Shown in pieces: positions 1 to 64,000 of a stretch of 64,000 nt of DNA. The notes below the pieces were generated by a model. That model was not told the DNA's origin, searched no databases, and saw nothing but the letters and a program-made list of their open reading frames with translations. The first letter of the stretch is position 1, and each line of letters begins with the position of its first letter. Origin of the DNA: Maribacter aestuarii (GTDB lineage Bacteria > Bacteroidota > Bacteroidia > Flavobacteriales > Flavobacteriaceae); contig NZ_CP107031.2 of assembly GCF_027474845.2 (NCBI RefSeq), positions 2,742,501 through 2,806,500 of the forward strand, read 5' to 3'. Position numbers and translations under genes: made by a program.

Positions 1-1
1 T

Positions 2-109
2 CAAGAGTGTGAAACTGGAAAGATGGACGAATATCAAAAGATAGAGCAAACGTTTTCCCCAATAGCATTAAAAGAAATTTCGAGTTGGATATTAGAGCAT
101 GTAAATTAA
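2..109 (+). CDS. C-terminal end of an unidentified protein (partial)
   Basis: An open frame enters from the left edge and stops at 107-109, giving 35 residues that end in SSWILEHVN. The segment reads as coding (mixed charged and hydrophobic residues, no low complexity) and lies on the same strand as the genes that follow, 75 bp upstream of the next start. The fragment is too short to assign a family; a helical C-terminus of an alpha/beta-hydrolase-like enzyme is possible but unsupported. Confidence 0.4.
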   Translation, partial: QECETGKMDEYQKIEQTFSPIALKEISSWILEHVN

Positions 110-184
110 TTCGTTCGGATTCATAAAACAGAATGGTTTAAGAATGGCTTAAACTTAGTTTTGTCTAATAATAAATTTTAAATC

Positions 185-1096
185 ATGAGAAAATATATAA
201 CTGTAGTTCTGTTATTGTTTACAATGATAACTTTTGCACAGTCTGCTTCCAAAAATCAAAAGAATGTGCTCATAATTGTAAGTAGTTACGGTAAAGATAA
301 TGGTAAAACACGACCAGGATTTGAGTTTGAAGAGTTTGTAGATGCCTACAATATTTTTACTTCAAATAATAGTAAGGTTACCGTGGCTAGTCCTAAAGGT
401 GGTAGTGTTGTGGCAGATAAATTTGACGCAACCAAAGAAAAAAATAATGCTTTTTTTACAAATAAGAATACAGCTTCCATACTTTCACAAACAGTAGCCA
501 CTTCACAGGTAGACGCAGATGACTATGATGCTATCTATATTATTGGTGGTAAGGGTGCAATGTTCGATGTTCCATATGACCCTTCATTACAAGATATAAT
601 ACTAAATCTATACAATCGAAAAGGTACAGTTTTGGCTTCTGTTTGTCATGGTACTTCTGCCTTTATTAATGTGAAACACCAAAACAATTATATTTTAGAT
701 AATGAAAGGATTACAGGATTTTCTAATGAGGAAGAAAAAATTTTTAAGAGTAAATGGATAGATGAATTCCCATTTTTATTGGAAGATGCCGTAAAGTCTA
801 GAGGTGCAAAATATCAAAAAAGTAGTTTTATGCTAGAAAACGTGGTCATTTCTGGCAAGTTTATAACAGGGCAGAATCCAGCTTCCACAAAAGTTTCGGC
901 GGAAGCTGTGGTGAATGCTTTAGGAGTGAAGCCTGTGCAAAGAGCTAAGGATAGTAAAGAGAAGTTAGAAAAAGGGATGCGTTTAATCACTTTTGGTAAA
1001 CCTTATTTTTTCAATGAAAACTTTCAGTTATTAGTAGCAAAAACACAGCTGAATCTTCAAAACACAGAACAAGCAAAAAAACACTTGAAGAGCTAA
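185..1096 (+). CDS. secreted DJ-1/PfpI (type 1 glutamine amidotransferase-like) protein, C-terminus frameshifted
   Basis: The first 19 residues are a signal peptide ending in FAQ, so the product is probably periplasmic. The rest has the DJ-1/PfpI fold: the IIGGKGAMFDV segment, then a nucleophile elbow SVCHGTSAF with Cys at about residue 154 followed by His. Such proteins include glyoxalases, chaperones and proteases; the substrate here is unknown. The open frame ends after KKHLKS. One extra A in the A7 run at 1075-1081 restores a C-terminus (KTLEELIEKN...NGITKS) ending at 1158, three bases before the start of the next gene, so the intact gene would be 185-1158 (324 aa) and coupled to the amidohydrolase. 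A partial paralogue lies at 13013-14136. Confidence 0.8.
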   Translation: MRKYITVVLLLFTMITFAQSASKNQKNVLIIVSSYGKDNGKTRPGFEFEEFVDAYNIFTSNNSKVTVASPKGGSVVADKFDATKEKNNAFFTNKNTASILSQTVATSQVDADDYDAIYIIGGKGAMFDVPYDPSLQDIILNLYNRKGTVLASVCHGTSAFINVKHQNNYILDNERITGFSNEEEKIFKSKWIDEFPFLLEDAVKSRGAKYQKSSFMLENVVISGKFITGQNPASTKVSAEAVVNALGVKPVQRAKDSKEKLEKGMRLITFGKPYFFNENFQLLVAKTQLNLQNTEQAKKHLKS

Positions 1097-1161
1097 TTGA
1101 AAAAAATCTTTTAAAAGAGGAAGCTACAACGTTACTTAATGGGATTACTAAAAGCTAAATA

Positions 1162-2719
1162 ATGAAGAAAAAAGTTTTATTTTTTTAAAAGTTAGTTGCG
1201 CATTAATTTCTATAGTAGTTATAGTTATGGCAACAGCTTATATATGGCCAACGAATACATTACAACCACCAAAATCTTTCGAAGAAACTATCATTAAAAA
1301 TGTAAGTATTGTCGATGTTAAAACAGGTAAAATAGCTAAGCATCAGTTTGTTTTAATTGAGCACTCTCGTATTACAAAAATTGATAGTACAAATATCATA
1401 GTTTCCGATGATGCTTTAATAATCGATGGCACCGATAAATTCCTAATTCCAGGTTTATGGGATATGCATACCCATTCCGATCAACATTCAGAATGGTTGC
1501 ATCATCCACTGTACATCGCAAATGGCATTACTGGGGTAAGAGATATGTCTGGTCAATTGAATGAAAAGGATAGTTATTGGGTGGGTAGTAAGGAACGTTT
1601 GCAATGGAATAAAGATTTAGAACTTAACACCAGGGTTACACCTAGATACGTATTACAAAGCAGTTACCAAATGGATGGTGTAAAAGCCATTCCTGAAGAT
1701 GCACCAGACTTTTTTAAACTGCAAAATCCATCCCAAGTAGATTCATTGCTACAATTCTATAAAAATGAAAAGGTGGATTTTATTAAGGTGTACCAACAGC
1801 TACCAAAGGACACCTATAAAACATTAGCATTAAAAGCACCAGAATATGGGTTGCATCTAGCAGGTCATAAACCCATGTTTCTAAGTTTGGAAGATGCGGT
1901 TAACCTAGGACAAAGAAGTTTTGAACACGGACGAATATTCATGTACGAATGTTTCCCGGAAACGGATAGTTTAAAGCATTCAACGAATTGGAAAGCCTAT
2001 TTTTCTAAATCAAAAGCAAAGATTGTACACCAGTTTGACAGTGTTCAAGCAAAAGCATTGATGCGTTTAATGCAGCAAAAAAAGCTTATTGGACACCTAC
2101 CTTACAGACCTTGAAGTTTGAGGCCAATGCGCATAAAAATGAGTTTACCAACAATGAAAATCTAAAATATGTAACCAACATTAGAAAGCGGTTATGGTGG
2201 AAATATGATACAGACCATAACAAAGAAAAAAATCTAGAAAGAAAAGGTGAAAATGTAAGTGAACAATTTTTTGAAGCTTCGAAAAATCAACTATCCATGG
2301 CACATAGAATGGGGGTGCCCATTATGGCAGGAACAGATGTTATGGACTCTTATGTGTTTGCCGGATTTAGTTTGCACGATGAATTATACGAATTGACTTC
2401 TGCTGGGTTGACCAACCTTGAAGCTTTACAAAGTGCAACTATGGTTCCAGCCACCTACTCAAATGCAATCGAGGATTATGGAACCATTGAAATAGGCAAA
2501 AAAGCAGACTTGGTTTTACTGGATAAAAATCCCTTACAGGATATAAATAATACAAAAAGCATCAATGGAGTACTGTTAAACGGTGTGTATTATGATGAAG
2601 AAAAACTCAGAGAACTAAAGGCGTTTACAGAAACGGCTGCTGGTAGTTTTCATATGAATGTAAAAACTTTTGTAAGCTTACTGAACAGTCCTTTAATACG
2701 CGTGCAGTTTGCCGATTAA
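1162..2719 (+). pseudogene. imidazolonepropionase-like amidohydrolase, broken by two frameshifts
   Basis: Three in-order pieces make one metal-dependent amidohydrolase of about 519 residues. The start at 1162 (MKKKVLFF) is followed by a T7 run (1180-1186) that is one base short; beyond it the frame continues through a membrane or signal segment (SCALISIVVIVMATAY) into residues now readable from an internal ATG at 1227. It contains the metal motif DMHTHSDQHSEW and a downstream HKPMF histidine. A second break at an A7 run (2077-2083) shifts the frame; after it the C-terminal half has AGTDVMD (metal Asp) and the typical end GTIEIGKKADLVLLDKNPL. Adding one base to each run gives a length divisible by three. 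Whether these are sequencing errors, slippage sites or true decay cannot be told here. A related intact gene is at 9334-10785. Confidence 0.75.
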
Positions 2720-2781
2720 TACATGTGAAAACAGGAAATGAATCATTTATCGGAAACAAATAATTAATGTCCTTTTAGTTT

Positions 2782-3306
2782 ATGATACAACTCAATTTAA
2801 ATAATATTGATGATGACTACTTCGCTTCAGCTTGGGGGCTTTATGAAGAAGCCTTTCCAGTTTATGAGAGAAGAACATTGGAGGCACAATCATGTTTACT
2901 GGAAAACCCTATTTACAAGTTTGATGTATTCATTGAAAAGAATGTGTTCATCGGTTTCGTTATGTGGTGGGATTTTGAAGATTTTCAATACATAGATCAC
3001 TTTGCCGTAACAAAATCTCTAAGAAGTAAAGGTTATGGAGCCAAAATATTGGAAGATTTTATAAAGGGAAATTCTAATCCCACTTTATTAGAGGTTGAAT
3101 TACCAGATAGCTCAATCAATAATAGAAGAATTCGATTTTATGAGCGACTTGGGTTTAAGTTAAACTTACACGAATATAAGGTCCCATCAAGTATTGATGA
3201 TCGTAAAATTGATTTATTGGTTATGACGTACCCTAACTCGATATCTAATGAAAGCTTCCAAAAGTTTGTTTCCAATAATCACCCTAAAATTTTTAAATCC
3301 TTTTAG
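2782..3306 (+). CDS. GNAT-family N-acetyltransferase
   Basis: The 174-residue protein fits the GCN5-related acetyltransferase fold, which moves an acetyl group from acetyl-CoA to an amine. The acetyl-CoA pyrophosphate loop is RSKGYGAKIL (R-x-x-G-x-G), preceded by the beta-4 strand YIDHFAVTKSLR and followed by the C-terminal signature NNRRIRFYERLGFKL. There is no signal peptide, so it is cytoplasmic. The substrate cannot be inferred. The C-terminal 25 residues extend past the usual domain end. It starts 62 bp after the amidohydrolase remnant on the same strand and is followed by a 383-bp stretch without a gene. Confidence 0.85.
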   Translation: MIQLNLNNIDDDYFASAWGLYEEAFPVYERRTLEAQSCLLENPIYKFDVFIEKNVFIGFVMWWDFEDFQYIDHFAVTKSLRSKGYGAKILEDFIKGNSNPTLLEVELPDSSINNRRIRFYERLGFKLNLHEYKVPSSIDDRKIDLLVMTYPNSISNESFQKFVSNNHPKIFKSF

Positions 3307-3430
3307 GGGCTTGAAATTAGTTTTGATTTTTAAACTAGAACTTTTCTTTAAAGTTGACAATTAATTTTACCTCATAAATTATTAACAATAATAGACCGCT
3401 TGTTGTTTTCTTTGGTAATATTTAAAAATG

Positions 3431-3535
3431 CGTCATAATTTATAGTCTTGCCTCATAATTTATAGTACTGCGCTAAACTTATTAACTCTTGCTTCATAAC
3501 TGTTTACTGTTGCTTCAAGGTTCATCGCATCTTTG
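3431..3535. repeat. phased degenerate direct repeats, 20-21 bp, upstream of a small membrane protein gene
   Basis: Within the gene-free stretch 3307-3689, four to five units follow one another at 20, 20, 21 and 21 bp. Units 1 and 2 (3431-3450, 3451-3470) share TCATAATTTATAG; units 3 and 4 (3471-3491, 3492-3512) are looser; a fifth CTTCA start at 3513 runs into CATCTTTG, close to a Bacteroidota -7 element. Each unit ends in TTG or CTG. A two-helical-turn period puts equivalent bases on one DNA face, as in an operator array. The same unit recurs at 10852-10938. The rest of the gap shows nothing else. Confidence 0.5.
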
Positions 3536-3689
3536 TACCATCAAATCGGAACAGTTATTCTAAAAATTCAAAATCAATTAATTAGAATGCTGTTTGCTGA
3601 TTAAAAGATTTGGTTCTGGTTTTTAAAGTAGAACTTTTTGGTTGCAAAGTCTATTTAATTTTATCAAAAATCTAATAATTATAACAAAA

Positions 3690-3851
3690 ATGAAAATTGA
3701 AAAAAGTGGAAAGGGTCTAAAATTAGGAATAGGGATTATACTAGGTGCTATAGTTGGTTACTTGACCTCAAATATGCAATTGTGGTTTGTTTTAGGGATT
3801 GCCATAGGTTCAGCATTAGAATATGGTGCCAAAAAAAATCATAAAAAATAA
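3690..3851 (+). CDS. small glycine-rich membrane protein
   Basis: The product is a 53-residue protein with two adjacent hydrophobic segments: GIGIILGAIVGYLTS and WFVLGIAIGSALEYG. Both are rich in small residues spaced as in glycine zippers, and the protein ends in a basic tail (KKNHKK). The ATG at 3690 gives MKIEKSGKGLK; an upstream ATG at 3642 is in frame but precedes an AT-rich leader that looks untranslated. I recognise no specific family; small two-helix proteins of this kind are often stress-related or phage-shock-like. It follows the 20-21 bp repeat array and precedes an outer-membrane protein gene 95 bp away. Confidence 0.6.
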   Translation: MKIEKSGKGLKLGIGIILGAIVGYLTSNMQLWFVLGIAIGSALEYGAKKNHKK

Positions 3852-3946
3852 AAATCACTCATTACACATTCCACTTTTTTTAAGCATTAGCTATTAATGC
3901 TTGTAACATCAGAAACAAAAATCAAAAAATCAAAAAGCGAACAATC

Positions 3947-4567
3947 ATGAAATCAATTAAAATGAAAACAATCAAAAAACAAATGGTATCAAGAATGGCT
4001 TGCGTAGCCTTTGCATTAGTATCAAGTATAACATACGCTCAAAACGCAAATCCAGAAACAACAACAACACAGCGAGATGGCTTTATTATTGAATTTTCAG
4101 TAGGTGGAGGTCTAATCAGTTTAGAAGATAGTGAAGGTATTCAAACGTTCGACACATCTCAAGGAACGTTTGTTTTACCAGATTTAAAGTTGGGCTATAT
4201 GTTAAATGAAAAACTAGCCATTACTGCCGCAATGCCAGGAAATATTTATGAATTTCAGGATAATGACAGGCATTTCGGAGGTTTTATTCCATCGCTACAA
4301 TATTGGGTAAAAGATCGTTGGTGGATTCACGGTGGAATTGGTTTAGCAATAGATTCGCCAGCATTATATGATATTAAAGACAATGTAAATGACGATTGGA
4401 ATTTTGGTTGCGCTGTTATGGCAAGTACAGGTTACGAAATTTACAAAAAGAAAAACTTCGCACTTAATGTGCAGTCAAAACTAGTTTTGGGTCGTGCGTC
4501 TTTAGAAGGAGATGCACACAGAGATGCAGTAATCTTTAATATAGGGTTAGGCTTTAGCTGGTTATAA
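3947..4567 (+). CDS. outer-membrane beta-barrel-like protein
   Basis: The N-terminus (ATG at 3947, alternative at 3962, MKTIKKQMV) is a signal peptide ending in ITYAQ. The mature part of about 170 residues alternates hydrophobic and polar residues and is rich in Gly, Tyr and Trp: FIIEFSVGGGLISLED, LKLGYMLNEKLAITAAMPG, RWWIHGGIGLAI, FALNVQSKLVLGRA, VIFNIGLGFSWL. The final residue is an aromatic-hydrophobic WL, usual for barrels inserted by the Bam complex. The pattern suggests an eight-strand OmpA/OmpW-type barrel. No function can be assigned. It sits between two membrane-protein genes. Confidence 0.65.
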   Translation: MKSIKMKTIKKQMVSRMACVAFALVSSITYAQNANPETTTTQRDGFIIEFSVGGGLISLEDSEGIQTFDTSQGTFVLPDLKLGYMLNEKLAITAAMPGNIYEFQDNDRHFGGFIPSLQYWVKDRWWIHGGIGLAIDSPALYDIKDNVNDDWNFGCAVMASTGYEIYKKKNFALNVQSKLVLGRASLEGDAHRDAVIFNIGLGFSWL

Positions 4568-4632
4568 GCTTTAACATAAATAGTGAGTTATCCCCTATTC
4601 ACAACCCTATTAAAAAGAAACTTTTTATAATT

Positions 4633-5310
4633 ATGAATACAAAAACATTACAAAAACTTGGTGGATTTTGCTCAATTTCACTTGGATTAATCTACATCAT
4701 AGCGTTTATAGTTTATGGTGGAATATTAGCGTATCCAAAGGCAGACGCAACGGATATTGAAAGAGTAAACTTCTTGTCTGAAAACTATGTAATGCTTTCA
4801 ACAACAAACTTAATAAGTTATGTTTTATTTGGAATTTTACTTGCTGTATTAGTTGTTTCAATACACCAAAAAATAAAAGATAATTTGCCAAATTTTTCGA
4901 TACTCGCTTCTGTTTTTGGAGTAATCTGGGTTGGCTTAGTTATAGCCAGTGGAATGATTGCAAATATTGGACTTAATTCTGTCATTAAAATTGGAATTGA
5001 GGAGCCACAAAAAGCTATATCAATCTGGACAAGTACTGGTATTGTTTCAGAAGGACTTGGTGGAGGAAATGAAATTGTTGGAGCAATTTGGGTATTACTT
5101 TTAAGTATAGCAGCTTTAAAATATTCGTTTTTCTCAAAACCATTGAACTTTTTAGGCCTACTTGTTGCGCTTGCAGGCATTCTAACCATTTTACCTTTCG
5201 TCGTATTCAAAGAAATTTTTGGGATTAGTCAGATTGTTTGGTTTGTATGGATTGGAATAGCAATGATTCGTAAACCACATAAATCGTTTGCTCACAAGGA
5301 ATCAAGTTAA
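4633..5310 (+). CDS. polytopic membrane protein, DUF4386-like
   Basis: The 225-residue protein has about six hydrophobic helices: GLIYIIAFIVYGGILAY, ISYVLFGILLAVLVVSI, FGVIWVGLVIASGMIANIG, NEIVGAIWVLLLSIAAL, PLNFLGLLVALAGILTIL and ISQIVWFVWIGIAMIRK. The start KLGGFCSISLG and the loop with GGGNEIVGAIW recall the DUF4386 membrane family of unknown role; this is from general resemblance only. It ends in a short charged cytoplasmic tail. It lies 65 bp after the outer-membrane protein and 62 bp before the TrpRS gene on the same strand. Confidence 0.65.
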   Translation: MNTKTLQKLGGFCSISLGLIYIIAFIVYGGILAYPKADATDIERVNFLSENYVMLSTTNLISYVLFGILLAVLVVSIHQKIKDNLPNFSILASVFGVIWVGLVIASGMIANIGLNSVIKIGIEEPQKAISIWTSTGIVSEGLGGGNEIVGAIWVLLLSIAALKYSFFSKPLNFLGLLVALAGILTILPFVVFKEIFGISQIVWFVWIGIAMIRKPHKSFAHKESS

Positions 5311-5372
5311 TATGCGAACAAAAATTTTTAATTATTCCTAACTAATTGTTAGGTTTCATTCAAACAAGCTAA

Positions 5373-6314
5373 ATGATAAATAAAAGTTTTGAAAAAGCAA
5401 AAGAGCAAAGTAAATTATTAGAAAATGATTTGTATAAGAATCCTCAAAAGTACCGCGTATTAACGGGAGATAGACCTACAGGTAATTTGCATCTTGGACA
5501 CTATTTTGGCTCTATTATAAACCGATTAAAATTACAAAGCTTGGGAATTGAGACTTATATTTTAATTGCTGATTATCAAGTGTTGACAGATAGAAATGTT
5601 TTTAATGAAATTTCAAAATTCACCTATGAACTAACTTTGGACTATTTAGCCTGTGGATTAGACCCTGAAAATTATAAAACTCATATTTTTCCACATAGTC
5701 ATATTCCTGAATTAAATCAACTAACTATTCCATTTCTGACATTAGTTTCCAGTTCAGAATTAAACAAAAATCCAACTGTTAAAGAAGAAATTACTGCTTC
5801 AGGACTGAGTAATATTAATGCAGGAATGTATATCTATCCAGTTCATCAAGCTGCTGACATTTTGTTTTGTAAAAGTAATGTGGTTCCTGTTGGAAAAGAT
5901 CAATTACCTCATATAGAATTAACTCGGAAAATTGCAAAGCGCTTTAATACCAAATTCAATAAAAATATTTTTACAGAACCAGTTGCATTTTTTACTGATA
6001 CCCCTACTATTCTTGGGTTAGACGGTATTCAAAAAATGAGTAAAAGTCGCAACAATTCAATTATGATAAAGTCAACAGCTGACGAAACAGCAAAACTAAT
6101 AAAATCTGCCAAAACTGATTCAAGTCGTTACATATCTTACGACCCCGAAAACAGACCAGAGGTTTCCAACTTACTTAAGTTAGCTTCCTTATGTTCAGAT
6201 AAAAGTCCAACAGATATTGCTGATAAAATTGGCGACCAAGGTTCAGGAAAACTTAAACAGCTAACAGAAGAAGCCATAAACACATATTTTGAGCCTATTA
6301 GAAAAAAAGAATAG
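5373..6314 (+). CDS. trpS: tryptophanyl-tRNA synthetase, C-terminus frameshifted
   Basis: This is a class I aminoacyl-tRNA synthetase that charges tRNA-Trp. The HIGH-type motif is GNLHLGHYFGS and the KMSKS loop is GIQKMSKSRNNS; between them lie the tryptophan-pocket segment NAGMYIYPVHQAADILFC and VPVGKDQLPHIELTR. The open frame stops after EPIRKKE. One additional A in the A7 run at 6302-6308 would continue the protein as RIELEKNKDYVRDILLKG...TEAMNMKI to a stop at 6431-6433 (353 aa), which is the normal TrpRS C-terminal helix. Its accessory surroundings suggest an extra copy rather than the housekeeping enzyme; horizontally acquired TrpRS copies can give resistance to tryptophan-analogue inhibitors, but nothing here proves that. 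Confidence 0.85.
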   Translation: MINKSFEKAKEQSKLLENDLYKNPQKYRVLTGDRPTGNLHLGHYFGSIINRLKLQSLGIETYILIADYQVLTDRNVFNEISKFTYELTLDYLACGLDPENYKTHIFPHSHIPELNQLTIPFLTLVSSSELNKNPTVKEEITASGLSNINAGMYIYPVHQAADILFCKSNVVPVGKDQLPHIELTRKIAKRFNTKFNKNIFTEPVAFFTDTPTILGLDGIQKMSKSRNNSIMIKSTADETAKLIKSAKTDSSRYISYDPENRPEVSNLLKLASLCSDKSPTDIADKIGDQGSGKLKQLTEEAINTYFEPIRKKE

Positions 6315-6659
6315 AGCTTGAAAAAAATAAAGATTATGTCAGGGATATTTTGCTTAAAGGTATAAGTAAAGCGAGAGAAACAGCTATTGGAACGTTGAGT
6401 GAAGTCACTGAGGCAATGAATATGAAAATATAATAGCACTACATCCAGCAAAGAACTGAAATCGGACTCGATTCAATCTTTTTATTTTGAAAGAATAGAT
6501 TTGATTTTGAATGGAATCTCGAAGAACAAATAAAGCGAACGGAAGCATTTCAAAAAAACAAAATAACTAAAACCATTACTTAATTCTACTTTTTCAAGAA
6601 GGTAAACTTCATACAAATATCAATCAATCAATAATCATCATTAATCAAAAAACATCATC

Positions 6660-7229
6660 ATGAAAAAAACTTTAATTACCTTGACTTTGTGCGGACTAAC
6701 ATTAATCGCCAAAGCTCAAAACACAAGTGTAGAAAAATCAACATTCGGATTACAAACTGGAGTTCTAGGAATCTGGGCATATAATGAAGCAAAACTATCA
6801 AATACCCTAGCACTGAGAACAGAGATTGGTTTTGATTTTGGTATTTGGGAATCTACGTATTATGATGATTATGATTCTCCATTTCTACTAACACCTGTAA
6901 TAGTTGTGGAGCCAAGATTTTATTATAACCTCGAAAAACGTTCAAAAAACTCAAAAAGAATTGATGGGAATAGTGGCAACTTTATTGCTTTAAAAATGGG
7001 TTATCATCCAGATTGGTTTGTCTTATTCAATACTGACGATGCTCCTGTGGTAAGTGATTTTTCTATTATACCCACTTGGGGAATTAGAAGAAATTTAGGT
7101 AAACACTTTAATTATGAAGCAGGTCTTGGTGCAGGATTTAGTTACACATTTGCTAAACGTGCTGGTTATTTAAACAACAAAAGTGAAATGGAATTAAATA
7201 TGCACTTGCGTATAGGATATAGGTTTTAG
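6660..7229 (+). CDS. small outer-membrane protein, GNSGN-motif family
   Basis: The 189-residue protein has a signal peptide (ending LIAKAQ) and a mature region rich in aromatic residues ending RIGYRF, as in Bam-inserted beta-barrels. It has the segment FYYNLEKR...IDGNSGNFIAL near residues 90-110. The same GNSGN-[YF]-I-[AS] signature occurs in two proteins encoded at 17422-18006 and 23069-23611, which defines a paralogous family in this window. No function is known to me. It begins after a 226-bp stretch (6434-6659) that contains a short coding-like piece (DFEWNLEEQIKRTEAF) of a possible vanished gene, and it has an A-rich, G-poor leader. Confidence 0.6.
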   Translation: MKKTLITLTLCGLTLIAKAQNTSVEKSTFGLQTGVLGIWAYNEAKLSNTLALRTEIGFDFGIWESTYYDDYDSPFLLTPVIVVEPRFYYNLEKRSKNSKRIDGNSGNFIALKMGYHPDWFVLFNTDDAPVVSDFSIIPTWGIRRNLGKHFNYEAGLGAGFSYTFAKRAGYLNNKSEMELNMHLRIGYRF

Positions 7230-7257
7230 CAAAAACAATAATAATTTGAATATCAAA

Positions 7258-8163
7258 ATGGAAAAGACCTTCATAACACTACTTATCGCTGGAATACTTT
7301 CTTTGCAATCTTGTGATGCAAAAAAACAAAAAACTAAAGATAATAATATACCAACCATTAAAAACCCATATCTGGGACAAAAACCACCAGGATTAAGACC
7401 TTTACCATTTGCTCCAGGTCTTGTGTCTACGGATTTGTATGAAGTCAATAGTGCATTCACCCCAGATATGAAAGCGTTTTATTTTATTAGAAGAGGAGAA
7501 GAAAATAAAAAATCAGCTTTTTACGAATACAAATACAGCGAAATTAATGGGGAATGGAAGAAATCTGAAATAGCATCTCCATGGATAGGAAGACCGGTAA
7601 TATCCCCAGATGGACAAACCATGCATTTAGGTGACAGATATTTAAAAAGAACGGAATCTGGATGGTCAGAATTACAAAAACTAGAACCTCCAACTGTAAG
7701 TAATGATTCTATGTATATTATGCGCCTCTCATCATCTTCAAATGGGACGTACTATTTTGACACCTATAAAGAGAATGATTCAACGTTTCCAATTCGCTAT
7801 TCGCGTTTAATTAACGGTAAACATGAAGAGCCCAAGGCCTTACCCAAAGCAATAAATAAAGGAACCTTTTTGAGCCATCCTTTTATAGCACCAGATGAAT
7901 CGTATTTGTTATTTGATGCTCAAAGAGAAGATGGTTATGGAGATTCAGATATTTACATCAGTTTTAAACAAAAAGATGGTACTTGGGGTAATGGAATTAA
8001 TTTGGGAGATAAAATAAACACCAACGCCTGGGAAGCTTCAGCAAGTATAACGCCAGATGGCAAGTACCTTTTCTTTAGTAGAAATGTTGGATCAGACGAT
8101 TTTGAAAATGTAGATGTTTTTTGGGTAGATGCAAAAGTTATCTATGCTCTTAAAAAGGAATAA
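7258..8163 (+). CDS. lipoprotein with WD40/TolB-like PD40 beta-propeller repeats
   Basis: The start at 7258 gives a type II signal peptide with lipobox LQSC, so the mature protein is anchored in a membrane. The rest (about 280 residues) holds PD40-type blades: SAFTPDMKAFYFIRR, PVISPDGQTMHLGD, PFIAPDESYLLFDAQ and SASITPDGKYLFFSR, each with the S/A-x-D-x-x-x-[LI]-x-F pattern seen in TolB and in exported propeller proteins. Such proteins usually bind ligands or other proteins. It lies 28 bp after the outer-membrane protein gene and could form an operon with it. Confidence 0.75.
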   Translation: MEKTFITLLIAGILSLQSCDAKKQKTKDNNIPTIKNPYLGQKPPGLRPLPFAPGLVSTDLYEVNSAFTPDMKAFYFIRRGEENKKSAFYEYKYSEINGEWKKSEIASPWIGRPVISPDGQTMHLGDRYLKRTESGWSELQKLEPPTVSNDSMYIMRLSSSSNGTYYFDTYKENDSTFPIRYSRLINGKHEEPKALPKAINKGTFLSHPFIAPDESYLLFDAQREDGYGDSDIYISFKQKDGTWGNGINLGDKINTNAWEASASITPDGKYLFFSRNVGSDDFENVDVFWVDAKVIYALKKE

Positions 8164-8248
8164 TGAAAAGGAAAGGTTTGTTCCAATTTCAAAATGCGAA
8201 CTTTTGTACCCCACATTTTAACCAACTTTGCTATCAACAAAAACAATT

Positions 8249-9181
8249 ATGAAAGCAATAGAATGTCTAAAATATGGGGAGGTAGATAATCTGGTGCTAA
8301 GTCATGTAAAAAAACCATCACCAAAAGCTAATGAAGTACTAATAAAGATACATGCAACTTCAGTTACCACAAGCGATGTTCTAATTCGGAGAATGAATGA
8401 ACCTTTCATTCCTAAACTTATACTCCAACTCATATTTGGTTTTGGCCGTCCAAGAAACCCTGTATTGGGGATGGTAACAGCTGGTATTGTTGAGCGTAAA
8501 GGTAAAGATGTAACATTGTTCGAAATTGGGGATGAGGTTTTTGCGTATGGTTCAATCTCGCCTACCAAACTTCGTTTTGGTTCTTATGCAGAATATATTT
8601 GTTTACCAGAAGATTGGAATCTAGCCCTAAAACCTGTAAATCTTAGTTTTGAGGAAGCTGCAGCGATACCTTATGGTGGCTTGCTTGCTACTCATTTATT
8701 AAAAAAGACGAGCATAAACAAGGGCGACAATGTTTTAATTTATGGAGCGTCAGGAAGTATAGGCACAATGGTCATTCAATTGGCGAAGCATTTGGGTGCT
8801 CATGTCACTAGTGTTTGTAGTGGTAGAAACTTCGAATTAGTAACTTCTTTAGGAAGTGATAAGGTGATTGACTACACGATAGAAAATGCTGAAAAACAAT
8901 TGGAAAGGTATAAATATGTGATTGATGCCGTAGGCAACTCAAAATCATCGATACTAAAAGAAAAGAGCAAAAAAGTATTGGCTTTGAATGGCAAATACAT
9001 ATCCATAGATCATGGCACTCCATTAACACCAAAAGAAGCTTTTTTTAATTTAAAAAGGTTAGCAGAACAAGAGAAACTAAGACCTGTTATTGATAGAGTA
9101 TATTCTTTAGAAAAAATGGCCGAAGCTCATAAATATGTGGAGATGGGTCATAAAAGAGGAAATGTGGTCATCACTATTTAG
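8249..9181 (+). CDS. zinc-type MDR NAD(P)-dependent alcohol dehydrogenase / quinone oxidoreductase
   Basis: From the ATG at 8249 the 310-residue protein is a medium-chain dehydrogenase/reductase. The N-terminal GroES-like domain has the usual KPSPKANEVLIKI and GDEVFAYG segments; the catalytic zinc cysteine expected near residue 40 is replaced (TSDVLIRR), which points to the zinc-free quinone oxidoreductase subgroup. The nucleotide-binding Rossmann fold begins at GDNVLIYGASGSIGTMVIQLAK. The C-terminus VEMGHKRGNVVITI is typical. The reaction is NAD(P)H-dependent reduction of quinones, enals or ketones; the substrate is unknown. It is a single gene after the propeller lipoprotein. Confidence 0.85.
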   Translation: MKAIECLKYGEVDNLVLSHVKKPSPKANEVLIKIHATSVTTSDVLIRRMNEPFIPKLILQLIFGFGRPRNPVLGMVTAGIVERKGKDVTLFEIGDEVFAYGSISPTKLRFGSYAEYICLPEDWNLALKPVNLSFEEAAAIPYGGLLATHLLKKTSINKGDNVLIYGASGSIGTMVIQLAKHLGAHVTSVCSGRNFELVTSLGSDKVIDYTIENAEKQLERYKYVIDAVGNSKSSILKEKSKKVLALNGKYISIDHGTPLTPKEAFFNLKRLAEQEKLRPVIDRVYSLEKMAEAHKYVEMGHKRGNVVITI

Positions 9182-9239
9182 CTCGCTATGGATTTTCCCA
9201 ATTTATAAATCATCAACTCGTGCTGAGCCCAGTCGAAGC

Positions 9240-9293
9240 ATCAAAAAACGAACAGTGTATTTTTGTCAAATCAAAAGAAGGAAAAGAAAAAAT
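9240..9293 (+). pseudogene. 54-bp relic matching the start of the alpha/beta hydrolase gene at 11088
   Basis: Positions 9240-9293 match 11069-11122 at 50 of 54 bases without gaps. The matching block spans the leader and the first codons (MFFKSKEGKEKI) of the hydrolase gene at 11088. In the relic the start ATG reads ATT, and similarity ends at 9293, so nothing is expressed. Immediately upstream (9219-9239) is TGCTGAGCCCAGTCGAAGCA, a sequence resembling short interspersed repeats seen in many flavobacterial genomes. The block is probably the scar of a duplication or of a lost gene copy. Confidence 0.65.
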
Positions 9294-9333
9294 ATAACCA
9301 CAACTACCACTTATTTCTGACTGATATAATCTG

Positions 9334-10785
9334 ATGTTTAAATTTAACCAAATGAAAATAGTAAAACGACTTTTAAAAATTGTATTCGCTCTCATTGGCC
9401 TGCTTGTGCTAATAGGAATCATTACACTTTGGGTTGATTCATCAGGAACAAATTACCTTGAGATTAATAAGAATGAAACTGCATCTAATAATTCTTACCT
9501 GATAAAAAAAGTCAATGTCATCCCAATGAATCAGGACACTGTTTTAGTTGATAAAATGGTGTATATAAAAAAAGGAGTTATTGAAAAGATTGCAGACACT
9601 ATTGAGGTCAAAGGGATTGAAATTATTAATGCAAAGAACAAATACCTAACACCAGGACTTATAGATATGCATGTGCATGTGTGGGATAGATATGAACTCG
9701 GACTCTACCTATCCAACGGTGTAACAGCAGTTAGAAATCTTTGGGGTATGCCAATGCATTTAAGAATTAAAGAAGATGTAATGGAAGAAAATATTTTTTC
9801 ACCATCGTTTTTTACAACAGGACCAAAACTAACAGGCTCTGAATTCATTGGTGATGACAATTTAAATCTAAGTAATCCGAGTGAAGCTAAAGACAAGGTT
9901 GTAGAATATAAAGACAGAGGTTACGATTTCATCAAAACGTATTATGGATTGGATAAGGAAGTTTTTGATGCAGTGATTGAACAAGCCAAGATTTCTGAAA
10001 TGGACATTGTTGCTCACCCTTCTCAAAAAGTACCATTTTCATATCATTTAAACCCACAAATCAAATCCATTGAACATGCTGAAGAAATTGTGCAGCAACC
10101 TTTGCAGTTTGATTTAGATACCCTTAAGCTTCAGGCTGTTATTGATTCTATTTCCGCGTCTAAACATACAAGTTATAGTCCTACACTTACGGTGTTTCAT
10201 AATATTTATCAAATGATGATGGATGATGACATTTTAGATTCAGAATCATTGAAGTATATGAATCCACTCATTAAAATGGATGATAGCAAAAGACAATTTG
10301 AGCGTTGGTATAATGCCAAGCAAGAAGATCCTACGACCGTTGAGCGGATAAAAAAACAGCATGATTTTCACATGAACATCGTTAATAAACTGCATGAAGC
10401 TGGAGTACCTATAATTTGTGGCACTGATGGTGGTATTGGAGTTACGCTTCCAGGGTTTTCAATTCATACAGAACTGGCCTTTTACAAAGAAGCTGGCCTT
10501 TCTAATTATGAAGTGTTGAAAACAGCTACTGTCAATGCTTCTCGAACGCATTCAATGATGAATCAACTTGGAACTATTGAAGAGGGCAAGATTGCTAATT
10601 TGTTATTAGTGGATGAAAACCCGCTTTTTAAGTTGTCTTCGCTTAAAAAACCCACCTATGTTTTTGTGAAGGGGCGAAAATTGGACAGAGCGACTTTGGA
10701 TTCTTTTAATGAAAAGGCAAAAAATCGAAAGAATTTAATAGCTACTGCTCTGAGGTATTTGGAAAACCTAATCATTGAAAAATAA
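9334..10785 (+). CDS. membrane-anchored imidazolonepropionase-like amidohydrolase
   Basis: The 483-residue protein begins with an N-terminal membrane anchor (LLKIVFALIGLLVLIGIITLW); an internal ATG at 9352 is an alternative start. The amidohydrolase TIM-barrel has the first metal motif GLIDMHVHVWD, a His in VAHPSQKV, another in SIEHAEEI, and the metal Asp in ICGTDGGIG. It ends with the composite beta-sandwich GTIEEGKIANLLLVDENPL. Family members cleave amide or cyclic amide bonds with one or two metal ions; the substrate here is unknown. It is a full-length relative of the broken gene at 1162-2719. Two A7 runs inside this gene are in frame, unlike those in its neighbours. Confidence 0.85.
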   Translation: MFKFNQMKIVKRLLKIVFALIGLLVLIGIITLWVDSSGTNYLEINKNETASNNSYLIKKVNVIPMNQDTVLVDKMVYIKKGVIEKIADTIEVKGIEIINAKNKYLTPGLIDMHVHVWDRYELGLYLSNGVTAVRNLWGMPMHLRIKEDVMEENIFSPSFFTTGPKLTGSEFIGDDNLNLSNPSEAKDKVVEYKDRGYDFIKTYYGLDKEVFDAVIEQAKISEMDIVAHPSQKVPFSYHLNPQIKSIEHAEEIVQQPLQFDLDTLKLQAVIDSISASKHTSYSPTLTVFHNIYQMMMDDDILDSESLKYMNPLIKMDDSKRQFERWYNAKQEDPTTVERIKKQHDFHMNIVNKLHEAGVPIICGTDGGIGVTLPGFSIHTELAFYKEAGLSNYEVLKTATVNASRTHSMMNQLGTIEEGKIANLLLVDENPLFKLSSLKKPTYVFVKGRKLDRATLDSFNEKAKNRKNLIATALRYLENLIIEK

Positions 10786-10851
10786 ACTACTGGTAAAAAT
10801 GTATATGAAATCAGAAAAATTAAAATAAGATTTAATAGAAAGGCTTGTTTG

Positions 10852-10960
10852 CATCATAATTTATAGAACTGCGTCATAATTTTCAATCTATCATCAAACT
10901 TTATACATAAGGCTTCATAAGTGGTTAGAAGCATATTGCTTCTTGATAGATATTTGTAGA
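10852..10960. repeat. second copy of the phased 20-21 bp direct repeats
   Basis: In the 302-bp gap 10786-11087, units at 10852-10871, 10872-10891, 10892-10912 and 10913-10938 repeat the pattern seen at 3431-3535. The first shares CATCATAATTTATAGAACTG with units there, and the order of variants is similar (two TCATAATTT units, one ATCAAACTT unit, one CTTCATAA unit). A possible -7 element (GATATTTG, two bases from consensus) follows at about 10949. Closer to the gene, 11039-11071 holds a short ATCATAATCATCA tandem repeat in an A-rich leader. Nothing else is seen in the gap. Confidence 0.5.
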
Positions 10961-11087
10961 AACAAAAATTGAGCTATTAATAATAAAAATTAAAGTGTAA
11001 CAAATACCTATCATCGCTCGTCATAACATTCAAAATACATCAATCATAATCATCAATCATAATCATCAATCAAAAAACGAACAGTAC

Positions 11088-11948
11088 ATGTTTTTCAAAT
11101 CAAAAGAAGGAAAAGAAAAAATCTTATCCCTTTACAATCAAAAGTTGAATGAGCTGAATATTGAATATTCAGAAAAATTTATAGAAACAAAGTTTGGAGT
11201 CACTAATGTTATCATTACTGGCGACACTAAAAACCCTCCATTAGTACTGATTCACGGCACAGGAGGTTGTGCACCACAAATTTTAGATTCTTTCCCCAAT
11301 CTAGCTTCAAAATATTGTGTCTATGCAGTAGATGTGTTAGCACAACCCAATAAAAGTGCAGAGAATCGATTAGACATGAAATCTTTAGATTATGGAAAAT
11401 GGCTTATTGAAGTAATCATAAAACTAAGACTGAAAGACGTGACCCTGGTAGGCTTTTCCTTTGGAGGTTTCATTAGCTTAAAAGCACTAGTGTTTAATGA
11501 AACGACTATAAAACAGGTATTCTTAATTGCACCAGTCTATATTGTTAATGGTAATCCTCTTGTAGGTTTGTTTAAAATGTTCCTACCATTAAAAAAGTTT
11601 ATAAAAACTAACAATCAAAAGCACATTAAAAAGGTAATGAACGTACTTTTTTCTGAATACGATGATTTTGCATTAGAGTTTATGTCTTCTACGTTTCAAC
11701 ACTGCAATATGGATTTTTCTCCTTTACCAATACTATCTAAAAATGATGCAAATAGAATAAAAACACCGATTACCATTTTTGCCTGTGAAAAGGATATCAT
11801 GTTTCCCGGAAAAAAAATGATTAAAAGAGCAAAACGAATATTTTCTTCTATAGAAGAAGTTGTTTTGATTGAAGATGCTAAACACGTACCAAATTCAAAG
11901 GATTTTAAAAAAATAGAAGATTTAATTATTGATAAAAACAGGCACTGA
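11088..11948 (+). CDS. alpha/beta-hydrolase
   Basis: The 286-residue protein has the alpha/beta-hydrolase fold: oxyanion-loop motif LIHGTGG near residue 55, nucleophile elbow GFSFGGF with Ser near residue 125, the acid-bearing loop ACEKDIMFPG, and the terminal catalytic His in DAKHVPNSK. There is no signal peptide, so it is probably a cytoplasmic ester- or acyl-hydrolase; the substrate cannot be told. It starts at the ATG following a 20-21 bp repeat array and ends one base before the start codon of the epoxide hydrolase gene, so the two are cotranscribed. A relic of its 5' end lies at 9240-9293. Confidence 0.8.
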   Translation: MFFKSKEGKEKILSLYNQKLNELNIEYSEKFIETKFGVTNVIITGDTKNPPLVLIHGTGGCAPQILDSFPNLASKYCVYAVDVLAQPNKSAENRLDMKSLDYGKWLIEVIIKLRLKDVTLVGFSFGGFISLKALVFNETTIKQVFLIAPVYIVNGNPLVGLFKMFLPLKKFIKTNNQKHIKKVMNVLFSEYDDFALEFMSSTFQHCNMDFSPLPILSKNDANRIKTPITIFACEKDIMFPGKKMIKRAKRIFSSIEEVVLIEDAKHVPNSKDFKKIEDLIIDKNRH

Positions 11949-11949
11949 A

Positions 11950-12900
11950 ATGATACAAGAAATTAAATCTTTAAAATTTCCCAAATCCAATATAATTTCA
12001 ATAAATGGAATTGAGTTAGAAGTATTTGAAGCGGGTAAAGAAAATATTGGCAATCCAATTGTACTCTGTCATGGCTTTCCCGAACATGCCTTTTCTTGGC
12101 GTTATCAAATACCAGCGCTTGCTAAAGCTGGTTATCATGTCATTGTTCCAAATCAAAGAGGATATGGCAATTCATCGCGCCCTAAAGAAGTAACGGCATA
12201 TGATATAACCCATTTAACAGATGATTTAGTGGCCTTACTTGATTATTACAACTACAGAGATGCTGTTTTTGTGGGGCATGATTGGGGCGCAAATGTAGTT
12301 TGGAACCTTGCACTCTTGCATCCAGAGCGTGTCAATAAAATACTAAATCTTGCATTACCTTATCAAGAACGAGGTGAAAAACCATGGATTCAGTTTATGG
12401 AAGAGATTTTTGGTGAAGATTTCTATTTTGTTCATTTTAATAAAAAACCAGGAGTAGCAGATGCTGTGTTAGAGAATCATGCAGAAAACTTTCTTCGTAA
12501 TTTATTTCGTAAGAATGTGCCTCTTGCACCACCAGAACCAGGAATGTTAATGATGAATCTTGCAAAAGCGGAAAAGCCTTTTGGTGAGCCTATTATGAAC
12601 GACGTTGATTTGTCTGTATTTGTAACGGCCTTTAAAAATTCTGGGTTTAATGGCGCTATTAATTGGTATAGAAACCTTGACCGAAACTGGCACGTATTAG
12701 CAGATATAGACCCAATCATCAAACAGCCTACACTTATGATCTATGGTAATCTAGATATGATTCCAAAATTTGAAAGGCTACAGGATTTTGTTCCGAATCT
12801 GGATGTGATTTGTCTAGAGTGTGGCCATCACATTCAACAAGAGTTACCACATGAAACAAATGAATCGATTTTAAAATGGTTGGCAAAATTTAATGGTTAA
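11950..12900 (+). CDS. soluble epoxide hydrolase-type alpha/beta-hydrolase
   Basis: The start at 11950 gives 316 residues. HGFPEHAFSWRYQIPAL carries the HGxP motif and cap entry of epoxide hydrolases, VGHDWGANVVW has the nucleophilic Asp in the Sm-x-D-W-G elbow, YGNLDMIP supplies the acid, and CGHHIQQE the catalytic His. These enzymes add water to epoxides through an aspartyl-ester intermediate; related haloacetate dehalogenases share the Asp nucleophile, so that activity is a second option. The gene is one base downstream of another alpha/beta-hydrolase gene. A 27-codon fragment with an internal TGA (12909-12991) follows it and matches nothing I know. Confidence 0.85.
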   Translation: MIQEIKSLKFPKSNIISINGIELEVFEAGKENIGNPIVLCHGFPEHAFSWRYQIPALAKAGYHVIVPNQRGYGNSSRPKEVTAYDITHLTDDLVALLDYYNYRDAVFVGHDWGANVVWNLALLHPERVNKILNLALPYQERGEKPWIQFMEEIFGEDFYFVHFNKKPGVADAVLENHAENFLRNLFRKNVPLAPPEPGMLMMNLAKAEKPFGEPIMNDVDLSVFVTAFKNSGFNGAINWYRNLDRNWHVLADIDPIIKQPTLMIYGNLDMIPKFERLQDFVPNLDVICLECGHHIQQELPHETNESILKWLAKFNG

Positions 12901-13012
12901 AAAAGAAATGGAAACAAGAATGGTATTTTATAGAGAAGGAGCAGAATTTGTTTGAGACTATAGACAAGCCTTAATTTTTGAATCCATTTAATTAACAATA
13001 CTAAAAATACGT

Positions 13013-14136
13013 ATGAAACATTTTCTTTTATTCATCGGATTCCTAATGTTAAACGCTTCAGTTTTTGCACAAACGGAAGTATCTAAAATAGAAAACACGC
13101 TTTTAAATTATATAAATGGTACTTCTTACAATAAATCTGCACTTATTGAAAAAGCATTTTATACCAATGCAAACCTGTATTTAGAAAAAAGTAACAAAAC
13201 ACTTTGGACCGTTCCTGTCAAAGAATATGCAAGTTGATATAAAAATAAAAAAGAAGGAGAATTTACGGGAAGAATAGGTAACATTTTATCGATTGACAAC
13301 TTTGAAGGTGTTGCTACTGCAAAAGCAGAAATTATTATCCCTAAGAGTGGTTTAAGATACATTGATTTGTTTCTTTTAAAAAAATTGAAAACGAGTGGAA
13401 AATTATTAGCAAAACTGCTAGCAGTGAAAAAAGTAACCAAAATGGTGATAAAATATTATTTATAGTATCCAATGCCTCATTCCATGGAACATCTAAACTT
13501 CCAACGGGTAATAGCTTCTCTGAAATTGTTAATGCTTATGATACGTTTAAAAAGGAAGGGTTTACTGTGGACTTCGTTAGTCCATATGGAGGTAGTATTC
13601 CACTAGCTTATATTAATACATCTGACGCACTCCAAAAAAAACTGCTTTACAGTGAATACTTTATGTATGCTTTAAAACACACCAAAAAGCCTAAAGAAAT
13701 TATTGCAAAAGATTATAAAGCGGTTCATTATATCGGAGGTGGAAGTGCAATGTATGATGTGCCTAAGAATAAAGAAATTCAAAAAATAACAATGACCATT
13801 TTTGAAGAATATAATGGTATTGTCTCTTCAGTATGTCATGGAACGGCTGGTATTGTTGATTTAAAAACAAAAGATGGGAAGTACTTGGTAAATAATAAAA
13901 TAATTAGTGGATACCCAGAAGCTTATGAAAAAGAGGGTGCCGAATATTTTAAGCAATTCCCTTTTTTAATTCAAAAGACCATAGAAGAAAGAGGTGGAAT
14001 ATTTAAATATTCTCCTAGAAACTCGGTACATGTAGAGGTACAAGGAAATGTAATTACAGGTCAAAATTATTTATCATCTAAAGATGTAGCATTAAAAATA
14101 ATCGAAAATTTAAATAATCGAGAAATCAGTCAATAA
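13013..14136 (+). pseudogene. secreted NTF2-like / DJ-1 two-domain protein, broken by one stop and one frameshift
   Basis: The gene starts with a signal peptide (ending SVFAQ) and an NTF2/lumazine-binding-like domain that reads to EYAS, then an in-frame TGA (13235-13237) where TGG would give SWYKNKKEG. The domain continues in the same frame to LFLLKK, where an A7 run (13378-13384) is one base short; adding one A continues as IENEWKIISKT and on into a DJ-1/PfpI domain. The part open from 13567 has IGGGSAMYDV and the nucleophile elbow SSVCHGTAG. The repaired gene would be 374 residues, with a length divisible by three. The domain pair is unusual and probably periplasmic. An intact gene for a lipoprotein starts 1 base after its stop. 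Confidence 0.7.
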
Positions 14137-14137
14137 A

Positions 14138-15049
14138 ATGAAAAAAGCCAACCAAATTTCACTAACATATTTTTGCATAATAGTATTGATGGGTAGTACA
14201 GTTTCATGCTCAAATGGTGATAATATTGCAGGTTTTAATCGTGCTTATGTAAGCATACCCGATTCAAGTTTTGAAGCGATACTTATAAAAACAGGTGTAG
14301 ATTCTGATGGTATTATAAATCAGCAAATGCTAAGCAGTGATGCTGAAGGAATAGCTACCCTTGATTTAAGCAATCTAGATTATGGAGCTATTACTGATTT
14401 AACAGGAATAGAAGGCTTCACTAGTTTAAGGAAATTAATTGCCACCCAGCATGATATAGCACAAATTGATTTAAGTGATAATTTAAATTTGGATACGTTA
14501 AATCTTGCGGGTAATAAATTGTTAAGTATTGATATTAGCAACAACAGTAAACTAGTTTTACTTGATTTGACTGCTAATGAAATGAATTCAGTAGTTGGAT
14601 TATCAGAATTAGGTGAATTAAAAGACTTGGATTTGTCTTGGAATTATTTTGAAACTTTTAGTATTTCTAGCGAGTCGTTAGAGGTTTTACATATGAGTAA
14701 TAATGATTTGTATTCACTCGACATTAGTTCAGATCCAAATCTAAAAAACCTACTTTTAACATCAAATAAATTGCAAAGTTTAGAGGTGATTTCAAATAAA
14801 AAGTTAGAAACATTACTGGTTTCTGATAATGAGCTGCAAACTATTAATCTCTTAGAAAATAATGATTTAACGCATCTTTATATCACCAGTAATTCACTGG
14901 ATAGGTTAAACGTGAGTTTTAATCAAAACCTTATTGATTTAAAAGTAGATAGAAATCCAAATCTGTCATGCATTAAAGTTCTTGATGGACAAAGTATACC
15001 ACAGATTTCTAAATCAGATTATCAAGAGCTAAATGCTGATTGCAATTAA
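14138..15049 (+). CDS. leucine-rich-repeat lipoprotein
   Basis: The 303-residue protein has a signal peptide with a lipobox-like GSTVSC, then the flavobacterial LRR cap IPDSSFEAILIKTGVDSDG. Eight to nine leucine-rich repeats follow, with the pattern LxxLxLxxNxLxxLDIS (LDTLNLAGNKLLSIDIS, LKNLLLTSNKLQSLEV and others), and a C-terminal cap NPNLSCIKVL. The repeats form a curved solenoid used for binding proteins or polysaccharides on the outside of the cell. The partner is unknown. It follows the NTF2/DJ-1 gene by one base, which suggests one transcript. Confidence 0.85.
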   Translation: MKKANQISLTYFCIIVLMGSTVSCSNGDNIAGFNRAYVSIPDSSFEAILIKTGVDSDGIINQQMLSSDAEGIATLDLSNLDYGAITDLTGIEGFTSLRKLIATQHDIAQIDLSDNLNLDTLNLAGNKLLSIDISNNSKLVLLDLTANEMNSVVGLSELGELKDLDLSWNYFETFSISSESLEVLHMSNNDLYSLDISSDPNLKNLLLTSNKLQSLEVISNKKLETLLVSDNELQTINLLENNDLTHLYITSNSLDRLNVSFNQNLIDLKVDRNPNLSCIKVLDGQSIPQISKSDYQELNADCN

Positions 15050-15250
15050 AAACGCCATAAAACTTTGAGATACAATCTATTTAATTTGCGGGCTTACTAT
15101 AAAATGCAATAGAACAATATTTCATTATAGTAGACATAAGTAAAATTATTGGCACCCTATTTATTTCGGGATTTTACTATCTGATATTGAGCTTGTGGAT
15201 ATTCATGATAATCAAAGAATAGAGTACTATTATTATAATCAAATTTTGAG

Positions 15251-15607
15251 ATGAATATAACCGAACAACTAAACACCATTAATGACTACTATGCTCCAAA
15301 AATAATTGGTGAAGTAAATGATGTTTTTATAAAACTGGTGAAAATACAGGGTAATAAAGTTCCTTGGCATCATCATAAAAATGAAGATGAATTATTTCTT
15401 ATTATCAAAGGAGCGCTTCTGTTTGAAATAGAAAATCAAGAACCGTTTACCATGAAAAAGGGAGACTTGTTTATTGTGAAAAAGGGAATCAGTCATAAGG
15501 TAAGTTCTAAAAACGAATGCCATATAATGCTTATTGAAAATAAATCAACATTGCATACAGGAGAGGTTGTTAATGAAATTACTAAGCCTATTAAAAATCA
15601 AATCTAG
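15251..15607 (+). CDS. cupin-domain protein
   Basis: The protein is a 118-residue single cupin barrel. Motif 1 is PWHHHKNEDELFLIIKG, with the three His and the Glu that bind a metal; motif 2 is GDLFIVKKGISHKV with the last metal His. There is no signal peptide. Small cupins of this type act as metal-dependent isomerases, dioxygenases or binding proteins; none can be chosen here. It is followed after one base by the remnant of a secreted protein gene. Confidence 0.85.
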   Translation: MNITEQLNTINDYYAPKIIGEVNDVFIKLVKIQGNKVPWHHHKNEDELFLIIKGALLFEIENQEPFTMKKGDLFIVKKGISHKVSSKNECHIMLIENKSTLHTGEVVNEITKPIKNQI

Positions 15608-15608
15608 T

Positions 15609-15719
15609 ATGATAATGAACTATAAAAAAAGGTGTTTAAGTCTGCTATTGTTGTTGATTGTAGCATTCGCTTATACACAACCTAAAGAAGCAGATAAAAT
15701 TAGGATTCTGTATAAATGA
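15609..15719 (+). pseudogene. 5' remnant of a secreted-protein gene
   Basis: A 36-codon frame starts at 15609 (or 15615) and encodes a typical signal peptide, CLSLLLLLIVAFAYTQ, followed by only about 13 residues before a stop. Its position right after the cupin gene and the abrupt end just before the tRNA-like scar suggest that the rest of the gene was cut off when the junction at about 15.75 kb formed. It could also be a genuine very short exported peptide, which I think less likely. Confidence 0.45.
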
Positions 15720-15746
15720 TTGATATATAATTAATTATAATGAAAA

Positions 15747-15769
15747 GTTGCAATTCTGCCACCCCGACC
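15747..15769 (+). other. tRNA-Pro-like 3' end fragment (possible attachment-site scar)
   Basis: The segment reads like the T-loop to acceptor end of a tRNA: ATTCTGCCACCCCGACC has a T-stem 3' strand CTGCC, an acceptor 3' strand ACCCCGA and a discriminator C, as in many bacterial tRNA-Pro genes. No D-arm, anticodon arm or acceptor 5' strand lies upstream; the sequence there is AT-rich. A terminator follows directly, as after a real tRNA. Integrative elements that use tRNA 3' ends leave such fragments at their distal end, which would put the element to the left. The tRNA identity is from recalled consensus only. Confidence 0.45.
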
Positions 15770-15774
15770 GAGAA

Positions 15775-15804
15775 AATCCAATCATTAAAGGGTTGGATTT
15801 TTTT
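15775..15804 (+). terminator. rho-independent terminator after the tRNA-like fragment
   Basis: The stem is AATCCAA (15775-15781) with TTGGATT (15793-15799), loop of 11 bases, running into a T7 tract (15798-15804). It lies six bases after the tRNA-like 3' end. Confidence 0.65.
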
Positions 15805-16060
15805 GGAATCATTGCCTTTTTGTGTTTAAGGAACCCATTTGATATCACTAATATCACATAAAGTGTTTACGTTTGGGTGACTATTTGGTACTAAAAAGAC
15901 GCTTAACCCCTTCCTCATTTACAGAATAGTAAATAATAGTAAATTTAGATTTAGCTTAAATATTATAAACCCGACGGTTTTAGATTTTTAAAGTACAGAA
16001 TAACAGTATTTTATATGATTTAATTAGTAACCGCATACGCTACCGTATACCGTGAGCTTC

Positions 16061-16110
16061 AAAAAAAAATCCGTTGATACTGAATGTAAATCATTCAATT
16101 TCAACGGATT
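16061..16110 (-). terminator. rho-independent terminator downstream of the tRNA-Met fragment
   Basis: Read on the minus strand, AATCCGTTGAAATTGAATG (16110-16092) pairs with 16086-16068 (16 of 19 pairs, loop of 5) and ends in a T9 tract (16069-16061). It begins a few bases after the tRNA 3' end, as expected for a tRNA transcription unit. The stretch 15805-16060 between the two terminators holds nothing I can identify. Confidence 0.7.
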
Positions 16111-16115
16111 AGTTG

Positions 16116-16163
16116 TAGCGAGAGAGGGACTTGAACCCTCGGCCTCCGGGTTATGAACCCGGC
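16116..16163 (-). tRNA. tRNA-Met (CAT), 3' portion only; 5' half missing
   Basis: On the minus strand the segment has an anticodon stem CCGGG/CCCGG with loop TTCATAA (anticodon CAT, 16155-16153), a 5-base variable loop, a T-arm GAGGG-TTCAAGT-CCCTC and the acceptor 3' strand TCTCGCT plus discriminator A. The D-arm and the complementary acceptor strand (AGCGAGA expected) are absent; the adjacent sequence is instead the coding region of the DUF1801 gene. The anticodon triplet is exactly the complement of that gene's ATG, so the junction lies within a shared stretch of 11 bases. A crossover at a tRNA anticodon loop is typical of tyrosine integrases. The fragment cannot be a functional tRNA as it stands. 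Confidence 0.75.
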
Positions 16164-16533
16164 AGAAAATTATATACTGCGGCAACCGGAACCTTTTAGA
16201 AGCATCTTGTTACACCTGCAGATGGTCATAGAAAACAATATTCCAGGGGTTGAATTAAAGTATAAGTGGAACATTCCCTGTTTCTATTGCGGGAAGTCGC
16301 CCCTCTGCTATATGAACGTTTCTCTAAAGAAAAATTTCGTAGACCTCGGATTTTGGAATTCAGCGTATTTGACCACGCATTTGGATAAAATGGTTTCTGA
16401 GAAGCGAAAGGTGGTACGGTCCCTTCGTTATACATCGCTCGAACAAATAGATGATGTGGTCTTGATGGAAGTGCTACAAGACGCCTACGCTGTTAGAAAA
16501 AATGGCTTTTATAAGCGTGAAGATTTGCGCTAA
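16153..16533 (+). CDS. DUF1801-family protein
   Basis: The 126-residue protein starts MNPAENYILRQPEPFRSILLHLQ and contains KYKWNIPCFYCGKSPLCYMN, the core of the DUF1801 (YdhG-like) fold, followed by FVDLGFW and a basic LRSLRYTSLEQID segment. Family members have been called iron chaperones or stress proteins, but the role is not settled. Start codon and first codons overlap the tRNA-Met remnant on the other strand, so its natural promoter and leader have been replaced. Its stop overlaps the stop of convergent kdsA. Confidence 0.8.
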   Translation: MNPAENYILRQPEPFRSILLHLQMVIENNIPGVELKYKWNIPCFYCGKSPLCYMNVSLKKNFVDLGFWNSAYLTTHLDKMVSEKRKVVRSLRYTSLEQIDDVVLMEVLQDAYAVRKNGFYKREDLR

Positions 16534-17348
16534 AATTGATTCACAACTGTTCTAAGTGCGACCAAGTCCGTCAATAGCTTTTTCATCAAACTTAAATCTA
16601 GCATATTGGCGCCATCACTCTTGGCGTTAGCTGGATCAAAATGGGTTTCTATAAAAAGCCCGTCAACTCCGGCTGCAATACCAGCTCTGGCCATTGTACC
16701 AATTAGTGCAGGCCTACCCCCTGTTACTCCAGAGGACTGGTTGGGTTGTTGTAACGAGTGGGTGACGTCCAGTACCACAGGTGCGTATTGTTGCATGGTA
16801 GGTACACCTCGGAAATCAACGATCATATCTTGGTATCCGAACATTGCCCCACGTTCCGTGATGATGGCTTGTTCATTTCCCGTTTCCGTTACTTTGTTAA
16901 CGGCATGCTTCATACTGTCCGGACTCATAAACTGTCCTTTTTTAATGTTTACCGTTTTTCCTGTTTCTGCCGCTGCTACGACTAAATCTGTCTGACGTGC
17001 TAAAAAGGCCGGAATTTGAAGTATGTCCACATACTTGGCCGCTATAGCAGCATCTTGTTCGGTATGAATGTCGGTAATCGTGGGTATCTTAAAAGTCTCA
17101 GATACCTTTCGCAATATCTTAAGTGCTTTTTCGTCACCTATTCCGGTAAAGGAATCCAGTCGGCTTCGGTTGGCTTTTTTAAAGCTGCCTTTAAAAACGT
17201 AAGGTATCTTTAAATCATCTGTAATTGTGACAATATGTTCTGCAATGCGCATGGCCATTGTCTCGCCCTCAATAGCACAAGGTCCGGAGAGCAAAAAGAA
17301 ATTATTGGAAGCGGTATGTTTGATCTGCGGTATTTTGGTAAGGTCCAT
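16530..17348 (-). CDS. kdsA: 3-deoxy-8-phosphooctulonate synthase
   Basis: KdsA condenses phosphoenolpyruvate with arabinose 5-phosphate to KDO 8-phosphate, the precursor of the lipid A-proximal sugar of lipopolysaccharide, in the cytoplasm. The 272-residue protein has the family's SGPCAIEGE start, VFKGSFKKANRSR (PEP and phosphate binding), TDIHTEQDA, QIPAFLARQTDL, NIKKGQFMSP, and DVTHSLQQPN. An Asn at the metal-Cys position of class II enzymes (FKKANRSR) fits the metal-free class I. It is convergent with the DUF1801 gene, with a 3-base overlap of the stops. A near-consensus -7 element (TATCTTTA) lies upstream of its start. Confidence 0.95.
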   Translation of the reverse strand: MDLTKIPQIKHTASNNFFLLSGPCAIEGETMAMRIAEHIVTITDDLKIPYVFKGSFKKANRSRLDSFTGIGDEKALKILRKVSETFKIPTITDIHTEQDAAIAAKYVDILQIPAFLARQTDLVVAAAETGKTVNIKKGQFMSPDSMKHAVNKVTETGNEQAIITERGAMFGYQDMIVDFRGVPTMQQYAPVVLDVTHSLQQPNQSSGVTGGRPALIGTMARAGIAAGVDGLFIETHFDPANAKSDGANMLDLSLMKKLLTDLVALRTVVNQF

Positions 17349-17421
17349 TTCTTAAATTTTGCATAAAGATAGTATTTAGTTGTGGTTTCCTTTTTAGATT
17401 TAGCTCAGCAACCTAGAACCT

Positions 17422-18006
17422 ATGACGAAGAATTACTTCACGATTTTAGCAATTTTACTATCGCTTGGGCTAAAAGCGCAAATCAGTGGTCTAAATGAAA
17501 AGGGGTGGGGTATCGTAAATCTGGAACGGCATCAGTTTAAGTTCGATTTACTAAGTCCCGGTATCAGTTATGAGCTTGGTCTTTTTAAGAATGTGAGCGC
17601 TTCGGGAGGATTAGGCTTGGGATACGCCACCTACGAAGAGGGTTACGCCTTAGGACTGACACTCCACACAAGGGTAAGGTATTATCATAATTTTAATAGA
17701 AGAATAGCTATGAACAAGAATGTTTCGGGCAATTCTGGAAATTACATAGCGGCCGCTAGAAGTATTTTTTTCTCCCAAGCGCGATTGGCAACCAATATTG
17801 AGGGACCCGATGATTTTAACTTGGGCGTTTACGGGGTTACTTATGGTATTCAGCGCACTTATGAAAACGGCTTCAATTTTAATGCGGAACTAGGTGCGGG
17901 TTATTACCGTGGCGACGGAGTTCCATCGGGTTATGGTCCGCTGTTCAATTTTACCTTCGGTTGGGTGGCGACCAAACGAAAATCAAGAAAACCCACATTT
18001 GATTAG
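17422..18006 (+). CDS. small outer-membrane protein, GNSGN-motif family
   Basis: The 194-residue protein has a signal peptide ending LKAQ and alternating beta-strand segments with many Gly and aromatic residues: FDLLSPGISYELGLFKN, GGLGLGYATY, TLHTRVRYYHNFNRR. The signature NVSGNSGNYIAA follows near residue 105. A similar protein is encoded at 23069-23611 (LLPGVSYELGL, NISGNSGNYISF) and a more distant one at 6660-7229. The function is unknown. The gene ends 4 bases inside the stop of the convergent LytTR regulator, and the two paralogues bracket the LytTR/TonB-type barrel locus. Confidence 0.7.
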   Translation: MTKNYFTILAILLSLGLKAQISGLNEKGWGIVNLERHQFKFDLLSPGISYELGLFKNVSASGGLGLGYATYEEGYALGLTLHTRVRYYHNFNRRIAMNKNVSGNSGNYIAAARSIFFSQARLATNIEGPDDFNLGVYGVTYGIQRTYENGFNFNAELGAGYYRGDGVPSGYGPLFNFTFGWVATKRKSRKPTFD

Positions 18007-18725
18007 AGCATTATTTTTTTGATGGCATCCATGTAGCCTCTACTGACCCGAACAACTTCGTTATTCACCATGGTAATGTCGTAGGACTTCCCATATTTAT
18101 GCAGTTCTTTCACTTTGTTCAAATTTATGATGGAAGAGCGATGTACCCGTAGAAAGGATTTTGGATTCAATTTATCTTCTAATGAGGATATACCGTAGTT
18201 GCTGACCAAAATGTCCTTCGCCGTATGCAATTTTGAGTAATCTCCATAGGCTTCTATCCAAATGATATCGGATACGGCAATAGTGATGAGCTTATCCTTT
18301 TTCTCTACCAAAACCCGCTCTGGATATTCTGCTTTATCCATGAGTAGGGATTGTGCCAAAGAGCCCACTTTTTCCGTAGTCTGATTCAGTTTTTCTATGG
18401 CTTTCTTAAAGCGATCTTTCGTGTAGGGTTTCAGCAGGTAGTCTATGGCGTGGACTTCAAAAGCTTGGAGCGCATATTTGTCGTAAGCGGTAGAAAAAAT
18501 AATATTGGGTATTTCCTCTAGCCTGGTCAATACTTCAAAGCCGGTTAACCCGGGCATTTGAATGTCCAGAAAGACCAAATCTGGTTTAAACTTATTTATT
18601 TCCTTAACGGCGTCTACCCCGTTATTGACCTCGGCTATCAAGATAAGATCAGGAAAATCCACCATATATTCTTTAATAAGATGTCTTCCAGCTTTTTCGT
18701 CATCTGCTATCAGCACCTTTTTCAT
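18003..18725 (-). CDS. LytTR-family response regulator
   Basis: The 240-residue protein has a receiver domain (VLIADDEKAGR; phospho-acceptor Asp in LVFLDIQMPG; switch Thr/Ser in IIFSTAYDKYA; Lys in DYLLKPYTKDR) and a C-terminal LytTR DNA-binding domain (ITIAVSDIIWIEAYGDYSKLHT, FLRVHRSSIINLNKV). LytTR regulators bind paired direct repeats upstream of target genes. The start codon overlaps the stop of the upstream histidine kinase (ATGA), so they are translationally coupled. The likely targets are nearby outer-membrane genes, but this is inference. Confidence 0.9.
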   Translation of the reverse strand: MKKVLIADDEKAGRHLIKEYMVDFPDLILIAEVNNGVDAVKEINKFKPDLVFLDIQMPGLTGFEVLTRLEEIPNIIFSTAYDKYALQAFEVHAIDYLLKPYTKDRFKKAIEKLNQTTEKVGSLAQSLLMDKAEYPERVLVEKKDKLITIAVSDIIWIEAYGDYSKLHTAKDILVSNYGISSLEDKLNPKSFLRVHRSSIINLNKVKELHKYGKSYDITMVNNEVVRVSRGYMDAIKKIML

Positions 18726-19792
18726 AGGGAAAATTTAATAGTAAGTCCCTGCGGCTCATTGTCCACTAACTCTAATTGGGAATTATACATCTTTTGTAAA
18801 CGTAAACGTGTATTTGTTAAGCCTATTCCTTTTTTAAATACCGATGATTTATCCTTAATCCCAATACCCGTATCCGAAATCTCAAATTTCAGCTTCCCTT
18901 CACTTTTTTTAATATTTATTGCTATGGAACCCCCGTCGATGAGACTGGCCAGGCCATGCTTAACAGAATTTTCTACGAGAGGCTGTAGCAACATAGGAGG
19001 CACCATTTCGTCCAATAGTTCCTCGGGTACGTTAATGTCAATGTCTAACCTTTCGTCAAACCGTGCTTTCTCCAAATCCAAATATTTCTTTACAAACTCC
19101 AATTCATCCCTGAGTGGAACCAATTCGGATTGGGAAGCTTGTAATTGGTATCTGAAAAGGTCACTAAGTTGCGCAATCATATTCCGGGTATTTTCATTTT
19201 CCGGGGGTATGGAAGCGTTGATGGTATTGAATACGTTATAGAGAAAATGTGGATTAAGTTGTGCTTTTATGGCCGATAACTCACTCTTGAGTGCGGCTTG
19301 TCTAAGTTCTCCTTCCAGTATAATTTTTCGCTGGTTTTCCACAAAATAGCGGTAGGCAAAGAAACAGCTAAATTGGAAGAATAGAAAAAGTAGGGGAATA
19401 TACCAATCCCAGATTTCTCCGGAACCAGTCAATCTATTTTCCCCTATAGCATCAATAATTATATATCTAATTTCCCTTATGAAATAAGTTACTACAGGAA
19501 GAAGTAGTAGCACTACCCCAAGTTGTAGTTTCCGTGATTTGTGGCGCAATAGATAGTATCCCAAAAACCATATGACTACAGAACCCAGAAGTAAGAAAAG
19601 ATATTGCCTTCCCGAGGCAAGCCAAAAACCACGAAGATTCAGCCAACCCCAAAATCCACCTTCAATATAGCGCATGCCGTTATACCACAGAACAATACGA
19701 TATAGCCATGCAAAGGCAAAATAGAACAGCAATATTGCCCCTACTTCCTTTACGGTAGAATTATTAAATACGGTATTTTGTTTTTTGAGCAT
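18722..19792 (-). CDS. LytS/YehU-type sensor histidine kinase
   Basis: The 356-residue protein has an N-terminal membrane part with about four helices (VGAILLFYFAFAWLYRIVLWY, LLLGSVVIWFLGYYLL, LQLGVVLLLLPVVTYFI, WYIPLLFLFFQFSCFFAY), a short coiled linker, then the His_kinase domain with the phosphorylated His in LNPHFLYNVFNTINA and an ATPase domain with VENSVKHGL (N box) and DTGIGIKD (G box). The ligand sensed is unknown. It overlaps the regulator gene by 4 bp and is 20 bp downstream of the secreted protein gene at 19813-20403, so all three probably share a transcript. Confidence 0.9.
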   Translation of the reverse strand: MLKKQNTVFNNSTVKEVGAILLFYFAFAWLYRIVLWYNGMRYIEGGFWGWLNLRGFWLASGRQYLFLLLGSVVIWFLGYYLLRHKSRKLQLGVVLLLLPVVTYFIREIRYIIIDAIGENRLTGSGEIWDWYIPLLFLFFQFSCFFAYRYFVENQRKIILEGELRQAALKSELSAIKAQLNPHFLYNVFNTINASIPPENENTRNMIAQLSDLFRYQLQASQSELVPLRDELEFVKKYLDLEKARFDERLDIDINVPEELLDEMVPPMLLQPLVENSVKHGLASLIDGGSIAINIKKSEGKLKFEISDTGIGIKDKSSVFKKGIGLTNTRLRLQKMYNSQLELVDNEPQGLTIKFSL

Positions 19793-19812
19793 TACTGAGT
19801 TCTATAATTTCA

Positions 19813-20403
19813 TTAAATATCAAAGACATACCAAAACGCGCCATCTTCTGGGTCAAAACTTACTTTTAAAAGACCCTCTGGCGTTTCCACAAGATAATGA
19901 TTTGTTACGTGAACCTCTTCGTTATCCAACCAGGCCCTAACGTTACCATCCTCATATTTAAAGACAAGACCGTTGTTGAAAACCGCCAATACATTATAGC
20001 GTTCCGGATTCTTTTTTGAATACATAATTTCTTTCCGCTCAAGTGATGGGGAATCATCCTTTGGTTCATACCATACAGTTTCTGAATTCTCATCTATTTC
20101 TGGTGTCCAGTTCCTTCGTTCTACCGGGAGTATGAAGATCTCTAAAATACCCCCATCACTTTTCAGGATTTCGGGCTCTGTTTGCCATGGAGTGGCAATG
20201 GACAAGGTGTAATCACCTTTTAGTGTAACCGCATCATTTTTTGTAATCATAGTCTTATTTCCTACACTATCAATTACGGTAATCTCCGCATTTTCAGGAT
20301 AGTTATAAGTAGTGTTATCATTCTTGACAACCAGCGCAAAATAATCTTGTGCCGAAACGAAGTAACTTAGAAATAAAGACAGTAGTAATAGTATAATTCT
20401 CAT
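19813..20403 (-). CDS. secreted protein of unknown function
   Basis: The 196-residue protein starts with a signal peptide (IILLLLSLFLSYFVSAQ). The mature protein is acidic, rich in beta-strand-like stretches with Asp, Glu and Trp, including a segment VFKYEDGNVRAWLDNEEVHV and the end DGAFWYVFDI. I recognise no family. It is the first gene of the apparent operon with the LytS/LytTR pair and lies opposite the TonB-type gene at 20601, so it may be a ligand-side or accessory component of that sensing system; this is context only. Confidence 0.55.
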   Translation of the reverse strand: MRIILLLLSLFLSYFVSAQDYFALVVKNDNTTYNYPENAEITVIDSVGNKTMITKNDAVTLKGDYTLSIATPWQTEPEILKSDGGILEIFILPVERRNWTPEIDENSETVWYEPKDDSPSLERKEIMYSKKNPERYNVLAVFNNGLVFKYEDGNVRAWLDNEEVHVTNHYLVETPEGLLKVSFDPEDGAFWYVFDI

Positions 20404-20475
20404 AATAGTTTATTTTTTGATTCTCACCCAAATCTAAGGGACCAACCTTATTTTTGAAAGCACTTTCAGACGAGT

Positions 20476-20527
20476 GGCCCTATGTGGGGTTGAACGGTCC
20501 TTGGGCGATTCAACCCCACATAGGCCC
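20476..20527. promoter_or_regulatory. long perfect inverted repeat between divergent genes
   Basis: CCTATGTGGGGTTGAA (20479-20494) is the exact reverse complement of 20509-20524, with a 14-base loop; two more pairs extend the stem after one mismatch. The hairpin is GC-rich and lies between the starts of the divergent genes at 20403 (minus) and 20601 (plus). No T-run follows directly, so it looks more like an operator or attenuator than a terminator. Confidence 0.6.
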
Positions 20528-20600
20528 GTTCATCAGGTTGGACTTTTTAATCTGTAACAAAAGCAAGTATTTTGGGCATATAAGCTAAGCACAAAAAAAC

Positions 20601-23000
20601 ATGAGAATCATTTTTACATTATTTCTAGTAATTAGCTGTACTCAGGCAAATGCGCAATCCATTTCCGGGCGGGTTCTTTCCCAGGAGCAAGAGACTGTTC
20701 CTTTCGCAGCTGTGACACTGAATCAAGTACAAGATTCTACGTTGGTAAAAGCGGTCATTACCAATGAACAGGGCTATTTTGAAATCAAGAATGTGCCGAG
20801 CGGTACCTTCAATCTGAATATTACCAACATCGGATTTGCGGACTATCAAAAACAAGTTCAATTAACTGAAACTTCTTTAGACCTGGGTAATATTGTTTTG
20901 GAGACAACTGCGGAAATGCTGGATGAGGTAGAAGTGGTCGCAGAGAAACCCATGGTACAAGTACTGGCGGATAAAACGGTTTTCAACGTAGAGAATACCA
21001 TAAACGCAACGGGTACCAGTGCCTTTGAGCTCTTGCGAAAGGCCCCTGGGGTAATTATAGATAATTCCGGTGGCATAATCGTTGAAGGCAAAGCGGGGGT
21101 ACAGTTTTTTATAGATGACCGACTCTCTGTGCTACAAGGGGAGGATTTAATGAATTATCTGGAAAGTCTACAGGCTACCGATATTGAGGCCATTGAAATT
21201 ATTACACAGCCCTCGTCCAAATATGACGCAGCGGGTAGTGCCGGCATCATCAACATTAAGCTAAAAAAAGATAAAAGTTTGGGAACTAACGGCAGCATCA
21301 CTGCAGGTGTGACCGTAGGTGATTTTGCCCGTACCAATAGCAGTATAAATTTCAACAACCGCTCAAAGAAGGGGAATTTATATGGGACCTACAGTAACCG
21401 CTTCGGTAAGAGCACTGGATATCTAAATTTACTAAGAACCCAGTCAGGTACGCAATTATTGGCCCGGACGAACAGCATCAATGATAGAAATAGCAACAAT
21501 TTGAAATTGGGTTATGATTTCTACGCGACGGACAAGAGTACGGTGGGTGCTATAATAAACGGAAATTTTAATAACAGTTTTAATGAAAGCAATTCCAGGA
21601 CGCCCATAAGACCCGTGGGAACAAGGGTGAACGATAGTGTATTGGTATCCGATAATAGGAGTTCCAGCACCTCGTACAATCTAAACGGAAACCTAAACTA
21701 TAAATATGCGGACACGCTAGGATATAGTTTGAATATGGATTTGGATTTTGGTAAATACGATAGTGATCGAGCATCCATACAGCCAAACATATATTTCAAT
21801 GGGGCAGAAACGCAAATAATTAGGGAAAATGCTACGCGGCAGGTAACGCCAACGGATATTTCCATTACCACGTTTAGAACGGATTACGAACAAAACTTGT
21901 TTAAGGGTAAACTGGGTCTAGGCTTTAAATTATCCAATGTACGGTCCAATAATATTTTCGACTTCTTTAATCGAATCAACGGTGATTTCATACTGGATAA
22001 TACCCGTAGTAATACTTTTGAATACACAGAAAAAATTAATGCAGGATACATCAACTATAATTACAAATGGGAAAAGTGGAATATTCAGGCAGGTCTCCGT
22101 ATGGAGAACACAATATCCGAAGGCAACCTGTTAAGCATGCAGCAGAACGAGCAGGACCAAGTAAAACGTAATTATACGAACTGGTTTCCATCCGGGGGGC
22201 TGACCTATCAACTAAATCGAAAAAATCAGTTTGCATTAACGTACAGTAAACGTATACAAAGACCTACTTACGAGTCCCTAAATCCTTTTGAATACGTGAT
22301 AGACGAACTTTACTCCAGTCAGGGAAATCCTTTCCTACAACCCCAGTACACGGATAACATAAAGTTCTCGCACACGTACAATTACAGGTTGACCACCTCT
22401 TTGAGTTATAGCTATGTATCCGATTTTTTTGCTAGGGTAACCGTACCTGAGGAAGGGAACAGAAGTTTTATAACAACAAGGAATGTCGCGGACCAAGAAA
22501 TTATCAATCTGGGTATTTCCTATCCGAAGAAAATTAAGGACTGGTGGAATGTCTATTTAAGTCTTAATGCCTACACCAGTTCTTATAAAGCAAATAGTGC
22601 AGAATTTATATCGCTAAAACAAGAAACGCTGTCCATGTACATGCAACATACGTTTACCTTGCCAAGCGCTATCACTATGGAAGTTTCCGGATGGTACAGT
22701 TCCCCGAGTGTTTGGGGAGGAACCTACACCATCAAGGCATTAGGCTCTTTGAACCTAGCTTTTCAGAAGAAATTTTTAGGCGATAAACTAACCACCCGAT
22801 TGTCCTTTAATGATATTCTGTATACCATACCTTGGCAAGGAACCAATCAATTTGGTGACCTGTTCATTGATGGTAGCGGAGGTAGCGATAGTAGGCAAGT
22901 AGCCTTTAGTGTCAGCTATGATTTTGGAAGGGATGAGATAAAAAAGGCCCGTAGCAGAAAGACCGGATTGGAAGATGAAAAAGATAGAATAGAAAACTGA
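20601..23000 (+). CDS. TonB-dependent-receptor-like outer-membrane beta-barrel protein
   Basis: The 799-residue protein has a signal peptide (ending ANAQ), a carboxypeptidase-regulatory-like domain (SISGRVLSQEQETVPFAAVTL, residues about 20-95), a plug-like region (VEVVAEKPMVQVLADKTVFNV to QPSSKYDAAGSAGIINIKLKK) and a long beta-barrel of the OMP_b-brl_3 type with many NYKWEKW/YTNWFPSGGLTY-like strands. Such proteins import oligosaccharides, peptides or metal complexes, but no TonB box can be called with certainty. It is divergent from the LytS/LytTR operon and separated from it by a strong inverted repeat. The barrel ends in YDFGRDEIKK with a charged tail rather than a terminal aromatic residue. 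Confidence 0.85.
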   Translation: MRIIFTLFLVISCTQANAQSISGRVLSQEQETVPFAAVTLNQVQDSTLVKAVITNEQGYFEIKNVPSGTFNLNITNIGFADYQKQVQLTETSLDLGNIVLETTAEMLDEVEVVAEKPMVQVLADKTVFNVENTINATGTSAFELLRKAPGVIIDNSGGIIVEGKAGVQFFIDDRLSVLQGEDLMNYLESLQATDIEAIEIITQPSSKYDAAGSAGIINIKLKKDKSLGTNGSITAGVTVGDFARTNSSINFNNRSKKGNLYGTYSNRFGKSTGYLNLLRTQSGTQLLARTNSINDRNSNNLKLGYDFYATDKSTVGAIINGNFNNSFNESNSRTPIRPVGTRVNDSVLVSDNRSSSTSYNLNGNLNYKYADTLGYSLNMDLDFGKYDSDRASIQPNIYFNGAETQIIRENATRQVTPTDISITTFRTDYEQNLFKGKLGLGFKLSNVRSNNIFDFFNRINGDFILDNTRSNTFEYTEKINAGYINYNYKWEKWNIQAGLRMENTISEGNLLSMQQNEQDQVKRNYTNWFPSGGLTYQLNRKNQFALTYSKRIQRPTYESLNPFEYVIDELYSSQGNPFLQPQYTDNIKFSHTYNYRLTTSLSYSYVSDFFARVTVPEEGNRSFITTRNVADQEIINLGISYPKKIKDWWNVYLSLNAYTSSYKANSAEFISLKQETLSMYMQHTFTLPSAITMEVSGWYSSPSVWGGTYTIKALGSLNLAFQKKFLGDKLTTRLSFNDILYTIPWQGTNQFGDLFIDGSGGSDSRQVAFSVSYDFGRDEIKKARSRKTGLEDEKDRIEN

Positions 23001-23068
23001 TATTGAAATCACTATTGGTATAGAAATTGATTGCATACCCAGAATCAATTTTAAATTAAAAACCAATT

Positions 23069-23611
23069 ATGAAAAAATACTTCTTTCTTTTCCTTTTCAG
23101 CTCCGTAATCGGGATTAACGCACAACCAGACAAAAAAGTTGAGGATGGTCTTTTTAAGGTTAACGCACTCTTGCCAGGAGTCTCCTATGAGTTGGGTCTT
23201 GCAGAAACTTCTACCTTGAATTTTGAGGCCATCATTGGCTTTGCCATAAACGGGGGTTCTGATAGGGATACCGAGTTTGGCATTTATCCGGGCCTTCAGG
23301 CAGAGTACAGGAATTATGTGAATATGGATAGGCGACTTCGAAAAAACAAGAACATTTCAGGAAACTCAGGGAATTACATCAGTTTTTTAAATCAATTCCA
23401 GTTTGGAACCCCATTAATTGGGGATTTGGAATTCACTTCCGATTATTTTTACAATGTGGCCGCCGTATATGGTATTCAGCGTACACGACCTAAGGGCTTT
23501 TATTGGGGCGTATCCTTTGGCCCCGCTATTTTTATAGACAATTTTAGCACGGATCCGGGAATACTGGTTGACGCCAGGTTGGGTTGGGTGATCGGTGGAA
23601 GAAAAAAGTAG
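23069..23611 (+). CDS. small outer-membrane protein, GNSGN-motif family
   Basis: The 180-residue protein has a signal peptide ending GINAQ and the family pattern LFKVNALLPGVSYELGL, YPGLQAEYRNYVNMDRRL, NISGNSGNYISF, AVYGIQRTRPKGFYWGVSFG, DARLGWVIGGRKK. It matches the protein at 17422-18006 through its whole length (ELGL, GNSGNYI, YGIQRT, GWV). The function is unknown. It lies 68 bp after the TonB-type receptor gene on the same strand and may be cotranscribed with it. Confidence 0.7.
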   Translation: MKKYFFLFLFSSVIGINAQPDKKVEDGLFKVNALLPGVSYELGLAETSTLNFEAIIGFAINGGSDRDTEFGIYPGLQAEYRNYVNMDRRLRKNKNISGNSGNYISFLNQFQFGTPLIGDLEFTSDYFYNVAAVYGIQRTRPKGFYWGVSFGPAIFIDNFSTDPGILVDARLGWVIGGRKK

Positions 23612-23668
23612 TCCTTCTCAAAGCAAACCATCTCAAAATCAGTAAGATAAAAATAACATAACTTTAAG

Positions 23669-23697
23669 TTGCGGAGTGAAAAATAGAAGTATCTTTG
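23669..23697 (+). promoter_or_regulatory. Bacteroidota-type promoter of typA
   Basis: A TTG at 23669-23671 and TATCTTTG at 23690-23697 are spaced by 18 bases and match the -33/-7 consensus TTG-N-TAnnTTTG. The -7 element ends 20 bp before the typA start. Confidence 0.6.
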
Positions 23698-23717
23698 CAC
23701 GCTTAAAATAGACCCTA

Positions 23718-25517
23718 ATGTCCAACACTAAGAATATTGCAATCATTGCACACGTTGACCACGGTAAGACCACCTTGGTGGATAAAATCATGTACCATTG
23801 TAGCCTTTTCCGTGAAAACGAGAATACGGGCGACCTCATTCTAGATAATAACGATTTGGAACGTGAACGTGGTATTACCATTACTTCCAAGAACGTTTCC
23901 GTAGTTTATAAGGATACCAAAATAAACATTATTGATACGCCCGGTCACGCCGATTTTGGTGGGGAAGTGGAACGCGTATTAAATATGGCCGATGGCGTTC
24001 TCTTATTAGTGGATGCTTTTGAGGGGCCTATGCCACAAACACGTTTTGTATTGCAAAAGGCCGTTGATTTAGGGTTGAAACCATGTGTTGTCATCAATAA
24101 GGTAGATAAAGAAAATTGTACGCCAGAAGAAGTGCACGAAAAGGTATTCGATTTAATGTTTGAACTGGGTGCAGAAGAATGGCAATTGGATTTCCCTACC
24201 GTTTACGGTTCGGCGAAGAACAACTGGATGAGTGACGATTGGAAGAACGAAACCGATTCCATTGAACCGCTTTTGGATATGGTTATTGAGCATATCCCGA
24301 CGTTCAAACCAACGGAAGGTAATACGCAAATGTTGATTACTTCCTTGGATTTCTCCTCATTCACGGGTCGTATCGCAATTGGTAGGTTAACAAGAGGAAT
24401 ATTAAAAGAAGGTCAACAAATTTCTTTGGTCAAAAGAAACGGAAGTATCGTAAAATCGAAAATAAAGGAGTTGTTCATTTTTGAAGGCCTGGGTCGTAAG
24501 AAAGTTGAGCAGGTTGAAACTGGGGATATTTGTGCTTTGGTTGGTGTAGAAGGTTTTGAGATTGGCGATACTGTTGCCGATCTAGAAAATCCGGAAGGAT
24601 TAAAGACCATCGCCATTGACGAACCTACGATGAGTATGTTGTTCACCATTAACGACAGTCCTTTCTTTGGTCAGGACGGAAAATTCGTGACATCAAGACA
24701 CATCAAAGAACGTTTGGAGCGTGAATTGGAGAAAAATTTGGCCTTGCGCGTTAACGAAACGGATAGTGCCGATAAGTTTTTGGTTTTTGGCCGTGGGGTG
24801 TTACACCTTTCGGTATTAATAGAGACCATGAGGCGAGAAGGATATGAATTACAGATAGGACAACCACAGGTAATCATCAAGGAGATTGATGGTGTGAAAT
24901 GTGAACCTATCGAAAGTTTGACCATAGATTTACCGGAAGAAGTTTCAGGTAGGGCCGTGGAAATGGTCTCTATCCGTAAGGGAGAGATGACCAGTATGGA
25001 AGCCAAAGGAAATCGCATGGTATGCGAGTTTTTGATTCCATCACGGGGTATTATCGGATTACGTAATCAATTATTGACCGCAACGGCCGGTGAAGCCATC
25101 ATGGCACACCGCTTTTTGGAGTATCAGCCCATGAAAGGCGATATACCACAGAGACAGAACGGTTCTTTAGTTTCCATGGAAAAAGGAAAAGCGATACCAT
25201 ATTCAATTGATAAACTACAGGATAGGGGTAAGTTTTTCGTAGATCCAGGTGAGGATATCTATGAAGGTCAGGTCATTGGCGAGAACTCTCGTGGTGACGA
25301 TATGGTTATCAATATCACCAAAACAAAAAAGTTGTCGAATGTGCGTTCCTCAGGAGCGGATGATAAAGCTAAAATTGTTCCGGCCATCAAGTTCTCTTTG
25401 GAGGAAGCTTTAGAATACATCCAGAAAGATGAGTATGTGGAAGTTACACCAAAACATCTAAGGCTTCGGAAGATTTACCTCACGGAGAACGACCGGAAAC
25501 GGAATAAAATAGCATAA
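23718..25517 (+). CDS. typA: translational GTPase TypA/BipA
   Basis: The 599-residue protein is a ribosome-associated GTPase involved in 50S assembly and stress adaptation. The G1 motif is AHVDHGKTT, switch I has RERGITITSKN, G3 is DTPGHADFGGEVERV, G4 NKVDKENC, and G5 GSAKNNW. Domain II follows at about 205-300, then EF-G-like domains (TMSMLFTINDSPFFGQDG; RGVLHLSVLIETMRREGYELQIGQP) and the TypA-specific C-terminal domain (LRKIYLTENDRKR). The length and domain order are as usual. It is a single gene with its own promoter and a terminator 9 bp past its stop. Confidence 0.97.
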   Translation: MSNTKNIAIIAHVDHGKTTLVDKIMYHCSLFRENENTGDLILDNNDLERERGITITSKNVSVVYKDTKINIIDTPGHADFGGEVERVLNMADGVLLLVDAFEGPMPQTRFVLQKAVDLGLKPCVVINKVDKENCTPEEVHEKVFDLMFELGAEEWQLDFPTVYGSAKNNWMSDDWKNETDSIEPLLDMVIEHIPTFKPTEGNTQMLITSLDFSSFTGRIAIGRLTRGILKEGQQISLVKRNGSIVKSKIKELFIFEGLGRKKVEQVETGDICALVGVEGFEIGDTVADLENPEGLKTIAIDEPTMSMLFTINDSPFFGQDGKFVTSRHIKERLERELEKNLALRVNETDSADKFLVFGRGVLHLSVLIETMRREGYELQIGQPQVIIKEIDGVKCEPIESLTIDLPEEVSGRAVEMVSIRKGEMTSMEAKGNRMVCEFLIPSRGIIGLRNQLLTATAGEAIMAHRFLEYQPMKGDIPQRQNGSLVSMEKGKAIPYSIDKLQDRGKFFVDPGEDIYEGQVIGENSRGDDMVINITKTKKLSNVRSSGADDKAKIVPAIKFSLEEALEYIQKDEYVEVTPKHLRLRKIYLTENDRKRNKIA

Positions 25518-25525
25518 GACAAAAG

Positions 25526-25549
25526 CCCTGATGACCTCAGGGTTTTTTT
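25526..25549 (+). terminator. rho-independent terminator of typA
   Basis: The stem is CCCTGA (25526-25531) with TCAGGG (25537-25542), 5-base loop, followed by T7 (25543-25549), 9 bp after the typA stop. Confidence 0.85.
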
Positions 25550-25750
25550 ATGCACGTTTAAGTTTTCCAAAATTAAGGTTGCAAAATTTAGGTAGGTAAA
25601 AGGGGTTTCTTTTTGATGATTCCGTAAAGAGGAGTATCCAAAATTGGTGCTTTGATAATTCTTCTCATTCCCAATAGTATTTCTTGGTATGGGCGTCCTA
25701 ATTTCTCTATTTTAAGGCTAAGAATACAACCTAAATCAATTTTAGTGTTT

Positions 25751-26539
25751 ATGGACTTTGAAGGAAAAAAAGTTTTGATAACGGGAGGTACCCGTGGTAT
25801 TGGCAAATGCTTGGTAGAAGAACTGGTTAAAAATGGAGTTCGACATATTGCCGTAATCGCACGGGATAAACAAAACCTTAAAAAACTTGCCACCGAATTT
25901 CAGGAAGTGAAGTTTTTGCGTATTGCGGGCGATGTGGCCGATATAGATGTGCTCAGGGAAGCCGCTGCCAGAATAGAGGATAAATGGGGGTATTTGGATA
26001 TTCTTATCAATAATGCGGGAATTATATCCGCCGGTCCCTTGGAAGATATTTCAGATGAAGATCTGTATGATCAAGTTGCGGTGAATCTTACCGCAGTCCT
26101 TTTGCTTACGAAATATTGTATTCCGTTACTAAAATCCTCTGAGGAGGCAGCCATCCTTAATATTTCCTCGGGACTTGGTCTTTTGGGAATGCCCTTCTAC
26201 ACTGTGTACGGGAGTACAAAAGCGGCTGTCCGACAATTTTCCGATGCTACACGAAGAGAGCTTGCTCCACACAAGATAAGCGTCACTTGTGCTTACCCGA
26301 CGGCAACAGATACCGATATGATGCAAAAGTTTAAAGAAAGAGAAATGGATTCTCCGGAGATGGTCGCACAAAGGTCATTGGAAGGTTTAATGAAAAAGGA
26401 ATTACATGTAATCTTTGGTGGAGAGAAACGACTGATGGAAAATAAAATGAACTTTGAGAGTCCTGCAAAGTTTGATGCACAGATTGCCAAGAACTACAAA
26501 CAATGGGAAGAGAAAAGTGCAAATCATAGGGCAATCTAA
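25751..26539 (+). CDS. short-chain dehydrogenase/reductase
   Basis: The start at 25751 (MDFEGKKVLITGG) gives 262 residues; the longer frame from 25652 has no SDR features in its extra part. The cofactor motif is TGGTRGIG, the structural motif NNAG (INNAGIISAGPLEDI), and the catalytic triad Ser in NISSGLG with Tyr-x-x-x-Lys in YGSTKAAV. The enzyme is cytoplasmic and uses NAD(P)H; the substrate is unknown. It lies 33 bp upstream of the lipoprotein gene on the same strand. Confidence 0.9.
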   Translation: MDFEGKKVLITGGTRGIGKCLVEELVKNGVRHIAVIARDKQNLKKLATEFQEVKFLRIAGDVADIDVLREAAARIEDKWGYLDILINNAGIISAGPLEDISDEDLYDQVAVNLTAVLLLTKYCIPLLKSSEEAAILNISSGLGLLGMPFYTVYGSTKAAVRQFSDATRRELAPHKISVTCAYPTATDTDMMQKFKEREMDSPEMVAQRSLEGLMKKELHVIFGGEKRLMENKMNFESPAKFDAQIAKNYKQWEEKSANHRAI

Positions 26540-26572
26540 GATTGGTCAATTTCAAAAAATTATAGTTATACG

Positions 26573-27472
26573 ATGCGCATTTATTCCAAAGCCCTAATAA
26601 TCCTAGTTTTATTGACGACAATTGCCTGTAAGGAGAAATCCAAAACCGAAGTAGAGGCAAAAGCTAACCCAGCGGAAACGGAGTCTTCTCAATACATTCC
26701 CCAGTCTTGGATTTTAAATCGTGTTGAAAAAGCGAAGTCGAAGCTAGAAGAAACCGAGGCGGGCAGCATTGTGTGGAATGCCATGGAGGCCCATGGGGGC
26801 TTGGCAAAGTGGTATTCTAACGGACCTTTGTCCTTTCGGTTTAACTATCAACCGGTGGATGGTAGTACGCAGCGCGACAGTTATCAAACCATAGACACTT
26901 GGAGCAATAAGGCCAGACATACAAGTACTACGGATAGTACGGCGCATTATGGTTGGACCGGTGATACGGCTTGGATGAAAGCTCAAGATAGTACGGCTTT
27001 TAAGTACGACACCAAGTTTTGGGCCTTGACCCCAATTTATTTTTTAGGACAACCTTTTATTTTGGACGGAGAAGGCGTCAATCTAGAGGTCTTGCCTAAA
27101 AAGATGTACAAGAACAAATCCCATGATGTGGTAAAGGTCACTTTTGACGAAGGTACCGGGGACGCTCCGGACGATTATTATATTCTTTATTTTCAAGAGG
27201 ATAACCATCTTTTAAGCGCTATCCGATACATCGTATCCTATCCTGCCTACTTTAAGGATGGTGGACATTTGCCTGAAAAATTTATGGAAGTTATTGGCGA
27301 AAACAGGGTGGACGGAATTCTCTTCCCAACGGGTTACAAAACACATTGGCTTACGGAGGATGAAGAACCTGGTGAGTATATCACCAAGATCGATGTGTCG
27401 GACGTTCATTTTGAAAATAATCTTCCCCAAGATTTCTTTGACATGCCCGAAGGTGCGAAGGTGATAGAATAA
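26573..27472 (+). CDS. lipoprotein, possibly DUF6503
   Basis: The 299-residue protein has a lipoprotein signal peptide (LIILVLLTTIAC). The mature part begins with a charged linker; then VWNAMEAHGGLAKWYSNGPLSFRFNY and a series of beta-strand-like segments (HYGWTGDTAWMKAQD, HDVVKVTFDEGTGDAPDDYYILYF). This pattern resembles the DUF6503 family, which adopts a LolA/LppX-like lipid-binding sheet; the assignment is by general recall and only moderately sure. The gene could share a transcript with the SDR gene upstream. Confidence 0.6.
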   Translation: MRIYSKALIILVLLTTIACKEKSKTEVEAKANPAETESSQYIPQSWILNRVEKAKSKLEETEAGSIVWNAMEAHGGLAKWYSNGPLSFRFNYQPVDGSTQRDSYQTIDTWSNKARHTSTTDSTAHYGWTGDTAWMKAQDSTAFKYDTKFWALTPIYFLGQPFILDGEGVNLEVLPKKMYKNKSHDVVKVTFDEGTGDAPDDYYILYFQEDNHLLSAIRYIVSYPAYFKDGGHLPEKFMEVIGENRVDGILFPTGYKTHWLTEDEEPGEYITKIDVSDVHFENNLPQDFFDMPEGAKVIE

Positions 27473-27507
27473 GTACTCCTTTATAAAAAATAATGGCGCT
27501 TGTAGTT

Positions 27508-28257
27508 TTAGATTTTAGGTGCTTTATGCATTGCTGCCGCCGCTGCACCAATAATACCGGCCTGGTTTCTTAGTTCTGCTGGTATAACAGGCGTTTCAAT
27601 GGTAATACAATCCTTAAACTCATCAAAATCCTTGGATGCACCGCCACCAAGAATAATAAGGTCGGGTGCTATAATAAGGTCAACGTACTTCAAAAACTTA
27701 TTAAACCGCTTTCCCCATTTCTTGTAGCTCAAACCCTCGCGTTCCATCGCAGAACCGGCAGCCCAAAGTTCAATTTTCTTATATTTTTTATAGGGGATTT
27801 GGCCCAGTTCAAAATTCGGAATCAGACGACCATCAAAAAAGGCGCCGCTACCTAGACCGGTACCGATGGTAATCATGACCACAAGACCTTTTTTGCCTTG
27901 TCCAATACCATAGGTCATAGTCGCGTAACCCGCTGCATCGGCATCATTAATTACCGTAAAATCCAAACCGGTCTTATCTTCAAAAAGTTTTTCAATATTT
28001 ACCCCGAGCCAGCTAGGGTCTAAATTTCCAGGAGATTTGCAAATACCTTTTTTAATGACTGTTGGAAAACCGCAACCAACCTTTCCCTTATAATTAAAAT
28101 GTTTTACGATTTCTGCTACAACATTGGCCATGTCTTCAGGATTGCGCGATTCGGGAGTGCTGATACGGTGACGCTCCGTCAACATTTCACCTGTTTCCAC
28201 GTCTACTATAGCTCCCTTGATACCCGAACCGCCAACATCTATACCTAGAATTTCCAT
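27508..28257 (-). CDS. ppgK: polyphosphate glucokinase (ROK family)
   Basis: The 249-residue protein is a ROK-family sugar kinase. It has the phosphate-1 motif [16 protein letters not shown], the polyphosphate-glucokinase-type core [11 protein letters not shown]...[12 protein letters not shown], the catalytic region [11 protein letters not shown], phosphate-2 [15 protein letters not shown], and the adenosine-type motif [20 protein letters not shown]. PpgK phosphorylates glucose with polyphosphate (or ATP). It is convergent with the lipoprotein gene. Confidence 0.9.
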
Positions 28258-28359
28258 GCTAATCTTTTATGTTATGCGCAAAGTAACGAAAAAGAATTGG
28301 CTCTTGGAATTTGATTCAATTTTGTCCAAACCCTCCATCGCTAAAGATCTTTAAGCATT

Positions 28360-28383
28360 AAAAAAGGGACTCGAAGTCCCTTT
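28360..28383 (-). terminator. rho-independent terminator of the small secreted protein gene
   Basis: On the minus strand, AAAGGGACT (28383-28375) pairs with AGTCCCTTT (28371-28363), loop of 3, ending in a T6 tract (28365-28360). It lies about 54 bp past the stop of the gene at 28437-28745. Confidence 0.8.
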
Positions 28384-28436
28384 GAAATGATGCAACAATT
28401 GTAACCCTTGCGCTAATTAAGTGTACGCCAAAGCTA

Positions 28437-28745
28437 CTATTCGATGACCTTTATACCGACTATGGTATTGCTGGTCATCTCTTCGTCCTCGTCGTCAACC
28501 TCGGTTTCACTTGTAAAGGTGACCTGAAAAAGCTTTCCAACAAACTGGTCTTGAGTCAAGTCAATCATCGCTTTTGCTTTATCGGATATGTGATTGAATT
28601 CCATAGAATAACCATCGGTATCCGTAAAATTAAATACGCCATCCTCATAGCCGTTGAAGGTACCCGTCATTGTTTCGGTTTCTTGTCCGACAAGATTTGA
28701 AAAGGATGCAACTACTAGGAAAATTGAAACTAAAAGTGTTTTCAT
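28437..28745 (-). CDS. small secreted acidic protein of unknown function
   Basis: The 102-residue protein has a signal peptide (LLVSIFLVVASFSNLVGQ) and an acidic mature part (FNGYEDGVFNFTDTDGYSMEF, TSETEVDDEDEEMTSNTIVGIKVIE) with a predicted small beta-barrel pattern. No family is recognised. It has its own terminator and is divergent from the dikinase-like gene at 28972; the 226-bp gap holds the promoter of the latter. Confidence 0.6.
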   Translation of the reverse strand: MKTLLVSIFLVVASFSNLVGQETETMTGTFNGYEDGVFNFTDTDGYSMEFNHISDKAKAMIDLTQDQFVGKLFQVTFTSETEVDDEDEEMTSNTIVGIKVIE

Positions 28746-28907
28746 TATTTATTTTTTTAATTAATTATTGGTCTAAAATTATGTTACAAATGACGTAAAT
28801 ATTTTCATACAGTAGTACAAATTTTTAGACATATTTACAACGATGAATTACCTATTAAATTGTTGATTTTCAGTTATAGAAACAGCACTATCTTTTTAAG
28901 AAGAATT

Positions 28908-28939
28908 TTGATAACTCACCAAATTTGATATTACCTTTG
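28908..28939 (+). promoter_or_regulatory. Bacteroidota-type promoter of the secreted dikinase-like gene
   Basis: TTG at 28908-28910 and TACCTTTG at 28932-28939 (spacer 21 bases) match the -33/-7 consensus; the start codon is 32 bp downstream. Confidence 0.5.
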
Positions 28940-28971
28940 GCATATAATTTGATTTCAGCTAACTCAAAAAA

Positions 28972-31887
28972 ATGACGCAACGTTACCTATTATCATCACT
29001 ATTGATGATTTGTGGATTTTATATCCTCACTGCTCAGAAAGAACTTCCCTTTGAACAGATAAAGGTCCAGGTAAATACCTATAAGAATGATATTCGAGGC
29101 CCTTACAAGGACATCCGTTGGTTCTGTACGGACGGTAGTGTCCGTGCCCCAAAAGATCCCTGTCCCGAAAACATTGGTCCCGGGGTGCAGCACGCAAGGT
29201 ACAAGGATGAGGTAGTTGCCCTTGGAAAAGCGCATCATATTTATTTGGGACAGATTTTGGCCTATACTACCAAAGAAGAGTTTTGGGATAAGGAAGCCGA
29301 TCATTCCAGGTTGAAACAGTACCAATTGGACAAATACCTGCGAACCGTGGACAATGGCTGGATCAATCAAAAAGGACAGTTTTATCGCGGTGCGGTACAA
29401 GTAGAGGACGAGGAATCCTGGGGCGTGGATTTTTACAAATGGTTGGTCTCGAAAGATGAGGTGCTGGAGCAGAACTATTTCCTTATTCGGCAATCGTTAA
29501 GGGATGTACCACATAGTGGGGACGACAATATCTCCCAATTGATGCGTAGCCAATCCAAAGTTATTTCGGATGCCTACCTACCTTTCATGGACCTCAGGGT
29601 TAAGATTCATAGTCTTCCGGAGAAATCGGATATCCAAAAGGTAATCGATTTTAAACAAAAAAATAGTGCAAAGCTCACGTCAGATTTGAATAAAAAGTTG
29701 GATGGTCTGGTACTCACCATGAGAGATTTTTTCGCTCCTGTGGACGTTAAAAAACGTGTGGATAAAGCAACCCTGGCCAAAACTGGCCCGTTAGGGGATA
29801 AGCTAAAGAACTATGCCGATTTTGTAAATCCAACTTTACCATCTTCAATGTTGGTTTCGGAGACGGCAGCCTTGCTATTGGACATCAGGGAAGGTATCCT
29901 TTCCGAGAAGAACCCTGTGGTGCGCTTACAGCTATTGGATATTTCATTAAAACTGGAGGAAATTTTATTCCAAAACGCACAGAAATGGGAACCTAATACC
30001 GTAAGCGAGCAGCTGGAAAAGATATGTGCGCTTGGTACGGCGGTGACGGGAGCAGGTTATTTGGAACTTTGGGAATGGGATCAAATTACCAGCACTTTGA
30101 GCCAATCTGAAAAAGAGGAACTAAGCTTGGCGGAATTGACGACCATTTTGGAAACCGCCCGCGGAGCCGTGGAATGGAGCGCTGCTATGGTTAAAGCCAA
30201 TTACCAGAATATCGTGGATGCCTACACCGGTTTTGAGCCAAAGGCGTACGGTTTTATTGATGATCGGATAAGGGGTTCCATAGCCTTGCATTTGGGCAAA
30301 AGTGTTGGGGAGTTAGGAGATTTTATTGCTAAAGAATCGGAATTGACGAATAAGGTAATGGATATTCCCAATCAAAGTTCTTTCCGTGGCTTAAACCCGG
30401 GTTATGCTTTTGGGGAGTTGGTCGTTATCGGCGGGTCATCCGAGGATATTGAAGTGTCTTCGGATAAGATTTACATTTTCCAACGTTCCCCATCCGACCT
30501 AAAACCAGTGGCCGGAATTGCTACGGTGGCAGAGGGCAACATGGTGTCACACGTGCAATTGCTGGCCCGTAATTTGGGAATTCCCAATGCCGCCTTATCG
30601 GATGAGAATTTACAGAGTTTAAAGAAATATGACGGCCAACGGGTCTTTTATGCGGTGTCCAATAAAGGAAACGTGATTTTAAAACCTGAAGCGCAAATGA
30701 CCGCCCAGGAAAGGGAACTCTTTGCCAAGAAGGAACGGAATACGGATAAGATTGAAGTACCTATTGAGGAAATACGGTTGGACAATACGAGTGTCCTGAA
30801 TATGCGAAATGTGGACGCCAGTGATTCCGGTGAGTTATGCGGCCCAAAAGCCGCCAATCTGGGCCAATTGAAAAAGATGTTCCCCGAGCAGGTGGTTGAG
30901 GGCTTGGTTATTCCTTTCGGTATTTTTAGGGACCACATGGATCAGAACATGCCAGGACAAAATGTTTCGTATTGGAGATTTCTAAACGAGATGTTTGCTG
31001 AGGCCGAAAAAATGAGGAGCGCCAACGTTCCGGATCCCGAGGTGGAGAATTTTCAACTTAGGCAATTGGAAACCTTGCGTGCTGCCATAAAAAAGATGCC
31101 GCTTAAAGAGAGTTTTCTTTCTGAACTGGAGACCAGTTTCATCAAAATTCTTGGTAAAGATTTGGGTTCGATTCCGGTTTTCTTGCGAAGTGATACCAAT
31201 ATGGAGGACTTGAAGGATTTTACCGGCGCCGGTCTAAACCTTACCCTGTTCAATGTATTGGACAAGGAGAAAATCCTAAACGGGGTAAAAGAGGTATGGG
31301 CATCTCCCTACACGGAGCGGAGTTTTAAATGGCGTCAAAAATATCTATTGAACCCGGAGAATGTATTTCCCTCTATTTTGGTGATTCCCAGTGTGGATGT
31401 AGATTACTCAGGGGTATTGATTACCAAAGGTATTAATTCCGGCAATGACAAGGACTTAACGGTTGCCTTTAGTCGTGGAGCAGGAGGTGCTGTGGATGGC
31501 CAATCTGCTGAGACCTATACCATAAAGCATGACGGCGGATACCGTTTGTTGGCCCCGGCTCGGGAAATTTATTACAACAGTTTGCCGGAAACCGGAGGCA
31601 CCGGAAAAAAAACAGCATCTTTTGAGCAGCCTGTACTAAATAACAAGAACCTTGAGGCGATCAGGGATTTGGCTACAACCATTCGGAAAAAGCTTCCAAA
31701 AGAAACCAAGTCCGATTATGAGGGTGCCTACGATGTAGAACTGGGATTTGAGGACAACAAGCTTTGGTTATTTCAAATACGTCCGTTCGTGGAGAACAAA
31801 AAGGCAGTGAGTTCTGGTTACTTGGAGTATATCACCCCTAAAATAGATGGCAGCAAATCAATTTCACTTTCAACAAAATTACAATGA
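28972..31887 (+). CDS. secreted PEP-synthase/glucan-dikinase-like protein (phospho-His domain plus ATP-grasp)
   Basis: The 971-residue protein starts with an apparent signal peptide (YLLSSLLMICGFYILTAQ). The N-terminal 450 residues match nothing I know. At about 470-570 lies a phosphohistidine swivelling domain with the active His527 in GNMVSHVQLLARNLGIPN. At about 620-955 there is an ATP-grasp domain of the PPDK_N type (VFLRSDTNMEDLKDFTGAGL; SGVLITKGINSG; AFSRGAGGAVDG; YDVELGFEDNKLWLFQIRPF). The order His domain then ATP-grasp is that of glucan, water dikinases, opposite to PEP synthase, and the PEP-binding barrel is missing. An exported enzyme with an ATP-binding fold is odd, since the periplasm lacks ATP. 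It overlaps the serine hydrolase gene by 4 bp. Confidence 0.8.
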   Translation: MTQRYLLSSLLMICGFYILTAQKELPFEQIKVQVNTYKNDIRGPYKDIRWFCTDGSVRAPKDPCPENIGPGVQHARYKDEVVALGKAHHIYLGQILAYTTKEEFWDKEADHSRLKQYQLDKYLRTVDNGWINQKGQFYRGAVQVEDEESWGVDFYKWLVSKDEVLEQNYFLIRQSLRDVPHSGDDNISQLMRSQSKVISDAYLPFMDLRVKIHSLPEKSDIQKVIDFKQKNSAKLTSDLNKKLDGLVLTMRDFFAPVDVKKRVDKATLAKTGPLGDKLKNYADFVNPTLPSSMLVSETAALLLDIREGILSEKNPVVRLQLLDISLKLEEILFQNAQKWEPNTVSEQLEKICALGTAVTGAGYLELWEWDQITSTLSQSEKEELSLAELTTILETARGAVEWSAAMVKANYQNIVDAYTGFEPKAYGFIDDRIRGSIALHLGKSVGELGDFIAKESELTNKVMDIPNQSSFRGLNPGYAFGELVVIGGSSEDIEVSSDKIYIFQRSPSDLKPVAGIATVAEGNMVSHVQLLARNLGIPNAALSDENLQSLKKYDGQRVFYAVSNKGNVILKPEAQMTAQERELFAKKERNTDKIEVPIEEIRLDNTSVLNMRNVDASDSGELCGPKAANLGQLKKMFPEQVVEGLVIPFGIFRDHMDQNMPGQNVSYWRFLNEMFAEAEKMRSANVPDPEVENFQLRQLETLRAAIKKMPLKESFLSELETSFIKILGKDLGSIPVFLRSDTNMEDLKDFTGAGLNLTLFNVLDKEKILNGVKEVWASPYTERSFKWRQKYLLNPENVFPSILVIPSVDVDYSGVLITKGINSGNDKDLTVAFSRGAGGAVDGQSAETYTIKHDGGYRLLAPAREIYYNSLPETGGTGKKTASFEQPVLNNKNLEAIRDLATTIRKKLPKETKSDYEGAYDVELGFEDNKLWLFQIRPFVENKKAVSSGYLEYITPKIDGSKSISLSTKLQ

Positions 31888-33143
31888 GAAAATATATCCT
31901 TATAGTCCTGGTAGTAATGGTCGCTTCGGCCTTTACCACGTATACGTATTACCCTATAGACGGTTATGAGCGCACCGGAATAAAACGTTTAAAACGATTG
32001 GAACGTATTAAAAGCGGCGAAATTAAGGATGCCAGCACCTTACCTGTCGGTGCGATGAAATCGTGGGAGGAGATTCAACTGAATCTATTGGAACGGAAGG
32101 AAGATAGCGCCATGGGGCTTATGACTGTGGATGAAGATTTTCAAAAGGAAATCAACGCCTTGTTCCGTGGTTTGGACAGAAGTTATTCGTTAACCGTTTT
32201 GGATATTTCCGATGTGAATGATATCCGCTACGCAGAGCGCAACGAAACCGCCGGCTACCAACCGGGAAGTGTCGGAAAACTGGCAGTTTTGAATGGATTG
32301 TTCGTACAGTTGGCCAAAATTTATCCGGACTCATGGGAAAAACGTACGGAACTGTTGAAGAACAAATCGGTTAAAGCAGGGGTTTGGGGACTCACGGACG
32401 AGCACACCATTCCCATTTACAATATTGAAAAGAACACTTTGGTAAAACGCCAGGTAATCGCCAGCGATGTTTTCACCTTATATGAGTGGACGGACCATAT
32501 GTTGTCCGTAAGTAATAACGGTGCGGCAAGTATCGTTTGGCGCGAAGTAGTGCTGATGGCCGTCTTTGGCGAGAAATATCCGGAGCTGACCCAAGATGAG
32601 GCGGATGCCTATTTTAAGGAAACCCCAAGAAAGGAACTAACGGATTTGGGCAACGATGTAGTGAACCTGCCCTTACGGGATTTGGGAATAAGAGCCGATG
32701 AATGGCGACTGGGCAGTTTTTTTACCCGAGGTGCCAATACCTATGTAGGGGACAAGGGCGGTAGTATTGGTTCGCCACAAGGATTAATGAAATTCCTGAT
32801 TCAGCTGGAACAAGGTAAGGTCGTGGACGAAAAGTCTAGCCTAGAAATGAAGCGGTTGATGTATATGACCGATCGTAGGATACGGTATGCGCAGTCACCG
32901 GCACTTAAGGAAGCAGCGGTGTATTTTAAATCCGGTTCGTTGTACAAATGTGACCGAAGCAAAGGTGAGGCCTGTGGTAAATACATGGGGAACGTAACCA
33001 ATTTTATGAATTCGGTGATTATAGTAGAACACCCGGACAATTGCAGGTATATGGTTGTATTGATGACCAACGTACTACGTAAAAACTCCGCAAGTGACCA
33101 TATGTACTTGGCAGGAAATATTGATAAGATTATTAGAAAATAG
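31884..33143 (+). CDS. exported serine hydrolase, class A beta-lactamase/PBP-like
   Basis: The 419-residue protein has an N-terminal signal or anchor segment (YILIVLVVMVASAFTTYTYY), a linker, and a penicillin-recognising fold with all three boxes: SxxK in PGSVGKL, S-N-N in LSVSNNGAAS (SDN position) and K-S-G in YFKSGSLYKC. Members act on beta-lactams, D-peptides or esters; its neighbour gives no clear clue. The start ATG overlaps the stop of the dikinase-like gene (ATGA), so the two are made together. A strong terminator follows at 33169. A second protein with the same boxes is encoded at 45364-46269. Confidence 0.85.
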   Translation: MRKYILIVLVVMVASAFTTYTYYPIDGYERTGIKRLKRLERIKSGEIKDASTLPVGAMKSWEEIQLNLLERKEDSAMGLMTVDEDFQKEINALFRGLDRSYSLTVLDISDVNDIRYAERNETAGYQPGSVGKLAVLNGLFVQLAKIYPDSWEKRTELLKNKSVKAGVWGLTDEHTIPIYNIEKNTLVKRQVIASDVFTLYEWTDHMLSVSNNGAASIVWREVVLMAVFGEKYPELTQDEADAYFKETPRKELTDLGNDVVNLPLRDLGIRADEWRLGSFFTRGANTYVGDKGGSIGSPQGLMKFLIQLEQGKVVDEKSSLEMKRLMYMTDRRIRYAQSPALKEAAVYFKSGSLYKCDRSKGEACGKYMGNVTNFMNSVIIVEHPDNCRYMVVLMTNVLRKNSASDHMYLAGNIDKIIRK

Positions 33144-33168
33144 TTAGATTAAAAAGCGATTTATTTTA

Positions 33169-33200
33169 AAGACCCAGCTTATTGAACTGGGTCTTTTTTT
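33169..33200 (+). terminator. rho-independent terminator of the dikinase/serine-hydrolase operon
   Basis: The stem is AAGACCCAG (33169-33177) with CTGGGTCTT (33187-33195), a 9-base loop, and a T7 run (33194-33200), 26 bp past the stop. Confidence 0.9.
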
Positions 33201-33310
33201 ACCCGATTTTAAACGTTTGTTTTCGTTTGTAATGGTATGCTATACCGTTATAAACAATGAATATGGGTATTGACCCGATTTTTATTACATTGTGGAGATA
33301 GTAGAAATAA

Positions 33311-33345
33311 ACGTGCTCTTACGTTTACACAACTGTTGGCAACAA
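33311..33345. repeat. 3' half of a cassette-type repeat at the start of the array
   Basis: CTTACGTTTACACAACTGTT (33318-33337) followed by GGCAAC resembles the right ends of the repeats at 33994-34020 (ATACACGAGCCGTTG) and 36475-36501 (CCATACACAAGTCCGTTGG). No matching left arm is seen upstream, where the core terminator lies, so it could mark the left boundary of the array. The first gene of the array starts 16 bp later. Confidence 0.4.
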
Positions 33346-33360
33346 GAAAAAAACAAGGAA

Positions 33361-33876
33361 ATGAAAATCAGAAATTTATTATCATCAGCAATATTGACAC
33401 TTTTCATCTTCGCAAGTTGTGGTGAAAAGAAAGACCCCGAAAATAATGGGACTGTTAGTGAGCAAATAAATCCGGAATTGGAAAAACAAGTGATTTTGGA
33501 AAGATTGAACAACGAAACAAAAGATGCTTTTCAAAGGGATTACGAAGCTTGGACTAAAAATTGGGTCCACGACGCCAACATATCAAAAGTTTATGTGGAC
33601 TTTGCGGACAGTACTTTTTCGGAATCAGTCGGCTGGGAAAAAATAAGTCTGTTCGTCAAAACATTTATAGAGGAACATCCTGAACCTGAACCAGTTCCTG
33701 AGCTATTGGACAAAATCAATGTACGGCTTTATGGAAATGGAGCGTGGGTTACCTATGAGCAACAAGACTCGATTCGAGGACTAAAACGTGAAACAAGACT
33801 TATGGAAAAGGTAAATGGAGAATGGAAAATTGCTGGAATGCAAACCACCATTTACGGATTTGAAACGGAGGAATGA
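33361..33876 (+). CDS. NTF2-like (SnoaL/DUF4440-type) lipoprotein
   Basis: The ATG at 33361 opens a lipoprotein signal peptide (LSSAILTLFIFASC). The 171-residue protein then has a cone-shaped NTF2 fold pattern: a long N-terminal helix (KDAFQRDYEAWTKNWVHDANIS), VGWEKISLFVKTFIEEHP, and paired strands INVRLYGNGAWVTYEQQDS and GEWKIAGMQTTIYGF. The earlier ATG at 33292 lies in the repeat. Domains of this type bind small molecules or act as exported enzymes; the function is unknown. It is the first gene of the cassette-like array. Confidence 0.75.
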   Translation: MKIRNLLSSAILTLFIFASCGEKKDPENNGTVSEQINPELEKQVILERLNNETKDAFQRDYEAWTKNWVHDANISKVYVDFADSTFSESVGWEKISLFVKTFIEEHPEPEPVPELLDKINVRLYGNGAWVTYEQQDSIRGLKRETRLMEKVNGEWKIAGMQTTIYGFETEE

Positions 33877-33894
33877 AAGGAATAAAACCAGTTG

Positions 33895-34020
33895 CCAACA
33901 CGGTGTATAATTAATTGCGGTCGGATTCCTAAAACGGAATCCTTTGCAATCAATTATCTTTAGTACCAGGCGGACATTTTCCGTTGGAAAAGTCCGCAAC
34001 TAATCATACACGAGCCGTTG
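33895..34020. repeat. imperfect palindromic cassette repeat 1 (attC-like)
   Basis: Left arm 33895-33920 (CCAACACGGTGTATAATTAA...) is an imperfect inverted copy of right arm 33994-34020 (...CATACACGAGCCGTTG), sharing GTGTAT-A-TTA-TTGCGG. Two smaller hairpins lie inside: GGATTCC/GGAATCC near 33924-33942, and GCGGAC/GTCCGC with TTTTCC/GGAAAA at 33970-33997. The ends (CCAAC and GTTG) recall the AAC...GTT boxes of integron attC sites. Confidence 0.55.
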
Positions 34021-34049
34021 TATACCATTAATAATGTCATGTATCAACT

Positions 34050-34526
34050 ATGAGCAGAATATATCTAAATGAATCTCTAAAGAAATATTACGCGAACTGT
34101 CTCAAAAAGGAAATCAAGCTCAATAATATTGATGATGGAATAGTTGAGCACATAATATCAATCAGCCAAAGTAATAGCGTGCGACCAACTTTCTCAAAAA
34201 GAGGAAAAGCCTCTATTAAAAAGAAACTTCACAGTTATTTGCGTGTTTCATTTACTAAAGAAATGGAGGAAAAACTATTTACTGAAATTATGCCTTTTTT
34301 TGAAAAATACTTCTCAATCAATCAAAAATCTGAATGCAATTGCAAGGAGCTATTACCTTACATTCAAGATATGAGACAGACAACTGAACACAACGAAGGG
34401 GCGAAATGGCTTGTCGATCCTAAATATCACAATATATCGCAGATTCTATTCGTATTGAATGGCGGTGACAGGGAACTTCATAATAAATTTTGGACAGAAT
34501 TAGATAATAGACTGTCTATCCTGTAG
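34050..34526 (+). CDS. hypothetical cytoplasmic protein
   Basis: The 158-residue protein has no signal peptide or membrane segment. It is helical and basic, with NIDDGIVEHIISISQSNSV, KRGKASIKKKLHSYLRVS, a cysteine pair (SECNCKELLPYIQDM) and a Trp-rich end (KFWTELDNRLSIL). I recognise no family. It sits alone between cassette repeats 1 and 2, on the same strand as the other genes of the array. Confidence 0.6.
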   Translation: MSRIYLNESLKKYYANCLKKEIKLNNIDDGIVEHIISISQSNSVRPTFSKRGKASIKKKLHSYLRVSFTKEMEEKLFTEIMPFFEKYFSINQKSECNCKELLPYIQDMRQTTEHNEGAKWLVDPKYHNISQILFVLNGGDRELHNKFWTELDNRLSIL

Positions 34527-34542
34527 AATACTTAATGATAAC

Positions 34543-34682
34543 GGCATACAACATCGATGCTATAATTCAGCTTTACCTCCTGCCCTAATTGAAAAACCTT
34601 ATCTTTAAAACGGCTGGATTCCGAACTTGGAAAATCCTGTCGGATTTCCAATCGCAACTAATCATAGCTAAACGTTATGGGT
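34543..34682. repeat. imperfect palindromic cassette repeat 2 (attC-like)
   Basis: Left arm 34543-34571 (GGCATACAACATCGATGC...) and right arm 34654-34682 (GCAACTAATCATAGCTAAAC...) are imperfect inverted copies, and the right arm shares CGCAACTAATCATA with repeat 1. An inner hairpin TTGGAAA...TTTCCAA lies at 34628-34651. The ends are ACAAC and CGTTATGG. Confidence 0.5.
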
Positions 34683-34692
34683 AATATAAAAA

Positions 34693-35400
34693 ATGACAAC
34701 AGAGGAGGAAAAATATGTTCTAGAGCAATTTAAGTGTTGCTATAAACCTTTCCCTAAAGGAGAAATTGAAAAGACAGAAAAGCCCGATTTTCTTATTCAA
34801 GCTGCAAAAAAGAAAATCGGAATAGAGCTTACCGAAATTTTCCAGGATTCGTATAATGGTCACTCAAAATATCAACAACGCTCATCGGACAGGAGTAAGT
34901 TTACGGAAAAATTAATCCTAGAGCTTCAAAAATTCGTTGACTTCAGTTTTCATATTTCAATTCATTTCAGCGATTTTCATCATTTGACAAAGTCAAAGGA
35001 AAAAGAATTAGTGATGAAAGCCTTTAAAGCTTCTATTAATCATTTGATGCAGCTAAAGAATAAGCATGGAGTTTTAATTTAAGACTTCAAAATGCTGCCG
35101 GAGGAAATTGATTCAATTCGACTTGGACGCTATGATGGACTCGAAGAATCGTATGATGAAAAACCAGATGGTGGAATAGTTTCAGATATGACAAATGCTC
35201 ACATTAAACCAATTATTTTGAAGAAGGAAGAAAAACTTAAAAATTACCAGAAATGCGATTAGCATTGGCTGTTGATAAAGGAAGGTAATTATTATGCCGG
35301 CACTTTTTCTAATATCAAAGTTGAATATCCCATTAGCTCTGGTTTTAGCAAAATCTTTTTGTTTCGTATCAATAAATCGGAGATAATAGAACTGAAATAA
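34693..35400 (+). pseudogene. PD-(D/E)xK-like protein gene with two in-frame stop codons
   Basis: One reading frame runs from 34693 to the stop at 35398-35400 but is interrupted by TAA (35080-35082) and TAG (35260-35262). The first 129 codons are open. The conceptual protein of about 235 residues has KPDFLIQAAKKKIGIELTEI, a D-x(10-12)-E-x-T pattern like a restriction-type nuclease core, and continues across the stops without loss of coding character (PEEIDSIRLGRYDGLEE; GTFSNIKVEYPISSGFSKIF). Whether it was an endonuclease is a guess. The decay within a same-strand array is like that at 37069-37458. Confidence 0.6.
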
Positions 35401-35430
35401 TTAAAGCACATTATAAAACCTATTAACAAT

Positions 35431-35610
35431 ACGGACTTTGGGCTTAGTCGCAGGGTTTGTGTAATTTTTTTAATTGCCAAATCTTTTGGATTTGGCAATT
35501 AAAAAAATAAAGATAATTACTAAACAAAAAGCTCTGGCTCGTAGACCAGACGGAAACGAAAAGTTTCCTTCCCTGCCCTACTTGCCATAGCCGAGACCTT
35601 TGTGGAGCAT
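35431..35610. repeat. complex hairpin repeat 3 in the array
   Basis: A perfect 19-bp inverted repeat (35465-35483 with 35489-35507, loop of 5; arm centre TAATTGCCAAATC) sits inside a larger intergenic block. Further right are smaller hairpins, TCTGG...CCAGA near 35533 and GGAAAC/GTTTCC at 35551-35568, and outer CAGGG (35451) / CCCTG (35571). Unlike repeats 1 and 2, the outer arms match only weakly, so it may be a different repeat class occupying the same position between two genes. Confidence 0.5.
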
Positions 35611-35627
35611 TCGAAAAAACGAATAGA

Positions 35628-36326
35628 ATGATTGAAAATCTTCCAAATTGGATTGACTTAATTTTTATAATCACTTGTATATTAACAATTGGACTGTTTC
35701 ATTATTCTAATGAAAAGCCTAAAAAGTTGACTCTCTTAATTATTATTTGGTCAATTATACAATCAGTATTGGCATATCTTGGTTTTTACCAATTCACAGA
35801 CTCGATTCCCCCTAGATTTGGATTGGTTCTAATTCCAACAACACTTTTGATTATTTACGGATTGTTACCTAAACAGCAAAAGTGGTTTTTTGAAAAAAGA
35901 GAAACAAAAGTCAGTACTTTCTTGCATTCAGTTAGATTGCCTGTTGAAATTGTTCTCTTCGGATTATTTACGCATAAGATGATTCCTGAATTAATGACCT
36001 TTGAAGGAAGGAATTATGATATTTTAATGGGAATAACCGCTCCAATTATCGGCTGGCTATTTATGAAACAAAAGGTAAATAAAAAGATTCTATTGATTTG
36101 GAATACCATAGGATTAATACTTGTGTCATTTATTCTCCTTAATGGAATATTATCATCTGAATTACCATTTCAACAATTTGGATTTGAACAACCTAATCGT
36201 GCAATAAACTATTTCCCATATATTCTCTTACCTGCTACAATAGTTCCAATTGTTATTTGGACACATTTGTCAGATATTATTAAATTGAGAAAAGAAATAA
36301 AAACTACACCACAACACGGTGTATAA
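35628..36326 (+). CDS. multi-pass membrane protein of unknown function
   Basis: The 232-residue protein has about seven hydrophobic helices, starting with WIDLIFIITCILTIGLFHY and including TLLIIIWSIIQSVLAYLGFY, FGLVLIPTTLLIIYGLLP, ILMGITAPIIGWLFM, ILLIWNTIGLILVSFILL and YILLPATIVPIVIWTHL. I recognise no specific family. The last codons (TTPQHGV, stop) are part of cassette repeat 4, whose TGTATAA supplies the stop codon; this implies that the gene and the repeat moved as a unit or that the repeat trimmed the gene. Confidence 0.7.
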   Translation: MIENLPNWIDLIFIITCILTIGLFHYSNEKPKKLTLLIIIWSIIQSVLAYLGFYQFTDSIPPRFGLVLIPTTLLIIYGLLPKQQKWFFEKRETKVSTFLHSVRLPVEIVLFGLFTHKMIPELMTFEGRNYDILMGITAPIIGWLFMKQKVNKKILLIWNTIGLILVSFILLNGILSSELPFQQFGFEQPNRAINYFPYILLPATIVPIVIWTHLSDIIKLRKEIKTTPQHGV

Positions 36327-36501
36327 AACATAGCTAGTAATTGCTAAATCGAAACGTATGTACTAATTTGAAAAGACAGCCAATTTTTAAATTTGGCTTT
36401 AAGAATATAAAAATTAAACCAAAATATAAAAATTCGTCTCTGTGTTAATCCGAAAGGTTAGTGTCTTTTTACACGCTACGTTCCATACACAAGTCCGTTG
36501 G
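36309..36501. repeat. imperfect palindromic cassette repeat 4 (attC-like)
   Basis: Left arm 36309-36334 (CCACAACACGGTGTATAAAA...) and right arm 36475-36501 (...CCATACACAAGTCCGTTGG) are inverted imperfect copies. The left arm shares CAACACGGTGTATAA with repeat 1. An inner hairpin AGCCAAATTT/AAATTTGGCT type lies at 36378-36398. The ends are CACAAC and CGTTGG. Confidence 0.55.
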
Positions 36502-36522
36502 TAATCATTAAATATTATAGAC

Positions 36523-36996
36523 ATGAAAAATTTAATAATTTCAGTAATCATCATTTCATTGTGGTCATGCACAGGCAATCAGAAAAAATCAAACCCGATA
36601 TCACCTCCAAAAATTGATATTGAAAAAGAACTGGCAGGAATTGAAGATTTGCGGTCTAATTTCGTGTTGGCATTAAAGGAAGGAAGATATGAGGATATGG
36701 GAAAATGGGTAACTACGGATGCAAAAACTATAAGAGCCGGAGGGCCCGATTTTGATGAAATGTTTGCACTTGGAAATGAACGTGGTATGTTTCCGTATGA
36801 CAGTATAATAATGATGCCAACTGAAACCCAAATAATGAACGACTCTATGGCATATGATTGGGGCTCAAGTAAGACATACTACACGAACAAAGATGGGGAG
36901 AAAGTAGAACTTAGGAACTCTTTCTTAGTAATTCTAAAAAAAGTCGATGGTGAATGGAAACTTCATCGAGAAGTTGGGTCTTCAGTCATTGAATAA
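36523..36996 (+). CDS. NTF2-like lipoprotein
   Basis: The 157-residue protein has a lipoprotein signal (LIISVIIISLWSC) and an NTF2/DUF4440-like domain: IEDLRSNFVLALKEGRYEDMGKWV is the first helix and first strand, then WGSSKTYYTNKDGEKVELRNSFLVILKKVDGEWKLHREVGSS with the typical VDGEWK strand. The function is unknown. It is one of three such lipoprotein or secreted proteins in the array, with those at 33361 and 38237. Confidence 0.75.
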   Translation: MKNLIISVIIISLWSCTGNQKKSNPISPPKIDIEKELAGIEDLRSNFVLALKEGRYEDMGKWVTTDAKTIRAGGPDFDEMFALGNERGMFPYDSIIMMPTETQIMNDSMAYDWGSSKTYYTNKDGEKVELRNSFLVILKKVDGEWKLHREVGSSVIE

Positions 36997-37002
36997 AACA
37001 AT

Positions 37003-37056
37003 TGCAAACAAGGCACATAAGCCATTAAAACGGCTCATAAACTGACCGTTGTTGCC
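37003..37056. repeat. short palindromic cassette repeat 5
   Basis: GCAAACAAGGCACATAAGCC (37004-37023) and GGCTCATAAACTGACCGTTG (37032-37051) form a hairpin with an 8-base loop and GTTGTTGCC at the right end. It is the shortest of the series, lacking the inner hairpins. Confidence 0.45.
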
Positions 37057-37068
37057 AAATGAACAAAA

Positions 37069-37458
37069 ATGAATAAGATATTCATTAAAATAGCGGGAGT
37101 TATCAGCTAGATTACAGCTTTTGTACATTTAATCGGCGGACAAACGGACTTAGTAAATTAGTTACACAAGAGTAACCTTGAAATACAACAAAAAGGGGAA
37201 TGGATTGCCGTATGGCATATGATAACTGTTCTACTTTTCTTTACTTCCTATCTAATATTGATAGCAGGATTTCGTGAAATCAAAAAATCAACGTTAAAGC
37301 AATTGAAGCCATTGGGGATACTTTATATTTTGGCGGGAATTCCATTCATTATTTCAAGCATTTACTTTTCAGTTCTTGCACCTCAATTTATATTAGTGAT
37401 TCCAATTGGTGTTCTGTTGCTCGTTGGACTTGGAAAATTGAATATTGATGAAAAATAA
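37069..37458 (+). pseudogene. small membrane protein gene with two in-frame TAG codons
   Basis: A frame from ATG 37069 to the stop at 37456-37458 contains TAG codons at 37108-37110 and 37159-37161. The rest reads as a membrane protein: helix 1 IFIKIAGVIS(stop)ITAFVHLIGG, then WHMITVLLFFTSYLILIAGF, LKPLGILYILAGIPFIISSIYF and PQFILVIPIGVLLLVGLG. The 79 codons open from 37219 could still be made from an internal start. It overlaps the start of the oxidoreductase gene by 11 bp. I do not know the family. Confidence 0.6.
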
Positions 37459-38029
37459 AATTCTTATAATTATCGGACATCCTGACAAAGAGAGCTTCAA
37501 TTTTGCGCTAGCGGAAGCATACAAGAAAGGGGTGGAAAAGTCAGATGCTGAAATTCAGGAAATTGTCATCCGAGACTTAAATTTCAATCCAAACCTTCAA
37601 TTTGGATATCGAAAAAGAACTGAACTTGAACCTGATTTATTGAAAGCACAAGAATCGTTGAAATGGGCCAATCATATTGTTTGGGTTTATCCCGTGTGGT
37701 GGGGTTCAATACCTGCAATTATGAAAGGATTTTTGGATAGGGTTTTATTACCAGGATTTGCTTTCAAGAAAAGAGAAGGCTCCTTGTGGTGGGATAAATA
37801 TTTTACAGGTAAGACTTCAAGAATTATTTGCACATTAGACCAACCACCCTGGTTTTACAAGCTGATAAACAGAAGTCCAAGCCACTATGCCATGAAAAAA
37901 CTGACAATGAATTTCATAGGTGTAAACTCAGTTAAAATCACTTCGATTGGACCTATCAGACTTTCAACAGATGAATTTCGCCAAAAGTGGCTAAAGAAAG
38001 TTGAAAAACTTGGTAAACAAAATAAGTGA
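37448..38029 (+). CDS. flavodoxin-fold NAD(P)H-dependent oxidoreductase
   Basis: The start at 37448 (MKNKILIIIGHP) gives 193 residues of the NQO1/MdaB/YwrO-type flavodoxin-like fold: FMN phosphate-binding GHPDKESFNFALAEAY, active-loop VYPVWWGSIPAIMKGFLDRVL and FAFKKREGSLWWDKYFTGK, then DQPPWFY. Such enzymes reduce quinones or nitro compounds. The protein is cytoplasmic. It overlaps the decayed membrane-protein gene by 11 bp, so the two probably travelled as one two-gene unit between repeats 5 and 6. Confidence 0.85.
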   Translation: MKNKILIIIGHPDKESFNFALAEAYKKGVEKSDAEIQEIVIRDLNFNPNLQFGYRKRTELEPDLLKAQESLKWANHIVWVYPVWWGSIPAIMKGFLDRVLLPGFAFKKREGSLWWDKYFTGKTSRIICTLDQPPWFYKLINRSPSHYAMKKLTMNFIGVNSVKITSIGPIRLSTDEFRQKWLKKVEKLGKQNK

Positions 38030-38030
38030 T

Positions 38031-38193
38031 AACCGGCTACAATGTATAATTGCAATTACGCCGGGTTCGAATACCACTGGACTTCCCTTAGAGCAGGCTC
38101 AAGCAAATTCACGCGGATTTGCGAGCGTTAATGCTTAACCAATAATTAATAAATTCATACCCTTAACTGACGGTTATACAAGACCGTTAGGGC
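38031..38193. repeat. imperfect palindromic cassette repeat 6 (attC-like)
   Basis: Left part 38031-38055 (AACCGGCTACAATGTATAAT...) and right part 38170-38193 (...GGTTATACAAGACCGTTAGG) match as imperfect inverted arms. An inner hairpin GCAAAT/ATTTGC lies at 38104-38123. The right end carries the CCGTTAGG form of the GTT box. Confidence 0.5.
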
Positions 38194-38236
38194 AAATTTA
38201 AAGTAGAGCTAAAAAAAATCGCCAAAATCGAATCAA

Positions 38237-38683
38237 ATGAAAATTAATAGAAATTTACTTTTTACACTTCTTTCCCTTTTTGTTTTTACACTAGAACTAT
38301 CATCACAAACCAGTAAAGAACAGATAGTGGAAGTCAGAAATGCTTCAAACCAAGCTCTTAAGTCATACGACAATGAAAAAGTTCTTTCATATTTGACCGA
38401 TGACGTGTTAACTACGACAGGCAACGGAACACTATTATCAGGAAAAGAAGCTTTAGCTAAATATATTTTTGAAGGCGGAGAAAGCAAAATGTACTGGGTA
38501 CGCCATACAAAAGAAATTATAGTTAATGAAAAAAGGCGTTTAGCTTGGGAGAATGGGGTTTGGAACGCTTATGACCCTGAAGAAGGCAATCATTCCATAA
38601 TTAGTGGCAATTATTCGGCTATGTGGACTAAAGAGTCAGACGGGTGGAAAATAAAATCTCAACTTTTTGTGTCTCTGGACTAA
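38237..38683 (+). CDS. secreted NTF2-like (DUF4440-type) protein
   Basis: The 148-residue protein has a signal peptide (LLFTLLSLFVFTLELSSQ) and a complete NTF2/DUF4440 domain: IVEVRNASNQALKSYDNEKVLSYLTDDVLTTTGNGTLLSGKEALAKYIFEG, RRLAWENGVWNAYDP, SIISGNYSAMWTKESDGWKIKSQLF. The usual role is ligand binding or hydration chemistry; none can be chosen. It lies between cassette repeats 6 and 7. Confidence 0.8.
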   Translation: MKINRNLLFTLLSLFVFTLELSSQTSKEQIVEVRNASNQALKSYDNEKVLSYLTDDVLTTTGNGTLLSGKEALAKYIFEGGESKMYWVRHTKEIIVNEKRRLAWENGVWNAYDPEEGNHSIISGNYSAMWTKESDGWKIKSQLFVSLD

Positions 38684-38692
38684 TGAAAAACT

Positions 38693-38830
38693 TGTCCTAA
38701 CCAAGGCTAGAATTCATTACTTGCAGATTCGCTAATCGGAAATGACTCGCAAAAAGCTATCTTTAGTCTAGGCTGAATTTTCCTTCGGACTTTTATAGCT
38801 TACTCTCTGCCACCATGCTACTTAAATAAA
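38693..38830. repeat. weak cassette-like intergenic repeat 7
   Basis: The left end CCTAACCAAGGCTAGAATTC resembles the left ends of the repeats above (AAC followed by a G-C-T-A run); GCAGATTCGCTAATCGGAAATG is an internal imperfect hairpin region. A right arm with GTT is not clear, so this may be a decayed member. Confidence 0.3.
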
Positions 38831-38855
38831 AAGTTGCTATTAATATTGAAAAACT

Positions 38856-39443
38856 ATGAGACATATTTTATTCCTGCTGTTTTTGATTTTAGTGGGTTGT
38901 AAAAACGAAACCAAAAACAAAAGTGAAATCGGAACAGAAAATGAATCTGAAATGACGAATGAAACAGAGGTTGGAGTCGACCAATCAGTTTCAGAAATGT
39001 GGAACGAGTTTATCCAATCAAACCCTGAATTTAAAAACGACGAAATACCTGAATCGGACTTTTTTCACAATAATGAGAAAGACGCTAATCGGTTGGCGGA
39101 ATTAACGCTAACTGGAAAAAAGAGAGCTTCATCTGGACTTTACAGCTTGTACGTCCAATACAATGCGGATTTACCAAGTGTTGGAACAAAACAAATCGTA
39201 ACGGACTTTAACGGAAAGGCACAAGCTATAATAGAAAACGTGAGTGTCGATACCATTCCATTTAACAAAATATCCGAAGAATACGCTGAAATGGATATGG
39301 GAACAGATATTGAACCGCTCGAAAAATGGAAAAAAGCACATTGGGACTTTTTTAAAAGCTTTTTAATGGACAGCGGGGAGGAACCGACTGAAGAAATGTT
39401 GATTGTCGCTGTGAGGTTTAAAAAAATATGGCCGGAAAAATAA
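38856..39443 (+). CDS. ASCH-domain lipoprotein
   Basis: The 195-residue protein combines a lipoprotein signal (ILFLLFLILVGC) and an acidic linker with an ASCH-like domain: MWNEFIQSNPEF, LAELTLTGKKRASSGLYSLY, GTKQIVTDFNGKAQAIIENVSVDTIPFNKISEEYA, WKKAHWDFFKSFL and IVAVRFKKIW. ASCH domains are PUA-like and usually cytoplasmic, handling RNA or nucleoside derivatives, so a surface-anchored version is unusual. The key Lys of the G-K-K loop is present. The spacing to the neighbouring genes (172 bp and 189 bp) is like that of other members of the array. Confidence 0.75.
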   Translation: MRHILFLLFLILVGCKNETKNKSEIGTENESEMTNETEVGVDQSVSEMWNEFIQSNPEFKNDEIPESDFFHNNEKDANRLAELTLTGKKRASSGLYSLYVQYNADLPSVGTKQIVTDFNGKAQAIIENVSVDTIPFNKISEEYAEMDMGTDIEPLEKWKKAHWDFFKSFLMDSGEEPTEEMLIVAVRFKKIWPEK

Positions 39444-39632
39444 AGTACTAATGGGAACATTTTGGATAGCTCCTTGTGGCGGATGTCCACATTGGGAATT
39501 ACGCTAATAGCACTAAATTTAAAGTATTTACAAGTTTATCAGGTCCTTAATTTTGTATAGCTTTAGAAAATTTGAAAACAGAAAACGGTAAAGCTGAAAA
39601 CCGATTAAAGTAGGCGTTAAACAATCAGAATT

Positions 39633-40148
39633 ATGAGAAAACCAACCAACCAATTAACACTTCTGGCAACACTTTTAGCATTTGCCTTTGTATTCCAAAG
39701 TTGTGAGCAAAAACAAAAAGAAACGGAAGAAGATCAAAAAGAAGTCATAGTAGAAACTACCAAACCTGAATACTTCTTACTAAGACCCGAAGTGGAAAAG
39801 GCCTACGGCTATTCCCACGCCGTAAAAATTGGAAATAATATTAAAATCTCTGGGGCAGTAAGTATGGACGATGCAGGTAACCCAACCGCAATTGGGGATA
39901 TAGAACAGCAAATGAAAAACTGCTATGCAGACTTGGAAAAAATATTGAAACACTACGGTTGCACTTTTGATGATGTGGTGGTAGAGAATATCTTTACAAC
40001 GAATATGCCTCAAATGCTTGAAAAATCTGCATATCGCGCCGAAATTTACAAAAATCATTTTCCCACCGGTTCTTGGATTGGGGTTAAGGAGTTGGCACTG
40101 CCGGAATTTATGGTGGAAATAGAAATGGAAGTGCATAAATCGGAATAA
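39633..40148 (+). CDS. RidA/YjgF-family lipoprotein
   Basis: The 171-residue protein has a lipoprotein-type signal (LLATLLAFAFVFQSC) and a charged linker, then a Rid-family domain: YSHAVKIGNNIKISGAVSMDDAGN, IEQQMKNCYADLEKILKHYGCTFDDVVVENIFTT, FPTGSWIGVKELALPEFMVEIEMEVHK. RidA deaminates reactive imines in the cytoplasm; an exported form would have a different job. The usual catalytic Arg is replaced (Gly-Ser-Trp-Ile near the expected place), so imine deaminase activity is doubtful and a ligand-binding role is possible. It is the last + strand gene of the array. Confidence 0.8.
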   Translation: MRKPTNQLTLLATLLAFAFVFQSCEQKQKETEEDQKEVIVETTKPEYFLLRPEVEKAYGYSHAVKIGNNIKISGAVSMDDAGNPTAIGDIEQQMKNCYADLEKILKHYGCTFDDVVVENIFTTNMPQMLEKSAYRAEIYKNHFPTGSWIGVKELALPEFMVEIEMEVHKSE

Positions 40149-40687
40149 GGTTGCAGTGCACAGCTGTATATAAAATCCTTACTGAAAGCAGAAGTATCTG
40201 TTTTTGGAAGACGTCTTCAAACATATTCTTATGTGCTTCCAAAACAAATGCGTAGTCACACTTTTAGATTCCGATAATTCTGACAATAAGAGCCAATTCC
40301 TGCCGAATTGTTCAAGTTCGGATTGGCTACATACATTATGGTCTACAGGATATTAGGCCATTCCTCAATATGGGTATATCCAATCGTAGATATCATCCTC
40401 TGGAAATAAGTAGGCTTACTCATGATGCGTATCCTGCAGTATTTTTTATCAAAATTCACGTTAGCTTAGATATGGCCTTTTCAGATTACCCCTATGAACA
40501 GCTGATTTGAATTTTTGAAAGCTCTAACGTAGTTACAATACGCTTTGTGCTGATTTGGAAAACTATCGGTGCTTGGAATCCAAGCTTTTTTGGTAAGCGA
40601 TAAGCATTTACATCAACCTTTGAACTGGAAATAAATGCAGCTCTAGGATAACAATTATTTGAATATCGCATGTCCGTATCCAAGTAG
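40149..40687. other. 539-bp stretch without a recognisable gene
   Basis: The start (GCTGTATATAA at 40163-40173) resembles the left arm of the cassette repeats, and a hairpin GCCAAT...ATTGGC with inner CCGAA/TTCGG lies at 40292-40327. A frame without stops from about 40309 to 40510 has no recognisable product. The stretch is the boundary between the array and the chromosomal minus-strand operon. Confidence 0.3.
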
Positions 40688-41374
40688 TTACTCATCTGGA
40701 TGCGTGGCTGCCTCGTAGGCATCTACATATTTAAAATCCTTAAACCAATAGGACGAGGAAATTATGTTGAACAGAATTTCGTTTTCACTTATTTTTTCCA
40801 TTTGCATCTTCCATATTATATCCCGAGCTTCTTTGAAGGTTTCACCGTCTATTTGCTCATCGAACAAGCGGTAAATCAAATTATTCTGTGGCATTCCGGC
40901 AACCAACAAGCGGAGTAGGGGAGCCTCAGGGTAGTCATCAAAATAAGCGGATGTTCCTTTTTCCTTTGCACTTACACTAATGCTAAAGCTCACGGCTTCC
41001 GGGTGGGGAAAAGTGCCTTCAAAAGCATTATATAATAACTGATGCACTTTGAAGAAATTTTCGTGCATGGATAGGTCCGCGTATTCTTCCCATAATTTTT
41101 CGTCCAATAGCTCATTGGATAAATTTTCCACTTGTCCTTTGTTAAGCTTGCCCTTAAAGACATATTCCAAAACGATTTTGGCCGCGTCCTCCGGTTCATT
41201 ATCCGTTAAGGACATCAAGCACATTTCCCTTAATTCTTCCGGAGCTAAGTCTGCGATGCCATCAAACTCCATAACCTTTAAAAGATGCTTAAAATCCTGC
41301 TCGGACCACGAATCGGGTAGTTCGGTGATTGTCTTGTAACTCGTACGTTTAATGTCAAATAATTTGTTCATCAA
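40688..41374 (-). CDS. hypothetical protein of the CorA operon
   Basis: The 228-residue protein is acidic, helical and cytoplasmic, without a signal or membrane segment. Recurring features are ADLAPEELREMCLMSLTDNEPEDAAKIVLEYVF and LSNELLDEKLWEEYADLSMHENFFKVHQLLYNAF. I recognise no family. It starts with two adjacent ATG codons 7 bp after the CorA-type gene, so it is expressed with it and may be functionally tied to the transporter. Confidence 0.65.
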   Translation of the reverse strand: MMNKLFDIKRTSYKTITELPDSWSEQDFKHLLKVMEFDGIADLAPEELREMCLMSLTDNEPEDAAKIVLEYVFKGKLNKGQVENLSNELLDEKLWEEYADLSMHENFFKVHQLLYNAFEGTFPHPEAVSFSISVSAKEKGTSAYFDDYPEAPLLRLLVAGMPQNNLIYRLFDEQIDGETFKEARDIIWKMQMEKISENEILFNIISSSYWFKDFKYVDAYEAATHPDE

Positions 41375-41381
41375 TTAAAAT

Positions 41382-42446
41382 TTAAAACCATTTTCGTTTT
41401 TTAAAATAATAAAGCATGGATAGGGCAACCACTATCATTACCATCCACATGATGTGGTAGCTATATTTATAATGCAGTTCGGGAACGTTGTCAAAATTAG
41501 TACCATAAATACCGGCAATAAAGGTCAAGGGTATGAATACGACCGAGAAAATGGTCAAGAACTTCATTATATCGTTCAATTTGGTGCTAATGGAGGTATG
41601 ATATAAATTAAGTTGGTCGTTCAAAATTTCACGGTAACTGTCCGACGTGTCGGTTGCTTGGTTAATATTATCGCGTAGCTCCTTAAAATGCACATATGTA
41701 GATTCAAATATAAATTCTGATTCCATTTTGGAAAGTGCCAAAATCATTTCTTTAGCCGGTCTAATGTTCCTTCTTAAATAATTCAGTTCCCTTTTGTAAA
41801 CGTTTATTTTTTTAATGGTCGATTTATTGGGCTGATCCCCTACACTCTCTTCCAGGGCCTCTACCTTTTCGCCTAGAACGCTGAGGATGTAGATGTAATT
41901 GTCAATCACAATATCCAGAAGTGCGAAGGCGAGATAATCCGTCCATCCATTACGTATTCTTTTTCTTTTGTTACGTATACGCTCTCGGATAGGCTCAAAA
42001 ACATCCCCTTTTCTTTCTTGAAAAGATATGAGGACCGATTTTGTCAGCACCAGACTCAAATTCTCTACCGAAATGGTATTGGTCTCCTCATCCAACTGAA
42101 GCATTCGAATAGAAATAAAAATACAGTTATCATATTCATGCACCGTAGGTCTGGCCGTTGTATTCATGACATTTGCCAGCACCAGCTCGTCCAGATTAAA
42201 ACCCTGGGAAATTTCCCGCATCACATTTTTATTATGCAGGCCGTCTATATTGAGCCATGTCACTGTTTTTTTGTCCTGATAGGAGATTGCATCCGCCACT
42301 TTCTTTAAGGCATTTTCTTCCACGGTGTTGGCATCAAAATCAATAACGCGGATAAATACTTCCTCGGTTTTTCGTTCACCTCTATGAAAAAGTTCATCCG
42401 GTGCTCGTCCTATTTCTTCCTTGGTTTTTTTAATAAATCTTGCCAT
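41382..42446 (-). CDS. corA: CorA-type magnesium/divalent metal transporter with GTN in place of GMN
   Basis: The 354-residue protein has the CorA layout: a large N-terminal cytoplasmic domain (WLNIDGLHNKNVMREISQGF, LDIVIDNYIYILSVLGEKVEALEE), a long helix with the coiled KRELNYLRRNIRPAKEMI, and two C-terminal membrane helices (FLTIFSVVFIPLTFIAGIYGTNFDNVPE and HIMWMVMIVVALSMLYYFKKRKWF). The selectivity motif between the helices is Y314-G-T-N317 instead of the invariant Y-G-M-N, as in some divergent CorA/ZntB-like transporters, so the ion could differ. The gene is 7 bp upstream of an unknown gene and about 63 bp downstream of the translocase-like gene. Confidence 0.9.
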   Translation of the reverse strand: MARFIKKTKEEIGRAPDELFHRGERKTEEVFIRVIDFDANTVEENALKKVADAISYQDKKTVTWLNIDGLHNKNVMREISQGFNLDELVLANVMNTTARPTVHEYDNCIFISIRMLQLDEETNTISVENLSLVLTKSVLISFQERKGDVFEPIRERIRNKRKRIRNGWTDYLAFALLDIVIDNYIYILSVLGEKVEALEESVGDQPNKSTIKKINVYKRELNYLRRNIRPAKEMILALSKMESEFIFESTYVHFKELRDNINQATDTSDSYREILNDQLNLYHTSISTKLNDIMKFLTIFSVVFIPLTFIAGIYGTNFDNVPELHYKYSYHIMWMVMIVVALSMLYYFKKRKWF

Positions 42447-42509
42447 AGTTTATGTTTTGATGGTAAAACCCTAAGTTTAAAATAGCTAATATTTATTAAG
42501 ATTAATTTT

Positions 42510-45332
42510 TTATGGCCGATGGAGTTGCAATGCTTTGAGTGCATCTTGTGCAAAACTTTGCACCTTAGGGTCAGCATTCATGATGTACGGTTCCACTACG
42601 GTTAAGTATTTTTCTTCGCCCTGTTGTTGTATAAGATACAAAACTGCGAGTTTTACCTTAAGGTCATTACTTTTAAGGAGTAGTTGAAAACACTCCATTT
42701 CCGTAGGAATTTTATGTTTTATTTTCTGTAATTCCTCTTCCGAGGAGATGTCCAACGCTGAATCTTCAATGATGGGTAATAGTTTTCTCTTTAAATCGCC
42801 CGTAAGAAGATTGTCCAAAAACTCTATAGCGTTCGCTTGTGCCTCTTCTTTATCGCTGACCAGTCCCTCATAGGCTATGTCCACATCGTTCTGGCGGTAC
42901 CTAAGCCCCAAAAGTTTAAAAATTCGTTCCAGGCCGGAATCCAGTCTTCGTTCCAAAAGCTCCAATAAACTGGTGCGCGCCGCACGTTCGAAATCGCTAA
43001 TCTCCCGTTTGGATTTTTTTCGGTTACGGTAGGAGATAATAATTTGGGTGTGCATGGCCGCCAGGGTTTGGTGGTGCAATTTGCATTCCTCGTAAATACT
43101 TGTTACAACCTTGTACCTGTTAAATTTGAGTTCTGGATGGGAACTGCGTATGGCACTTAAGGCCCTTACTACCTCTAGCCGTACCGTAAGATCGGTATCG
43201 CTTAAAAGTAATAATAGACTTTTAATGGCCTGCTGTGAGTTGAACGACTGCAGTACCATAGGAATAAATCTTAGAATTGGAAGCGGATGCCTTCTATTTT
43301 GAACCATGGCAGTTAATATGGGTAGGACACTGGCTCCATAATCGTGTAACGCGGTTATGGTATTTTTTCTAAAATGTTTAACTCCTAAAAAGGGTGCGAG
43401 TTGCTGAATAAAGGGTGGATGCATGGTATTGCCCATGGCTAAAATAGTGGTGGAAACAATATCTTGGTCCGGATGATTCAGATATTGGGGCAGCAGAGGA
43501 TAAAAGTCTGGTAGGTTGGCCACGCCAATCGTTTCAATGAGCGATTTTAGCTCTGTCGCTGGTACAGTTTCCAGCTCAATATTTTTCACTTTCAGGGCGA
43601 TACTTTCTTTAACGTTGAATCGTTTTTGTAGTGAAAAATTATCTCGCACTTCCCTTGCCAGACAAAATAGGGCGGCGTCGGCTATTCTAGGATTTGGGTG
43701 ATATAGGTAATGGTCATAAACAAATTCAGAATCCTTCTCCGCAAAACGTAAGACGTATTCCAACGTGGCGATCGTTAGTGCTTTATCGTCTATTTGGAGC
43801 AACCGTCCGATGTCGGCGGTCATACTTTTGCTGTTCAAAAAATAAAGATTTTGGATTGCAGCGGTCTTAACTTTGTTGGAAGGATTGTCCAATAGTTTCT
43901 CCACATCTTCCTCAAAACGTTTGTCGTTTATTTCCATCAACTTGCCAAGCATGTAAAGTATTTGTTCCTCGGTTCCATTTTTGAAAACTGTACGCATTCC
44001 ACTAACTACGGATGATGGTTTCTCTTTTATTTTTCTGGACTTTATTTTTTTATCCGTTAGTACTTCAAGGTTGGACCTAAAAGTCTTGTAGTATTCTTGA
44101 CGTACCTTATAAATAAAGAATAGCCATAGCGCGACCAATAAAAGTATTAGAACGCCAATGTACAGGGATGGTAAATCCAAACCCCTTATCACAAAAATTA
44201 AGAGGCATCCGGCAATCCCCGTAGCTATGCTATCCACGACCACATCTATAAAGGACTTGGTCTTGTTTTTCAACTCAAAGGGAAGGGGTAATGCCAATAA
44301 CTCCGAAGCACTTTTATGAACAGATTGTTTTAATACGCCATCCATAGCTTTAATAACCACTACGGCCGAGAGTTCCGGTAAAATCAAAAAGAAAAGACTG
44401 CCACCGAATATTCCTATGGGTAATAGCAGTAGTGAGAAACCAACACCCCAAATCCCCACGATGCGGTGGGTGAAAAAGAGCTGGATAACAAGTGACAATA
44501 AATTAAACGTTGAAAACCAAAATGCAAAGAAAGCGGTGAGCTCATCCGCATCGGTGAAAGACGCTGCGGCAAAATCGCTAAAGAGATAGTCCACCAGTTT
44601 GGCTACGAGAACACTAACGGCAACTATGCAGGCAATATAGGTAAGATGCTTTGATTTTAAAATGAGCCTGAGCGGTCGTTCGGATTTGGTTACGGTCCTT
44701 TTTTTCTCCTTGAATTCCCCTAATTTTTTAACCCGTGTTTTCCAAACTCTTCTAAGTAACGGTATGCAGAAAAGAAGAAAAAAGGCGGCAATAAAAACCA
44801 AGTTTTCGTTTCCAATGAACGGTGCCAATATCGATGTTAGATAACCGCCCAAAATACCCCCCATGATAGCTCCTGAACCAATGAATCCAAATAACCGTTT
44901 GGCTTCCCGAACGTTGTACACCAAGTTGGCCAATACCCAAAACTGGGATGCCGAGAGAACGGCATAAATGGCAACCCAAACATAGAAAAAGTAGAGAACC
45001 CAAATGTTGACGATATTCAAGGTCAGTAAAATTCCCAGCCCCACGAGTATGAGTATGGAGCTTATTAGGGTCGTCTCTATGACTTTGTTCAGGGCATATT
45101 TGGAAACCGCACGGGAGTAGAAGAAGGAACTTGCGATAGCCGTAATTGCTACCAACAGAAAGGCAAAAGGCAACTGTTCCACACCAAGTTCGGATAAAAA
45201 CAGGGCGTTAACGGTAGGTTTTACGATTAACAGTACCGCTATGGTCAAAAATATATAGGAGAGCATCCAAAGTGAAACCTTGAATTCGCCCTCCCGTATA
45301 TCAAATATTCTTTTTACTAAGTTTTGAATCAT
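42510..45332 (-). CDS. ATP/ADP-translocase-like (Npt1/Npt2-type) membrane protein fused to HEAT repeats
   Basis: The 940-residue protein has an N-terminal membrane half of about 12 helices that resembles nucleotide transporters of the ATP:ADP antiporter family (FDIREGEFKVSLWMLSYIFLT, KPTVNALFLSELGVEQLPF, ASQFWVLANLVYNVREAKRLFGFIGSGAIMGGILGG). A cytoplasmic C-terminal half of HEAT-like repeats runs from about residue 440 (LDNPSNKVKTAAIQNLYFL, QDIVSTTILAMGNTMHPP, LTVRLEVVRALSAIRSS, PKVQSFAQDALKAL). Obligate intracellular bacteria use such transporters to take host ATP; in free-living bacteria their role is open. It starts 31 bp after the serine hydrolase gene. Confidence 0.8.
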   Translation of the reverse strand: MIQNLVKRIFDIREGEFKVSLWMLSYIFLTIAVLLIVKPTVNALFLSELGVEQLPFAFLLVAITAIASSFFYSRAVSKYALNKVIETTLISSILILVGLGILLTLNIVNIWVLYFFYVWVAIYAVLSASQFWVLANLVYNVREAKRLFGFIGSGAIMGGILGGYLTSILAPFIGNENLVFIAAFFLLFCIPLLRRVWKTRVKKLGEFKEKKRTVTKSERPLRLILKSKHLTYIACIVAVSVLVAKLVDYLFSDFAAASFTDADELTAFFAFWFSTFNLLSLVIQLFFTHRIVGIWGVGFSLLLLPIGIFGGSLFFLILPELSAVVVIKAMDGVLKQSVHKSASELLALPLPFELKNKTKSFIDVVVDSIATGIAGCLLIFVIRGLDLPSLYIGVLILLLVALWLFFIYKVRQEYYKTFRSNLEVLTDKKIKSRKIKEKPSSVVSGMRTVFKNGTEEQILYMLGKLMEINDKRFEEDVEKLLDNPSNKVKTAAIQNLYFLNSKSMTADIGRLLQIDDKALTIATLEYVLRFAEKDSEFVYDHYLYHPNPRIADAALFCLAREVRDNFSLQKRFNVKESIALKVKNIELETVPATELKSLIETIGVANLPDFYPLLPQYLNHPDQDIVSTTILAMGNTMHPPFIQQLAPFLGVKHFRKNTITALHDYGASVLPILTAMVQNRRHPLPILRFIPMVLQSFNSQQAIKSLLLLLSDTDLTVRLEVVRALSAIRSSHPELKFNRYKVVTSIYEECKLHHQTLAAMHTQIIISYRNRKKSKREISDFERAARTSLLELLERRLDSGLERIFKLLGLRYRQNDVDIAYEGLVSDKEEAQANAIEFLDNLLTGDLKRKLLPIIEDSALDISSEEELQKIKHKIPTEMECFQLLLKSNDLKVKLAVLYLIQQQGEEKYLTVVEPYIMNADPKVQSFAQDALKALQLHRP

Positions 45333-45363
45333 CCGCCTTGCGGAACGTTTTAATTTCCCGGTA

Positions 45364-46269
45364 CTAAAGTACTGGCTTTTTTAAGACCTTCTCTATGGGC
45401 TTTACCAAACTTCTAATTATTTGTTCGCCATTGGGGTCATCAATTAGCGCCACTAAGATGTACCTACGTCCAGGGTCTTGGCCCCAAACCAAAATAGAGT
45501 CGGAGTGGTATGTCCTCCATGAACCCGATTTACGGAACAAGCGTGCATTAGGAGCAATTTCGTCCAAAGTGTTCACAAATTTATGGTGTAGTTCTGGGTC
45601 CTCCATTATATTCAACATCTGTTTGGAACGTCTGTCGTTTACCAAACGGCCATGGGCCAATAAATAGTAATACCTGCATACTTGTGTTACCGTAGCGGCG
45701 TGACTTAGGTTCTTCAACGGCTCCCGATTGGTGTCACCACCTCCACCATAACGCTTTCCTACCCAAAGGCCACCACCTCTATCCTCATCATAAAAGTTGT
45801 AGTTCGGGTCCGTCATTACGGCCTCCAGCTTTTCATAACCAACACGATCGATCATGCGTGTGGATGCGGCATTATTAGATTTGCTAATCATTAAGCGCAT
45901 GTCCTTTTTGACTTCTGCTGTTTCTTTTAACTCTCCCTTTTCAATGGCATCCATAGCCGCCAAGAGAATGGCAATTTTAGGTAAACTTGCAGCATACATC
46001 ATATGGTTGCCGTTTACTCGCGCAAAACGAACGTTATCCGGGTTGCTTAAATCCACGATACCCACGGCCATCTTTTTTTGAGCAATAAGTTGACGCCAAT
46101 CGGAATGGGTAGCGAGTTCGTTCTCTAAATTTACCTGAAGCGAACTATCTACCAATTTGGAAAGGGATTTTATCTTAGCATCGACTATCGCTATGGGAAG
46201 GTCGCTCTGTGCTAAAATAGATACACTAGAAAGCAAGGTTAAAATAAAAATACTAAGGTTTGATTTCAT
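45364..46269 (-). CDS. secreted serine hydrolase, class A beta-lactamase-like
   Basis: The 301-residue protein has a signal peptide (IFILTLLSSVSILAQ) and the three active-site boxes of the penicillin-recognising fold: S-L-P-K in AASLPKIAILLAAMDA, S-N-N in MISKSNNAAST and K-S-G in LFRKSGSWRTYHSDS. A Tyr/Gly-rich insertion (GGGLWVGKRYGGGGDTN) lies between boxes 2 and 3. It could be a beta-lactamase, D,D-peptidase or esterase. It is the first gene of the minus-strand operon with the translocase-like protein and CorA. Confidence 0.85.
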   Translation of the reverse strand: MKSNLSIFILTLLSSVSILAQSDLPIAIVDAKIKSLSKLVDSSLQVNLENELATHSDWRQLIAQKKMAVGIVDLSNPDNVRFARVNGNHMMYAASLPKIAILLAAMDAIEKGELKETAEVKKDMRLMISKSNNAASTRMIDRVGYEKLEAVMTDPNYNFYDEDRGGGLWVGKRYGGGGDTNREPLKNLSHAATVTQVCRYYYLLAHGRLVNDRRSKQMLNIMEDPELHHKFVNTLDEIAPNARLFRKSGSWRTYHSDSILVWGQDPGRRYILVALIDDPNGEQIIRSLVKPIEKVLKKPVL

Positions 46270-46533
46270 TGATTACTTTGGTTTAAAAAATGTAGTCAAA
46301 ATTATATAATCCATTGGCAGGTAGATTGTTAATTTTTAAGGAATACAGTTGGTCGACAAATCCAATGAAAATGAGCTGCGATGTTCTTAATATAAATATT
46401 TTCTGTTAAAATTTCCTTTTTAAAGTCGCTAACAACGTACCTATGCAGGCTTTTTTCATGAAAAAATAGATGCATGATAAACGCGAACGTTTATTATTTA
46501 ATGTATATTTCAAAGCGAAGTCAATAACATCAA

Positions 46534-47595
46534 ATGAACCTTAAAGATGGCGTAAGAACTTCTGAGAATAAAGTATCCTCGGAAGCAAGAAAGCTTAGTG
46601 AGCTTGTAAAGGATGCTTCCAAATCCTTGGTTGATCGTTTGGAATGCTATGAGGATATCATGAGTTTGGAGGTCGGGGACACAGGTTTAAGTAGGGCCAA
46701 GACCCTGGAGCGTGAGTTTGACCTTCGTCAGTTGTACATAAAATATGAAGGCGACAATCCCACGGGGACTCAAAAGGACCGCATTGCCTTTGCGCAATTG
46801 TACGATGCCTTGAGGCGTGAATATAAGGTCGTATCCTTGGCCACTTGCGGCAATTATGGCGTAGCTATGGCACTGGCTGCAGATTTGGCCGGAATTGCTT
46901 GTAAGGTCTATATTCCGGAATCCTACCATACCGATAGAATTGAAGAAATTGAAAAACTGGACGCAGAAATTATCCGATTGCCGGGCAGTTATGAAGATGT
47001 CGTTATGGCAAGTACGGAACATGCCAACAAAAATGGATGGTATGATGCCAATCCGGGTGGTGCCAATACCCCTTTACAGATATCGGCCTATGCACAAATA
47101 GCACAGGAGATTTTTGAGGATTTGGGGGATGCGCCAAAATATTGTGCGGTTCCCGTTTCCAACGGTACTTTGTTCGCCGGCATTTACAGAGGTTTTGTGA
47201 GTTTGTACAAGCGGGGTAAAACCTCTCGCGTGCCTAAAATGATAGCGGCCTCTTCCTCTTTTAAAAATCCAATAGTACAGTCCTTTCTGTTGGGATTGGA
47301 TCATTGCAAGGATTTGAATCCGGAGGCAATTAAAGAAACCAAATACAATGAACCGCTCATTAACTGGCATAGTTTTGATGGGGAGGAGGCACTTTATGCC
47401 CTAAAGGAATCCTACGGAAATGCCTATAACATTAGCGATAAGAAACTCAAAGAAATGTCGGCTTTGTTATCTAAAAAAGAGGGCTATAAGATTCTTCCGG
47501 CTTCTACTGCCGGACTGATAGGTTTATTGGAATTGGACGAAGAATTAAATTTGGAGCCCGACCGATTTGTGGCGGTGCTCACGGCAAAAAACTAA
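46534..47595 (+). CDS. threonine synthase-like PLP-dependent enzyme
   Basis: The 353-residue protein has the fold-type II PLP domain: the Schiff-base Lys in EGDNPTGTQKDRIA, an Asn-binding loop LATCGNYGVAMALAADLAGI, the phosphate-loop-like VPVSNGTLFAGIYRG, and a C-terminal SxxG region ILPASTAGLIG. Members include threonine synthase and threonine/serine dehydratase-like enzymes; the gene is not next to a threonine operon, so the substrate may be an amino acid linked to D-glutamate use. It is followed by dgcN and dgcA, 10 bp and then -4 bp apart, so the three are an operon. Confidence 0.8.
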   Translation: MNLKDGVRTSENKVSSEARKLSELVKDASKSLVDRLECYEDIMSLEVGDTGLSRAKTLEREFDLRQLYIKYEGDNPTGTQKDRIAFAQLYDALRREYKVVSLATCGNYGVAMALAADLAGIACKVYIPESYHTDRIEEIEKLDAEIIRLPGSYEDVVMASTEHANKNGWYDANPGGANTPLQISAYAQIAQEIFEDLGDAPKYCAVPVSNGTLFAGIYRGFVSLYKRGKTSRVPKMIAASSSFKNPIVQSFLLGLDHCKDLNPEAIKETKYNEPLINWHSFDGEEALYALKESYGNAYNISDKKLKEMSALLSKKEGYKILPASTAGLIGLLELDEELNLEPDRFVAVLTAKN

Positions 47596-47605
47596 AAGAT
47601 ATAAA

Positions 47606-48679
47606 ATGAAAAAAGTGATAGATGGTAAGGCCCTAGTTTATTGTGAGGGTGCCTTTAATACCCCAAATGGAAAGACAGCGCATGGCTTGGTAAGATTTAC
47701 GGAACGGTACGAAGTGGTAGGGGTTTTGGATAACAAATACCACGGTAAAGATGCAGGGGATGTGTTGGACGGTAGACCAAATGGAATCCCAATTTTTAAG
47801 GATATTGAAACGGCGGTGGAAGAATTAAGTGCCGTTGACAACCTACCCAGTTATTTGGTAATCGGTCTTGCCCCGGATGGTGGCCGTCTACCAAAAGAGG
47901 CCAAGGGTACTATTAGGAAAGCTTTACAAAAAGGGTGGAATGTTGATAGTGGTCTGCACGATTTTCTTACGAACGATGCGGATTTAGTTGCGATAGCCCA
48001 AGCAAATAATTGTCAAATAAGGGACATCCGCAAAACTCCGGATAGGGACAAGCTGCATTTTTTTACCGGTGCTATTGAAAAGGTTGATTGTTTAAAACTG
48101 GCTGTGTTGGGAACTGATTCTGCTCTTGGAAAACGAACAACCGCGTGGTTAATAGTTCACGCTTTTAGGGCTGCTGGTAAAAAGGCGGAAATGATCGGTA
48201 CAGGACAGACCGGATGGATGCAAGGGGCAAAATATAGTATGGTCATGGATAGTTGTATTAACGATTTTGTTTCCGGTGAAATAGAGCATGCCGTGGTTAG
48301 TGCCTATAATAACGAAAATCCCGATGTAATCATAATTGAAGGCCAGGGCAGCTTAATGAATCCGGCATATCCCGGAGGATTTGAAATACTGGCTGCCGGT
48401 CGCCCGGATTATGTGATTTTACAGCATGCACCCAAGCGTTTGGAATACGATGGTTTCCCTGGTTACAAGATGCATTCCTTAAAGGAGCAGATAAATGCGA
48501 TACAAGTTATCTCTGGCAAGGAAGTTATTGCCATAACCGTTAATCATGAAGGAATGTCCAAAGATGAGATTCCGGAGGCCTGTAAAAAAATAACCTTAGA
48601 AACAAAACTTCCGGCTTTTGATGTGTTGGAGTACGGAGCTAAGGAATTGGTGGATCTGTTGATGGAAAAATTGAAATGA
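47606..48679 (+). CDS. dgcN: DgcN-type D-glutamate N-acetyltransferase (DUF1611)
   Basis: The start at 47606 (MKKVIDGKALVYCEG) gives 357 residues. An N-terminal Rossmann-like domain (residues 1-120, VVGVLDNKYHGKDAGDVLDG) is followed by a P-loop NTPase-like domain with LGTDSALGKRTTAWLIVHAFRAAG and a Walker-B-like IIIEGQGSLMNPA. DUF1611 proteins of this type acetylate D-glutamate in a two-step catabolic path in which DgcA then racemises N-acetyl-D-glutamate; I infer the role from the family and from the next gene. The stop overlaps the start of dgcA by 4 bp. Confidence 0.75.
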   Translation: MKKVIDGKALVYCEGAFNTPNGKTAHGLVRFTERYEVVGVLDNKYHGKDAGDVLDGRPNGIPIFKDIETAVEELSAVDNLPSYLVIGLAPDGGRLPKEAKGTIRKALQKGWNVDSGLHDFLTNDADLVAIAQANNCQIRDIRKTPDRDKLHFFTGAIEKVDCLKLAVLGTDSALGKRTTAWLIVHAFRAAGKKAEMIGTGQTGWMQGAKYSMVMDSCINDFVSGEIEHAVVSAYNNENPDVIIIEGQGSLMNPAYPGGFEILAAGRPDYVILQHAPKRLEYDGFPGYKMHSLKEQINAIQVISGKEVIAITVNHEGMSKDEIPEACKKITLETKLPAFDVLEYGAKELVDLLMEKLK

Positions 48680-49731
48680 GAATCACAAAAATAAGCTACG
48701 AACGTCTTGATTTGAAATTGACCGTACCTTACACCATCGCCTATGAAACGATAGCTAAGACCACTAATTTCATTCTCAAAATAGAAACCGATGGCAAATG
48801 GGTCGGTTTTGGCTGTGCAGCCCCTGATAAGGTCGTTACCGGAGAATCGCCCGAGGAAGTGGAGGAAGTAATAAAAAATGAAATTACTTCTTATCTCATT
48901 GGCAAGGACCCTTTCACCTATGCGCTTTTGTTAATGGATTTAAAGCACATTCTGGGTAAAAAATCTTCTTCTTTGGCCATGGTAGATTTGGCTTTGTTCG
49001 ATTTAATCTCCAAAAAAGCGGAAGTTCCCCTTTACAAATTTTTAGGTGGGTTCAAGCAAAGTATAGCCACAAGTATAACTATAGGTATTTTAAGTTTAGA
49101 GGAAACCTTGAAGCATGCCAAGGAATATGTTGAACAAGGCTTCACTATTTTAAAGATTAAAGGCGGTAGTCATCTGGAGGAGGATATAGAGAAGATGAAA
49201 AAGTTGCATGAAATATATCCAGAGGTTACATGGCGTTTTGATGGTAATCAGGGCTATTCCGTTAAAGATTCCATTGCGTTCGTTAAGGCCACTGCTGCCA
49301 TTGGCATTGAAATCTTTGAACAACCAACTAAAATCGAATCTGAAGAGCGTTTGGGACAAGTTACCAATGAGGTGGCCATTCCTGTAATGGCGGATGAGAG
49401 CCTTAAGACCTTGACCGATGCTTTCCGATTGGCCCAAAACGAGCGGGTGGACATGATCAATATTAAATTACAAAAAGTTGGAGGTATTATGGTAGGAATG
49501 CATATTAACTCCGTGGCAAAATCGGCCGGTTTGGAGACTATGGTAGGCTGTATTGATGAATGCGGCTTGGGTATTGCCGCGGGACTTCACTTTGCGTTGT
49601 CCCGGCCCAACATCGTTTATGCGGATTTAGACGGCCATTTGGAATTGATTGATGACCCCTATAAAGATATTTTCAATCTAAAAAATGGAGTTTTATATCC
49701 TTCGGAGAAGTATGGGCTCGGTGTTAATTGA
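48676..49731 (+). CDS. dgcA: DgcA-type N-acetyl-D-glutamate racemase / dipeptide epimerase (enolase superfamily)
   Basis: The 351-residue protein is a muconate-cycloisomerase-like member of the enolase superfamily. The KxK catalytic Lys pair is in FTILKIKGGS, metal ligands follow as Asp in RFDGNQGY, Glu in FEQPTK and Asp in VMADESLK, and the opposite catalytic Lys is in INIKLQKVGG. L-Ala-D/L-Glu epimerases and DgcA share this pattern; the neighbouring dgcN favours N-acetyl-D-glutamate as substrate, with dipeptide epimerisation as an alternative. It overlaps dgcN by 4 bp and ends 10 bp from the convergent glucosidase gene. Confidence 0.8.
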   Translation: MRITKISYERLDLKLTVPYTIAYETIAKTTNFILKIETDGKWVGFGCAAPDKVVTGESPEEVEEVIKNEITSYLIGKDPFTYALLLMDLKHILGKKSSSLAMVDLALFDLISKKAEVPLYKFLGGFKQSIATSITIGILSLEETLKHAKEYVEQGFTILKIKGGSHLEEDIEKMKKLHEIYPEVTWRFDGNQGYSVKDSIAFVKATAAIGIEIFEQPTKIESEERLGQVTNEVAIPVMADESLKTLTDAFRLAQNERVDMINIKLQKVGGIMVGMHINSVAKSAGLETMVGCIDECGLGIAAGLHFALSRPNIVYADLDGHLELIDDPYKDIFNLKNGVLYPSEKYGLGVN

Positions 49732-49741
49732 AATGTCTCCG

Positions 49742-52372
49742 CTAACTATCAATCTCTTCAATTAAATTAGCCACCAATGCTGTCCAACCGGTTTGGTGGG
49801 ACGCGCCTAGGCCACGGCCATTTTCCCCATGAAAATATTCGTAGAAAAGAATATGGTCTTTGAAGTTTTTGTCCTTATAAATATGGTGGTAGAGCTCGTT
49901 ATAGGGTCTATTGCCATTCTCATCCTGTTGAAAAATCTTAATGAGCCGCTTGCTCAATTCCGTGCTAATCTCCTTTAAATTTAATTTTTCCGTACTTCCA
50001 GTAGGATATGCAAATTGCAGTTCGTCCCCGCAGTAACTGTAATACTCCCGTAAGGCTTGAATGAACAAATAGTTCATGGGCATCCAGACAGGACCTCTCC
50101 AATTGGAGTTTCCACCAAATAACGATACCGTAGATTCTGCAGGTTCGTAGTCAATCGAATAATTAACACCTTCAATCTCTATTTCATAGGGCTTTTCATG
50201 GATTTTAGATAAGGACCGAATACCATGGGGACTCAAAAATTCATTCTCGTCCAAAAGGCTTTTCACCAATAATTCAACCCGGTCTCTTGGTACAAGGGAT
50301 AGCAATAAATCCTCACCCTCGGCAAATTCTTGTATGACCGCATATTTTAAATTTTTCATACGGTATTTTTTAAACCAAACTACACTGGCTTTGAACTTGG
50401 GTAGCTTTTCCAGTATATCTTTTTTTATGGTGAGGACAGCGGCTAAGGATAACATACCTGCAATAGACCTTACTTTTATAGTGCCAGAGTTACCATTTGG
50501 TAAAATAAGACGATCATAAAAGAAGCCTTCCTCATCATCCCAGGTACCCCCGTGGTTGGCATCCATCTTGTTCAAAGCTTCGGCGATAAAAATAAAGTGA
50601 CCAAAATATTTAGTAGCCATTTCTTCGTAGGCATCGTCCTCCATGGCTATTTCCAGACTCATTTCAAGCATGTTCAGACAATAAAGGGCCATCCACGCCG
50701 TACCGTCTACCTGTTCTAAAGTACCGCCACCGGGAACGCCATGGCTACGGTCAAATACCCCAATGTTGTCCAAGCCAAGAAATCCACCTTGGAAGACATT
50801 GTTATTGTTGTTATCCAAACGGTTAACCCACCATGTAAAGTTTAGGGCCAACTTGTTGAACATTCGCTTTAGAAAGTTAACATCGCCTACTCCGGATTTT
50901 TTCTTGTCTACCTTGTAAATGCGTAGCGCGGACCAAGCCTGAACCGGCGGGTTAACATCGCTGAAATTCCATTCATAAGCTGGAATTTGACCATTGGGCG
51001 CCATATACCATTCTTTGGTGAACAGCAATAGCTGTTCTTTGGCGAACTGCGGGTCGATAAGTGCAAAAGAAGTACAGTGAAAGGCAGAATCCCAAGCAGC
51101 GTACCAAGGATATTCCCAGGCATCCGGCATAGAGAGCACGTCGTGGTTCCTTAAGGTTTTCCATCCGCTGTTCCTTCCGGATAATCGCTCAACTGGGGGT
51201 TGGGAATTTTTTGAATCTCCTTTGAGCCACTGTTCTACCTCGTAATTATAGTATTGTTTGGTCCACAATAGCCCTGCGAACGCCTGCCTGAGAATAGCTT
51301 TCTTGTCCACTGAGGCTTTTGGGGCCATGGTATCATAAAAGGATTGGGACTCCTCCTGCCGCTTGTTAAATATGCGGTCATAATTTTTATCAAAGGGATT
51401 TTTTAAAGTTTTTTCAGATAGTCGAAGTTTAATGGAGATGGAAGCTCCTCCCTTGATTTCTAATTGATATAAAGGGGAAAATTTGGTTCCTTGCTTGTTT
51501 TTCGTAGCCAGCTTGTAATCATTATTACAAACGGCGTTATGGAAAAGATCTTTTCTGAAGGGGTGACTATTCTTGTCCTGATAGACTTTTTCCCTGTTGG
51601 TTTCATTTTCGGTAAATAAAAGTTTATCGGCATCGTCAAAATAAAGTTGATAATTGCCTACATACGGATGTTCAATTGCAACGTAGGGCGACTTCGCTTG
51701 AATACGCTTTTGGATTTTAGGCTTTGTTGACATTTCCTTAAACGTCCAATGGTTTCGTATGGTCAAAGTAGGGAGTAAGTGTAAAGCGGCGCTTTCGCTA
51801 TTCCTGTTTACCACCGTAATTTTTATAAGGATATCCGTTGCTTCGGCCTTTGCATATTCCGTGTAAACGTCAAAATATTCACTGTTGTCGAACAGACCCG
51901 TATCCAGAAGCTCATATTCAAGTTCATTACGTCCCCTTTTTTGATTTTCCGTTACCAATTCATTGTACGGATATTCATTTTGGGGATACTTGTACAAATG
52001 TTTCATATAGGAATGGGAAGGTGTGTTTTCCAGATAATAGTACAGTTCTTTTACATCCTCCCCATGGTTACCTTGCGGACCCGTGAGACCAAAAAGTCTT
52101 TCCTTAAGAATAGGGTCCTTTCCGTTCCATAATCCGATTCCAAAACACACGTTGCAATAGCGGTCGGAAAACCCTGCGATACCATCTTCGCCCCATCTAT
52201 AGGTCCTGCTTCTCGCATGTTCGTGTGGGAAATAGTTCCAGGCGTCGCCATGAGCGCTATAATCCTCACGTACAGTACCCCATTGGCGTTCACTGAGATA
52301 GGGCCCCCATTTAAGCCAGTCTTTTTTTTCGGAAAGTTGTTCTTGAAGTCTTGTTTCTTCTGCGTTCTTCAT
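49742..52372 (-). CDS. GH63-like glucosidase / mannosylglycerate-hydrolase-type enzyme
   Basis: The 876-residue cytoplasmic protein resembles bacterial GH63/MGH1-like glycoside hydrolases with an (alpha/alpha)6 barrel. Conserved stretches are WLKWGPYLSERQWGTVREDYS, the barrel segments YPWYAAWDSAFHCTSFALIDP and DNIGVFDRSHGVPGGGTLEQVDGTAWMALYCLNMLEMS, NHGGTWDDEEGFFYD, and the region FGGNSNWRGPVWMPMNYLFIQAL. The Asp/Glu in AWDSAFH and in the WRGPVW region are likely catalytic. There is no signal peptide, so the substrate is an intracellular alpha-glucoside or compatible solute. It is a single gene, convergent with dgcA. Confidence 0.85.
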   Translation of the reverse strand: MKNAEETRLQEQLSEKKDWLKWGPYLSERQWGTVREDYSAHGDAWNYFPHEHARSRTYRWGEDGIAGFSDRYCNVCFGIGLWNGKDPILKERLFGLTGPQGNHGEDVKELYYYLENTPSHSYMKHLYKYPQNEYPYNELVTENQKRGRNELEYELLDTGLFDNSEYFDVYTEYAKAEATDILIKITVVNRNSESAALHLLPTLTIRNHWTFKEMSTKPKIQKRIQAKSPYVAIEHPYVGNYQLYFDDADKLLFTENETNREKVYQDKNSHPFRKDLFHNAVCNNDYKLATKNKQGTKFSPLYQLEIKGGASISIKLRLSEKTLKNPFDKNYDRIFNKRQEESQSFYDTMAPKASVDKKAILRQAFAGLLWTKQYYNYEVEQWLKGDSKNSQPPVERLSGRNSGWKTLRNHDVLSMPDAWEYPWYAAWDSAFHCTSFALIDPQFAKEQLLLFTKEWYMAPNGQIPAYEWNFSDVNPPVQAWSALRIYKVDKKKSGVGDVNFLKRMFNKLALNFTWWVNRLDNNNNNVFQGGFLGLDNIGVFDRSHGVPGGGTLEQVDGTAWMALYCLNMLEMSLEIAMEDDAYEEMATKYFGHFIFIAEALNKMDANHGGTWDDEEGFFYDRLILPNGNSGTIKVRSIAGMLSLAAVLTIKKDILEKLPKFKASVVWFKKYRMKNLKYAVIQEFAEGEDLLLSLVPRDRVELLVKSLLDENEFLSPHGIRSLSKIHEKPYEIEIEGVNYSIDYEPAESTVSLFGGNSNWRGPVWMPMNYLFIQALREYYSYCGDELQFAYPTGSTEKLNLKEISTELSKRLIKIFQQDENGNRPYNELYHHIYKDKNFKDHILFYEYFHGENGRGLGASHQTGWTALVANLIEEIDS

Positions 52373-52443
52373 ATTGGGTAATAAGGTTTAAAGGGAATGG
52401 GAATAACAGGGTTGAAGTTCAAGAAGGTAGGAAGATGCTACCC

Positions 52444-53127
52444 TTATACCGCCTTTTGAACCACTTCGAAAACACGATTGGCATCGCACTTCAAGGTCTT
52501 TGAAGGATATTTTAAAATTAGCGCATAATCATGGGTGGCCATTAAAATAGTGCGTCCGGACTTGTTGATTTCCTGTAGTACCTTCATTACCTCAACACTG
52601 GTCTGTGGATCCAGATTTCCCGTAGGTTCATCGGCAAGAATAAGTTCAGGATCGTTCAATAAGGCCCTAGCAATAGCGACCCTTTGTTGTTCCCCTCCAG
52701 AGAGTTCGTGTGGAAACTTGAAACCCTTAGTCTTCATCCCCACTTTCTCCAATACTTGTAGAACTTGAGCATCCATTTTGGCCTGATCTTTCCATCCAGT
52801 AGCCTTAAGGACGAAAAGAAGGTTTTTATTAATATTTCTATCCGGTAAAAGCTTAAAATCTTGGAACACGATACCTAGCTTTCTTCTTAAAAATGGGATA
52901 TCACTTTCCTTTAGGGTCTTTAGGTTAAAATCCACGATTTTACCCTCTCCTTTCTTTAAGGGCAAATCCCCATAAAGCGTTTTCATAAAGCTACTTTTTC
53001 CACTACCCGTTTTACCGATAAGATATACAAATTCCCCCTTGGTAACTTGCAAGCTTACCTCGCTGAGTACCAAACTTTCCTTTTGGAATATGGATACGTC
53101 CTTTAGCTCTAAAACTGTCTCTTCCAT
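52444..53127 (-). CDS. ftsE: cell-division ABC transporter ATP-binding protein
   Basis: The start at 53127 (MEETVLELKDVSIF) gives 227 residues; the 20-residue N-terminal extension that is also open reads as noise. Motifs are Walker A LIGKTGSGKSSF, Q-loop GIVFQDFKLLPDR, signature LSGGEQQRVAIARAL, Walker B LILADEPTGNLDP and the switch His in MATHDYALI. FtsE together with the membrane partner FtsX activates cell-wall hydrolases at the septum; no ftsX is adjacent, as is usual in this phylum. It lies opposite the TPR gene at 53285. Confidence 0.85.
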   Translation of the reverse strand: MEETVLELKDVSIFQKESLVLSEVSLQVTKGEFVYLIGKTGSGKSSFMKTLYGDLPLKKGEGKIVDFNLKTLKESDIPFLRRKLGIVFQDFKLLPDRNINKNLLFVLKATGWKDQAKMDAQVLQVLEKVGMKTKGFKFPHELSGGEQQRVAIARALLNDPELILADEPTGNLDPQTSVEVMKVLQEINKSGRTILMATHDYALILKYPSKTLKCDANRVFEVVQKAV

Positions 53128-53284
53128 AACGCAAATGTTGATATAAAAGTAATAAGTTCCCAACGATATTGGAGAACCGTTTTGCAAATTCTTTTCTTTT
53201 GTATGGACGAGCTACATACTTAGTAACAATATTTGCCGTTATCCTTTGTGATACTTAGGTACCATAAAATAGTCAGAGAACGCT

Positions 53285-56200
53285 ATGCTTAAAAAAATCA
53301 TTTTTTTTACTCCTTTACTTATTGGAATAACTGGGATTGCCAGTGCGCAGGAATCCAAAATTTATACCCACAAACAAAAAGATTTTCAAGACGCTCTAAC
53401 CTTATATAACAATGAGCAATACCAAGCTGCGCAGACCCTTTTTGAAAAGGTAAAGGCGACAACGGAAGATGAGGAGACCGCTGCCAACAGTGCCTATTAC
53501 GCGGCGAATGCCGCGGTTAGATTAAACCAATCCGGTGCGGATAGGTTAATGGAGGACTTTGTTGAAAAATATCCAACCTCTACCAAAAGGAATTCCGCCT
53601 TTGCCGATGTTGCCGAATATTATTTTGAAACCGGAAAATACCCATATGCTTTAAAGTGGTACAATAAGGTTGACCAAGGTGCGCTTTCGCGGGGTGAAAT
53701 GGAGAAATTCAATTTCAATTATGGATATTCCCTCTTCGCGTCAAGAAAAACAGAAGAAGCTGAGAAGTATTTAGAAAAAGTGGTCAATTCCCCAGTTTAC
53801 GGGTCGCAAGCAAAATATTATCTGGGATATATTTCCTACCAACAAGATGATTACGAAGCGGCGAACGAGCGTTTTGACCAAATTACAGATCAAGATGTTT
53901 TGGAGGAAAAATTGAGCTATTATCAGGCCGATATGAATTTTAAATTGGGCAAGTTTGAGGAAGCCATCGCCTTGGCCAAAAAACAATTGCCCAAATCTGA
54001 CCGAAAAGAAATTTCGGAGTTAAATAAAATCATAGGAGAAAGTTATTTTAACCTTGGTCAGTATAGCAACGCCATACCTTATTTAACGGAGTATAAGGGT
54101 AAAGGAGGCAAATGGAGCAATACGGATTACTATCTCTTGGGATACGCCTATTACAAGCAACAGGATTATGAGAACGCAATTCAGCAATTCAACAAAATAA
54201 TAGGCGGCACGAACAGTGTTTCCCAAAATGCCTATTACCATTTGGCGGAATGTTATTTAAAATTAGATAAGAAACAAGAAGCCTTGAACGCTTTCCGGAA
54301 TGCTTCTCAAATGGAGTTTGCTCCGGAAATTCAAAAAGACGCTTTTCTGAATTACGCACGACTAAGCTACGAGATAGGTAATGCTTACGAGCCTGTACCT
54401 CAAGTTATCACAAATTATTTGGAGACGTACCCTAATGATGAACATCAAGAGGAAATGCAGAACTTGTTGGTAGATTCATTCATTACTTCTAAGAATTTTG
54501 CCGGCGCCATGGAGCTGTTGGAAAATAATAGAAACTATGCCAGTAAGGAGACCTATCAAAAAGTAGCATATTTCCGAGGCATTGAACAATTTATGGAGGG
54601 TGATTATAGTGGTGCTTCCGAGAATTTGGGTAAATCCTTGCGTAGCGCTGAGAATCCTTTATTCGAGGCTAGAGGCAGATATTGGAAAGCTGAGGCAGAT
54701 TATCTTTTGAATCGGTTTGATGAAGCTGTTGCGGGATTCACTTCTTTTAAACAAAACGCTAGTTCAAACCGGACGGTAGAGGCCAAGGATGTGGATTACA
54801 ATTTGGCCTATTCCTACTTCAAACAGAAAGATTATGGAAATGCCATCACGTATTTCAATGCCTTTACAAATTCAGGAAGTGATGAGGTTGAAAAGCTAAA
54901 TGATGGTTACTTGCGCTTAGGGGATAGTTATTTTGCGACCAGCAAATATTGGCCTGCCATAGAGACGTACAACAAGGCTTTGGAGCTTACCGGTCCAGAA
55001 AAGGATTATGCCTCCTATCAAAAGGCCATGAGCTACGGTTTTGTTGGAAGAGGGGCAACGAAAATCGAAAGTCTTGAAAATTTTGTTGCTCAGTATCCGC
55101 AATCAAGCTTTAAGGACGATGCCCTCTTTGAATTAGCGAATTCTTATGTTTCCGAAGGAAAAGAAAATCAAGGGCTGCAGGCATATGACCGACTCATAAG
55201 TGAATATAGGGGTAGTTCCCTGGTGCCGCAGGCCTTAATGCGTCAGGGTTTAATTCACTATAACGGCAACAGGAACGAAGCTGCCTTGGCCAAGTTTAAA
55301 ACTGTGGTAAGGGATTACCCCAAGACACAAGAGGCGATTCAGGCGGTAGCCACGGCCAAATTGGTTTATGTGGATTTGGGACGCGTAAACGAATATGCGG
55401 ATTGGGTGCGGGATTTGGATTTCGTTGAGGTAACGGACTCGGAATTGGACAACGCTAGTTTTGAATCCGCCGAAAAACAGGACAGGGATGGCAATAAGGA
55501 TGCCGCCATCCGTGGATATAAAAGTTACATTCAACAATTCCCGAATGGATTGCACGCGGTCGATGCGAACTTTAATTTGGCGCAGTTGTATTTTGGCAAG
55601 GGTGATAAAGAAGCCGCACTACCTTATTATAAATACGTTGCGGACAGAAGCACAAGCGAGTATGCCGAGCAGGCCTTAACACGTGTATGTGAGGTATATA
55701 TTGGAAACCAAGATTATGAAAAGGCTTTGCCTTATTTGTTGAAGCTGGAAGACCAAGCGAATATTCAACAGAACAGAACTTTTGCCCAATCTAATTTGAT
55801 GAAAGGATATTATGAACAGCGCAATTATGCCAAAACACTCGAATATGCGGATAAGGTTTTGGACACCCCTAGTATTGACGACCGTATAAAGAGTGATGCC
55901 CAAATTATGATTGCCCGATCCGCTATCGCCACCAACGACGAGGCTAAGGCAAAGTCCGCTTACGGGGAGGTGCTGAAAATTGCTTCTGGCGCTACAGCCG
56001 CGGAGGCATTGTATTATGACGCCTATTTTAAGCATAAGGAGGGAGATTATGAATCTTCGAATATTTCCGTTCAGAAATTGGCAAAAGACTACGCGACCTA
56101 TAAAGAATGGGGCGGAAAAGGACTGGTGTTGATGGCGAAGAATTTTTATGCCTTGGGCGATGCCTACCAAGCCACTTATATATTGGACAGCGTCATTTCC

Positions 56201-56308
56201 AATTTTAGTCAATATCCGGAAATAGTGGCGGACGCCAAGGGGGAGCTGGCAATTATCAAGTCCAAGGAAGCTCAAAGTAATTCCTCAATTAATCCAAACC
56301 AAAATTAA
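53285..56308 (+). CDS. exported TPR protein
   Basis: The 1007-residue protein has a signal peptide (LLIGITGIASAQ) and more than a dozen tetratricopeptide-like repeats along its length, for example DFQDALTLYNNEQYQAAQTLFEKV, SAYYAANAAVRLNQ, KYYLGYISYQQDDYEAANERFDQI, SNTDYYLLGYAYYKQQDYENAIQQFNKI, YNLAYSYFKQKDYGNAITYFNAF, ALFELANSYVSEGKENQGLQAYDRL and so on. Some repeats resemble those of BamD/YbgF. It is most likely a periplasmic scaffold working with the outer-membrane receptor encoded 23 bp downstream. It has a low-complexity C-terminus (SNSSINPNQN). Confidence 0.85.
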   Translation: MLKKIIFFTPLLIGITGIASAQESKIYTHKQKDFQDALTLYNNEQYQAAQTLFEKVKATTEDEETAANSAYYAANAAVRLNQSGADRLMEDFVEKYPTSTKRNSAFADVAEYYFETGKYPYALKWYNKVDQGALSRGEMEKFNFNYGYSLFASRKTEEAEKYLEKVVNSPVYGSQAKYYLGYISYQQDDYEAANERFDQITDQDVLEEKLSYYQADMNFKLGKFEEAIALAKKQLPKSDRKEISELNKIIGESYFNLGQYSNAIPYLTEYKGKGGKWSNTDYYLLGYAYYKQQDYENAIQQFNKIIGGTNSVSQNAYYHLAECYLKLDKKQEALNAFRNASQMEFAPEIQKDAFLNYARLSYEIGNAYEPVPQVITNYLETYPNDEHQEEMQNLLVDSFITSKNFAGAMELLENNRNYASKETYQKVAYFRGIEQFMEGDYSGASENLGKSLRSAENPLFEARGRYWKAEADYLLNRFDEAVAGFTSFKQNASSNRTVEAKDVDYNLAYSYFKQKDYGNAITYFNAFTNSGSDEVEKLNDGYLRLGDSYFATSKYWPAIETYNKALELTGPEKDYASYQKAMSYGFVGRGATKIESLENFVAQYPQSSFKDDALFELANSYVSEGKENQGLQAYDRLISEYRGSSLVPQALMRQGLIHYNGNRNEAALAKFKTVVRDYPKTQEAIQAVATAKLVYVDLGRVNEYADWVRDLDFVEVTDSELDNASFESAEKQDRDGNKDAAIRGYKSYIQQFPNGLHAVDANFNLAQLYFGKGDKEAALPYYKYVADRSTSEYAEQALTRVCEVYIGNQDYEKALPYLLKLEDQANIQQNRTFAQSNLMKGYYEQRNYAKTLEYADKVLDTPSIDDRIKSDAQIMIARSAIATNDEAKAKSAYGEVLKIASGATAAEALYYDAYFKHKEGDYESSNISVQKLAKDYATYKEWGGKGLVLMAKNFYALGDAYQATYILDSVISNFSQYPEIVADAKGELAIIKSKEAQSNSSINPNQN

Positions 56309-56331
56309 AGTACACTAGTAAAAGAACACGT

Positions 56332-58083
56332 ATGTACAAAAGCATAAAATTAGGGATAGGTCTGTTGTTTTTAGTAGGACAATTTGCCGTGGCTCAGGAT
56401 GAGACCGATGATTTAGGGACCGAGACCGTAACGGTGACCAAGGCCTACACGCCTACAGTTTCGGATGCGTTTAAAATTAAGTCGGTGCCCAATCTCAACG
56501 ATTCCATAGTGCTGCAAAAAAAGAAAATAACCTATAGTATTTTCTCCGTGCCCGTTGCTTCAACCTTCACCCCGAACAAGGGGACAGCTTCCCGTGTAGA
56601 GAAAACACCGCCACCGGTACTTTTTAATTCCTATGCTTCCGCGGGAGGTGGTAATCCTGCCAACATCATGGCTCAGTTTTATACCAGTCATGAAATTGAT
56701 AGGGATTCGGATTACACCTTGGGTCTGGACCATAATTCGTCGCGAGGGGATATAGACGGCGTACAACTGGACAATATATTTTCCAATTCCGAACTAGTGG
56801 CCGCCTTCAAGAAAAGGGACCGTGATTTTGATTGGGGAGCGGACCTCGGATTTCAACATCAATTGTATAATTGGTATGGTCTTCCAGAAGGTAGGTTTGA
56901 TGATGCAACAGCAGAGAGTATTGATGAACGTCAGAACTATTTTATGGGAGAGGCCTCAGGGCATGTGAACTTGGAGGACTCGTTCTTTAAACGGGCCGAT
57001 TTAAAATATCGTAGGTTCTGGGATGCGGTAAAATCCGGGGAGAACAGGGCCATTTTCAACACGCAATTCGAATTTCCATTGAACGAGGAATCTTTGGGAA
57101 TTAGGGCAAAGGTAGATTACGTGGGCGGCAATTTTGAAAATGCCAGCCTGAACAGTACCACGAATGACGAGGGAATCAACTATGGCCTTCTACAGGTAGG
57201 AATAAATCCTAGTTTGATTATGCTGCGCGATGATCTCTCTCTTAATCTTGGGGTAAATTTTGTTTATGGAATGGATTTGGAAAACAGTGAGGGTAATTTT
57301 TACATCTATCCTGCAGTAACGGCATCCTATAGGTTGTTGGACGAAACGGTCATTGCCTATGGCGGGGTAGAAGGTGAGTTGCGCCAGAATTCCTACTATG
57401 ATTTTGTGGAGGAAAATTCTTTTGTATCACCCACCTTGACCATAGCACCAACAGATAGTCAGTATAACGGCTACATTGGTCTAAAGGGACAACTGTTACC
57501 TAATTTGAGTTATAATATAAAAGGAAGCTACACGGCGGAGAATAACCGGCCTTTGTTCAAGTTGAATCCACAGAATCTTTTCAGAAATGATGAGAAGGGA
57601 TATTACTACGGAAACTCTTTTGAAGTATTTTATGATGATATAAAAACGATTGGAGTTTTTGGGGAATTAAATGTTGATGTCAACCGTAACTTTACTTTGG
57701 GCATCAATGCCGAAGTCTATGATTACAATACGGAAACCGATAATCCAGCTTGGAACCTTCCCAATCTTACGGGTTCCCTTTTCATGGATTATCAAATTGG
57801 AAAAAAATGGTTCGCGGGAGTCAATTTATTCTACGTTGGAGAGCGTGAAGATTTCGAAACACAGGTGGTTGAATTTGTTGCACCCTCGGAATTTCCGGCA
57901 ACGCTTATCACTTTGGACAGTTATTTTGATGCAAACGCACATATTGGGCATCGTTTGAACGATCAGTTTTCAATCTTTGTAAAAGCGGCCAATATCGCCA
58001 ATAACAATTACCAACGATGGGCTAATTATCCGGTACAGGGATTTCAAGTTCTAGGTGGGGCGACCTATAAGTTCGATTTTTAG
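56332..58083 (+). CDS. TonB-dependent-receptor-like outer-membrane beta-barrel protein
   Basis: The 583-residue protein has a signal peptide (LLFLVGQFAVAQ), a short N-terminal acidic DDLGTETVTVTKAYTPTVSDAFK segment like the start of a plug, then about 450 residues of beta-strands (YTLGLDHNSSRGDIDG, GADLGFQHQLYNWYGL, LGIRAKVDYVGGNFENASL) ending VLGGATYKFDF with a terminal aromatic residue. It is shorter than standard TonB receptors and seems to lack most of the plug, so it may be a barrel-only relative. It lies 23 bp after the TPR gene and probably forms one complex with that protein. Confidence 0.8.
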   Translation: MYKSIKLGIGLLFLVGQFAVAQDETDDLGTETVTVTKAYTPTVSDAFKIKSVPNLNDSIVLQKKKITYSIFSVPVASTFTPNKGTASRVEKTPPPVLFNSYASAGGGNPANIMAQFYTSHEIDRDSDYTLGLDHNSSRGDIDGVQLDNIFSNSELVAAFKKRDRDFDWGADLGFQHQLYNWYGLPEGRFDDATAESIDERQNYFMGEASGHVNLEDSFFKRADLKYRRFWDAVKSGENRAIFNTQFEFPLNEESLGIRAKVDYVGGNFENASLNSTTNDEGINYGLLQVGINPSLIMLRDDLSLNLGVNFVYGMDLENSEGNFYIYPAVTASYRLLDETVIAYGGVEGELRQNSYYDFVEENSFVSPTLTIAPTDSQYNGYIGLKGQLLPNLSYNIKGSYTAENNRPLFKLNPQNLFRNDEKGYYYGNSFEVFYDDIKTIGVFGELNVDVNRNFTLGINAEVYDYNTETDNPAWNLPNLTGSLFMDYQIGKKWFAGVNLFYVGEREDFETQVVEFVAPSEFPATLITLDSYFDANAHIGHRLNDQFSIFVKAANIANNNYQRWANYPVQGFQVLGGATYKFDF

Positions 58084-58181
58084 GATTCCGCTATTCTTTT
58101 AAAGAAACTAATGCCCCTTATAACGATGAGTTGTTATAAAGCGACAGGAATTTTCTAACTTGAAGGAAATAAATAAGTGTT

Positions 58182-59294
58182 GTGCACCGGTCTTTATACA
58201 TTACGGGCTTTTTGTCGGGATACCTTTTATTATTTTGTGGGGTCTCCTTTGCTCAAAACCTTGTGCACAATCCCAGTTTTGAAACCTTTATAAATTGTCC
58301 TAAAACCTTGGGAAATCTGGAGGCCGATTTGGAAGATTGGCAAGCACCGACCAATGGATCAACCGATTATTTTAATGGATGCAGCCAGGCCATGGGGACC
58401 CCGGAAAATTTTAACGGGGAACAGCCAGCTGATTTTGGAGTGGGATACGTGGGACTCTATTTGTACGCTCCACAAGATTACAGGGAGTATATTCAAGCTG
58501 AGCTGAAGAGCACTTTAAAGAAGGGGGAAACCTATAACGTATCGTTCTATGTGAGTTTGGCCGAGCGTTCCGATTTTGCAATTAAGGAATTCGGAATCCA
58601 ATTTTCAGAAAATCCGATTGAGGTAAATACCACCAAAACACTATCTAGAATGCACTTGTCCAAGGTTCCTGGAGATGTTTCCAATTATTTTGAAATACGC
58701 TATTCCGATTTTTATTCGGATGAAAAGGACTGGGTGTTGGTAGAGCAAGAATTCGTAGCCAATGGCACAGAGAACTACATGATTATTGGAAATTTTAAGA
58801 GCAATAAAAGAACCCAGAAATTTGCGACTAAAAGAAACAGTACAAGAGGTTCCTATTACTACTTGGATATGGTTTCCATAACTACACTAGAAGATAAAAG
58901 TTATGTAGCGGTAAATATGGATGGCAATAAAAAATCGGATACATTTGAAGTGGATAAGACAAATGTGTTCAGCGATGTTCTTTTTGATTTCGATGCATTT
59001 AAATTGCTATCTACGGCAGAAAAGGAACTGGAACGTGTTCATGGGTTTCTGATACAAAATCCCAACTTTAGAATTGCAATATCCGGCCATACCGATGCAA
59101 AAGGCTCAGATAGTTACAATAAGATATTATCAGAAAAAAGAGCGCTAGCGGTTAGTGGATACTTAATTGCCAACGGGATTTCCCAAGATAGGATATCCGC
59201 CAAAGGCTTTGGGAGTACCAAGCCAGTTTCAACGAATAATACAAGCATAGGCCGCAAAAAAAATAGGCGGGTGGAGTTTATTATCACGAATTAG
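58182..59294 (+). CDS. OmpA-family protein
   Basis: The GTG at 58182 starts a signal peptide (LYITGFLSGYLLLFCGVSFAQ). The N-terminal domain of about 200 residues (VHNPSFETFINCPKTLGNLEADLEDWQAP) resembles a beta-sandwich with a carbohydrate-binding look (NPSFE...W). The C-terminal OmpA domain has VLFDFDAFKLL, ISGHTDAKGSDSYNKILSEKRALAVSGYLIANGI and GFGSTKPVSTNNTSIGRKKNRRVEFII, the peptidoglycan-binding motif with its Asp and Arg. It probably connects the outer membrane to peptidoglycan. It begins 98 bp after the receptor gene on the same strand. Confidence 0.85.
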   Translation: MHRSLYITGFLSGYLLLFCGVSFAQNLVHNPSFETFINCPKTLGNLEADLEDWQAPTNGSTDYFNGCSQAMGTPENFNGEQPADFGVGYVGLYLYAPQDYREYIQAELKSTLKKGETYNVSFYVSLAERSDFAIKEFGIQFSENPIEVNTTKTLSRMHLSKVPGDVSNYFEIRYSDFYSDEKDWVLVEQEFVANGTENYMIIGNFKSNKRTQKFATKRNSTRGSYYYLDMVSITTLEDKSYVAVNMDGNKKSDTFEVDKTNVFSDVLFDFDAFKLLSTAEKELERVHGFLIQNPNFRIAISGHTDAKGSDSYNKILSEKRALAVSGYLIANGISQDRISAKGFGSTKPVSTNNTSIGRKKNRRVEFIITN

Positions 59295-59301
59295 GATTGC
59301 C

Positions 59302-60081
59302 CTAATAATCCGAATATTCGGTGGGGTAGAGGAGGAAGGAATCCAACTTGTTCACGTTATTCTGATATTTTTCCATCCCTGAAATTTCTTTCCACTTAGG
59401 TGAATCCACAAAATCCTTCCATAATGCGTTACGTTTTTCCATGTTCGGAAAAGTGGTCATGTACATGAGATTAGGCATCCGATCACCCGAAATGACTTCG
59501 GCATAGAATACGGCATTAAAACCTAAATCTTCAAAAAGCGTTACTTCCCCACCTTCGTTAAACATAGCTACCTTATTCTTATAAATTGCCTCCGTGGGAG
59601 ATTCGTAACTTCTAAGTTCGTAAACCCTTTCAGACCTGGGACCTTCGACATTTGTCGGTTTCATTTTGGGCATATCTGGAAATGCCCGTAATAAAACAGA
59701 ATTGATACGCTCATACGGTGGATTGTCATAGCTCGCGTTTAAATAGTCTTTACCCGCAGTCATATGAGTTTTATCTACCGAAAGCATGGCTTCCATACGT
59801 TCAAATTCCGCTAGGGAGTTAAAAGGAATGAGTACATATATTTTATTGCTCATCTGAAACTTATCCTGGCGTATTTTAAAGACTCCTATATTTTCTAAAC
59901 CCATTCTTTTCAATGCAGGTAAATACGCTTTTTCCAAATAAGCATCCACCCTTTTTTCTTGATTTTCGTTCTTAACGGTATACGTTTTAAGCTCGTAAAA
60001 TTCTTTCTTGGTAGTTTGGCCGCTTATGGCACTAATGGTCAGGAGAAATATGAGTATGGGCAAGAATGGTTTAGTTTTCAT
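59302..60081 (-). CDS. secreted NIPSNAP-family protein
   Basis: The 259-residue protein has a signal peptide (FLPILIFLLTISAISGQ) and two ferredoxin-like NIPSNAP repeats: FYELKTYTVKNENQEKRVDAYLEKAYLPALKRMGLENIGVF in the first half and YELRSYESPTEAIYKNKVAMFNEGGEVTLFEDLGFNAVFYAEVISG...LMYMTTFPNMEKRNALWKDF in the second. Both have the family's stress-related dimeric alpha-beta-barrel pattern. The function of the secreted version is unknown. It is convergent with the OmpA-family gene. Confidence 0.85.
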   Translation of the reverse strand: MKTKPFLPILIFLLTISAISGQTTKKEFYELKTYTVKNENQEKRVDAYLEKAYLPALKRMGLENIGVFKIRQDKFQMSNKIYVLIPFNSLAEFERMEAMLSVDKTHMTAGKDYLNASYDNPPYERINSVLLRAFPDMPKMKPTNVEGPRSERVYELRSYESPTEAIYKNKVAMFNEGGEVTLFEDLGFNAVFYAEVISGDRMPNLMYMTTFPNMEKRNALWKDFVDSPKWKEISGMEKYQNNVNKLDSFLLYPTEYSDY

Positions 60082-60306
60082 GTATTCTTTTTTAAAGTTT
60101 TAGGTTGATGAAGTTAGGCAATATTGCTTAAATATATAAAAGCTACTTTTTATTAAATCGGTTTCCTTTAAGTCAGCATTAAATCTTGTTGCCCTTAGAT
60201 AATGCATTTGTTCAAATGCTCTAAATCATTTTAATGTAAGGAGTTGAAATTCAACATATAAAATAGAACAGTTAAAAACTATTTTGGTAATATAATTCCT
60301 ATGGGA

Positions 60307-60337
60307 TTGGTAATATTTATCATATACAATATATTTG
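60307..60337 (+). promoter_or_regulatory. Bacteroidota-type promoter of the ethylene-receptor-like operon
   Basis: A TTG at 60307-60309 and TATATTTG at 60330-60337 (spacer 20 bases) match the -33/-7 consensus; the start codon follows 31 bp later. The 287-bp intergenic stretch upstream shows nothing else. Confidence 0.55.
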
Positions 60338-60368
60338 AAACTACGAATGAATCCTAAATGCCTTACAA

Positions 60369-60848
60369 ATGACCGAGATAATTGAATTCTTTCAGAATTT
60401 ATTCAACACTTCCGATTGGCCACCAAGATGGGTGTGTGGTAAATGGAGTGATTTTCACGGTTGGTTGTACATAGGAAGTGATATTGCCATTTGGTTGGCG
60501 TATTTTATTATACCTGTGGTCATTATATATTTTGTGCAGAAAAGACCAAAAGTTCCTTTCCTTCCTGTGTTCTGGTTGTTTGCCGCATTTATTATCTTTT
60601 GTGGTTCAACGCATATCTTGGATGCCATAATCTTTTGGTGGCCAGCGTATAGATTAAGTGCTTTATTAAAATTTCTCACGGCAATTATAAGCTTTGCAAC
60701 CGTTTTTGCATTAATCCGGGATTTACCGAAACTCTTGGATGCCAAAGCTCCCAACCTTCCAAATTCAGATGAGACCGCACGGTTGATGTCGAAAATAAGT
60801 GAAAAGGATGCGGAAATAGAAAGATTAAGGAGGCAACTATCGGATTGA
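60369..60848 (+). CDS. stand-alone ethylene-binding-type membrane sensor domain
   Basis: The 159-residue protein has three membrane helices and a C-terminal coiled coil (SKISEKDAEIERLRRQL). It corresponds to the copper-binding domain of plant ETR1-type receptors: Asp38, Tyr45, Ile75, Cys78 and His82 sit with exactly the spacing of ETR1 Asp25, Tyr32, Ile62, Cys65 and His69, in SDIAIWLAYFIIPVV and FIIFCGSTHILDAI. Downstream matches are ALLKFLTAIISFATVFALI and RDLPKLL. No kinase follows in the same chain; the histidine kinase is a separate gene 12 bp downstream. Cu(I) binding and ethylene or related small-ligand sensing are inference. Confidence 0.85.
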   Translation: MTEIIEFFQNLFNTSDWPPRWVCGKWSDFHGWLYIGSDIAIWLAYFIIPVVIIYFVQKRPKVPFLPVFWLFAAFIIFCGSTHILDAIIFWWPAYRLSALLKFLTAIISFATVFALIRDLPKLLDAKAPNLPNSDETARLMSKISEKDAEIERLRRQLSD

Positions 60849-60860
60849 TAGTTTTTATAG

Positions 60861-62381
60861 ATGAATAAAAAAACTAGGTCGAGTATCGTCAAGGATGCCA
60901 TATTGTTCTGTATTGCTTTGGTTATTGCCTTGGTGGTTTATAGCATAGACATTAATGTGCCCAGTAGTATTGCCATTGGGAGTATCTATTGCATGGTCAT
61001 TTTATACAGCTGGATACTATCGGGTAAGTACACTTCCATATACTTGGGTATTATCTGTACTATTTTGATTATAACGGCAATGGTAAAAGGGGCCGATAGT
61101 CTTTCTGGGGGAAGAATGGAAGGACTAAATTCATTTATTTCCATAATCGTAGTGTGGATTTGTGTAGCACTTGTATCCGCTGCCAAAAGTGGTTATGAAG
61201 GATTGGAAAGGGTTCTGGCGTCATTGGAGGATAAAGTACGAGAAAGAACAAAGGATTTAAATAAAAGCCGGGAAAAGCTAGAAGTAAGCGAAAAGGTGTA
61301 CAGGTACCTTTATGAAAACGCTAATGAAATGCACGCCAACGTACAGTTGAACAATAACCATATTATAAGATGTAACGATACCTTATGTAAGAAATTGGGT
61401 TATTCGAAAGATGAGCTACTGGGCAAACCAGTTGAGCTATTGCACCATATGGCAAGTAAGCCAAATCTAGATATCGCTTTGCAAAGCTTTAGGGATAAGG
61501 GTTCGATAAAGAATGCGGAATTGGTTTTAAGAACAAAATCTGGAAAGAAGATAGACGTTATTTTAAACGCAAGCTCGGCGAGGAACGATCAAGGTGAAAT
61601 TACATATAGCCGGTTAAGTTGGACAGATATTTCCGAACTTAAGAAAATTGAGGAGGAGCGCATTGCTTACGCGCAAAGTCTAGAGATGAAAAACAAGGAA
61701 TTGGAGCAATTTGCCTTTATTGCATCGCACGATTTACAAGAGCCCTTGCGTACGGTATCCAGTTTTTCCGGACTATTGGCCACTGAATATGTAGAAAAAT
61801 TTGATCAGACAGGAAAGGATAGTCTAAATTTTATCGTTGAGGCTACCACAAGGATGCAGAATTTGGTCAAAGGTCTGTTGGACTATAGTAGAATTGGGAA
61901 GGATGCGGCAAAATCACAAATTGATATCACAAAAGTACTCGGCGACCTTGAGAAGGACTTAAGTTTAAAAATTGCCGAAACCAATACTACTATAAATTAT
62001 AAAAAACTTCCAGATAGTGTTATAGGTTACCGGGCGGAGCTAAGACAATTATTCCAAAACCTGATTGTAAATGCCATGAAATTCACTAGGCCTGAGATAA
62101 ATCCAATAATCAATATTAGCGGTGCAAAAAGAAAGGGGAATATTCTTTTCTGTATAGAGGATAATGGTATAGGTGTGCCAAAAGAACATCAGCAAAAAAT
62201 CTTTAAAATTTTTAAGCGCTTACATATTCGGGATGAATATGAGGGTACCGGAATCGGTTTGGCACATTGCCAAAAAATTGTTGATCTTCACGGTGGTAAA
62301 ATTTGGATAGAATCTGAACCCGGAAAGGGAAGTAAATTTTTCTTTACACTCTCCAACAAATTAAAAATAACTTCTGTATGA
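60861..62381 (+). CDS. membrane histidine kinase with PAS domain
   Basis: The 506-residue protein has four to five N-terminal helices (AILFCIALVIALVVYSI, IAIGSIYCMVILYSWIL, SIYLGIICTILIITAMV, FISIIVVWICVALVSAA), a coiled coil (ASLEDKVRERTKDLNKSREKLEVSEK), a PAS domain (residues about 150-270, RYLYENANEMHANVQLNNN...SRLSWTDISELKKIE) and a kinase core: the phospho-accepting His in FIASHDLQEPLRTVSS, N box QNLIVNAMKF, G1 EDNGIGVP and G2 GTGIGLAHCQKIV. It is 12 bp after the ethylene-binding gene and overlaps the response regulator by 4 bp, so the three are one unit. Confidence 0.9.
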   Translation: MNKKTRSSIVKDAILFCIALVIALVVYSIDINVPSSIAIGSIYCMVILYSWILSGKYTSIYLGIICTILIITAMVKGADSLSGGRMEGLNSFISIIVVWICVALVSAAKSGYEGLERVLASLEDKVRERTKDLNKSREKLEVSEKVYRYLYENANEMHANVQLNNNHIIRCNDTLCKKLGYSKDELLGKPVELLHHMASKPNLDIALQSFRDKGSIKNAELVLRTKSGKKIDVILNASSARNDQGEITYSRLSWTDISELKKIEEERIAYAQSLEMKNKELEQFAFIASHDLQEPLRTVSSFSGLLATEYVEKFDQTGKDSLNFIVEATTRMQNLVKGLLDYSRIGKDAAKSQIDITKVLGDLEKDLSLKIAETNTTINYKKLPDSVIGYRAELRQLFQNLIVNAMKFTRPEINPIINISGAKRKGNILFCIEDNGIGVPKEHQQKIFKIFKRLHIRDEYEGTGIGLAHCQKIVDLHGGKIWIESEPGKGSKFFFTLSNKLKITSV

Positions 62382-62794
62382 AAAAAAAATTGAGCTGTGT
62401 TCTGTTAATCGATGACGATTACGCTACCAACTATATTCACGAAAGGACCATTAAGCAAGCCGATATGGCGGAAAAAGTGGTGGCGAAGCAAAGCGGATAT
62501 GATGCACTCGACTATCTGAGGGAAACTAACAGCGATGAATACATATGTCCGGAGATTATTTTTTTGGACATCAATATGCCGGGAATGGACGGGTGGGAAT
62601 TTCTGGATGAATATGACAAACTAGAAGAAGTGAAAAAAGCAAGGATGGTGCTCGTCATGCTGACCACTTCTTTGAATCCCGATGACGAAAATACTTCCAA
62701 AGATATTCCCAATATAAGCGGTTTCAAGAACAAGCCTTTAACGGTGCCGGTACTTGATGAAATTATTGATACACATTTTCCAGATTATAGATAG
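62378..62794 (+). CDS. single-domain response regulator (Rcp1-like)
   Basis: The 138-residue protein is one receiver domain without an output domain: the acidic pair VLLIDDDYATNYIH, phosphorylated Asp in IIFLDINMPGMDGWEFL, the Thr/Ser switch in LVMLTTSLNPDD, and Lys in GFKNKPLTVPVLDEII. Such single-domain regulators relay phosphate or bind partners directly. Its start overlaps the kinase stop (ATGA), giving one coupled unit. It probably acts as the output of the ethylene-type sensor, or as a relay to an unlinked protein. Confidence 0.9.
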   Translation: MKKKLSCVLLIDDDYATNYIHERTIKQADMAEKVVAKQSGYDALDYLRETNSDEYICPEIIFLDINMPGMDGWEFLDEYDKLEEVKKARMVLVMLTTSLNPDDENTSKDIPNISGFKNKPLTVPVLDEIIDTHFPDYR

Positions 62795-62938
62795 TGGTAT
62801 ACACTCGCTAAACACTCCTTCCTAAGGCTTGTCCTCATTCTGTCAGCTTGGATTCTCTCCTCATATATCGTTTGAGCCAAGGCGTAGAACTCTAATTTTT
62901 TAGTAAAAAACCACCTACCTTTACAAAAAACCTAGACA

Positions 62939-63697
62939 ATGGACATGAATTTAGCAGTTTTGATTGATGGAGATAATATTCCATCGGCATACGTCAAAGA
63001 AATGATGGAAGAGATAGCTAAATATGGTAACCCTACCATTAAACGTATATATGGGGATTGGACCAATCCGCGGTTAGGAAAGTGGAAAAACGTATTGTTG
63101 GAAAATGCCATCACGCCTATCCAACAATATGGCTATACGCAAGGTAAAAATGCTACAGATTCCGCGATGATTATTGACGCTATGGATATACTGTATACTG
63201 GAAAAGTGAACGGATTTTGTATCGTTAGCAGTGATAGTGATTTTACTAGATTGGCCACCAGACTACGGGAGGCCGGAATGCAGGTTTTTGGGATAGGGGA
63301 ACGTAAAACTCCAAACCCCTTCATAGTGGCCTGCGATAAATTCATCTATATTGAAATCTTAAAAAGTCAGGTCGAAGAAAGTATAGATTCTGATGAAAAT
63401 AAAGCTAAGGTAGATGCCAAAGTAGATAAAATTACACCAAAAGAACTTCGCTTTATTGCCAATACCATAGAAGACGTGGCGGATGACGATGGTTGGGCTT
63501 TTTTGGGGGATGTCGGTAGCCTTTTACAGAAGAAACAACCCAATTTTGACTCAAGGAATTATGGTTTTCAAAAGTTGACGCCGTTGATTAATTCTATTCC
63601 ACATTTTGAAATTGAGCGTAGGGAGGATTCTAAAGGAAGAAGAAAACTTATCTATGTGAAAATCAAGGAGAAGAAAAAACCAAAATCAGCCAAGTAG
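62939..63697 (+). CDS. NYN-domain protein with OST-HTH/LOTUS-like C-terminus
   Basis: The 252-residue protein has a PIN-like NYN domain: VLIDGDNIPSAYVKEMMEE, KRIYGDWTNPRLGKWK, NATDSAMIIDAMDILYTGKVNGFCIVSSDSDFTRLATRLREAGMQVFGIG, with the acidic residues expected of a metal-dependent ribonuclease (Asp10, Asp12 region and DSDF). The C-terminal part (KELRFIANTIEDVADDDGWAFLGDVGSLLQKKQPNFDSRNYGFQKLTPLINSI) fits an OST-HTH/LOTUS RNA-binding domain. A lysine-rich tail follows. It probably cleaves or binds RNA; the target is unknown. Confidence 0.85.
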   Translation: MDMNLAVLIDGDNIPSAYVKEMMEEIAKYGNPTIKRIYGDWTNPRLGKWKNVLLENAITPIQQYGYTQGKNATDSAMIIDAMDILYTGKVNGFCIVSSDSDFTRLATRLREAGMQVFGIGERKTPNPFIVACDKFIYIEILKSQVEESIDSDENKAKVDAKVDKITPKELRFIANTIEDVADDDGWAFLGDVGSLLQKKQPNFDSRNYGFQKLTPLINSIPHFEIERREDSKGRRKLIYVKIKEKKKPKSAK

Positions 63698-63732
63698 TTC
63701 TGACACATGATATTATCAAATAACTCGTACCA

Positions 63733-64000
63733 ATGAACCGCCTCTTATTTTTTATACTCATTCCAATAATCCTCATCTCTTGCAAACAAAATAACGCTGC
63801 CGAATCTAACGGCCACGAAGCTAGACCAGTGGATAGCCTATTTATAGATTTCTACGAGTTTAAAAAAAGCATCAATCCCATTGAGGCTACAAAAGCTGGT
63901 TTTACGGAGTATAATGATACGATAGCCAATTACATATCCGATGAATATCAATTATACGCAAAGGAAAAGTACACTTACTTTTTGGATGAGTTGACTAAAT
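63733..64000 (+). CDS. start of a DUF885-like lipoprotein (partial)
   Basis: The gene begins 35 bp after the NYN gene and runs off the window. The 89 visible residues have a lipoprotein signal (LFFILIPIILISC), a short linker and IDFYEFKKSINPIEATKAGFTEYNDTIANYISDEYQLY, which resembles the start of DUF885 proteins (metallo-carboxypeptidase-like). The metal-binding core would lie beyond the window, so the call rests on the start only. Confidence 0.6.
   Translation, partial: MNRLLFFILIPIILISCKQNNAAESNGHEARPVDSLFIDFYEFKKSINPIEATKAGFTEYNDTIANYISDEYQLYAKEKYTYFLDELTK

Follow-up and report, generated by a model that had tools for sequence, protein, structure and literature searches.

Receptors in which an ethylene-binding domain (EBD) is fused to the signalling part are known from plants, cyanobacteria and Azospirillum (PMC11819568, PMC6682694; these and all other sources are cited here for parts of their text only). 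A review describes EBD proteins with varied output domains in proteobacteria and cyanobacteria (PMC7700396). In Synechocystis, SynEtr1 signals through a phosphorelay that leads to a response regulator (PMC11819568). Binding of ethylene requires seven residues (PMC6944256). For plant ETR1, residues I35, P36, I62, C65 and H69 have been named as essential for ethylene binding, and copper binding has been assigned to C65 and H69, with D25 making infrequent contact (PMC6586836). Receptor structure and mechanism were called elusive in 2019 (PMC6586836); according to PMC10452086, Azhar et al. have since elucidated the structure of the ETR1 binding domain. In the consulted part of PMC10452086, the mention of Bacteroidetes concerns ACC deaminase. 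Neither a split or stand-alone receptor nor EBDs from Bacteroidota were found in the portions of the ethylene receptor literature that were covered, and an older mention is possible; a literature search on ethylene, Maribacter and macroalgae returned nothing useful. Some Bacteroidota members already carry the name 'Ethylene receptor 1-like N-terminal' in databases.

Here we describe a locus from Maribacter aestuarii, located in a stretch of 64,000 nucleotides that was analysed as a whole (the window), where the EBD is encoded by a gene of its own. On the basis of sequence comparison, we consider it fairly probable that this gene and its neighbours constitute a two-subunit, Cu(I)-dependent receptor system of the ethylene type. 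Some bacteria may thus sense ethylene or a similar gas by a two-part receptor.

Gene arrangement and genome context

Three genes for an EBD protein, a kinase and a regulator are arranged head to tail on the plus strand. The first (60369..60848) codes for a stand-alone EBD protein of 159 aa and is separated by a 12 bp spacer with in-frame stops (60849..60860) from the gene for a membrane PAS histidine kinase of 506 aa (60861..62381). The latter shares 4 bp with the ORF for a single-domain response regulator of 138 aa (62378..62794). A preliminary description of this DNA had given the same three genes with the same gap and an overlap, and only its start has to be corrected: position 60307 lies upstream of the likely start codon of the EBD gene, an ATG at 60369; the 18 homologues that were inspected begin close to this methionine.

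Residues 30-124 of the EBD protein match the ETR1_N family (PF25487), and a chance resemblance can be dismissed both from the E-value (1.4e-35) and from the score of 121.9 bits, the cut-off being 27. The kinase matches PAS_9, HisKA and HATPase_c, all above cut-off, and the regulator matches Response_reg (PF00072, E 2.1e-11). When compared to NCBIfam, the EBD protein did not obtain a match, and no match above cut-off was among the best 25 for the kinase and for the regulator.

The genome consists of a single contig of 3.86 Mb and is 97.6% complete. Its sole match to PF25487 is the ORF at 60369..60848. A second EBD gene was not found in this genome; the one other match (E 0.07) is a chance match with an internal stop. 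The GC content of the operon is 0.35-0.39, compared to 0.39-0.44 directly upstream.

The putative sensor protein

An AlphaFold2 model of the EBD protein (mean pLDDT 76.7, pTM 0.55) predicts, with moderate confidence, three transmembrane helices (60450..60740, plus strand; residues 28-58, 67-88 and 94-124). These carry D38, Y45, I48, P49, I75, C78 and H82. Asp38, Tyr45, Ile75, Cys78 and His82 had been proposed as ligand residues from the sequence, and they are found exactly at these positions; I48 and P49 complete the set of seven. With a constant offset of 13, we take the seven residues to correspond to ETR1 positions 25, 32, 35, 36, 62, 65 and 69, with Y32 presumably one of the seven binding residues. 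In this register, the window EBD has all of D25, Y32, I35, P36, I62, C65 and H69.

Homologues were collected in a search limited to 0.55-1.75 times the query length, resulting in 371 clusters, the named members of which include Maribacter, Gramella, Tenacibaculum, Ekhidna, Reichenbachiella, Algoriphagus and Chryseotalea. Among the best 120 of these 371, the D, Y, I, C and H are invariant (120 of 120), I48 and P49 are each kept in 119, and the proteins are similar in length (140-193 aa). All seven residues are also kept in the 28 split loci that are introduced below, with a single exception (I48L). Four further residues (R20, W21, H30, G31) occur in nearly all split forms and ordinary fused forms from Bacteroidota and in none of six divergent fused EBDs, four of which have C23. 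These conservation data do not separate ethylene from another Cu(I) ligand. A sequence comparison of the EBD protein with solved structures did not reveal a relative (one chance match to a coil, E 0.95), and Foldseek with the EBD model returned nothing at E <= 0.001.

The conserved residues mark out a copper site (C65 and H69 in ETR1, PMC6586836) and its vicinity, not a ligand, and every conservation count is compatible with any Cu(I) ligand. A two-subunit receptor of this kind might thus have a natural signal other than ethylene, be it copper itself, carbon monoxide, or another small alkene or Cu(I) ligand. We give this a chance that is minor, if far from negligible. It is opposed by the retention of I48, P49 and I75, the ETR1 counterparts of which are essential for ethylene binding (PMC6586836), and by the known receptors with the same domain from Synechocystis and Azospirillum, which respond to ethylene (PMC6682694, PMC11819568). 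Ethylene is the likely ligand.

The EBD protein ends with a C-terminal helix carrying heptads (residues 133-158, 60765..60842, plus strand; heptad test p 0.02), which agrees with the coiled coil that had been suggested for the end of the small protein. The model confidence in the tail is lower at residues 131-140 (pLDDT 68) than further on (about 90 and 88). The model is interrupted at 125-132, the third transmembrane helix ending at residue 124 and the predicted coil beginning at 133. The tails could be excised from 114 of the 120 homologues. By a crude test, heptads are present at p <= 0.05 in 91 of 109 unique tails, and a proline occurs within 3-22 residues past Pro120 in 84 of the 114. Because of the break in the model and the frequent prolines, a rigid helix relay via the tail is doubtful, and it is more likely, as far as can be judged from the model, that a signal passes between membrane helices rather than along the tail. 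In the kinase, heptads are detected after the fourth membrane segment (residues 111-138, p 0.014), in a stretch that the model places within one long helix, and are absent from residues 256-283 (p 0.42).

Kinase and regulator

The N-terminal domain of the kinase (60861..61190, plus strand) has four predicted membrane helices, which in the model (mean pLDDT 75.0, pTM 0.46) extend over residues 3-32, 37-52, 58-79 and 86-153. The last of these continues to the PAS domain as one long helix, with a pLDDT of about 60 at residues 111-150. No Pfam match was obtained in the membrane domain of the window kinase. It is followed by the PAS domain (61350..61637; PF13426, residues 164-259) and by the DHp and ATPase domains (61704..62354; PF00512, residues 282-346; PF02518, residues 392-498), all on the plus strand.

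The catalytic residues of a two-component system are present: the phospho-acceptor His290 of the kinase (61728-61730, plus strand), N404, D434, G436 and G438 in its ATPase N and G boxes, and the phospho-acceptor Asp64 of the regulator (62567-62569, plus strand). The histidine is found in 24 of 26 aligned kinases, the other two having a gap at this position, and the aspartate in all 19 regulators that are encoded as the third gene. The PAS domain is not essential, since PAS_9 was detected in only 13 of 32 aligned kinases and the PAS domain of the window is unmatched in partner kinases of about 385 aa. Stray Pfam families (TarH, RNPP_C, DUF6377, DUF3450 and others) were each assigned to one or two of the 32 kinases; as coordinates are given for the window kinase only, such families might overlap the membrane or coil part.

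In a structure search with the kinase, the VIA-align matches were histidine kinases and sensor proteins related to them, with most matches covering residues 155-502. When kinase residues 1-135 served as the query of a protein search, only 10 relatives were returned, which come without gene context. Counting against a two-subunit reading, the kinase's own membrane domain and PAS domain might sense something else. As the regulator is a receiver without an output domain, its output is probably a protein partner.

Pairing of EBD and kinase genes across genomes

A total of 28 distinct loci with a stand-alone EBD gene were compared. These are L004-L009, which belong to the 80 best-ranked of the 204 loci of a public genome scan, the stand-alone matches from the Marivirga family (21 minus the duplicate of L008), L185, which is located at a contig edge, and the window. 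Duplicates or loci without an EBD (L001-L003, L166, L180) were left out, as were L067, which does not have an EBD ORF, and L014, a fused EBD-PAS with a broken frame; fragment L198 from G1326 was not taken as stand-alone.

In all 28 loci, the next gene codes for a kinase with the N-terminal membrane domain of the window type, so that this four-helix domain is the mark of split-receptor kinases. With start codons assigned mechanically, the two genes overlap by 1 or 4 bp in 22 cases, and the gaps range from -8 to +41 bp. The third gene codes for the regulator in 19 loci. Among the other nine, six have a gene on the opposite strand, two reach the contig end, and in one (L009) the kinase is broken over two frames. 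With respect to the three-gene operon of the preliminary description, the EBD-kinase pair is constant in these loci, and the regulator is a frequent rather than a constant third member.

It might be argued that a fused EBD-kinase has been cut by a frameshift or that the EBD gene is an old relic. In the window, the two ORFs share one phase, their starts being 492 bp apart, and broken copies exist elsewhere (L014, L172, L198). However, a frameshift or assembly artefact is ruled out by the number of loci, their varied spacings and the additional membrane domain that separates the EBD from the kinase core. The catalytic residues are intact, and the similar length and conserved residues of the homologues are likewise at odds with such an origin. 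We thus regard this explanation as practically negligible.

Of the 36 genomes of the genus, 2 have both the EBD and the kinase domain, and the other 34 have neither. The query for the kinase domain was the single sequence from the window, so that this result is free of profile circularity. Maribacter sedimenticola belongs to this genus, and its strain DSM 19840 has all three genes (L005); G015 and the genome of L005 have the same reported places. In the sample from the Marivirga family, an EBD match was obtained for 68 of 295 genomes. Stand-alone EBDs are present in 22 of them and account for the 21 highest-ranking matches plus one at a contig edge; three of the 22 genomes (G1071, G1073, G1293) have fused copies in addition. 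The kinase membrane domain was found at E <= 3.4e-24 in exactly these 22 genomes. Another 11 of the 295, which do not have a stand-alone EBD, show weak matches (E 8e-13 to 0.008), and no genome of this sample other than the 22 has a match between E 3e-24 and 8e-13. This gap is what is informative in the family sample; a coincidental neighbourhood was dismissed. The profile was built from the N-terminus of 27 split kinases, many of them from the genomes that were then searched, so that recovery of its own source genomes is by construction; furthermore, an extra copy may be overlooked because the first pass scored at most 15 candidates per genome.

Seven further genomes were analysed. In six, there is a single copy of the kinase membrane domain, located immediately downstream of the EBD gene (one of these genomes is shared with the genus sample and one with the family sample); the seventh has the fused L014. 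The distances between EBDs and those between kinase N-termini correlate with 0.90 (25 pairs), a value that shared descent alone would also produce.

Sensor and transducer genes are thus adjacent and inherited together. According to the preliminary description, its reading would be contradicted by a kinase that is mostly found without the small protein; given the joint occurrence in 2 genomes of the genus and in 22 of the Marivirga family sample, this is not the case among the genomes searched. The data support a separate EBD subunit that is paired with its own kinase and is conserved across several groups of Bacteroidota.

This close pairing also bears on the possibility that the kinase senses a signal of its own via its four-helix and PAS domains and that the EBD protein is an accessory, for instance an assembly or copper-loading partner. 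The kinase does have a complete set of sensor parts, and the remote relatives of its membrane domain (E 8e-13 and weaker) are from genomes without a stand-alone EBD. In contrast, none of the genomes searched was found to have the close form of this domain without an EBD gene. Moreover, the residues of the ligand site are retained, and a protein with a scaffolding role only would have no need of them. We consider an accessory role improbable.

Split and fused forms of the EBD

The preliminary description contrasted the separate subunit with the fused receptors of other organisms. The separation holds for all 28 loci, where the EBD is on an ORF of its own with a stop codon and is not fused to the transmitter as in canonical receptors. 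Among Bacteroidota, however, the domain is usually fused: it was found in 22 of 392 genomes of a phylum-wide sample, with 21 of the 22 having it in open frames of at least 390 aa, the other being the window. In a sample from the class, 14 of 396 genomes match the window EBD, and judged by frame length all are fused save the window and G752, where the match is interrupted by stops. The public genome scan returned 204 relatives, of which 80 were kept. Most of these are EBD-kinase fusions, often overlapping a gene that codes for a receiver only. The regulator is the next gene for 43 of 79 fused proteins. A phmmer comparison of the kinase membrane domain with these 79 proteins did not give a match at E <= 1e-3.

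A tree of EBDs was computed from 28 split and 87 fused sequences, and the six divergent fused forms served as its outgroup. All split EBDs are on one side of a branch (SH-aLRT 94) and are nested among the fused forms from Bacteroidota. This value is below the star threshold of the tool, and the alignment has few columns for many rows, leaving many open forks and triggering a long-branch warning, so that a single origin of the split is favoured, not proven. We therefore treat the split forms as one derived branch at this level of support.

In a tree of kinase cores (146 rows), the split kinases are close to fused kinases from Spirosomataceae, with other kinases between them, and do not form a single clade. 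Four changes are needed for the split kinases, at least two of which are forced by starred branches. The core piece of L009, which had been entered as 'other', falls elsewhere. The arrangement probably arose from one gene fission of a fused EBD-kinase. Origin of the split kinases from that same fused gene, together with acquisition of a membrane domain, agrees with the kinase-core tree and is favoured rather than demonstrated.

For the history of the locus within the genus, the surroundings of the NYN gene were inspected for 30 of 35 loci (about 1.5 kb per side). Two have the operon and one the regulator alone. NIPSNAP is beside NYN without the operon in eight, OmpA is found without NIPSNAP in four, and neither is within reach in 15. 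As NIPSNAP directly adjoins NYN in those eight, the operon occupies a junction that is found empty elsewhere. G027, a fragmentary MAG with the most similar NYN gene, has NIPSNAP, an intact regulator alone and NYN, so that EBD and kinase are jointly absent from this locus and the regulator is retained. Both gain and loss of the operon in the genus are possible.

Proposed mechanism

If the operon codes for a two-subunit receptor, the small protein would be the sensor, its three membrane helices holding a Cu(I) site formed by Cys78 and His82 with Asp38 nearby. This site would bind ethylene or a close small ligand. The sensor would join the four-helix kinase of the next gene in a membrane complex; in the simplest model, the membrane parts of both proteins are packed against each other, and the coils contribute to the cohesion of the complex. 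Ligand binding would alter the sensor bundle, and the change could be relayed by the packing of membrane helices, aided by a coiled coil just inside the membrane, and then via the long helix of the kinase to its PAS domain and catalytic core (DHp and ATPase). The kinase would phosphorylate the receiver-only regulator, which would act by protein contacts and not on DNA. The system would have originated once, when the sensor domain was cut from a fused EBD-kinase and the kinase acquired a four-helix membrane domain of its own.

More broadly, and at slightly less than an even chance, a single fission within Bacteroidota may have produced a modular receptor, in which a detachable three-helix Cu(I) subunit docks on a four-helix kinase much as sensory rhodopsin does on its transducer, and by which many aquatic Bacteroidota sense ethylene from algae, plants or the light-driven breakdown of organic matter. 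If true, a large group of aquatic bacteria would join the organisms that perceive a gas hormone, and an ethylene sensor would be able to work as a free subunit. The bare sensor, at only 159 aa, is a natural minimal protein in which the way that Cu(I) and ethylene are held could be studied. Because each half can be mutated or titrated on its own and combined with the other, communication between binding domain and kinase becomes directly testable.

Comparison with known systems

The plant receptors ETR1 and ERS1 have in common with the Maribacter system the three-helix sensor domain (ETR1_N, PF25487), with the seven residues for ligand and copper in register, and the architecture of a histidine-kinase-type receptor. 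The disulphide residues 4 and 6 of ETR1 (PMC6586836) do not have a cysteine counterpart in the window EBD, where Cys23 is the only cysteine before the first transmembrane helix. The main difference is that the plant domain is the N-terminus of one polypeptide, whereas the window EBD is separate and its kinase has a membrane domain of its own.

SynEtr1 from Synechocystis and AzoEtr1 from Azospirillum are similar in combining a bacterial EBD with a kinase; SynEtr1 is a single protein. AzoEtr1 differs likewise in being one EBD-PAS-kinase protein of 525 aa (PMC11819568). The window EBD shows 35-38% identity to loci on Azospirillum plasmids.

With respect to the working principle, there is a likeness to sensory rhodopsin II and HtrII. 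In that system, a separate membrane sensor signals through a membrane transducer that is encoded beside it. The likeness concerns this principle; sensor, ligand and output are different.

The nearest relatives of the EBD outside the split branch are the fused EBD-kinases from Bacteroidota (Spirosoma, Mucilaginibacter, Dyadobacter and others), and the kinase cores of the fused forms from Spirosomataceae also group with those of the split kinases. Unlike the system described here, these proteins are one polypeptide and do not match the membrane domain of the split kinases.

Gene neighbourhood and broken copies

Directly 3′ of the operon lies a gene for an NYN-LOTUS (OST-HTH) protein (window positions 62939-63697), which is present in 35 of the 36 genomes of the window's genus and is probably not part of the sensor-kinase-regulator operon. 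In G027, a close relative from this genus, one locus (L237) carries a lone regulator gene (937-1353) between the NIPSNAP and NYN genes; the sensor and the kinase are both absent there, the source being a fragmentary MAG.

Broken copies were encountered at other loci. At L172 (genome G1261), the kinase that is paired with a stand-alone ethylene-binding domain (EBD) ends at about 74 codons, and the split system is apparently in decay. L198 (genome G1326) holds an EBD fragment of the stand-alone type, with the frame lost past about 50 residues; when the 295 genomes of the Marivirga family sample were searched for the membrane domain of the split-type kinases, nothing in G1326 matched.

Large open frames were also found. 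In two genomes of one genus (L089 in G219, L091 in G392), the EBD lies within an open frame of 1567 aa, which is a fused receptor architecture of very large size. At L007, a 1177-aa open frame (2-3532) located 5′ of a split pair matches the kinase N-terminal query weakly (E 7e-5).

The pre-TM1 motif

Among Bacteroidota EBDs, a motif preceding TM1 is conserved, consisting of R20, W21, C23, H30 and G31 in the numbering of the window EBD (60369-60848, forward strand), where Cys23 and His30 could form an additional metal or redox site. In the six divergent fused EBDs, R20, W21, H30 and G31 are missing throughout, and Cys23 is retained in four.
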